Origin: a virus
Virus record (IMG/VR): IMGVR_UViG_3300021962_007334
Location: 1-30,003 of that record
Strand: one strand, 5' to 3'
Length of the DNA stretch: 30,003 nucleotides
Shown here piece after piece: positions 1-30,003 of the stretch. The notes under the pieces are model-generated. The model worked only from the letters and a program-made list of their open reading frames with translations. It was not told the DNA's origin and ran no database searches. Positions within the stretch are counted from its first letter, which is position 1, and the number at the start of each line of letters is the position of its first letter. The position numbers and the translations under genes were made by a program.

Positions 1-755
1 CCTACTGGCATGCCAAGCGTGGACTCAAGTACGGTGAGAAAGATGCACTACAAGATGTTAAGAGCTGGATGGAACACCAAGCCTATTACTTAACAGAAGC
101 CACAGTCGAATTGGCCAAAGAAAGAGGTGCTTGTCAGCATAGCTCACATACCCGATACGGTCAAGGCGTATTCCCCTGGGAACTACGTGCTAAGGGAGTT
201 AATGAATTAGCAGACTTTGCTCCTGAACTAGATTGGGAAACTCTACGTACCAACATGAAACAGTATGGTGTTCGTAATGCAACCTTAATGGCCATTGCTC
301 CTGTTGAGTCTAGTTCAGTTGTAATTAACTCAACTAATGGAATTGAAATGCCCATGAGTCTTATTTCAGTAAAAGAAAGCAAGGCGGGATCATTTACACA
401 AGTTGTTCCTGAATATCACAAGTTAAAAAACAAATATCAAATGATGTGGGAACAGAAAGATTGTGATGGCTACATTAAGACCGCAGCAGTACTAGCAGCC
501 TATGTAGATCAGAGTATCTCAACCAACACGTTCTATAATCCAGCACACTTTGCAGATCGTAAAGTGCCAACCACATTGATTGCCAAGAACTTGATGCAAG
601 CACATGTATGGGGTTTAAAAACTTTCTACTATAGTTTGATTAATAAGCAAGGTAGTAAGGCAGTTGCCGAGCCCACTCCGGAAGTGCATTATAACGGATT
701 CCACAACGAAAGAGAAGTTATCGAAGACGACGACTGCGAGGCATGTAAACTATAA
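1..755 (+). CDS. nrdA: Ribonucleoside-diphosphate reductase, class Ia large subunit (C-terminal part, cut by window edge)
   Basis: This is the C-terminal end of the catalytic subunit that reduces ribonucleoside diphosphates to deoxynucleotides. The reading frame is open from base 3 with no stop, so the gene starts outside the window. The segment PVESSSVVINSTNGIEMP matches the NrdA stretch that reads SETSSQISNATNGIEPP in E. coli, and VDQSISTNTFYNP matches IDQSISANTNYDP. The protein ends in CEACKL, keeping the swinging-arm cysteine pair that passes electrons from glutaredoxin or thioredoxin to the active site. It overlaps the next gene by one base (TAATG). NrdB and a glutaredoxin follow, so the set is a complete Ia system. 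Identification is firm; only the missing N-terminus is unseen. Confidence 0.95.
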   Translation, partial: YWHAKRGLKYGEKDALQDVKSWMEHQAYYLTEATVELAKERGACQHSSHTRYGQGVFPWELRAKGVNELADFAPELDWETLRTNMKQYGVRNATLMAIAPVESSSVVINSTNGIEMPMSLISVKESKAGSFTQVVPEYHKLKNKYQMMWEQKDCDGYIKTAAVLAAYVDQSISTNTFYNPAHFADRKVPTTLIAKNLMQAHVWGLKTFYYSLINKQGSKAVAEPTPEVHYNGFHNEREVIEDDDCEACKL

Positions 756-1423
756 TGCTAGAAACAATATGTGATATTATGGTAGACGCTTACAAGCGTA
801 ACTGGATTACCAGTCGTGATGGCAATGTAAGCATACGTCATCACGATCGTGATCACTTTTACATTACACCAAGTGGTGTACGTAAACAAACTCTACAACC
901 TGATCAGTTTAAAAAAATTATAATTAAACCTCCTCATTCGTGGAATGAACCCGGAACAGGATTACTAGCCGAACGCTGGGGGTGGAAAGAAGATACCTAT
1001 ACTGATATTAGTGCTAACCTAAAGCCTAGTGGAGAAATTCCTTTACACTTTGGTTTGCAAAAACAAATGGGTCAACATGCTAGTGAAGTTCGTGTTGTTG
1101 TACATGTTCATCCTACTTACTGCATTGCCGCAATGCATGCCGGCATCGATCTTAGTACCGTTAGTGCAGCGTTCCCAGAACTTAATCGTTATACTCGAGT
1201 AGCACCCAATGTAGGAGATGTTCCTCCTATTAGCCAAGAACTTGCAGATCAATGCCATAAAAATTTGGAATTAGATCAAAATGGAAATATCGCCTATGAC
1301 ATTGTGGGAATTAAAGGACACGGGGTAGTTGCTATTGATACAAGTCCGTGGCGTGCCTATGAGCATATTGAACGATTAGAACATATTTGCAAGATAGTAC
1401 TTGCATCAGGAAATTATAAATGA
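755..1423 (+). CDS. Class II aldolase/adducin-family protein
   Basis: A 222-residue protein with the class II aldolase fold. Visible family marks are GNVSIR and ITPSGV near the N-terminus (phosphate-binding region), SGEIPLH around residue 95 with the Glu that acts as catalytic base in fuculose-phosphate aldolase, the Zn-binding pair HVHP, and a later GHGVVA holding the third Zn ligand. The family cleaves or epimerises sugar phosphates (L-fuculose-1-P, L-ribulose-5-P) or dehydrates methylthioribulose-1-P; the substrate cannot be read from sequence. It is wedged between nrdA and nrdB with a 1-nt overlap upstream and an ATGA overlap downstream, so it is co-translated with the reductase. That placement is odd and suggests a role in sugar or nucleotide metabolism during infection (inference). 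Confidence 0.85.
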   Translation: MLETICDIMVDAYKRNWITSRDGNVSIRHHDRDHFYITPSGVRKQTLQPDQFKKIIIKPPHSWNEPGTGLLAERWGWKEDTYTDISANLKPSGEIPLHFGLQKQMGQHASEVRVVVHVHPTYCIAAMHAGIDLSTVSAAFPELNRYTRVAPNVGDVPPISQELADQCHKNLELDQNGNIAYDIVGIKGHGVVAIDTSPWRAYEHIERLEHICKIVLASGNYK

Positions 1424-2520
1424 GCAAACAACAATACAACCTAAACACAAAGACAGACTACCTAAATCGTAAGATGTTTTTAGACCCAGCAGGTCCTGTA
1501 ACTATTCAACGCTTTGAAGAAGTAAAATATAAAAAAATTGCAGACTATGATGCAACAGCACGTGGCTTCTTTTGGCAACCAGAAGAAATCAGTCTTTCAA
1601 AAGATTCAAACGATTTTAAAGACGCCAGTGATGCAGTTAAACATATCTTTACTAGCAACCTGCTGCGCCAAACTGCTCTTGACAGTCTACAAGGTCGTGG
1701 TCCAACACAGGTATTCACGCCTGTGTGCAGCCTGCCAGAAGTTGAAGCATTAATGTATAACTGGGGCTTCTTTGAAACCAACATTCACAGCAAGAGCTAC
1801 AGTCATATCATTCGCAATATCTACAATGTGCCAAAAGATGTATTCAATACTATCCACGACACTAAAGAAATTGTCGACATGGCGTCAAGTGTGGGCAAGT
1901 ACTATGACCTACTGCATAGAATCAATTGCAGAAAAGAACTAGGTGAAGCAGTAGACGAATACGAACATGTCAAAGCAATTTGGATGGCATTACATGCTAG
2001 CTATGCTTTGGAAGCATTCCGCTTTATGGTATCATTTGCTACCAGCTTGGCAATGGTTGAGAACAAGATCTTTATTGGCAACGGCAACATCATTAGCCTA
2101 ATTCTACAAGATGAACTGTTGCACAAAGGGTGGACAGCCTACTTGATCAATCAGGTAATCAAGGAAGATGCTAGATTTGTCAAAGCCAAGCAAGAATGTG
2201 AAGCAGAAGTCTATGCATTGTATATGGACGTTATTCGTGAAGAGAAAGAGTGGGCTACCTATTTGTTTAAACTAGGTCCAGTGATCGGTTTGAATGCTAA
2301 TATTCTACGTGATTTTGTAGATTATACTGCTGTCGGAGCATTAAAAGATATTGGTATCAAATATAATAACCCTGCGCCAAAAACAACACCAATTCCTTGG
2401 TTTAACAAACACAGTGATACTAGCAAAAAGCAGACAGCTCTACAGGAATCAGAATCAACAAATTACGTTATCGGAGTCATGGGAGAAAATATTGACTACG
2501 ACGAATTGCCGGCTATATAA
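1420..2520 (+). CDS. nrdB: Ribonucleoside-diphosphate reductase, class Ia small (radical) subunit
   Basis: A 366-residue R2 subunit that carries the di-iron site and tyrosyl radical. Landmarks line up with E. coli NrdB: ALDSLQGR holds the first iron ligand (Asp88, E. coli Asp84), Glu119 and His123 match Glu115 and His118, and KSYSHIIRN holds the radical Tyr127 (E. coli Tyr122). YALEAFRF and QDELLH hold the later ligands (E204, E238 and H241 in E. coli). The first Glu-His motif reads E-T-N-I-H, one residue longer than the E. coli E-T-I-H. The C-terminus is acidic and ends ELPAI, as expected for the tail that docks on NrdA. The start overlaps the aldolase stop (ATGA). Confidence 0.96.
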   Translation: MSKQQYNLNTKTDYLNRKMFLDPAGPVTIQRFEEVKYKKIADYDATARGFFWQPEEISLSKDSNDFKDASDAVKHIFTSNLLRQTALDSLQGRGPTQVFTPVCSLPEVEALMYNWGFFETNIHSKSYSHIIRNIYNVPKDVFNTIHDTKEIVDMASSVGKYYDLLHRINCRKELGEAVDEYEHVKAIWMALHASYALEAFRFMVSFATSLAMVENKIFIGNGNIISLILQDELLHKGWTAYLINQVIKEDARFVKAKQECEAEVYALYMDVIREEKEWATYLFKLGPVIGLNANILRDFVDYTAVGALKDIGIKYNNPAPKTTPIPWFNKHSDTSKKQTALQESESTNYVIGVMGENIDYDELPAI

Positions 2521-2541
2521 TAGATATTAAAAGGAAGCACA

Positions 2542-2799
2542 ATGAACGCGGTAGTATGGAGCAAATATCATTGCCCTTATTGTGATCAAGCAAAAGCATT
2601 GCTGACACAAAAGGGTATTAAATTTGAAGAAAAGAAAATCGGTGATGGATACACCCGAGAAGAATTGTTAGAAGCAGTACCAACGGCTAGAACAGTTCCA
2701 CAAATTTTTCTAGATGGAAAATTAATTGGCGGATTTACAGAATTGAAAAAGCTACTCGAACAGTGGGATGGACAGGGATATGGAGATGGTGAACTTTAA
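2542..2799 (+). CDS. Glutaredoxin
   Basis: An 85-residue dithiol glutaredoxin with the thioredoxin fold. The CPYC active site is at residues 11-14, the cis-proline motif TVPQIF follows mid-protein, and the glutathione-binding IGGFTEL is near the C-terminus. Length is normal for a Grx of the E. coli Grx1/Grx3 or T4 NrdC type. Its position directly after nrdB, behind the ribosome site AAGGAAG, indicates that it is the electron donor to the reductase, recycling the CEAC pair at the NrdA C-terminus. It overlaps the next gene by one base. Confidence 0.94.
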   Translation: MNAVVWSKYHCPYCDQAKALLTQKGIKFEEKKIGDGYTREELLEAVPTARTVPQIFLDGKLIGGFTELKKLLEQWDGQGYGDGEL

Positions 2800-3116
2800 T
2801 GTTATTTAATAAACAAAAATTTGCAGTTGGCGACATTGTTAGTCTTAAACTAATTACCGGTGATGAGATCATGGGTAAGTTTGTAGAAGATGCAATGGGT
2901 TCTATTACACTGGATCGTCCAGTGATGTTGGCCATGATGCAAAAAGGACCAGCTATGGCTCCTGTACTACTAACGGTCAACCCAGACGCTAAGTTGACAT
3001 TTAATTCTGGTGCAATCATTACTATGGCAGAATCGGATCCAGAGGTTGGAAAGCAATATGTATTCCAAACTACGGGCATTCAGCCCGTAAGTGCTGGCAG
3101 TATTATAAAAAGCTAA
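2799..3116 (+). CDS. Sm-like (LSm) fold phage protein
   Basis: A 105-residue protein of unknown role. Residues 11-45 (VGDIVSLKLITGDEIMGKFVED followed by ITLDRPVML, quoted in parts) follow the Sm1 pattern: a hydrophobic strand, Gly-Asp in the turn, then a Gly-containing strand. Similar small Sm-like proteins occur in T4-like marine phages. The rest is hydrophobic and methionine-rich (LAMMQKGPAMAPVLL) with no catalytic motif. Whether it binds RNA like Hfq cannot be told from sequence. It is joined to the glutaredoxin gene by a 1-nt overlap (TAATG), so it belongs to the nrd operon by transcription. Confidence 0.7.
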   Translation: MLFNKQKFAVGDIVSLKLITGDEIMGKFVEDAMGSITLDRPVMLAMMQKGPAMAPVLLTVNPDAKLTFNSGAIITMAESDPEVGKQYVFQTTGIQPVSAGSIIKS

Positions 3117-3142
3117 ATTAGATCTTGTATTAGGAGAAATAA

Positions 3143-4117
3143 ATGCCGTATATAAAAGGTGGAGGTGCTCAGAAAGATAGTGGGCTTCCAGCTGTTGAAG
3201 ATGTATTTCACGCCAATGATGTCTATATCAATAATGTATTGGTGGCTCTTTGGCAAACTCCTCAGGCAAGTGCCGCCCTGGCGAAAGATGCACCGGTTGC
3301 ACAGGTCGCTGCTGAAGATTTTAATTCTTCTTTTCTTTCAACGGCTGCAAGTTTGCCACCGCAGAAGATACCAGACTTATCTGTTGAGAACAATATGGTT
3401 GAACAAGGATATAGGGGAACTCCTACTTCAACACTTTTAGTCAATCCAGAAACACAAACCACTGGAGCTGTTCCTACGGGAAAAGTAGAACCAGTAGAAG
3501 GTGATGGATTTGGCGGACTACTTATCCCAGAAGCTACACCTAGCGGAGATCCTCAAGACTTAGCCGAATGGTTAAGAGATCGGTTAGATGAAGGACGACG
3601 AGGAATGTGGAACAGAGTAAGTCCACCTGCTTGCCCTGCAAAAGACTGCGGGCCAGCTATATCACCAGGCAATCCGAATATCCTCAACATGTGGCGATCC
3701 ATTGGACTTAGTCAGTTTACCAATAACGATCAGACTGCTTGGTGTGCTGGCTTTATGAATTTTGCATTAAAACAATGTGGATACAAATGGCTTATAGATG
3801 CTTCGTCTTGGACTATTAGGAATAGCCCGGGAAAATACGGTGCAACCGCTATTCCATTGAACCAAGGACAGCCCGGAGACATTGCACTCTTTAGCTTTGG
3901 ACACGTGGCATTTGTATATCAGGCAGTTAATGGTACGTATAGTTTTGTTGGAGGCAATCAAGGAGGTGGTGAATTGACCGCTAAGAGTCCCAACAACAAT
4001 AACCCTGTAGCAAGTTGTGTTTCTGAAAGTTGGGCTTCAAAGGGTGCCCCTATTTGCAGTCCAAGTCTATATGGCAAAGCAGCATTAGTTGGCCTTTGGC
4101 GTCCTGGAAAGGTTTAA
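3143..4117 (+). CDS. PAAR-like tip domain plus CHAP/TIGR02594-type peptidoglycan peptidase
   Basis: A 324-residue protein with a clear ribosome site (TTAGGAG). Residues 1-45 (MPYIKGGGAQ, then HANDVYINNVLVALW) look like a PAAR-like spike motif with its VYINN signature. Residues 45-180 are a Pro/Ala/Thr-rich linker. The C-terminal part is a TIGR02594/CHAP-like cysteine peptidase or amidase: QTAWCAGFMNFAL gives the nucleophile Cys201, FGHVAFVY gives His254, and GGNQGG gives a likely Asn272. The family cleaves peptide cross-links of peptidoglycan. There is no signal peptide, so a virion-borne role (tail tip or spike digesting the wall during entry) fits better than a secreted enzyme. The PAAR reading is less sure than the peptidase. 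Confidence 0.75.
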   Translation: MPYIKGGGAQKDSGLPAVEDVFHANDVYINNVLVALWQTPQASAALAKDAPVAQVAAEDFNSSFLSTAASLPPQKIPDLSVENNMVEQGYRGTPTSTLLVNPETQTTGAVPTGKVEPVEGDGFGGLLIPEATPSGDPQDLAEWLRDRLDEGRRGMWNRVSPPACPAKDCGPAISPGNPNILNMWRSIGLSQFTNNDQTAWCAGFMNFALKQCGYKWLIDASSWTIRNSPGKYGATAIPLNQGQPGDIALFSFGHVAFVYQAVNGTYSFVGGNQGGGELTAKSPNNNNPVASCVSESWASKGAPICSPSLYGKAALVGLWRPGKV

Positions 4118-4118
4118 T

Positions 4119-4529
4119 ATGAAAAAGTTATTTTGGAACATATTAGGATTTATCAGTCTTGGACTTGCCTACGTGGGAGTCATTACCCCAGGCATGCCTT
4201 ACTCAATCTTTGTGGTGTTTGCAGCCTATTGCTTTAGTAAAGGCAGTGAGCGTATGCATCGTTGGATCTACAATCACAAACTGTTTGGACCGTTCCTAAC
4301 CAACTGGGGTGAGAAGCGTGTGTTCCCAACCAAGATGAAATATTTCATGTTAGCTATGATGACGTCAAGTTTAATCATTATGTTCTTCACAGGAGTTAAA
4401 CCTGTAGGCATTCTAAGCACTGCGGTGTTTATGGCATTGGTTGCTGTATGGGCATGGCGCTTTCCGGGTTCAGTAGAGGAACACAATCGTAGAAAAGAAC
4501 AAGGCGAGAAGATAGGTTGGATAAAATGA
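4119..4529 (+). CDS. YbaN-like inner-membrane protein (DUF454)
   Basis: A 136-residue membrane protein if read from ATG 4119, just after the previous stop; an in-frame upstream start at 4089 would overlap the preceding gene more. It shows the DUF454/YbaN pattern: a first membrane segment, GVITPGMPYSIF (LP.LPT-like turn), AAYCFSKGSERMHRWIYNH, then FGPFLTNWGEKR, and two further hydrophobic segments. The family is widespread in bacterial inner membranes with unknown function; it is unusual in phages. The stop overlaps the next start as ATGA. Confidence 0.8.
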   Translation: MKKLFWNILGFISLGLAYVGVITPGMPYSIFVVFAAYCFSKGSERMHRWIYNHKLFGPFLTNWGEKRVFPTKMKYFMLAMMTSSLIIMFFTGVKPVGILSTAVFMALVAVWAWRFPGSVEEHNRRKEQGEKIGWIK

Positions 4530-5176
4530 CAAACACATTTAAAGTAACTCCATTATTTGGCACACCACTGTATCAAACTAATTTAGGAACTCTAGACAAA
4601 TCCATGAGAGAGTTTATTGAAAATTTAGAATACGAACGTATGCCAGCAGATAATGGAGATTACTCTGTTAACAAATACATTTTAAATACTCCAGAGCTAG
4701 CGCCATTAAAAGCCAAGATCATGAAGGCTGCAGACAATTTCATATACACAGTATTAGATGTAAAGCGCAATATGAATTTTCAAATGGAAAATAGTTGGGT
4801 CAATAGACACTACACCGGAGACTATTCAGGCCAACACTATCACGGAAACAGTCTAATTAGCGGTGTTTACTATATCGATACCGACGGTGATACTGGTGCA
4901 TTTATCTGCCACAAAGACAAGGGACAATATAATCTTTGGACGGAAACAGTTAGAGTAGACTTTAACTATCAAGATCATGCAGACGACGCCAAGTTAAATT
5001 TCTTTAACGCCGATGCTTGGGGAATATTTCCTGCAAAGAATGATTTGATTATGTTCCCTTCGTTAATGACACACTCCGTTGAAGAAAACGAATCAGCAAA
5101 AGTTCGATACAGTCTAGCCTTTAATCTGTTTCCAAGAGGCACAGCAGGTGGACCGATCAACACACTAACGGTATAA
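4526..5176 (+). CDS. Putative 2OG-Fe(II) oxygenase (TIGR02466 type)
   Basis: A 216-residue double-stranded beta-helix protein. HYHGNSLISGVYYI (His104, His106) and FPSLMTHSVEEN (His183) supply the candidate iron ligands, and VRYSLAFNLFPRG (Arg194) the 2-oxoglutarate-binding arginine. This matches the TIGR02466 family, common in marine phages, which is thought to hydroxylate an unknown substrate using O2, Fe(II) and 2-oxoglutarate. Start chosen at ATG 4526, which overlaps the upstream stop as ATGA; an in-frame TTG at 4517 is possible but less likely. The substrate is unknown. Confidence 0.82.
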   Translation: MTNTFKVTPLFGTPLYQTNLGTLDKSMREFIENLEYERMPADNGDYSVNKYILNTPELAPLKAKIMKAADNFIYTVLDVKRNMNFQMENSWVNRHYTGDYSGQHYHGNSLISGVYYIDTDGDTGAFICHKDKGQYNLWTETVRVDFNYQDHADDAKLNFFNADAWGIFPAKNDLIMFPSLMTHSVEENESAKVRYSLAFNLFPRGTAGGPINTLTV

Positions 5177-5180
5177 AACT

Positions 5181-5432
5181 ATGAGCAAAATAACACTTGA
5201 ACAATTGGTAGAAATTGCCGCAGAAGTAGAAGCAGGCGATCCTACAGATTGGGGCAAGCTAGCAGTAGGACAGCAAGAAGCATTCAAAATGATCGGTACA
5301 AGTATACTTGACATGTTCGACAAAGAAGTGTATACTGAAGATGACAAGTTAATAATGCTGGCAACTATTACCAAACTAACAGTGGAAAATATGTTGCTTA
5401 ATTTAAAAATTATGTCAGCAAACGATAAGTAA
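5181..5432 (+). CDS. Conserved small phage protein of unknown function
   Basis: An 83-residue, acidic, probably all-helical protein (ITLEQLVEIAAEVEAGDP, then WGKLAVGQQEAFKMIG). No catalytic motif, signal peptide or membrane segment is visible. It follows the oxygenase after 4 nt and is the last gene before the tmRNA acceptor piece, which begins within a few bases of its stop. I do not recognise the family. Confidence 0.7.
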   Translation: MSKITLEQLVEIAAEVEAGDPTDWGKLAVGQQEAFKMIGTSILDMFDKEVYTEDDKLIMLATITKLTVENMLLNLKIMSANDK

Positions 5433-5516
5433 TTAAGAATTGTTGTAATCCCTTCAAAGCGAAGGCGTTGCGGACCCGGGTTCGACCCCCGGCAGGTCCA
5501 CCATAAGGAGATTAGT

Positions 5517-5585
5517 ATGGACACAGGATATACCACCTTAATCGGTTTTATCTTCGTTGCTATAGTATTTCTAGTCATTTTATGA
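5517..5585 (+). CDS. Tiny membrane peptide ORF inside the tmRNA intervening segment
   Basis: An ATG at 5517 preceded at 6-nt spacing by AAGGAG encodes 22 residues: MDTGYTTLIG followed by a strongly hydrophobic stretch (FIFVAIVFLVIL). The stop TGA ends one base before the mature 5' end of the tmRNA coding piece (5587), and the ribosome site begins two bases after the CCA end (5503). It therefore fills the intervening segment that tmRNA processing removes. A single membrane span is predicted by eye. The strong ribosome site and hydrophobic content argue for a real gene, but at this length chance cannot be excluded. Confidence 0.5.
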   Translation: MDTGYTTLIGFIFVAIVFLVIL

Positions 5586-5671
5586 TGGGCCTGTATTGGC
5601 TTCGACGTGGCGAGATAGTAGAGACGGCAACACAGTAGGCGATGACTGTAAATCAAGCAAAAAACGTAAAT

Positions 5672-5758
5672 GCAAACGCAGATACATTTGACTTCAGCGC
5701 AATGAGCTTCACTGGAAATTCTGTTTCCGGCAAGAGCAAAGTTGCCCTAGCTGCCTAA
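5672..5758 (+). other. tmRNA tag reading frame (28 codons)
   Basis: The resume codon is GCA at 5672, in the same context as E. coli (CAAAAAA...GCAAAC). The frame gives a 28-residue tag that begins ANADTFDF, continues through SAMSFTGNSVSGKS and ends KVALAA before TAA at 5756. The ALAA end is the ClpXP/ClpAP degron. E. coli's tag is about 10 residues, so this one is long. The resume position is inferred by homology. Confidence 0.85.
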
Positions 5759-5804
5759 AAAACAGCGGTCCGAGGTAGTTATACCTTGTCATCCAAAATA
5801 GCAG

Positions 5805-5828
5805 AAAGCACCTTCGGGTGCTTTTCTT
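5805..5828 (+). terminator. Rho-independent terminator of the tmRNA gene
   Basis: A perfect 8-bp stem AAAGCACC/GGTGCTTT with a TTCG tetraloop is followed by TCTTTT. It sits about 45 nt after the tag stop and ends the tmRNA transcript. Confidence 0.88.
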
Positions 5829-5860
5829 TTGGTAATATTTCTAAATTATCGTGTCGAAGT

Positions 5861-5903
5861 TGTGCGTGTACGCACATGTTTTGTTTGATAGTTCGTGTAT
5901 AAT
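5861..5903 (+). promoter_or_regulatory. Promoter with upstream palindrome for the DUF4214-type gene
   Basis: TATAAT at 5898-5903 has no good -35 at 17 bp (CATGTT). Instead an inverted repeat TGTGCGT-GT-ACGCACA occupies 5861-5876, just upstream of the -35 position, where an activator or repressor could bind. The gene starts at 5936 behind AAAAAGGAAA. Function inferred from position only. Confidence 0.5.
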
Positions 5904-5935
5904 GGTAGGATCATATTATTTAAAAAGGAAAAATT

Positions 5936-6835
5936 ATGACAACAACAATCACAATCAAAGATAAACCAATCAATGCAACCTATCAAAACGTCACAGGGTT
6001 AACAGGCGGTGCAGGAGTTGACGCAACATTTGATGTCACAAAAACTAACGGAACATATTCTGTTGTATTAGACAGTCTTGCTGCCAGTGCCGGCACAGGT
6101 TATGTAGCAGGCGATACAATTACTCTTGCTGGTACAGCATTAGGTGGCACAGTTGCCAACAACTTGATCGTTACAGTGGCCACAGTTGGTGCTGCTGGTA
6201 AGGTTGCTACATTTGGTGTAGTGGGTACAGGACGAGTAGGCGACGGAACTGTTGATGTTCAAGTCGATGTAACAGGCACAACAGCTGTCGACACTTACGC
6301 AGTCGGCGGTGCCAGTACAGAGTACACTATTACTAAAAATGCTAGCGATATCACAATGTCAAGCACACTGGCAACTAACGTAGCATTTAAACTTGCTGAT
6401 CACGAGCGTGTGGTCTTTACTGATAAAGCTATCGCCTATGATGCTGCAGGTCGAGCAGGTGATGTCTATGCTTTGTTAGCGGCTGCATTAGGTACCACAG
6501 ATGTAACGAACTCATACAAAGGCATCGGAATTCATCTTGCCGACGCAGGTTGGACTAACAAACAACTGGCTGAAGCTCTACTGGCTACTGATACATACAA
6601 GGCAGATGCAGGTGGAGTTAGCGATGAGACATTCATCAAGCATGTTTATAAAAATGTAATGGGTTCAGATGCTACACTAGCCGAAACACAGAATCTGTTA
6701 AATTGGATGCAGGGCAACAATTATAGCCAAGCTGATGTTTTAGTTGCTGCCAGTGAATTGGCAACTTTTGAAACAGCAATCGGCCTAGTAGGACTAGCTA
6801 CTACAGGAATCGAATATATTCCGGTGGTAGTTTAA
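5936..6835 (+). CDS. Gly/Ala/Thr-rich surface or structural protein with DUF4214-like C-terminus
   Basis: A 299-residue protein. The N-terminal 150 residues are rich in Gly, Thr, Val and Ala and beta-strand-like (ASAGTGYVAGDTITLAG, then GTVANNLIVTV), resembling the YxxGDT(I/L)T beta modules of phage fibres and adhesins. Residues 155-190 (HERVVFTDKAIAYDAAGRAG) and 220-290 (DETFIKHVYKNVMGSDAT, then LLNWMQGNNYS) follow the DUF4214 pattern found in S-layer, RTX and adhesin-like proteins. There is no signal peptide, consistent with a virion protein. It is a monocistronic unit with its own promoter and a strong terminator. Exact role unknown; a fibre or head-decoration protein is a guess. Confidence 0.7.
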   Translation: MTTTITIKDKPINATYQNVTGLTGGAGVDATFDVTKTNGTYSVVLDSLAASAGTGYVAGDTITLAGTALGGTVANNLIVTVATVGAAGKVATFGVVGTGRVGDGTVDVQVDVTGTTAVDTYAVGGASTEYTITKNASDITMSSTLATNVAFKLADHERVVFTDKAIAYDAAGRAGDVYALLAAALGTTDVTNSYKGIGIHLADAGWTNKQLAEALLATDTYKADAGGVSDETFIKHVYKNVMGSDATLAETQNLLNWMQGNNYSQADVLVAASELATFETAIGLVGLATTGIEYIPVVV

Positions 6836-6842
6836 CCAATAC

Positions 6843-6870
6843 AAAATAGGCTCTTTGGGGCCTATTTTTT
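6843..6870 (+). terminator. Rho-independent terminator
   Basis: The stem AAAATAGGC/GCCTATTTT with an 8-nt loop (TCTTTGGG) runs into a T-tract of ten bases. It lies 8 nt after the stop at 6835 and ends that transcript. Confidence 0.9.
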
Positions 6871-6890
6871 TTGACTGGAGCATGTATCAC

Positions 6891-6898
6891 TATAAGTA
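6891..6898 (+). promoter_or_regulatory. Late-promoter-like octamer directly before the nitrilase gene
   Basis: TATAAGTA differs by one base from the T4 late consensus TATAAATA. In T4 the octamer spans -13 to -6, which would place +1 at 6904, one base before ATG 6905. No Shine-Dalgarno sequence precedes this ATG. A near-leaderless message is implied but untested. Confidence 0.4.
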
Positions 6899-6904
6899 GT
6901 GTAC

Positions 6905-7660
6905 ATGAAAAAATTAACAGTCGGCGGATGCAGAATTCCGGTAAGTTTGGATATACAAGCGAACCTAAAAGAAATTAAAAAAGCCATTGATTGGGCAGCT
7001 GATAATTCTGTGGACATAATGTCTGTTCCAGAATGTGCTCTCAGTGGTTATATGTGGTCACCTGAATCTCAAACAGATCCTAGAATAATTGAATTAGATT
7101 TAGCATTACAATCGGTCATGTTGTATTCTAAAGAAAAATTAGTGGATCTAGTATTAGGCACAGCTTGGTATGATCGCGATGGTGTTTGGAAAAATATGCA
7201 GTTGTTTATTGTCGACGGTAAATGCCAACATGTACATCGAAAAAGTGTTTTATTTGGTACAGAAATGCAGTACTATCAAGGCGGTGGTGATTCAAGTGTG
7301 TTTGACTATAAAGGTTTTAAAATTGCAGGATTAATATGCAACGACATTTGGTCAAATACAATGTTTTGGCCCAGCGCATCAGCAATGTTATTGCAAACTT
7401 TAATGCGTGAAAGAACCGATATAGTTTTTGTTAGTGCTAATGTGCCTCGAGATGCTAGCCATGCGGAATTATTTTACCAATGGCATGACTCTTGTATAAG
7501 AATGTTTGGAGGCACAGGAAATTGGAATACTGTTGTTTCTGAAATAAGTCATACAAATCCAACTCCGATTTGTCCAGTTGGCATAGTTGGCCGAAATGCA
7601 ATGTGGAGTGTCAAAGGACATGATACTGAAACTTGTTATTTCAAAGAGACTGTTAATTGA
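6905..7660 (+). CDS. Carbon-nitrogen hydrolase (nitrilase superfamily)
   Basis: A 251-residue nitrilase-fold amidase/ureidase-like enzyme. The catalytic triad is in place: Glu43 in VPECALSGY, Lys113 in HRKSVLFG, and Cys145 in GLICNDIW. The family hydrolyses C-N bonds in amides, nitriles or N-carbamoyl compounds, or acts as the glutaminase part of amidotransferases; the substrate cannot be assigned. Start taken at ATG 6905, with GTG 6899 as an in-frame alternative; neither has a ribosome site. The gene lies between a terminator and the ahpC promoter, so it is transcribed alone. The last 20 residues diverge from the usual fold. Confidence 0.83.
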   Translation: MKKLTVGGCRIPVSLDIQANLKEIKKAIDWAADNSVDIMSVPECALSGYMWSPESQTDPRIIELDLALQSVMLYSKEKLVDLVLGTAWYDRDGVWKNMQLFIVDGKCQHVHRKSVLFGTEMQYYQGGGDSSVFDYKGFKIAGLICNDIWSNTMFWPSASAMLLQTLMRERTDIVFVSANVPRDASHAELFYQWHDSCIRMFGGTGNWNTVVSEISHTNPTPICPVGIVGRNAMWSVKGHDTETCYFKETVN

Positions 7661-7703
7661 TTTTTTCTATTAGCGTTATTAAAAAATATATAGACAAAAC
7701 CTA

Positions 7704-7755
7704 TTGATTTTGTATTTTAATAGGATATATAATATACACATAGAACGAAAGTTCT
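7704..7755 (+). promoter_or_regulatory. ahpC promoter and leader hairpin
   Basis: TTGATT (7704-7709) and TATAAT (7728-7733) are 18 bp apart. The inverted repeat CCTATT (7700-7705)/AATAGG (7719-7724) brackets the -35. The leader carries AGAAC-GAAA-GTTCT (7742-7755), a 5-bp stem with a GNRA-type loop. AAGGAG precedes ATG 7787. No classical OxyR site can be claimed. Confidence 0.6.
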
Positions 7756-7786
7756 TATAAGTTTTCAACACACACAAGGAGATAAT

Positions 7787-8326
7787 ATGAAAACAGTCGG
7801 CGATAAATTAGCCCCATTTGCTATTACAGGTGTTAAGCCAGGACAACCAGAAGATGCCTTTTTTGACATTACAGAAAAGTCATTTGAAGGTAAGTGGAAA
7901 GTAATTGTTTACTACCCAAAGGACTTCACATTTGTATGTCCTACAGAGATTGTGGCCTACGATAAATTAGCCAGCGACTTTGCTGATCGTGATGCAGTAT
8001 TGCTCACAGGTTCAACAGACAATGAGTTCTGCAAAGTGTCATGGCAAAAAGCACACAGCGATCTACAAAAGATTACACACAATCAGTTTGCTGACACACA
8101 GCGTGGTGAATTGAGCTTGATCGAACAGTTGGGCGTATTCTATGCTCCAGCAGGTGCGGCACTTCGTGCAACATTCATTGTCGACCCAGACAACGTTATT
8201 CAGCACGTTACTGTCAACAACTTGAATGTTGGTCGTTCACCAGAAGAAACTCTGCGTGTACTCGACGCATTGCAAACTGGCGAGCTATGTGCTTGCAACC
8301 GTACAGTTGGCGGTGAAACACTGTAA
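7787..8326 (+). CDS. ahpC: Typical 2-Cys peroxiredoxin (AhpC family)
   Basis: A 179-residue peroxiredoxin that reduces H2O2, organic peroxides and peroxynitrite. The peroxidatic Cys51 is in FTFVCPTE, the family's signature, and the resolving position is in GELCACNRT (Cys168, Cys170). CACN, with two close cysteines at the C-terminal end, resembles AhpC proteins that work with AhpD rather than AhpF. The gene has a strong ribosome site, its own promoter, and is followed by DUF2061 and AhpD genes with overlaps, making a three-gene operon. Confidence 0.95.
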   Translation: MKTVGDKLAPFAITGVKPGQPEDAFFDITEKSFEGKWKVIVYYPKDFTFVCPTEIVAYDKLASDFADRDAVLLTGSTDNEFCKVSWQKAHSDLQKITHNQFADTQRGELSLIEQLGVFYAPAGAALRATFIVDPDNVIQHVTVNNLNVGRSPEETLRVLDALQTGELCACNRTVGGETL

Positions 8327-8526
8327 TGGAAACTAGGACAAGAACATTAGTCAAGACTGTCATCTACAGAATTTGGGTCATATGCTCAACTTATGTAATG
8401 CTGTTGATAACAGGTCAGTCAATGACAGATGCTCTTGTTCCTACAATCATTATTAATTGTGTCTGGATGACATCATACTATTTGTATGATAGACTCTGGA
8501 CACACATTACTTGGGGAAGAAAATGA
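8326..8526 (+). CDS. DUF2061 membrane protein
   Basis: A 66-residue protein with the DUF2061 pattern: ETRTRTLVKTVIYRIW at the start, two hydrophobic segments around residues 14-32 and 38-52, and the conserved ending YYLYDRLWTHITWGR. Function is unknown in the family. It overlaps ahpC by one base and the ahpD-like gene by four (ATGA), so the three are translated together. A membrane anchor or partner for the peroxide system is speculation. Confidence 0.85.
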   Translation: METRTRTLVKTVIYRIWVICSTYVMLLITGQSMTDALVPTIIINCVWMTSYYLYDRLWTHITWGRK

Positions 8527-9029
8527 GTTTTATTGATACAGTAAAAGGCGCATTGCCAGACTACGCAAAAGACACCAAGTTAAATCTTGATGCTGTCCTT
8601 TTGCGTAGCACATTAGATCTAGATGTAGCAATGGGTTGTGCTGTAGCCGCACTCGCCGCAACAGGAAATGGTAAGGTACTTGCTGTCATGTTAGCAGATG
8701 CTCCTGTTCACGCAGACAGTGCAATGACAGCGGCTAGTATTATGGCACAGAACAACGTATGGTATCCATACATCGAGATGGCTGATGATCCTGCACTAAA
8801 AGGCCTACCGGCACAGCTACGTATGAACGCTATTGCAAGTCATGGTGGTACTACCAAGAGCAACTTTGAAGCATTTAGTTTGGCAGCTAGTATTGTTGGC
8901 AAATGTCATTTTTGTGTAAAAGCACACTATGAAACATTGAAGACAGAAGGCTACACAGTGGAACAACTTCGTGATATTGGACGTATTGCCAGTGTTATGA
9001 ACTCTGTGGCAAAAGTGCTAAACAGTTAA
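8523..9029 (+). CDS. ahpD: Alkylhydroperoxidase AhpD-like protein
   Basis: A 168-residue AhpD-fold protein. Glu116, Cys128, His129, Cys131 and His135 (in KCHFCVKAH) keep nearly the same spacing as the proton-relay residues of mycobacterial AhpD (Glu118, Cys130, His132, Cys133, His137): the Glu, both Cys and the last His align exactly. AhpD transfers electrons from a lipoylated protein to AhpC and has weak peroxidase activity. Start set at ATG 8523, which overlaps the upstream stop; an in-frame TTG at 8511 is less likely. Pairing with ahpC in one operon supports the call. A terminator follows at 9050. Confidence 0.9.
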   Translation: MSFIDTVKGALPDYAKDTKLNLDAVLLRSTLDLDVAMGCAVAALAATGNGKVLAVMLADAPVHADSAMTAASIMAQNNVWYPYIEMADDPALKGLPAQLRMNAIASHGGTTKSNFEAFSLAASIVGKCHFCVKAHYETLKTEGYTVEQLRDIGRIASVMNSVAKVLNS

Positions 9030-9036
9030 TTTGAGC

Positions 9037-9085
9037 TTGACAACACTAGACAACCATTGTATAGTTATGCAATGGTTGTTTTTTT
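9037..9085 (+). promoter_or_regulatory. Terminator hairpin with an embedded sigma70 promoter
   Basis: ACAACCATTG (9050-9059) and CAATGGTTGT (9070-9079) form a perfect 10-bp stem, followed by seven T: a terminator for the ahpC operon. TTGACA (9037-9042) and TATAGT (9060-9065) are exactly 17 bp apart, and the -10 lies in the hairpin loop. The promoter would drive the SGNH hydrolase gene (ATG 9098 behind CGGAGA). Its transcript would start inside the 3' arm and so lack the hairpin. Confidence 0.75.
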
Positions 9086-9097
9086 ACGGAGACCAAA

Positions 9098-9523
9098 ATG
9101 TTAGAATGTTTGATTTTAGGCGACAGTATTGCGGTTGGTACACATCAGTTTCGTAAAGAGTGTGTTGCATACGCTAAAGGCGGATGGAATACCAAACAGT
9201 GGAATCGAGATTATTTGCAAAATGATCTTACAGCAGGTACAGTTATTATCAGTCTTGGATCAAACGATCACAAGTATATCAACACTGAAGCAGAACTGCT
9301 AAGGATACGAGAGAAGGTCAAGGCCCAACGAGTATTTTGGATATTACCTGCTGGCAATCTAAAGGCCAGCGAAGTTAACATTCAATGGATACAAGCATTA
9401 GTTCGAGATATTGCTCACAAATACGGCGATACTGTTTTGCCTATCAAAGGTCTCCAAAAAGATGGAATCCATCCTAGTTGGGCAGGCTATAAAGATATTG
9501 CAGAACACACAAAACAAAAATAA
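9098..9523 (+). CDS. SGNH/GDSL-family hydrolase
   Basis: A 141-residue minimal SGNH hydrolase. Block I GDS is at residues 8-10 (nucleophile Ser10 in LILGDSIAVG), block III GSND in ISLGSNDHKY, and block V DGIHPSWAGY supplies the catalytic Asp and His. The family cleaves esters, often acetyl groups on polysaccharides or lipids. There is no signal peptide. In a phage, de-acetylation of surface glycans or tail-associated activity is possible, but the substrate is not visible. It is transcribed from the promoter at 9037. Confidence 0.87.
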   Translation: MLECLILGDSIAVGTHQFRKECVAYAKGGWNTKQWNRDYLQNDLTAGTVIISLGSNDHKYINTEAELLRIREKVKAQRVFWILPAGNLKASEVNIQWIQALVRDIAHKYGDTVLPIKGLQKDGIHPSWAGYKDIAEHTKQK

Positions 9524-9533
9524 CGGTTTTTTC

Positions 9534-9562
9534 TTGACAATCTGCAAGATAGACTATATAAT
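9534..9562 (+). promoter_or_regulatory. Consensus sigma70 promoter
   Basis: TTGACA (9534-9539) and TATAAT (9557-9562) are separated by exactly 17 bp, a perfect consensus. The spacer contains ATCT-GCA-AGAT, a short dyad. It drives the genes starting at 9585, 9963 and 10361, which lie close together. Confidence 0.88.
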
Positions 9563-9584
9563 ACACTTAACATTAAGGAATCAC

Positions 9585-9950
9585 ATGATTACAGAAATTA
9601 AAATTGGACCAGAATTGGTTATTCAATTTGAAGAGCCGTTGTCGGGAGAAGGTATAGGCATTGCTGGTAATATTCTATCAGTTCCTGCAATACCTAACAT
9701 CAACAGAAAGATCTACTTTAGTGTAGGTGGCCCAAAAATTTGGGGTTATCCCGGAATTGAAAATTATCCCAGTGATTTAGATAACATTGTAAAACCGGAT
9801 AATCATGTATCGTGGAAATTGGCACAACACGATCGTCGATACTGGCAAGCAGGTCAACAGGTTGTGGCGGGCGTAGATCACCCAGATTACAATTACAAAA
9901 TTGAGTTAACTGAAGAACAGAGTAAGGCTATTTCGCAATATTTTCTTTAA
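9585..9950 (+). CDS. Phage protein of unknown function
   Basis: A 121-residue protein read from ATG 9585 behind TTAAGGAA; the frame is open upstream but that part lies before the promoter and is not translated. Visible stretches are ITEIKIGPELVIQFEE, a Gly/Pro-rich middle (NRKIYFSVGGPKIWGYPG), and a helical end (ELTEEQSKAISQYFL). No membrane segment or catalytic motif is seen. It is first in a small operon with the next two genes. Not recognised. Confidence 0.7.
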   Translation: MITEIKIGPELVIQFEEPLSGEGIGIAGNILSVPAIPNINRKIYFSVGGPKIWGYPGIENYPSDLDNIVKPDNHVSWKLAQHDRRYWQAGQQVVAGVDHPDYNYKIELTEEQSKAISQYFL

Positions 9951-9962
9951 TTTGGAGGCTGC

Positions 9963-10358
9963 ATGTCAATGCATTTAGAAGGCCCATGGCTTTCAACCAC
10001 AGGCAAACGTAAAGGCAAACAAAAATTTGCATCAGCAGAACATGCTAGAAAGGCAAGAGAATTGAACGAATCTTGGAAAGAACTACAAAAGAAATGGGCT
10101 GTAGAAGCAGAAGACAAGAAACGCAGCCGAGGTCTTTCTGCTCCTAGTTTGAGCAGTACCTATAGTCTAAAAATTCCAGAAGGCCGCAATACCACAGCGC
10201 ATATCAAGAGTGTTGATACTGGCGGCAATGCTGTTCTAAAAGAACCAAAGATCTATACAGGTACCAAAGTAAAAGGTATTGCTACCATGCACAAGAGCAA
10301 TGCTGTGCCCGTGTTTAGTGATGAAGAAGCAATTGACATTTCTAAGATGAGGAGATAA
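9963..10358 (+). CDS. Basic phage protein of unknown function
   Basis: A 131-residue, lysine/arginine-rich protein. The N-terminal 60 residues are charged and probably helical (KRKGKQKFASAEHARKAREL), the middle is Ser/Thr-rich, and the end reads VPVFSDEEAIDISKMRR. The basic helical start would allow nucleic-acid binding, but no named domain is visible. The ribosome site is TTTGGAGG. It lies 2 nt before the HNH gene and shares its transcript. Confidence 0.65.
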   Translation: MSMHLEGPWLSTTGKRKGKQKFASAEHARKARELNESWKELQKKWAVEAEDKKRSRGLSAPSLSSTYSLKIPEGRNTTAHIKSVDTGGNAVLKEPKIYTGTKVKGIATMHKSNAVPVFSDEEAIDISKMRR

Positions 10359-10360
10359 TC

Positions 10361-10789
10361 ATGAGCACTCGTGAATGGTATGATGAAAAAATGGCCAATG
10401 ATCCTAGCTATTTTAAAAAGAAACGTGATCGATATCGAGATGCACTGAACGACGATCCTTATAAGTTTGCCGCAAACAAATACAGTAAACAACAAAGTTC
10501 AGCTCTTTTGAAAAGAGGGTTGGCATGGCGATTAGATAAAGAAAAGACGATTAAACTAATAGCTGAATCAACAGTATGTGCTCATAGTGGAAGAACATTA
10601 GTTCATAAAATAGGGCATCCTGATGCTCCTAGCATTGATAGAATTAACAGTAATAACGGCTACACTAAGAAAAATATACAGATAGTAGCAACTTCTATAA
10701 ATCTTGCGAAAAGAGATATGACTGACGAAGAATTTATTCAGATGTGTTGCGATGTTGCCGACTATCATCGTGGCAAAATTCGTCAATAA
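10361..10789 (+). CDS. HNH-like endonuclease
   Basis: A 142-residue protein. The N-terminal half is highly charged and probably binds DNA (REWYDEKMANDPSYFKKKRD). The C-terminal half holds an HNH-like core: CAHSGRTLVHKIGHPDAPSI, then DRINSNNGYTKKNIQIV and INLAKRDMTDEEF. The pattern S-I-D-R-I-(x5)-GYT-(x2)-N-(x8)-N-x-A-K is typical of compact phage HNH enzymes in which the first His is replaced by the IDRI motif. It could be a homing endonuclease or a packaging or recombination nuclease. A promoter and a structured RNA follow directly. Confidence 0.75.
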   Translation: MSTREWYDEKMANDPSYFKKKRDRYRDALNDDPYKFAANKYSKQQSSALLKRGLAWRLDKEKTIKLIAESTVCAHSGRTLVHKIGHPDAPSIDRINSNNGYTKKNIQIVATSINLAKRDMTDEEFIQMCCDVADYHRGKIRQ

Positions 10790-10796
10790 TTGGGTG

Positions 10797-10825
10797 TTTA
10801 CAAACCAATTGTTTGATGTTATGCT
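10797..10825 (+). promoter_or_regulatory. Promoter in front of the structured non-coding region
   Basis: TTTACA (10797-10802) and TATGCT (10820-10825) are 17 bp apart, followed by an AT-rich stretch (ATATATAAC) that offers alternative -10 boxes. CAAAC (10801-10805)/GTTTG (10811-10815) forms a dyad in the spacer. A start near 10833 would produce the RNA described next. Confidence 0.55.
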
Positions 10826-10834
10826 ATATATAAC

Positions 10835-11035
10835 TACGTTTCGCAAAGAAACTGAGATAGTAGATCTGAAGTAGGTCAAAAGCTGAAAAAGATCCGCGGG
10901 TCTTGGCCAATGAGAAACCCGTATTTTCGGGATGCCAAGGGTCGCCAAAGGCACACAAGTTATGAGATTGTGCGTCCAATGGAGACAACTACACGAAAGT
11001 AGGGTTCTTTCAGAGCCTCGTGAAGTTAACTCCCT
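10835..11035 (+). ncRNA. Candidate structured non-coding RNA of unknown class
   Basis: About 200 nt with no convincing ORF, right after a promoter and ending before the SleB leader. By eye it folds into consecutive hairpins: GTTTC-GCAAA-GAAAC; GATC/GATC closing 10873-10903; a long hairpin CTTGGC...CCCG-TATTTT-CGGG...GCCAAG; GCACacAA...TTGTGC; CTAC-ACGAAA-GTAG; GGTTCT-TTC-AGAGCC. GC content is above the flanks. It does not match tmRNA, RNase P, SRP RNA, 6S or a riboswitch that I know. It may be an independent RNA or a long leader of the SleB gene. No terminator was found; a hairpin TGTGATT/AATCACA (11044-11068) lies between it and the next ribosome site. Confidence 0.6.
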
Positions 11036-11087
11036 TTATGTAATGTGATTTAATTTTTTTGAATCACACCAAGTCAAAGGAGGACTT

Positions 11088-11633
11088 ATGGAAAAGTTAT
11101 TTAGATTTACAGCCTACGTTGCAGGCTTATTAGTAGTAGCCATATTGGTTCAAAGTGTTACTCATGCCAAAATGGAAAAACTACGAGAGGGTCAGATGTT
11201 ATCGTCTAACGATGTTGTAACGATCAAGACCAGAGAAAGGCAGCTCGAATGTTTAGCCATGAACATCTATCGAGAAGCAGGACATGAAAACTTTGAAGGT
11301 AAGGTAGCGGTAGCACAAGTTACTATGAACAGGGCATCTCATCCTTCGTTCCCAAAAGACGTCTGTGGAGTTGTCTATCAAAAGTCAGTAATAATGGACC
11401 GAGTCATTTGCCAATTCTCATGGTATTGTGATACTGCTCATAAGGCTAGACCTGTTAACCAAACAGCCTACAATGAAAGTATGTCGGTGGCCAAAAAGGT
11501 ATTATTGGAAGGATTCCGACTTGACGTAATGAAAGAAGCCCTGTATTATCATGCTAACTATGTCAATCCTAAATGGAACTTAGAAAAAATTGGATCAATT
11601 GGTAATCACATCTTTTACAAAGGCAAGAACTAA
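11088..11633 (+). CDS. SleB-type cell wall hydrolase (Hydrolase_2), membrane-anchored
   Basis: A 181-residue protein. A hydrophobic segment at residues 7-25 serves as a membrane anchor or signal-arrest sequence. The body matches the SleB/CwlJ hydrolase family: CLAMNIYREAGHENFEGKVA with the catalytic Glu in YREAG, VAQVTMNRASHPSFP, CQFSWYCD, ALYYHANYVNPKW and GNHIFYKG. The family cleaves the glycan strands of peptidoglycan. An endolysin held at the membrane, like SAR endolysins, is a good guess for its role in host lysis. It has a strong ribosome site (AAAGGAGGA) and precedes a small membrane protein. Confidence 0.88.
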   Translation: MEKLFRFTAYVAGLLVVAILVQSVTHAKMEKLREGQMLSSNDVVTIKTRERQLECLAMNIYREAGHENFEGKVAVAQVTMNRASHPSFPKDVCGVVYQKSVIMDRVICQFSWYCDTAHKARPVNQTAYNESMSVAKKVLLEGFRLDVMKEALYYHANYVNPKWNLEKIGSIGNHIFYKGKN

Positions 11634-11634
11634 A

Positions 11635-11970
11635 ATGGCAGACTTAAACAAATTTAATCCACTCCCACATTTTGACAATATGGAACATTTCAAAACTTGG
11701 GCTACAGCTAAAGTCAGCCACATTTCGGCAGAGACATTTGGTTGGCTAGCAGTTATTGTTCTTCATGCCGCAACCATTCCCAGTCTATTGGCAGTAATGA
11801 GCGGACTAACGGACAAACTGCCCGCAGTAGATTTGGTATTGCTAGTTTGGAGCGGTCTAACACTGTTGTTTGTTAAAGCGGCAGTCCAAAAGGATATGTT
11901 AAATGTCGTTACTATTGGAGTTGGGTTCATCATTCAAGCAGTAATGATGGCCCTAATCTTCTTCAAATAA
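11635..11970 (+). CDS. Small membrane protein next to the lysin (possible holin)
   Basis: A 111-residue protein read from ATG 11635; a longer in-frame start at 11590 would overlap the lysin gene. The first 35 residues are soluble, then three hydrophobic segments follow (about 40-60, 66-84 and 90-110), separated by charged turns (KAAVQKD). Size, topology and position one base after a SleB-type hydrolase fit a holin, but no holin family motif is recognisable. The ribosome site is weak (AAAGGC), suggesting translation coupled to the lysin. Confidence 0.65.
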   Translation: MADLNKFNPLPHFDNMEHFKTWATAKVSHISAETFGWLAVIVLHAATIPSLLAVMSGLTDKLPAVDLVLLVWSGLTLLFVKAAVQKDMLNVVTIGVGFIIQAVMMALIFFK

Positions 11971-11979
11971 ATTGGTAAG

Positions 11980-12016
11980 GCGCCGAGTTGACTTTGAGTA
12001 CACTCGGTGCTATACT
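11980..12016 (+). promoter_or_regulatory. Sigma70 promoter overlapped by a long dyad
   Basis: TTGACT (11988-11993) and TATACT (12011-12016) are 17 bp apart. GCGCCGAGT (11980-11988) and ACTCGGTGC (12002-12010) form a 9-bp inverted repeat with one G-T mismatch that encloses the -35. It resembles an operator covering the promoter. It drives the lipoprotein genes from 12051 onward. Confidence 0.78.
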
Positions 12017-12050
12017 AGTATTATCGTAAACACACACAGAGAGGCAAACG

Positions 12051-12530
12051 ATGAAAAAGGCAATTTTAGTAGGCTTGATGGCAGCAGCTATTACCGGTTG
12101 TTCTTCAATGAAGACCATTGATGATCGTAAGACTTATGCACAGCCGGATTGGTATCAAGAATGTCAACAGGCAGGAGTCAAAGGTTGGTTCTGGTGGAAG
12201 AAAGAGTTCGCCTATGCCTGCGGTGGTGGTGAAAGCGTTCACGCACAGGCGGCTGAAGAACAGATGTATGCTATTGCAATGAATAACTTTGCAAAACGCA
12301 TCAATTCAGAAGTCAACAGCGAAACCAAGATTGATTTTGTCAATGACAAAAAGTCTACAAAGACATCGATCTCATATGTGGTAAAGAGCACTACTATTCG
12401 CGAACATTTGAAAACTGAGACTGCACATTTTACTATGCAAGGTCGTCACTATACCTTTGTGCGTCTTGAAATGCCAAAGCCTGTGTTTGATCAATTGATC
12501 GCTGAAGCTAAACAAGCCAAGGCACAGTAA
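12051..12530 (+). CDS. LPP20-like outer-membrane lipoprotein
   Basis: A 159-residue lipoprotein. The signal peptide ends in the lipobox ITGCSS, with Cys17 as lipidation site. The mature part starts with PDWYQECQQAG, then YACGGGESVHAQAAEEQMYAI and NNFAKRINSEVNSET, which resembles the LPP20 lipoprotein family (helix with A..A...A spacing, then beta strands). Position +2 after Cys is Ser, which favours sorting to the outer membrane in enterobacterial rules. It opens a small operon of envelope proteins (1-nt overlap with the next gene). Function unknown. Confidence 0.75.
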   Translation: MKKAILVGLMAAAITGCSSMKTIDDRKTYAQPDWYQECQQAGVKGWFWWKKEFAYACGGGESVHAQAAEEQMYAIAMNNFAKRINSEVNSETKIDFVNDKKSTKTSISYVVKSTTIREHLKTETAHFTMQGRHYTFVRLEMPKPVFDQLIAEAKQAKAQ

Positions 12531-12853
12531 TGAAAATTCTAGCTCTAACGATTCTTGCGGTATCGTTGGTTGGCTGTAGTTCCTCTCCTAAGGTTGCAGC
12601 CAACAAACCGCAATACTGTTATACCAGTCAAACTATTATTACTCAAAATAGAGAGACTGTTGATAGTAAAACTGTGTTAGAATGCACAGACGATGATGTC
12701 AAACGAATTACCACTGCACGATTAGGCATGGCTCATAACTGCGGTGAATTTACTTATTGGATGCAAATTGGAGGCCGTGATGTTCAACGCAAAGGTATCA
12801 GCTGTCAAAAGTTGGATGGTGGTTGGGAAATTATTAATACTGGTCGCAATTAG
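12530..12853 (+). CDS. Small lipoprotein
   Basis: A 107-residue lipoprotein with lipobox LVGCSSS (Cys16). The mature part contains cysteines in CYTSQT, LECTDDD, AHNCGE and GISCQKLDGGWEI, which could form disulfides in the periplasm. The ending CQKLDGGWEI resembles the C-terminal motif of the 17-kDa surface-antigen domain (C..pDG.W), also seen in the following gene. Start overlaps the previous stop by one base (TAATG). Function unknown. Confidence 0.72.
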   Translation: MKILALTILAVSLVGCSSSPKVAANKPQYCYTSQTIITQNRETVDSKTVLECTDDDVKRITTARLGMAHNCGEFTYWMQIGGRDVQRKGISCQKLDGGWEIINTGRN

Positions 12854-13211
12854 TCCCGTACAGGCCAACAACATTACTAATCCTAGATTTTTTGAATATA
12901 GGAGCGGTACATTTATTAATGAACTGGTACAACTGTCTTTTGGTTGGTTCAAGACCTTAGATGACGAGCAAAGAGATTCTTATACTCAATCTCTGCAACA
13001 TGCCGTTATGTTTGCTGAAAACGGTCAAGCAGTAGAATGGTACAAGCGTGATGCTAGTGGAGTTGCGGTGCCAGTAATGACCTGGCCGACAGGTTCCGGG
13101 TATTGCCGACGTATGCATATCCAGGCAATAGCCTATGGGGTGCAAAAAACGCTAAGTAAGACTGCCTGCTTTTCAAATGCTAGCAGTAATTGGCAATGGA
13201 TACGGGAATAA
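12816..13211 (+). CDS. Exported surface-antigen-like protein (17 kDa antigen/RT0821 type)
   Basis: A 131-residue protein read from ATG 12816, which gives a good signal peptide MVVGKLLILVAISPVQA; the longer frame from 12744 would run inside the previous gene. It overlaps that gene by 38 nt. The mature part matches the surface-antigen domain: TLDDEQRDSYTQSLQHAV, then EWYKRDASGVAVPVMTW, YCRRMHIQA, KTACFSNASSNWQWI, the usual R..E..., C-R, A-C, W-Q order. The domain occurs in outer-membrane lipoproteins of proteobacteria; there is no lipobox here. It could be bound to the outer membrane or periplasm. Start is not certain. Confidence 0.65.
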   Translation: MVVGKLLILVAISPVQANNITNPRFFEYRSGTFINELVQLSFGWFKTLDDEQRDSYTQSLQHAVMFAENGQAVEWYKRDASGVAVPVMTWPTGSGYCRRMHIQAIAYGVQKTLSKTACFSNASSNWQWIRE

Positions 13212-13215
13212 ATAT
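13208..13215 (+). promoter_or_regulatory. T4-type late promoter octamer (NATAAATA)
   Basis: AATAAATA overlaps the stop of the previous gene. Using the T4 geometry (-13 to -6), +1 falls at 13221, one base before ATG 13222. NATAAATA is the late motif described for T4-like cyanophages. No Shine-Dalgarno sequence is seen before the ATG. Confidence 0.45.
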
Positions 13216-13221
13216 TAGCTC

Positions 13222-14610
13222 ATGAAGATTAATTTAAGCGATAAAATCATAGCCTGGCTGGCCTTATTCAGCGGATTAACAATATCCGCTGTTGCCATTT
13301 GGTATTCAGTAGCAGGACTGGTTAGTATCTTTGCTGCCGCAGTGATTCCTATCATTGTCATGGGTGTGGTTCTAGAAGTCAGCAAACTGATTGCCACGGT
13401 ATGGCTCAAGATAAATTGGAATCGAGCGCCAGCCTACATTAGGACTTATCTAATAATAGCCATTACTATTCTAATGATTATTACTTCGATGGGTATTTTT
13501 GGTTTCTTGTCAAAGGCACACAGTGATCAAAGTCTAGTGAGTGGCGATGTGCAGGCCAAGATTGCAGTGTTCGACGAACGTATAAAGACCGAGAGAGAAA
13601 ATATCGAAGCCAACCGAAAAGCTCTCAAACAGATGGATGCTACTATAGATGAAACTATTGCTCGCAGCAAAACCGATCAAGGTGCAGTAAATGCTAACGC
13701 CATGCGACAGAGACAGGCAAAAGAAAGAGCTCAAATTCAATCCGACATTGCTAAATCACAAAAATTAATCGCTAGCCTAAATGAAGAACGAGCTCCTATT
13801 GCCGCAGAAGTTCGAAAGGTCGAAGCTGAAGTAGGACCTATTAAATACATTGCGGCATTTGTTTACGGCGATAATCCAGATGCTAACCTACTAGAAAAAG
13901 CTGTAACTTGGGTAATCATAATTATCGTATCAGTATTTGATCCGTTAGCGGTTATTTTATTATTGGCCAGTCAGTATAGCTTTCAATGGTTCCGCACTGT
14001 TCGTGACGAAGAAGAAAAAACAAAATCTATTAACGACTTTGTTCCACAAACACTGATACAAGACGAAGAGCCCAAGGCAAAGGCAGAACCGTTCTATCCT
14101 ACCGGAAGTCCTCTCTGGCCTTTCCCAGCCGCACCGTATATAAAAGAAACAACACACACAGACCCTGTCCCAAGCGAAACACCGTTGACTGCACTAGGAG
14201 GTGATATAACAGCACCGGAGGAAATGCATGATGAGGACGACGATCTCGACGATGAGAATGACACTATCGAAGTTCGTGAGGCTAAGAAAAATTGGAAACA
14301 CGATCACCCTGAAGATTCTTTAAAAAGACATAAGCGTCTATTTGAAAAGGGTCTCATTGATCGTCTTCCTTGGGAAGCCTATTTAAAAGCCAAACCTGAT
14401 TTTACAGATAACGAAGCTGCCGAAGAAGCTGCTAAGTGGGCTTTGGAACAGGTTGAAGAATCTAAAAAAAAAGATAACGACATGGATGGAACGAGTGGGC
14501 GATCAGCAGATCAAGAAGACCAAAGAAGATTAGCAGGTTATGTACAAAATGCAGAACAGAATCCTTCTACTCTCTGGCAAAGAGTACAAAAAGCTAAAGG
14601 CGTCGAATGA
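13222..14610 (+). CDS. Membrane protein with periplasmic coiled coil and acidic cytoplasmic tail
   Basis: A 462-residue protein. Membrane segments are seen at about 10-30, 35-55, 72-95 and 226-250. Residues 105-215 form a long charged coiled coil (ERIKTERENIEANRKALKQM, RQRQAKERAQIQSDIAKSQK) lying between the third and fourth segments, so on one side of the membrane. The C-terminal 200 residues are acidic and low complexity (DEDDDLDDENDTIEV), then helical. Proteins of this layout are seen in large marine phages; the function is unknown. Pore or superinfection-related roles are only guesses. It overlaps the next gene by ATGA. Confidence 0.72.
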   Translation: MKINLSDKIIAWLALFSGLTISAVAIWYSVAGLVSIFAAAVIPIIVMGVVLEVSKLIATVWLKINWNRAPAYIRTYLIIAITILMIITSMGIFGFLSKAHSDQSLVSGDVQAKIAVFDERIKTERENIEANRKALKQMDATIDETIARSKTDQGAVNANAMRQRQAKERAQIQSDIAKSQKLIASLNEERAPIAAEVRKVEAEVGPIKYIAAFVYGDNPDANLLEKAVTWVIIIIVSVFDPLAVILLLASQYSFQWFRTVRDEEEKTKSINDFVPQTLIQDEEPKAKAEPFYPTGSPLWPFPAAPYIKETTHTDPVPSETPLTALGGDITAPEEMHDEDDDLDDENDTIEVREAKKNWKHDHPEDSLKRHKRLFEKGLIDRLPWEAYLKAKPDFTDNEAAEEAAKWALEQVEESKKKDNDMDGTSGRSADQEDQRRLAGYVQNAEQNPSTLWQRVQKAKGVE

Positions 14611-14990
14611 CTGATAGAGTATTAGTAGTAACTCCGCCCGACGATGTGTTAATTGATGGTTTTAGATTGTTATTGGTTGATTTGGATGCAGATCAAACTA
14701 AAATTATTTCTAATAATCTTTTAAATCTTGTTTCCAATTTAACTATTATAACATATCTTTGGACCATCAAAGATAACACTAGTTGGCTGTTAGATAAAAA
14801 AATAAAAAGCGATTTAATTATTTTTAACGCTGACAGTCAAAATGAGCTGATAGTAGGCTATATCGCTGCTCAAAAAAATTCACATTACTTTGGAACACTA
14901 AAAACTTTAGCCATAGCTAACGCAAAGGCTATATATGCTAGTGAGGATTGTGAATCTTTACTTAAATTAAACATAGACAATCATGAATAA
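14607..14990 (+). CDS. Phage protein of unknown function
   Basis: A 127-residue soluble protein with alternating alpha/beta character: VLVVTPPDDVLIDGFRLLLV at the start, then SDLIIFNADSQNELIVGYIA and KTLAIANAKAIYASED. The layout (strand, helix, strand with an acidic turn) is Rossmann- or receiver-like, but no phospho-acceptor or nucleotide motif can be assigned. It is coupled to both neighbours: ATGA with the gene before and 8 nt overlap with rpsU after. Confidence 0.65.
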   Translation: MTDRVLVVTPPDDVLIDGFRLLLVDLDADQTKIISNNLLNLVSNLTIITYLWTIKDNTSWLLDKKIKSDLIIFNADSQNELIVGYIAAQKNSHYFGTLKTLAIANAKAIYASEDCESLLKLNIDNHE

Positions 14991-15219
14991 ATCAAGAGTA
15001 CTCGTAGGAAGAACAGTAGTTCTTAAAGAAGGCGAGAATATTAATCAGGCCCTAAGACGTTTCAAGAAAAAAGTTGACGAGTCTGGGGTATTGGAAGAAC
15101 TCCGTCTAAAAGAATTCTACGAAAAGCCAACAACAGAACGCAAACGCAAAAAAGGTGCAGCAGTGGCACGTTGGCGGAAACAACTTCGCGATAACCAATT
15201 ACCTAAGAAAATGTATTAA
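14983..15219 (+). CDS. rpsU: Ribosomal protein bS21
   Basis: A 78-residue bS21. The order LKEGENINQALRRFKKKVDES, VLEELRLKEFYEKPTTER and KRKKGAAVARWRK matches bacterial S21 (ALRRFKR..., EFYEKPTTERKRAK...). bS21 sits on the small subunit near the anti-Shine-Dalgarno helix and acts in translation initiation. It is one of the few ribosomal proteins carried by phages, where it is thought to replace the host copy. It has no ribosome site of its own beyond the overlap with the preceding gene, so it is translationally coupled. Confidence 0.95.
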   Translation: MNKSRVLVGRTVVLKEGENINQALRRFKKKVDESGVLEELRLKEFYEKPTTERKRKKGAAVARWRKQLRDNQLPKKMY

Positions 15220-15223
15220 TCTA

Positions 15224-15252
15224 TTGACCATTGGTCAGAAAGGTAGTATAAT
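15224..15252 (+). promoter_or_regulatory. Sigma70 promoter giving a leaderless message, with palindromic operator
   Basis: TTGACC (15224-15229) and TATAAT (15247-15252) are 17 bp apart. The perfect palindrome TGACCA-T-TGGTCA (15225-15237) covers the -35. Only six bases (AGCTGT) separate the -10 from ATG 15259, so transcription would begin at or beside the A of the start codon. Confidence 0.8.
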
Positions 15253-15258
15253 AGCTGT

Positions 15259-15840
15259 ATGAACACAGATATTATGATAGACTTGGAGACACTAGATGTC
15301 CTCCCTTCCGCAACTATTCTAACTATTGGCGCAGTTAAGTTTAATCCATTTGGTGAGGAAGCTAACGATCCAAAAATGGAAAAATTCTATGTCAAAGTAG
15401 ATGTAGATAGTTGCGATAGAATAGGTGCAACAGTTTCCACTGCCACATTAGATTGGTGGGCGAATCAAACAGCCGCTGCTCAAGCAGATGCCTTTGATCC
15501 TACCAATCGTATTTCAATTGAAGATGCTATGACACAGCTCTACAAGTTCTGCTGGGGAGGCAAACGTGTTTGGTCGCATGGCGCAGGCTTTGACGTTATT
15601 ATTCTAGAATGGTATTTCCGTAAAATTGGTAAAGCTATTCCTTGGAGTTTCTGGGAAGTTCGTGACACTCGCACATTGTTTGACATTGGTATTAACCCCA
15701 ACCGTGCTTCGATTACAGCTCACAATGCTCTAGCAGATGCTGTAGACCAAGCACAAGGTGTTCAAAAGATCTATAGAACACTACGTAGCTCAACAATGAG
15801 CGACGGACAGTATATTAACCCTTTGGCAAAAACAAATTAA
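15259..15840 (+). CDS. DEDD-family 3'-5' exonuclease (DexA/RNase T-like)
   Basis: A 193-residue exonuclease of the type found as DexA in T4 and Rv2179c in mycobacteria. Motif I is DLE (Asp8, Glu10 in IMIDLETLD), motif II lies in VWSHGAGFDVIILEW, and motif III in ITAHNALADAVDQA gives His and Asp ligands. The enzyme removes nucleotides from 3' ends of DNA or RNA with two metal ions. Start at ATG 15259 is forced by motif I being so near the N-terminus; no ribosome site precedes it. It is followed by MazG one base after the stop. Confidence 0.87.
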   Translation: MNTDIMIDLETLDVLPSATILTIGAVKFNPFGEEANDPKMEKFYVKVDVDSCDRIGATVSTATLDWWANQTAAAQADAFDPTNRISIEDAMTQLYKFCWGGKRVWSHGAGFDVIILEWYFRKIGKAIPWSFWEVRDTRTLFDIGINPNRASITAHNALADAVDQAQGVQKIYRTLRSSTMSDGQYINPLAKTN

Positions 15841-15841
15841 C

Positions 15842-16126
15842 ATGGATACACAAACTAAAGAAGTAATGGACATTCTTCAAGAAGAGTGTGCAGAAGTTAT
15901 TCAAGCTGTAAGTAAAATTAGCCGCTTCGGGCTTGATAACTATAAACCAGGAAAACCTAAAACTAACAGGGAACATCTAGAAGAAGAGTTAGGAGATATG
16001 TTAGCCATGATTGATATTCTGCACAGCATGGATATTGTATCATATTCTAATATTGAACGTGCCCAAGCTGCTAAAATTGAAAAATTAAAAAAGTGGTCAA
16101 ATATTCAGAATTTAGAGAATATTTGA
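15842..16126 (+). CDS. MazG-like nucleotide pyrophosphohydrolase
   Basis: A 94-residue single MazG-type domain. The metal-binding motifs are EECAEVIQAVSKISRFGLD (E-E-x-A-E) and EELGDMLAMIDI (E-x-x-D). Such enzymes hydrolyse NTPs or dNTPs to monophosphates plus pyrophosphate; in phages MazG has been linked to ppGpp or dNTP control, though substrate varies. It is half the size of full MazG, like many viral and all-alpha NTPase forms. Start 15842 follows the exonuclease stop directly. Confidence 0.85.
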   Translation: MDTQTKEVMDILQEECAEVIQAVSKISRFGLDNYKPGKPKTNREHLEEELGDMLAMIDILHSMDIVSYSNIERAQAAKIEKLKKWSNIQNLENI

Positions 16127-16212
16127 TATAAATAAAATTTGTAAATTGTACCATAATGGGCAGTTTATAGAGCAAAGTGCTCACTAGATCTTACTTTATA
16201 AGGAGATGACAT
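16127..16212 (+). promoter_or_regulatory. dnaK leader: late-promoter octamer, hairpin, shared ribosome site block
   Basis: TATAAATA (16127-16134) is a perfect T4 late consensus, one base after the mazG stop. The leader holds GAGCA-AAG-TGCTC (16170-16182) and the 18-nt block TCTTACTTTATAAGGAGA, which occurs identically before the Hsp20 gene. No sigma32-type heat-shock promoter (CTTGAAA/CCCCAT) is seen. Confidence 0.55.
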
Positions 16213-18114
16213 ATGTCAAAGATCATCGGTATCGACTTAGGTACCACAAACTCATGCGTAGCCGTTATTGAAAACGGTATCCCCAAAGTTATTGAAAATT
16301 CAGAAGGTGCCAGAACAACACCCTCAATCGTTGCCTACGGCAAAGATGAAATTTTAGTAGGCGCCAGCGCAAAGCGCCAATCAGTAACTAACCCAAAAAA
16401 TACCATCTATGCATCAAAGCGTTTGATCGGTAGAAAATTTAAAGAGGAAGCTGTCCAAAAAGACATCAACCTAATGCCTTACGAAATTATGGAAGCCAAG
16501 AACGGAGATGCTTGGGTTCGTGTAAACGATCAAGAACTTGCTCCTCCACAGATCTCAGCTGAAGTTCTTCGTAAGATGAAAAAGACCGCGGAGGATTATC
16601 TTGGTACAACAGTTACTCAAGCAGTTATTACAGTCCCTGCGTACTTTAACGACAGCCAGCGACAGGCTACAAAGGACGCTGGTAAAATCGCAGGCTTGGA
16701 GGTACTCCGTATTATTAACGAGCCTACTGCGGCAGCTCTTGCTTATGGTGTTGATAAAGCTGATAAAAAAGATAGGAAAATTGCTGTTTACGATCTTGGT
16801 GGCGGTACATTCGATGTTTCAATCATCGAGATAGCCAACGTCGACGGCGACAAACAAATTGAAGTATTGTCAACCAATGGCGACACGTTCCTAGGTGGTG
16901 AAGACTTCGACCAGCGTATCATGGACTTCTTGGTTGAAGAATTCAAGAAAGATCAAGGCGTAGACCTAACCAAGGATGTTTTGGCACTCCAGCGTCTAAA
17001 AGAAAGTGCAGAGAAAGCCAAGATCGAATTATCAAGTTCAGCACAAACATCAGTTAACCTGCCATACATTACAGCAGATGCAAGTGGCCCTAAGCACATG
17101 AACATTACTATCAGTCGTTCTAAGTTAGAACAACTAGTAGATGAATTAATCCAACGTTCAGTGGGACCATGCAAGACAGCAATGTCAGATGCAGGTGTAA
17201 GTACAAGCGACATCGACGAAGTTATTCTTGTTGGTGGTATGACACGTATGCCTAAGGTACAGGAAACTGTAGAAAAGTTGTTTGGTAAGGCACCACGTAA
17301 GGATGTTAACCCAGACGAAGCAGTTGCCGCAGGTGCTGCTGTTCAAGGTGCAGTTCTAGGCGGCGATCGTAATGACGTTCTATTGTTAGACGTAACACCA
17401 TTGAGCCTAGGTATCGAAACTATGGGAGGTGTGTTTGCCAAGGTTATTCAAAAGAACACAACTATTCCTACTAAAGGACAACAGGTGTTCTCAACAGCAG
17501 AAGACAACCAGCCTGCCGTGACCATCAAGGTCTTCCAGGGAGAGCGTGAGCTTGTACAACACAATAAGCTGTTAGGTGAATTTAATCTAGAAGGTATTGC
17601 TCCGGCTCGTCGAGGCCAACCGCAGATCGAAGTTGCATTTGACATCGATGCCAACGGTATCATGCATATCAGTGCTAAAGACAAAGGCACAGGCAAAGAG
17701 AACAAGATCACTATCAAATCAGACAGTGGTTTAAGTAAAGATGAAATTGAACGTATGGTTCGTGAAGCCGAAGAAAATGCTGAGAGTGATAAACAAGCTC
17801 GCACACTTATCGATACTCGCAATCAAGCAGAAGCCACTGTACATGAAATTAAAAAAGATCTTGAAGAATTCAAAGACGAATTAACTGATACAGAAAAAAC
17901 AGAAATCGAGACAGCAGTAAAATCAGTCGAAGACGCTATGAAAGAAGACGACGCTGATAAAATTAAAGCTGAACTTGAAAAAGTTTTTCCTGCAATGAAA
18001 ACATTGTTGGAGAAAAAGCAGGCTAAGGAACAGGCAGCTAATGCGCCTCAACCCGAAGCCAAAGCAGAAGACAATGTAGTAGACGCTACCTTTACGGAGA
18101 CAAAGTCTAACTAA
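16213..18114 (+). CDS. dnaK: Hsp70 chaperone DnaK
   Basis: A full-length, 633-residue DnaK. The ATPase domain starts [14 protein letters not shown] (phosphate 1 motif) and contains [14 protein letters not shown] (phosphate 2) and [15 protein letters not shown] (adenosine motif). The interdomain linker [16 protein letters not shown] is intact, as is the substrate-binding domain ([15 protein letters not shown]) and lid helices. The acidic C-terminal end (EDNVVDATF) resembles cellular DnaK (EEVKD-type) tails. Sequence is close in character to beta/gammaproteobacterial DnaK, suggesting capture from a host. It has all motifs for activity; no DnaJ or GrpE gene lies in the window, so host partners must serve. 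Codons show no clear break from neighbours. Confidence 0.98.
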
Positions 18115-18170
18115 TTGTCAAGGGGTACCTACGGGGCCCCAGTTTGTTCTTACTTTATAAGGAGACTATT

Positions 18171-18617
18171 ATGAACAACAACGCATTACAAAGAATCGAA
18201 GCTATTAATAGAGCACTAATTGGTTTTGACACCATGTTCGACCAAATGGAGCGCCGCTATAGCAATAGCATTAATAACAACTATCCCCCACACAACATTA
18301 TCAAGACTGGTGAGAATCAGTATGAGATTCAAATTGCTGTGACAGGATTTGAGAAATCAGAAATTTCTGTATCTGTAGAATCTAATGTTCTTACAGTCAA
18401 AGGCGAAGGACAAGAATCTATTCGTCACGAGAATCCAGAAATTGTATACTTACACAGAGGCCTTGCTACTCGAGACTTTGCTCGTGAGTTCCCACTTGCA
18501 GAACACATCGAAGTAAGCGGTGCAGAGATCAAGAATGGTATGCTGATCGTTAAATTGATCCGCAATGTTCCTGAATCTGAAAAGCCACGTGTAATTGATA
18601 TCGTGGAAGTTAAATAA
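18171..18617 (+). CDS. Small heat shock protein Hsp20 (IbpA-like)
   Basis: A 148-residue alpha-crystallin-domain protein. Start at ATG 18171 follows the shared leader block with AAGGAGA; the longer TTG start at 18144 would cover that ribosome site. The N-terminal arm contains FDTMFDQMERR as in IbpA; the core is YEIQIAVTGFEKSEISVSVE, then LTVKGEG, HRGLATRDFAREFPL, and the ending NGMLIVKLIRNVPE, followed by the I-x-I/V-like tail (IDIVEVK). sHsps bind unfolding proteins and hand them to DnaK. Hsp20 is common in T4-like cyanophages and pelagiphages. Confidence 0.95.
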   Translation: MNNNALQRIEAINRALIGFDTMFDQMERRYSNSINNNYPPHNIIKTGENQYEIQIAVTGFEKSEISVSVESNVLTVKGEGQESIRHENPEIVYLHRGLATRDFAREFPLAEHIEVSGAEIKNGMLIVKLIRNVPESEKPRVIDIVEVK

Positions 18618-18620
18618 ATT

Positions 18621-18644
18621 ATTAGGGGGAGTAATCCCCCTAAT
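18621..18644 (+). promoter_or_regulatory. Strong hairpin between hsp20 and clpS
   Basis: ATTAGGGGG (18621-18629) and CCCCCTAAT (18636-18644) form a perfect 9-bp stem around a 6-nt loop. No T-tract follows (TGTCGGAG), so it is more likely an RNA-stabilising or partial-termination element than a full terminator. Confidence 0.6.
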
Positions 18645-18659
18645 TGTCGGAGAAAGATT

Positions 18660-18962
18660 ATGACTACAGAAATTAAAATGGATGAAAAAGTTGCAGTGAG
18701 TGTTCAGCCTCCTAAATTATGGAAAGTTGTTTTCCTTAATGATGATTCAACTCCAATGGAGTTTGTTATTGAATTACTCACGGGCGTATTCAAACATAGT
18801 GAAAGCCGTGCTAAAGATATTACTTTAGAAATTCATAATACTGGTAGTGCTGTAGCAGGAGTTTATACTCACGAGATTGCCGAAACTAAGGGCATCGAAT
18901 CGACCCACCTAGCACGTAATAATGGGTTTCCATTACAAATTACTCTTGAACAAGAGCAATGA
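18660..18962 (+). CDS. clpS: ATP-dependent Clp protease adaptor ClpS
   Basis: A 100-residue ClpS. WKVVFLNDDSTPMEFVIELL holds the NDD and Met of the N-degron pocket, EIHNTG the conserved His (E. coli His66), and AGVYTHEIAETK the end of the core. ClpS delivers proteins with N-terminal Leu, Phe, Trp or Tyr to ClpAP and redirects ClpA away from ssrA-tagged substrates. The ribosome site is GTCGGAGA. With tmRNA, DnaK and Hsp20 in the same window it forms a proteostasis set. No clpA or clpP is present here. Confidence 0.95.
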   Translation: MTTEIKMDEKVAVSVQPPKLWKVVFLNDDSTPMEFVIELLTGVFKHSESRAKDITLEIHNTGSAVAGVYTHEIAETKGIESTHLARNNGFPLQITLEQEQ

Positions 18963-19219
18963 CATTTGACGATGTTCGTTTAATCAAACATCAAATCACA
19001 GGGGCACGTAGATTTGGCTATTGGGTACACTTTAGAGATCAACGTCCCAGTTCTAGTTCTAATGGTCGAGCAGGAAAACTAAGTATAATACGATTTGTAG
19101 AATCAGCATTTGGTCCTTTAGGAACTCGTTGGCAATATCAAAGATTTAACACTAACGATTACATTCTTAAACTTAATAGCGAACAGGATCTGTTAATGTT
19201 GATACTGCGTTTTAAATAA
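18959..19219 (+). CDS. Small phage protein of unknown function
   Basis: An 86-residue basic protein joined to clpS by ATGA. Visible stretches are DVRLIKHQITGARRFGYWVH, a Ser-rich turn (RPSSSSNGRAGK), and FGPLGTRWQYQRFN. No domain is recognised. It shares the clpS transcript. Confidence 0.65.
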   Translation: MTFDDVRLIKHQITGARRFGYWVHFRDQRPSSSSNGRAGKLSIIRFVESAFGPLGTRWQYQRFNTNDYILKLNSEQDLLMLILRFK

Positions 19220-19235
19220 CATTAAAAAATAAATT

Positions 19236-19787
19236 ATGAGCCTAAAAGACCTAACCAAAGACAATCACACAAATGCAGAAAGACAAGAATTTGTAAAAAT
19301 TCTATTTTCTGGAAATATAGATCCCAAGCTGTACGCTACCTATCTATATAATCAATTCCCTATGTATGAACTATTAGAAGTCTGTGCCATGCCACACGGT
19401 CTGCTTTCAGATATTCCTGGAATACTTCGAGCAAAAGCAATTAGAACAGACTTCGACGAATTATGGGGCAATGATGAAGACGATCGACCAAAACTCTGTG
19501 CAGTTGTTAAAGAGTACATGGATCATATTATGAAAATTAAAGATGATCCAAAACGTCTAATGGCACATATCTATGTTCGTCATATGGGAGATTTGGCCGG
19601 TGGCCAGATGATTGCCAAGAAAGTTCCTGGTAGCGGAAAATATTATCAATTTGAAAATTCTGATGCACTGAAAGCCGCAGTTCGTTTAAAGATTGACGAC
19701 AGTATGGCAGACGAAGCCAAGATCTGTTTTGACTTTGCTACTAAATTCTTTAAAGAGATGATGGAAATTGCAAACAGCTCAAAGTAA
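19236..19787 (+). CDS. Heme oxygenase (biliverdin-forming)
   Basis: A 183-residue HO-fold protein. The proximal haem ligand is His11 in TKDNHTNAERQEF, matching the H-x-x-A-E pattern of HO-1. The distal helix reads YVRHMGDLAGGQMIAKKVPG, matching the YLGDLSGGQ signature with the flexible Gly pair. HO opens haem to biliverdin IXa, CO and iron, using electrons from ferredoxin. Its immediate partner, a bilin reductase, overlaps it by 20 nt, so the two act in series. No ribosome site is seen before ATG 19236 (AAATAAATT). Heme oxygenase genes are known in cyanophages and some pelagiphages. Confidence 0.94.
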   Translation: MSLKDLTKDNHTNAERQEFVKILFSGNIDPKLYATYLYNQFPMYELLEVCAMPHGLLSDIPGILRAKAIRTDFDELWGNDEDDRPKLCAVVKEYMDHIMKIKDDPKRLMAHIYVRHMGDLAGGQMIAKKVPGSGKYYQFENSDALKAAVRLKIDDSMADEAKICFDFATKFFKEMMEIANSSK

Positions 19788-20460
19788 AGTATGGGATACA
19801 CTAATAGACGTTCAAGCTCTATTAGAAGAAAGTTTTGAGCGTACCGGTCAAGAATCATTTGAACCTGGTATGGACCGCTTTAACCAACCCGGATGGGTAA
19901 ATCGTGTTTGGACCAGCGAACACTATCGCAGAGCACACGTTGATGTAGTAGATGCTAGGGATAGCAAAGGCTTGTGGATGATGCATTGCTGTATTTTTCC
20001 GCATGTACACAATCCTGCTCCTATTTTCGGGTTTGATGTTATAGCCGGAAAGAATAAAATTACAGGATGTTTTTACGATTACAGTCCTGCCGGAGACAAC
20101 GAACATCCCATGCTAGATTGGTTTCGAGATGAAGCTAATAAATTAGAATGGCGCAAAGAGCGTGTATTGCCGGACTGGGCCCAGCGTATTTTCAGTAAGA
20201 GTATGGTGGCCGCAGCCAATGTCAGCGATGAGCAAGAACTAGAACAAATTGTTGCTATGGCTAGAAACGGTGTAGAACACTATCTAAGCACAGTAGGTGA
20301 AACTAATAATACCGCGGAAGATACTACATATAATCAGAATTACTATGCACAAAATCAGAAACAAAATCCGCACACACCTAAAGTAATGGTTAGTTTGGGT
20401 CTAAGCGAAGAGGATGTTAGGATTTTTATCCAAGAATGCCTGTTTCCTGAAATCAGCTAA
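19768..20460 (+). CDS. Ferredoxin-dependent bilin reductase (PcyA/PebS/PcyX family)
   Basis: A 230-residue protein, read from TTG 19768 (no ATG fits; the start is uncertain). The core MHCCIFPHVHNPAPIFGFDV matches PcyA around its active site. His73 and Asp90, counted from this start, are 17 residues apart, as are PcyA His88 and Asp105. The PcyA Glu76 has no clear match (Val61/Asp62 there). PcyA, PebS and PcyX reduce biliverdin to phycocyanobilin or phycoerythrobilin with ferredoxin electrons. The C-terminal 50 residues carry a Asn/Gln-rich stretch (TYNQNYYAQNQKQNPH) unlike cyanobacterial enzymes. Which bilin is made cannot be told. It overlaps the HO gene, so biliverdin is the obvious substrate. 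Confidence 0.85.
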   Translation: MQTAQSKVWDTLIDVQALLEESFERTGQESFEPGMDRFNQPGWVNRVWTSEHYRRAHVDVVDARDSKGLWMMHCCIFPHVHNPAPIFGFDVIAGKNKITGCFYDYSPAGDNEHPMLDWFRDEANKLEWRKERVLPDWAQRIFSKSMVAAANVSDEQELEQIVAMARNGVEHYLSTVGETNNTAEDTTYNQNYYAQNQKQNPHTPKVMVSLGLSEEDVRIFIQECLFPEIS

Positions 20461-20463
20461 ATA
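20456..20463 (+). promoter_or_regulatory. Late-promoter-like octamer before the putative head protein
   Basis: GCTAAATA, two bases off TATAAATA and one off NATAAATA, overlaps the bilin reductase stop. In T4 geometry +1 equals the A of ATG 20469. No Shine-Dalgarno sequence is present. Confidence 0.35.
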
Positions 20464-20468
20464 TTAGT

Positions 20469-21902
20469 ATGAGATTTTTTGAACTAATTTTAGAAGCTAG
20501 CGGTCTTCGTGCGGCACGTCCCGGCGAAACTTACGTAGATTCCGATGGAAATGAGTTTAAGTTCCAAAGTTGGAACTGGCAGTTTCCTGTTGATGCAGAC
20601 AAATACCCAGACCAACAAAGTTTAGAACAAGGTGTTTTAGATGCGGCTGGGGGGGATAAAAATAAGATTGCTTGGATAAATTCTCCAACAGGATCTAAAA
20701 GTTTTGCCTTTGCAGTATTCGCTACAGACGACGGCAAAGAACTTATCATTGGTAAATTTTATCGATCAAAAAATCCAAATAATACCATTACAGACGGTGA
20801 AGTAACAGCAGTATTGGGACTTAGTGCAGGCGGAAAAGACAAAAAGAAAAGCTCTACTATTAAAACAGAAACAGCTCTAAAGCCTGGACAGCTTAAGATT
20901 GCTGACGGGAGAGCTAGAACTGTTCCATCTATTGTGAAAGCGGTGAGCACTCATCCACAAGGCACTATGCTAACACAATCTCTTAATCAAGCATCTACGG
21001 GTGAGCCAATTCAATTTCTCGGCGGCGGGGCGATAGTTAGTGCATTACAAGATGACTTCTGCGAAACACTTGCTCCTGTAGCTATGATAGCAGGACATCA
21101 ACAGATAACAGGCCAACTTACACAGGCTATCGCAGACGTTTTTAAAGGCGGCGATCTGTCTGGAGCAAGTATTAGTTTTCCAGTAGACCAAAATAATCCG
21201 TTGGTTGACAGTTATATTATTAAGAATGGTATATCCTTAGGCGTAAGCTCAAAAGGTAAACAAGGCGCTAAGGCCACTATTACAAATATATGGAAGGCCA
21301 AAGAAGAAGCATCTCAGAACACAACCGGTCAGAAATACATCAAAATGTATCCAGAAGCTGTTAACATTCTAGACATTTGTAAAGTCGAATCTGGTTTGGA
21401 TCAGCCTATTATATTAGCTGAAAAATACAAACTGATAAATGCTGACGAAGCCAACGCTCTTCGAGAAGTAATACAACAACCTAGAGATCCTAAGTATCAA
21501 CTTATGGGCGATCCTGCTAGTCCTAATGCTGTAGTTAAAAATCCGTTGCCTAATGATTTGTCCAAGGTTCCGCCTGCATTAATGAGATTGTTTAAACTAG
21601 GTGGATACAAATCTGGAAGCTATATTAGCTTTTTGTGTTTGGCTCAAACTGCGCATCTAGTAGCAAGACACATTAATTCAGATACCAAGATAGATTTTGG
21701 TGAAGCTATTCGTAGTTTCCTTAATAGTTCTGCCATGGTACAGGCTAAAAGCATAGTTTCTGCTAAAGGTCAAGATGCAGTTTTAAAATCTGTCAATATT
21801 GTCTATCCGCCTAACTTCAAAGAAAAAGCCAAAATAGAATCTAACGGCTATAGTGGTACTGGAAGTAAAGGTAAGTTTAGTTTCAGCCTTCCCACTACGT
21901 AA
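20469..21902 (+). CDS. Large phage protein with capsid-targeting-like N-terminus
   Basis: A 477-residue protein of unknown function. It begins MRFFELILEASGL. T4 internal head proteins begin with a capsid-targeting sequence of the same style (MKTYQEFIAEA), which the prohead protease cuts after an I/L-x-E motif; L-I-L-E-A here would give such a site. A later stretch, VDSYIIKNGISLGVSSKGK (about residues 252-270), has a D...(S/E)xK pattern like PD-(D/E)XK nucleases, though the expected acidic residue is Ser. The C-terminal part is helical. An internal, injected virion protein is possible; none of this is proven. It is preceded by a late-promoter-like element. Confidence 0.6.
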   Translation: MRFFELILEASGLRAARPGETYVDSDGNEFKFQSWNWQFPVDADKYPDQQSLEQGVLDAAGGDKNKIAWINSPTGSKSFAFAVFATDDGKELIIGKFYRSKNPNNTITDGEVTAVLGLSAGGKDKKKSSTIKTETALKPGQLKIADGRARTVPSIVKAVSTHPQGTMLTQSLNQASTGEPIQFLGGGAIVSALQDDFCETLAPVAMIAGHQQITGQLTQAIADVFKGGDLSGASISFPVDQNNPLVDSYIIKNGISLGVSSKGKQGAKATITNIWKAKEEASQNTTGQKYIKMYPEAVNILDICKVESGLDQPIILAEKYKLINADEANALREVIQQPRDPKYQLMGDPASPNAVVKNPLPNDLSKVPPALMRLFKLGGYKSGSYISFLCLAQTAHLVARHINSDTKIDFGEAIRSFLNSSAMVQAKSIVSAKGQDAVLKSVNIVYPPNFKEKAKIESNGYSGTGSKGKFSFSLPTT

Positions 21903-21969
21903 ACTGTTGTTTTAATCTAGAGCAAATTCTCTCTAAATACATATAACATGTATAACCGGGAGCGAATCG

Positions 21970-22452
21970 ATGGTTAAGTATATAACAGCCACCTTATTGG
22001 CAACAATAGCGTTGACTGCCAGTGGTGCAGAATTACAACATAGTTTTAGTAGTCCGTCCTTTTCAGGTATCGGCTACAGTTCACACGTCTTAACACTTTA
22101 TCAATTAGAAACACAAGCTAAAGACAAAAACAAGGCTGCGGCAGACGCCTTAAAAGCAAAAGCAGAGAGCGATGCATTAAACACTCCTCAAGCTAAGTTT
22201 CAAGCAAACTTAGAAAGCCGTATCTATTCACAGTTAGCCAAGCAGATTACAGATAGTTTATTTGGCGTTAACGGTGTTCCTGTATGCACCGTGAATAGTG
22301 CTGGAAATTGTGGCCAAATGGAAGTTGCTGGAAATAATATAACTTGGAAAGTAGTTGGTACTAATATTGTTGTTAGAATTGAAAACGTACTTGACCCGAG
22401 ACAGTATACAGAAATGATTGTACCAAGTGGTACGTTTGGATTTGGCGGATAA
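21970..22452 (+). CDS. csgF: Curli assembly protein CsgF
   Basis: A 160-residue secreted protein with signal peptide MVKYITATLLATIALTASGA. The mature N-terminus (ELQHSFSSPSFSGIGYSS) matches the CsgF segment (F.NP.FGG) that inserts into the CsgG pore and forms a second constriction. Downstream, FQANLESRIYSQLAKQITDSLFG matches the CsgF amphipathic region (F.qaIQSQIL..L), and the C-terminal beta part ends in a TG-T-like IVPSG. It is about 20 residues longer than E. coli CsgF because of an Ala/Lys-rich helix near residues 50-70. The ribosome site is GGGAG. CsgG starts 2 nt after it. Confidence 0.88.
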   Translation: MVKYITATLLATIALTASGAELQHSFSSPSFSGIGYSSHVLTLYQLETQAKDKNKAAADALKAKAESDALNTPQAKFQANLESRIYSQLAKQITDSLFGVNGVPVCTVNSAGNCGQMEVAGNNITWKVVGTNIVVRIENVLDPRQYTEMIVPSGTFGFGG

Positions 22453-22454
22453 TT

Positions 22455-23726
22455 ATGAAACAGACAATAATATCCCTAGCAGTAATAGCGGTCTTATCTG
22501 GCTGTGCTAGTAGTTCAGCACTAAGAGAAAAAATAACAGGCAATCAATTTGACGAGCCTAAAGTCGAAGCCAGCAAGTTCCTAAAAAAGGATCAGAATAA
22601 ACTACGTCCACCGCAAGGCGGCCCTTTACCTGTTGCTGTTTACGGTTTCCGTGATTTAACTGGACAGCGAAAAAGCCAACCCCTAATTGCTTCACTAAGT
22701 TCAGCAGTTACACAGGGTGCTGAAAACTATTTGATCAAAGCCCTACAAGATGTAGGCGAAGCTCGTTGGTTCACAGTGCTAGAACGTGTAGGCCTAGAAA
22801 ACCTAATTAAAGAACGTCAGATGATTCGTCAGATGCGTGAGCAGTATCAAGGCCGCGATGCCAAAATGTTGCCCCCAATGATGTTCGCTGGTATTATCAT
22901 GGAAGGCGGTATTGTTGGCTATGATAGCAATACACTAACTGGTGGTAGTGGTATAAGAATTTTTGGCATCGGTGCAAGCACACAATATCAAAGTGATACT
23001 GTAACCATTACCTTGCGTACAGTTTCTGTAAGTACAGGCGAAATCTTGACCACAGTTACAATAACTAAAACAGTCCTAAGCTACATGGACAAGATGACAT
23101 TATTGAGATTTGTTGATGACGGTACACAGTTCGGTGCTGGAGCAAATGCACTAGAAGGTGAAGTCGGTGGAAGTATCAATGAAAGTATCAACCGTGCCAT
23201 CGATGTAGCTGTGCAGGCTGCGGTAATTCAAACCATTAATGAAGGCGCCCGCAAAGGACACTGGAGTTTCAAGGAGGAAAGAAATGAGTTGGTTCAATCA
23301 CAAGCCCCGGCCCAAAGAGCCCCAGAAGTTGCACCCGCACCATTACAGCCCAGCAACACAGAAAGCCCTAGAGCAAGCAAAGCTCCTGAGCCCGCACCAG
23401 AAGTCAAACAAGAAGTAAAGAAGGAGGAACCTAAAAATGATGTCAAGCCTACTACAGCAGTTGTTCCGCCAGCGCCAGCAGCAGCGCCAACAGCAGAAAA
23501 CCCAGCAAAGCCAACAGAAGAATATAAAATAGGCGATGTGAAATTTTTTAAAGAGCCGTTTTATGTTAGAGTTAAGGCCACCGAAGATAGCACAAAGCAA
23601 TGGTTATTTTTGAAGGGTACAGAAGTAAAGATAATTGAAGTTGATAATAATTGGGTTAAAGTACAGACTCGAGATGGTAAGAAAGGATTTGTTCTTGTTG
23701 ACAAGTTAAGTCCAATTAAACCATAA
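22455..23726 (+). CDS. csgG: Curli secretion pore CsgG with C-terminal SH3-like extension
   Basis: A 423-residue lipoprotein (lipobox VLSGCASS, Cys17), against about 277 in E. coli. Residues 55-275 are CsgG: VAVYGFRDLTGQ, RWFTVLERVGLENLIKERQ, IMEGGIVGYDSNTLTGGSG, FGIGASTQYQSD, TVSVSTGEILTTV and ALEGEVGGS each have close E. coli counterparts. CsgG forms the nonameric outer-membrane channel for curli subunits. The constriction loop differs: where E. coli has PYPASNF (Tyr51, Asn55, Phe56), this protein reads QPLIASL, one residue longer and without the aromatics. Residues 285-350 are a Pro/Ala/Glu/Lys-rich linker, and 355-423 an SH3b-like domain (KEPFYVRVKATED, WVKVQTRDGKKGFV), which often binds peptidoglycan. 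The extension would face the periplasm. Confidence 0.93.
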   Translation: MKQTIISLAVIAVLSGCASSSALREKITGNQFDEPKVEASKFLKKDQNKLRPPQGGPLPVAVYGFRDLTGQRKSQPLIASLSSAVTQGAENYLIKALQDVGEARWFTVLERVGLENLIKERQMIRQMREQYQGRDAKMLPPMMFAGIIMEGGIVGYDSNTLTGGSGIRIFGIGASTQYQSDTVTITLRTVSVSTGEILTTVTITKTVLSYMDKMTLLRFVDDGTQFGAGANALEGEVGGSINESINRAIDVAVQAAVIQTINEGARKGHWSFKEERNELVQSQAPAQRAPEVAPAPLQPSNTESPRASKAPEPAPEVKQEVKKEEPKNDVKPTTAVVPPAPAAAPTAENPAKPTEEYKIGDVKFFKEPFYVRVKATEDSTKQWLFLKGTEVKIIEVDNNWVKVQTRDGKKGFVLVDKLSPIKP

Positions 23727-23737
23727 GTGTTGATATT

Positions 23738-23767
23738 TTTACATGTTGAAAAATTTACATGTTGAAA
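23738..23767 (+). repeat. Tandem 14-bp direct repeats upstream of the curlin gene
   Basis: TTTACATGTTGAAA occurs twice, at 23738-23751 and 23754-23767 (16-bp period), each ending in a TTGAAA that could serve as a -35 box. A regulator binding site in front of the first curlin gene is plausible. The rest of 23768-23919 is AT-rich, with a TATAAT at 23858-23863 lacking a -35, and a stem-loop TGTCGG/CCGACA (23887-23909) shortly before ATG 23920. Confidence 0.6.
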
Positions 23768-23919
23768 TTTTAACAGCGGCATTTAATTTATAGACAGTAG
23801 CAATTAAATAAATTTATATGAAATACATCTACAGAGAGGAGTAGATACGAGAAACAGTATAATTACAGGTCAAAGACCAAGGAACTTGTCGGCGAATAAT
23901 AAACCGACATTAAAGAAAA

Positions 23920-24735
23920 ATGAAATATAGAAAGACAGGCGTTGGCGAGTTGTCGAGAAAATTACTCGCAGTAGCAATGGTTGTTGGCTCTAGTACAATT
24001 TGGGCACAAGCCGCTACTGGACCTAATAAGGTCTATATCGAGCAGGTCGGTAGTAGCAATACTATTACTATCGAACAGGTTGGTGGAACCAACAACGTTG
24101 GTGGCGTTACAACTACCGTAGCAACAGCAGTTGCCGGCACTGGTATTACCACACTTACGCCGGATGCACCCAGTGCTACAAACTACGGTACTATCACTGG
24201 TAGTACAAACACTGTGAATATTACTCAAACTGGTAATGCTAATAGTAGTCAATATAATATTAGAGGTACAAATAACCAATATACTACTAATATGTTAGGA
24301 AACAATAACCAAACTAGATTGACTGTTGGTAATGCTAACAATGCAACCAATAATCTTAATGTTATCACCGAACAAATTATTGGAAACAATAATATGATCA
24401 TTCAAGATTTGGTCGGTAGCAATATCAATACTACTACATCATTAGATGGCGACAATAACCAAGTTACTAGCAGTTTGCTAAGTAGCCGAGGAACTGTAAC
24501 CAATACTGTTTTAGGTAATGCTAACGTATTCAATATCCAACAAACAGATGCAGCCGGTGCTAACGGCCACGTTCTTGCTATGAATACATCAGGCGATTAC
24601 AACAGCATTACTACACAGCAACAGGGTACTAACGATACTACAGTTAATATCCAAACACAAGGTAGCAACAACACTATCACAGTTCGTACAAGTAGTTCAA
24701 CTATTGTATCACCTGCTACAGCGATTGCGAGATAA
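23920..24735 (+). CDS. Curlin-repeat secreted protein (CsgA/CsgB-like)
   Basis: A 271-residue exported protein. After a signal peptide ending in WAQA, it contains many imperfect curlin repeats of the form N-x-(I/V)-x-I-x-Q-x-G-x-x-N: YIEQVGSSNTITIEQVGGTN, NTVNITQTGNANSSQYNI, TVNIQTQGSNNTITV. The middle repeats keep the asparagine ladder (GNNNQ, GNNNM, GDNNQ) but lose some glutamines. Such repeats stack as a beta-solenoid and form amyloid fibres secreted by CsgG. Repeats at both ends are the best conserved. The ribosome site is weak (AAAGAAAA). Adjacent CsgF and CsgG make export through that pore likely. Confidence 0.88.
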   Translation: MKYRKTGVGELSRKLLAVAMVVGSSTIWAQAATGPNKVYIEQVGSSNTITIEQVGGTNNVGGVTTTVATAVAGTGITTLTPDAPSATNYGTITGSTNTVNITQTGNANSSQYNIRGTNNQYTTNMLGNNNQTRLTVGNANNATNNLNVITEQIIGNNNMIIQDLVGSNINTTTSLDGDNNQVTSSLLSSRGTVTNTVLGNANVFNIQQTDAAGANGHVLAMNTSGDYNSITTQQQGTNDTTVNIQTQGSNNTITVRTSSSTIVSPATAIAR

Positions 24736-24737
24736 TT

Positions 24738-25832
24738 ATGCGTGTCTTATTGTTAGCCCTACTGCTAACAGTTGCCAGCCCTTCTTGGGCTGGCATTGGC
24801 ACGGTCTCAGAAACCAAAGGCACTGCCTGTGAAGTTGAGCGCAACAAAAAGAAAATGTCCGGGGCCAAGGGTGCCGATATTGAAAGCATGGATACCTATG
24901 TTACCGGCGCATGTTCAAGTAATATAACTTTTAAAGATGATACTAAAGTTAAGATTACAGAAAACAGCAGATTGCTTATTGACGATTTTGTATTCGATCC
25001 TAAGAAGTCAGATGCAGGCAAACTTGCGCTCAAAGTGGGGATGGGCACTGTCCGATATGCTAGCGGACAAATTGCTAAAAATAATCCGCAACAGGTAAAC
25101 ATCAAAACTCCTACGGCCACAGTGGCTGTACGTGGTACTGATTTCACCATGACTGTAGATGAAGCGGGACAAAGTCTTGTTATGCTAGTTCCTAGTTGTA
25201 AAGATGAGAAAGATGTAAAGACCTACGAGCTTGAAGAAAATCGTTGTAAGGTAGGCAAGATTATTGTCAGCAATGATGCAGGTACCGTAATTCTAGATAA
25301 GGCATTCGAAGCAACCTATGTAATGAGTAGTTCGATAATACCAACTCCTCCAGTTATTGTTAATACCGTTGAGAGTAAAATTGGCAATAATCTTATTATT
25401 GTTAAACCTCTTGAAATTGTCAACGCTATCAAAGAAGCGGGTAAATCAAAACGTGATCAAGAAATGGAAGAAATGGAAGCTGATGCGCAACGCCAAATGG
25501 CACAGAGAATTGAAAAAGCCAAAGAACAACCAGCAGCAACATTACTACCTGATACATTTTCCGATGGTAAGAAAGGATGCAATTCGAGTACTAGTGTTTG
25601 CGTAGCCTGGGAGAAAAATGATAATGCTGATATTCAAAGTAAGGGTAAAGGTACAGCCTATCGTAGCAACATAGATCACTATGCGGAAGTTAAAACTACA
25701 GGCTACGATTCAAATACATTTGTTGCGATTAGCCACAACGATCAATATGCGTTTACCATAGTAGGTAGTGGCGATCCGGGTGGTAATGTAGTAAACATCG
25801 TGCAAAAGACAGGGGTGTTAAGAAGACCATGA
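24738..25832 (+). CDS. FecR-domain periplasmic protein
   Basis: A 364-residue exported protein with signal peptide ending SPSWA. Residues 20-140 are a FecR domain: SNITFKDDTKVKITENSRLL, LALKVGMGTVRYASGQIAK, VNIKTPTATVAVRGTDFTM, the last holding the TP-T-x-(x)-VRGT signature. Residues 230-270 are a charged helical stretch (KRDQEMEEMEADAQRQMAQR), and the rest is a unique beta-rich C-terminus with one cysteine pair (GCNSSTSVC). FecR domains are known as sensors in iron signalling and occur in surface or periplasmic proteins beside CHASE2 cyclases. It lies 2 nt after the curlin gene and overlaps the next by ATGA. Confidence 0.87.
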   Translation: MRVLLLALLLTVASPSWAGIGTVSETKGTACEVERNKKKMSGAKGADIESMDTYVTGACSSNITFKDDTKVKITENSRLLIDDFVFDPKKSDAGKLALKVGMGTVRYASGQIAKNNPQQVNIKTPTATVAVRGTDFTMTVDEAGQSLVMLVPSCKDEKDVKTYELEENRCKVGKIIVSNDAGTVILDKAFEATYVMSSSIIPTPPVIVNTVESKIGNNLIIVKPLEIVNAIKEAGKSKRDQEMEEMEADAQRQMAQRIEKAKEQPAATLLPDTFSDGKKGCNSSTSVCVAWEKNDNADIQSKGKGTAYRSNIDHYAEVKTTGYDSNTFVAISHNDQYAFTIVGSGDPGGNVVNIVQKTGVLRRP

Positions 25833-27223
25833 AACGACTACTACAGTTTTTATTTTTCGCTTTTACGACCAGTATTGCACTTAGTCAAGATTTATCTGCA
25901 CAAGGAACAGGATTTGAAACAGGCAATTTATCAGGATGGACATCTTCTAGTGGTGATGTAAGTATTAGCACAGGTATACAAAATATTACCTATGGTGGTG
26001 GTAAAACATGGACGATCAAACCTTACGGAACTTACATGGGACAACTATATCCAGGGGGTGCTACACAATTCGACGCCGCTACAACTAGCCTAGGATTAAC
26101 GTCATCAGAAAACACCGCCATTAGAAATTATTTGACTTATCAAAGCCAAAACGGCGGCAGTGGCGATCCAACCCCAACAACAGCATCTTGGATCAAAAGA
26201 ACAATAACTTTGCAAGCAGGCACCACTTATTCGTTCGCATGGAACTATTTGTCAACAGACTACACACCATACAACGATGGTAGTATGATGACTCTAACAC
26301 ATTCTACTAATGCCAGTATTGTACCAACACTAAACAACAGTCAACAGCGATATGCGCTATTAGGATTCACTAATCCAGGAACAGGCAACTATGCTACAGG
26401 TTCATATGGATCAACAGGTTGGCAATTGGCAACGTTTACTGTTTCTGAAACTGGAACATACGTGCTAGGATTTGCCACTTTCAATCTAGGTGATACTGCG
26501 TTGAGCCCCTTGTTGTTTATAGATGAAATACAAGGAACAACTGAGCTTAACGGACAGTCGTTTGGTCCAATTGCACCTAACGCAGGATCAACTGCACCTA
26601 CTACTTCTACTACTCCTACTGGACCTCCTCCTTTATGTTGCGGGGGTAGCGCAACTCCATTTAATGCCGATGCCGTAAAACACGCACAAGTAGTTTCATT
26701 TATTAATAGAACTACCGCAGACTCAAAAGTTTTCATTGAACAGATTGGCAATCAAAATACAATTGCAGTACAACAAACAGGCACTAGAAACAATTATGTA
26801 AACTATTACGGTAATGGTCTAAGTAATGATATCAACGTTACACAACATGGTAATGCTACCACTGAAGTAAACTATGTCGATTTAAAAGTAGTGGGTAATT
26901 TTAATACTGCAACACTACAACAAACTAGCACAGCCGGTGCTAAAGCAGTGTTTGCCGATGTTAGTGGAAACAACAATAGTTTGATAATAACACAGAAAGA
27001 CAGTGGCAGTCATTATGCCGAAGTTGTACTCAGCGGAGGCAACAAGAACGTTGATATTACGCAGCAAGGTAGTGCTGGTCATATGGCCAAAGTTAATCTA
27101 AGCGGACTACCTACTGATCTAAGTCTAACACAAAGCGGCAGCACTCAAAATTATTATTCAATTACGCATAATTGTACTACAGCAGGCGGATGTGCTAAAA
27201 TTACAGTAAATCAAGGACAGTAA
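25829..27223 (+). CDS. Secreted hybrid: lectin-like N-terminus plus curlin repeats
   Basis: A 464-residue exported protein (signal peptide MKRLLQFLFFAFTTSIALS). Residues 27-250 form a beta-sandwich-like module of the kind seen in carbohydrate-binding or anchor domains (GFETGNLSGWTSSSG, TTYSFAWNYLSTDYTPYNDG, GTYVLGFATFNLGD). A Thr/Pro linker with a vicinal Cys pair (PPPLCCGG) follows. Residues 300-464 carry curlin-like repeats: VFIEQIGNQNTIAVQQTG, INVTQHGNATTEVN, VDITQQGSAGHMAKVN. It might act as a cap, nucleator or adhesin on the fibre (CsgB-like), but this is inference. Confidence 0.82.
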   Translation: MKRLLQFLFFAFTTSIALSQDLSAQGTGFETGNLSGWTSSSGDVSISTGIQNITYGGGKTWTIKPYGTYMGQLYPGGATQFDAATTSLGLTSSENTAIRNYLTYQSQNGGSGDPTPTTASWIKRTITLQAGTTYSFAWNYLSTDYTPYNDGSMMTLTHSTNASIVPTLNNSQQRYALLGFTNPGTGNYATGSYGSTGWQLATFTVSETGTYVLGFATFNLGDTALSPLLFIDEIQGTTELNGQSFGPIAPNAGSTAPTTSTTPTGPPPLCCGGSATPFNADAVKHAQVVSFINRTTADSKVFIEQIGNQNTIAVQQTGTRNNYVNYYGNGLSNDINVTQHGNATTEVNYVDLKVVGNFNTATLQQTSTAGAKAVFADVSGNNNSLIITQKDSGSHYAEVVLSGGNKNVDITQQGSAGHMAKVNLSGLPTDLSLTQSGSTQNYYSITHNCTTAGGCAKITVNQGQ

Positions 27224-27224
27224 A

Positions 27225-27247
27225 TCAGCATAAATATTTCATGCTGA
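27225..27247 (+). promoter_or_regulatory. Hairpin over the start codon of the cyclase, with NATAAATA motif
   Basis: TCAGCAT (27225-27231) and ATGCTGA (27241-27247) form a 7-bp inverted repeat; the second arm holds the ATG. The first arm and loop contain CATAAATA (27229-27236), which fits the NATAAATA late motif. If transcription began beside the ATG the hairpin would be absent; in read-through RNA it would hide the start. Confidence 0.5.
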
Positions 27248-29295
27248 AAAAAATCCTAACTAGTCCTTGGACTGCCCTTTTAACATTGGCACTTATTTTA
27301 AGTATAAGAATTGCTGATCCTGTCTTTGTAGAAAGTGTAAGACTACGCTACTTTGACACACTAATTACACAAAAAGCTCCTACAGCTAACAACATCTATG
27401 CAGTAAACATAGATGAAGCAGCATTGGACAAATACGGTCAATGGCCTTTACCGAGGGCAGAGTATGCAAAAATTATTAAAGATCTTTATGATCGTGGCGC
27501 TGGCCTTGTTGTGCTCAATGTTATCATGGCTGAGTCTGATCGCACTGGTGGCGATGCTGTTCTCGCAAATGCCCTAAAACAATATCCAGTTGTATTAGGA
27601 TCAGTTCCTAGTGATCGAACAAAAAATAAACCTCGCAATCCTGGATCAGCGGTACTAGGGCCAGAACATCTAGATCAAATCGTACAGTATCCCGGATTAA
27701 TTGCTAATATTCCTTCATTAGAAAACGCTGCCGCAGGCATTGGTATTGTTAGTACACTTCCTGAAGTAGACGGTGTTAATCGAAGATTGCCGTTAGTAGT
27801 ATCAGTAGACGGAAAACTATATCCTAGTATATCGATGGAAGCTCTACGTGTGGCTGCTGGGGATTCTACTTTCCAAGTTAAACTCAACGAAGGCGGTGTT
27901 GAGAAAATGCGTATTCCAAAGTTTGGCCCTATTACTACAGATCCATTGGGTCGTGTGTGGATCGATTGGAGTCAAGAGAATAAACAAGCAAGTCTAATGA
28001 ACCTGCCAAAAGACTTTCACGGCGCTATTGTTATTGTAGGTCCAACGGCAGCAGGCATTGCCAATCCTTTACCTACAAGCAAAGGCGCTGTATTTCCACA
28101 AGACGTGCAGGCCGCAGTAATTGGCACAATGGTTAACGGCATTACTATCCAGAGACCCGATTGGGCCGATGGTGCTGAACTCATAGCCCTAGCAGCATTG
28201 GGCATAGCTTTACTTTTCTTAACGAGGTGGACTTATGTTGGACTTGCTAGTGGCGTTATCGCTCTTGGTGTTTTGTATCCTGTTTCTCAATATCTGTATA
28301 CGAATAATCTTTGGCTCGTTGACATCACTGCTCTTGCTGTTGGCCTCACTCTTGTTCTGCTTCATGCTTATGGCGTTAAGTTTGTAAGTGAGTTCTTGCA
28401 GAAACAGGCAATCAAGAAACAGTTTGCTGGCTACTGCTCTCCCGAAGTTGTTAGACTGTTGCAGGAGAATCCAGACTTAATCAAGAAAGGCGTTAAGAAA
28501 GATGTATCAGTCATGTTCTCAGACTTACGCGGCTTTACTCCTATCGGCGAATACTTTGACAGGCCAGGCAACGGTGGTCCAGAAGGATTGGCACAGTATA
28601 TGAACGGATATATGGATGCTATTACTATTCCAATCATCGATGCCAACGGTATGGTTATCAAGTATGTAGGTGATGCAAGTATGCACATGCACGGTGCTCC
28701 ACTAGATGATCCTAATCATGCTCGCACTATTGTTGAAGTGGGTCTAAAGATGTTAGATGCTGTAGCTGCCTTTACCAAAGAAAAAGAAGCACAAGGTTTA
28801 CCGCCAGCTGCAATGGGGTGGGGTTGTAATACCGGCGATGGCTACATCGGTGAAATGGGTAGTACAGCAAGACACGGGTATGACATTTTAGGCGACATGG
28901 TTTCAACAGCCGCACGTTTAGAAGCACGTTGTAAAGCATACGGTGTGTTATGTATTATCGGCGCTGAAACATACAACAGGACTAAAGATGATTTCTTTTA
29001 CTTGCTATTGGACAATTTACAACCAAAAGGTAAGACAGTAGCAGATTTGATCTATACAGCATTACGTACTCGCGGTGAAGATTACACTAGAGATAAGATA
29101 ACACATGATGTAATGCACGACTTGTACAAACAGAAAAAGTTTGACGAGGCTGCGGCAATTTGTGCTAAGATGACAGGCACCTTTGGCGGACAAATGGACA
29201 CGTATTACGAAATGTGGATTGAACGCTGTGCGTTTATGAAAGAACAAAAATTACCGGATAACTGGAACGGTGAGTTTGTAGCTCACGAAAAGTAA
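27241..29295 (+). CDS. CHASE2-domain adenylate/guanylate cyclase
   Basis: A 684-residue membrane signalling enzyme. A membrane segment at 10-25 is followed by an extracytoplasmic CHASE2 sensor (about 30-305: IYAVNIDEAALDKYGQWPLP, VVLGSVPSD, GVNRRLPLVV), three membrane segments (about 307-385), and a class III cyclase domain (about 420-600). Metal-binding Asp428 (MFSDLRGF) and Asp478 (KYVGDAS) are present; Lys474 and Asp548 (HGYDILGD) favour adenine. The transition-state Asn of the usual GDxVNxAARLE is Ser555 here, while Arg559 is kept; activity may be lowered. It lacks a Shine-Dalgarno site. It closes the curli cluster. Confidence 0.93.
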   Translation: MLKKILTSPWTALLTLALILSIRIADPVFVESVRLRYFDTLITQKAPTANNIYAVNIDEAALDKYGQWPLPRAEYAKIIKDLYDRGAGLVVLNVIMAESDRTGGDAVLANALKQYPVVLGSVPSDRTKNKPRNPGSAVLGPEHLDQIVQYPGLIANIPSLENAAAGIGIVSTLPEVDGVNRRLPLVVSVDGKLYPSISMEALRVAAGDSTFQVKLNEGGVEKMRIPKFGPITTDPLGRVWIDWSQENKQASLMNLPKDFHGAIVIVGPTAAGIANPLPTSKGAVFPQDVQAAVIGTMVNGITIQRPDWADGAELIALAALGIALLFLTRWTYVGLASGVIALGVLYPVSQYLYTNNLWLVDITALAVGLTLVLLHAYGVKFVSEFLQKQAIKKQFAGYCSPEVVRLLQENPDLIKKGVKKDVSVMFSDLRGFTPIGEYFDRPGNGGPEGLAQYMNGYMDAITIPIIDANGMVIKYVGDASMHMHGAPLDDPNHARTIVEVGLKMLDAVAAFTKEKEAQGLPPAAMGWGCNTGDGYIGEMGSTARHGYDILGDMVSTAARLEARCKAYGVLCIIGAETYNRTKDDFFYLLLDNLQPKGKTVADLIYTALRTRGEDYTRDKITHDVMHDLYKQKKFDEAAAICAKMTGTFGGQMDTYYEMWIERCAFMKEQKLPDNWNGEFVAHEK

Positions 29296-29781
29296 TTAAC
29301 TTCTTGTTATCATAGCAAAAGTGAAAAGCACAGTAGGAATAGCTATTGCCATGAAACTTGTACCTATAAGTAGTCTATCTATCATGTCGGACTGTGCTTG
29401 AATCCTAGCATTTTTTATGTCCGCTTCTAGCTTGGCCCGTTCTTTGTACATGCGTACACGTTCGGCCATCATTTGATCCCAAACATCTTTGTTGCCTGAA
29501 TATATCAACATTTCTTTTAGATCTTTTTCAGCATCACGTAGAGCTTTACTCTGCATGGCAATCTGTATTGACAATGCTCTAATCTGTCCATCAGTGAGAA
29601 TCTTTTTGCTGTTTTGTGCTGCCACATTAGCACTATGAATCTTATCGCTGTTTTCAAAGAACTTGGCAAATTGTCCGTAAAGGCTGTTAACGTCTTTGCC
29701 TAGAGCGATGGCCTTTTTAATATAACCCACTGATTGTTGTGCGGCAGTGAAAGCAATGCCAAGTGTAATAGGATCAATCAT
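29296..29781 (-). CDS. Coiled-coil phage protein with C-terminal membrane segment
   Basis: A 161-residue protein on the minus strand. The N-terminus (MIDPITLGIAFTAAQQSVGYIKKAI) is helical, residues 60-130 form a charged coiled coil (KALRDAEKDLKEM, YKERAKLEADIKNARIQ), and the last 25 residues are one hydrophobic segment ending in TRS. Its stop is directly adjacent to the stop of the cyclase gene (convergent, no gap). The start overlaps the stop of the upstream minus-strand gene as ATGA. I believe similar proteins exist in large marine phages; function unknown. Confidence 0.78.
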   Translation of the reverse strand: MIDPITLGIAFTAAQQSVGYIKKAIALGKDVNSLYGQFAKFFENSDKIHSANVAAQNSKKILTDGQIRALSIQIAMQSKALRDAEKDLKEMLIYSGNKDVWDQMMAERVRMYKERAKLEADIKNARIQAQSDMIDRLLIGTSFMAIAIPTVLFTFAMITRS

Positions 29782-29936
29782 GTTTTCTTAGGATCCTTAT
29801 CTTTGGGCTGTGGCTTTGTCCATTCTACACATACCACTTTGCGATTGTAGACATCGCCGGTCCAGGTCCATTTGATACACCGAGGCTCATTTGATAACAT
29901 GCCCGCTAATAATAGCGAAGCAACTGCATTTACCAT
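29778..29936 (-). CDS. Small 52-residue phage protein
   Basis: Read from ATG at 29936 on the minus strand behind a strong ribosome site (AGGAGGGG). The product begins MVNAVASLLLAGMLSNEPRC, continues with KWTWTGDVYNRKVVCVEW and ends in a Lys/Pro-rich tail (KPQPKDKDPKKT). A short hydrophobic start and two cysteines 16 apart are visible. The ATGA overlap with the next gene supports it as real. Function unknown. Confidence 0.72.
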   Translation of the reverse strand: MVNAVASLLLAGMLSNEPRCIKWTWTGDVYNRKVVCVEWTKPQPKDKDPKKT

Positions 29937-29954
29937 AATCGCCCCTCCTACTAA

Positions 29955-30003
29955 TTAACTTTCGCCGGCTGATGCTGATTTCTCGTCTTCGGTCTTCTTG
30001 GTT
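29955..30003 (-). CDS. C-terminal end of a minus-strand gene (cut by window edge)
   Basis: An open frame enters from the right edge and stops at TAA (29955-29957), 19 nt before the start of the 52-residue gene. The visible tail, TKKTEDEKSASAGES, is charged and typical of a protein C-terminus. Nothing can be said about the rest. Confidence 0.4.
   Translation of the reverse strand, partial: TKKTEDEKSASAGES

Follow-up and report, generated by a model that had tools for sequence, protein, structure and literature searches.

A conserved folded RNA at the start of phage lysin genes and its possible role as a translational switch

What does a folded RNA of about 200 nt do directly upstream of a phage lysin gene? 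The RNA considered here lies on the + strand of a 30,003-base virus record (the window, meaning the whole stretch of DNA analysed). The first-pass annotation had placed it at 10835-11035, between an HNH gene and a lysin gene. The RNA is real in that interval, but its conservation is longer, running from a TATATA-type box through hairpin H6 to the Shine-Dalgarno sequence of the lysin gene; the conserved structured RNA itself spans 10835-11068 (Table 1). We think it rather likely that the RNA is a cis-acting 5' leader of the lysin mRNA that works as a translational switch, and that it probably helps to set the moment of host lysis. The timing of lysis is a classic question, and the answers so far have come mainly from holins and antiholins.

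Table 1. The RNA, its parts and the adjacent lysin gene, in window coordinates.
Feature	Position	Strand	Basis
Promoter-like box (TATGCTATATATAA; TATATA-type, 10824-10833), directly before the RNA	10820..10833	+	conserved in nearly all clades
Whole conserved RNA domain, aptamer-like	10835..11045	+	homologue comparison, covariance model
H1 hairpin at the RNA 5' end, GUUUC/GAAAC and a conserved loop	10838..10852	+	nearly invariant
H2 hairpin; stem sequence and length variable, pairing preserved	10863..10894	+	re-dealt-arm test
H3 helix with inner CCCG/CGGG hairpin	10896..10945	+	covariation, including CG/AU double changes
H4 hairpin; GUUAUGA loop in most members	10950..10977	+	double changes in 7 of 8 pairs
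H5 helix stack, closed by GGAG (10981-10984) : CUCC (11030-11033)	10981..11033	+	covariation in the upper helices; closing helix almost invariant
Switching strand CUCCCUUU; partner is the domain GGAG or the Shine-Dalgarno	11030..11037	+	predicted
H6 hairpin, within the predicted hairpin that hides the ribosome site	11044..11068	+	re-dealt-arm test
CCAAGUC linker and Shine-Dalgarno AAAGGAGG (11076-11083), conserved	11069..11083	+	homologue comparison
SleB/Hydrolase_2 cell wall hydrolase (endolysin), proposed controlled gene	11088..11633	+	PF07486, E 7.6e-26; PHROG endolysin

The RNA family and its fold

Neither the whole Rfam 15 library at the gathering cut-off nor a permissive Rfam search matched the intergenic sequence (10790-11087), in agreement with the earlier remark that the RNA belongs to no nameable class. 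A blastn search with the window's copy turned up nothing clearly related in 50,697 phage records and no match in 72,556 plasmid records. One diverged copy had no match among cultured phage records, and the best match of another was 25 nt long (E 0.3). No description of this RNA was found in open-access papers. Among the IMG/VR homologues of the lysin, eight loci have the RNA at the same place; three scans with conserved blocks returned at least 120 stretches each, and further scans were aimed at diverged blocks. The IMG/VR census contains at least 222 loci with a copy, at least 148 of them distinct. The covariance-model core (10895-11045) scores 189 bits with model R1 and 168 bits with model R2, and the scores of the diverged copies go as low as 51 bits (E 3e-9) for the first model and 82 bits for the second. 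Contigs of 353, 372, 372 and 278 kb each carry exactly one copy of the RNA and a T4-type portal protein, and are therefore from large T4-like phages. Judged by these sequence comparisons of metagenomic contigs, the RNA is a previously undescribed family of folded phage RNA, and well over a hundred genome fragments of large T4-like phages contain it. Large internal deletions are found in four copies (L100, L146, L236 and L239), in which H5, H6 and the lysin gene are retained; these deletions are either real or artefacts of assembly.

The 201 nt at 10835-11035 are predicted to fold with -60.4 kcal/mol, compared to -48.4 +/- 4.0 kcal/mol for dinucleotide shuffles (z -2.98), and the leader extended to just past the lysin start codon has a z of -3.41 against shuffles. 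Good folding is also predicted for the opposite strand, a common finding with sequences of this kind. Covariation among the homologues is strong, so that the refuting outcome named in the first-pass annotation, a lack of covariation, did not occur. In an alignment of 58 diverse, related copies, 97.1% of the cells in 42 pairs are standard pairs, a percentage that is inflated by the fitting of the alignment to the model; sliding the partners by one base, a control that preserves relatedness, leaves fewer than 48% of the cells paired. Both sides have changed in 19 of the 42 pairs, with 156 such cells versus 31.6 +/- 5.2 in shuffles, and none of 500 shuffles reached any of five measures of covariation. 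H2 and H6 are outside the covariance model, and their arms were tested by re-dealing them among distinct copies. On average, H2 forms 4.77 of 5 pairs (3.53 when re-dealt; 43 distinct arm pairs), and H6 forms 5.79 of 6 (4.24 when re-dealt; 38 distinct arm pairs). H1 is nearly invariant and so offers no changes to compare. Thus, both the structured nature of the RNA and six hairpin units, the first-pass annotation having proposed at least six, are borne out by fold stability and by compensatory changes across homologues, the latter in five of the six units. A candidate pseudoknot in the window's subtype (GAAAGUA:UAUUUUC) was dropped, as it is absent by inspection from the other subtypes.

The RNA had also been described as lacking an open reading frame, correctly so: stop-free runs average within one standard deviation of those in shuffles. 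Some copies contain a frame of 50-60 codons, but with stop-free runs near chance, and the spacings of the invariant blocks include every remainder on division by 3. We reject a short protein-coding gene because of these near-chance runs and because the indels that separate the blocks would break a reading frame, their lengths not being multiples of three. The claim that the RNA has its own promoter-like sequence is better supported by the CTATATA box that abuts it, which is retained in nearly all clades while the sequence farther upstream is variable, than by the sigma-70 match (TTTACA-17-TATGCT, 9 of 12 positions), which by itself is at chance level (2 found, 1.8 expected). There is no intrinsic terminator between the RNA and the lysin gene.

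Linkage to lysin genes

The constant neighbor of the RNA is a lysin gene. Downstream genes could be assigned for 130 of the at least 148 distinct copies, 18 being too near a contig end. The downstream gene is a SleB/Hydrolase_2 lysin in 112 copies and an RlpA-like (DPBB) lytic transglycosylase, which is not homologous to SleB, in 16, such that 128 of the 130 copies precede a peptidoglycan-degrading enzyme of one of two unrelated families. One of the remaining two precedes a small secreted protein and the other an inserted element. Three further RlpA-type loci were found after the final census. In the RlpA-type clade, which consists of diverged copies, the downstream gene matches PF03330 (DPBB; E 1.5e-23) and the upstream genes are different, among them genes for PAAR proteins, but the box, the RNA, H6, the linker and the Shine-Dalgarno are the same as at SleB-type loci.

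The upstream side is less constant. In the window, the upstream gene is an HNH-type endonuclease by its PHROG match, and a Pfam search of this gene gave no match. In our first census, all 91 downstream genes found were SleB-type lysins, and 74 of 95 loci had upstream a homologue of window 9963-10358 (PHROG 27048); relatives of the window's HNH-like insert were present in only 11 of 95. The lysin gene is therefore the meaningful half of the position given by the first-pass annotation, and the HNH gene is incidental, most relatives being without it.

Copies of the RNA differ little in their distance from the start codon, and conservation is higher in the RNA than in the lysin beside it (95% nucleotide versus 66% amino acid identity at one locus, L008, and 74% versus 40% at another, L054). 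The RNA keeps its place before the lysin gene even where one lysin has been exchanged for another, and regulation of that gene is the simplest role for it, although part of this linkage could come from common descent of gene order. Several loci depart from the usual arrangement. The most diverged copies (L363/L387) are followed by the gene for the small secreted protein mentioned above (85 aa) and no recognised lysin, and have lost the CACCAA linker. At L096, RNA and lysin are separated by a foreign insertion; by eye, it resembles a transposase of the IS200/IS605 type in the opposite orientation. At L057, a tmRNA-like sequence ends, by eye, just before the start of the lysin homologue.

Pairing of the ribosome site

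The closing strand of the RNA domain could also hide the ribosome site. Apart from one bulged C, CUCCCUUU is the complement of AAAGGAG in the lysin Shine-Dalgarno, and this pairing would enclose H6 in a longer hairpin. In the 3' segment alone, the Shine-Dalgarno is predicted to be paired with a mean probability of 0.93 (103 copies, which are related and so not independent samples), and replacement of CUCCC in this segment lowers the predicted probability to 0.23. In the whole leader the predicted probability is 0.44, and ribosome sites of ordinary genes of related phages average 0.51. The local hairpin that hides the Shine-Dalgarno is predicted for the 3' segment and not for the whole leader, in which folding programs nevertheless leave the ribosome site partly paired. 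In the structure of lowest predicted energy, CUCC remains part of the domain in most members. Both states are computationally feasible: when the alternatives are forced, the median gap between them is 2.5 kcal/mol, which could be bridged by binding of a ligand or a protein. A broader claim, that a hidden ribosome site is general among the SleB-lysin leaders of these phages, was tried and rejected, as 55 homologues, mostly without the RNA, gave a pairing probability of 0.49 compared to 0.51 for other genes (p 0.48).

An almost invariant closing helix beside covarying helices fits a CUCC strand with two partners, although invariance alone is no proof. Nor can covariation prove the anti-Shine-Dalgarno pairing: neither of its strands varies, and for each there is a further cause of invariance. 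A GGAG:CUCC closing strand that is predicted to double as an anti-Shine-Dalgarno is the layout of a translational riboswitch.

We postulate that transcription starts at the box (10824-10833) and continues into the lysin gene. When the aptamer-like domain of about 200 nt is folded and stabilised, GGAG:CUCC pairing would hold the switching strand, leaving the Shine-Dalgarno free, and lysin would be made. When the domain is open, CUCC(C)UUU would pair with AAAGGAG around H6, hiding the ribosome site and turning lysin off. We infer that the RNA is transcribed, acts in cis and alternates between these states in vivo, with the choice made by a ligand, a protein or an event late in infection. The linkage to two non-homologous lysins, the lack of a terminator and the built-in anti-Shine-Dalgarno support the suggestion in the first-pass annotation of a long leader that controls lysin expression; of its two other suggestions, a phage sRNA is less likely and an anti-defence RNA found no support.

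Precedents and alternatives

The lysozyme gene e of phage T4 has a ribosome site that is hidden in early transcripts and freed by late promoters inside the hairpin (PMC3014915), and is therefore a precedent for control at this step. The likeness extends to the phages, which are T4-like, and to an RNA structure at the lysin start that can hide the Shine-Dalgarno. However, T4 gene e has one small hairpin, whereas here a conserved 200-nt domain has a closing strand that competes for the anti-Shine-Dalgarno. Inspection of 11030-11080 found no T4-type late promoter (TATAAATA) in the 5' strand of the hairpin; the only such box is upstream of the whole RNA, at 10824-10833, and therefore the late-promoter mechanism of T4 gene e is not used.

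In translational riboswitches, the closing strand of the aptamer doubles as an anti-Shine-Dalgarno. The present RNA resembles them in its large covarying 5'-leader domain, its predicted alternative pairing of the Shine-Dalgarno and its downstream genes of one function, but differs in being found so far only in phages and on lysis enzymes rather than metabolic genes. The manA and wcaG motifs are riboswitch candidates in T4-like cyanophages (PMC2864571), and, like the present RNA, are structured and conserved and lie in what may be 5' leaders of genes in T4-like phages. They are on sugar, exopolysaccharide and light-related genes, however, and differ in sequence and structure from the present RNA, which matched neither in Rfam. 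GOLLD and ROOL, large RNAs of phages and bacteria, are similarly ornate and conserved, but they are larger than the present RNA, are not tied to lysin leaders and gave no Rfam match to it.

Several observations could be read in other ways. An RNA that is more conserved than the adjacent lysin, with invariant loops that suggest binding partners and a 5'-end hairpin (H1) that would protect an RNA, might act in trans on host or phage RNAs or proteins. It would have its own late promoter and be processed from the lysin mRNA, and its position would reflect a late-gene neighborhood. We consider this unlikely: no terminator separates the RNA from the lysin gene, conservation of the element includes H6 and the linker as far as the Shine-Dalgarno, and linkage to two unrelated lysin families would not be expected. 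A constitutive structural leader, a larger form of that of T4 gene e, could instead stabilise the lysin mRNA or set its translation without sensing. The T4 precedent, the 5'-terminal hairpin and a predicted minimum-energy state that mostly leaves CUCC in the domain are all consistent with such a leader, but a role in stability or opening needs no invariant loops and covarying helices over some 150 nt, and we regard it as distinctly unlikely. The size and complexity of the RNA, and its lack of a match to any known class, would also fit a ribozyme or a protein-binding site for packaging or host takeover. This is highly improbable, as no Rfam ribozyme matched and the linkage to lysins would be without a reason. 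We therefore continue to favor the cis-acting translational switch. A widespread lysin-leader RNA that survives lysin exchange and contains a ribosome-site switch would make RNA control of lysis directly testable. As a candidate phage riboswitch, it may have a ligand that is a host or infection signal.

Five contigs, one of 300 kb and one of 349 kb, have a different, unrelated and highly conserved RNA of about 260 nt directly upstream of a SleB-type lysin gene (L009, L010/L395, L396, L397 and L398). Its predicted fold is -83 to -85 kcal/mol in two of the five. Rfam searches with L009 and L010 gave no match, and the broad model R2 did not match it as a distant member of the first family, which is absent from L010, a 349-kb phage of the same kind. 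By inspection, a CUCACCUUU strand within the fold of this second RNA is a possible partner for the Shine-Dalgarno. RNA control of lysis would gain in plausibility if ornate leaders had arisen independently at lysin genes. We speculate, tentatively and with more doubt than conviction, that a phage-only riboswitch class senses a late-infection signal and licenses lysin translation, the two unrelated RNAs in the same spot each serving as a lysis timer.

The window contains other features. A phage-encoded tmRNA at 5411-5849, with a tag ending in ALAA, matches the permuted and betaproteobacterial tmRNA families, and these matches suggest a betaproteobacterial host. Unusual cargo at 16213-18114, 22455-24735 and 27241-29295 comprises DnaK (E 1e-258), CsgG, a curlin-repeat protein and a CHASE2-cyclase protein.
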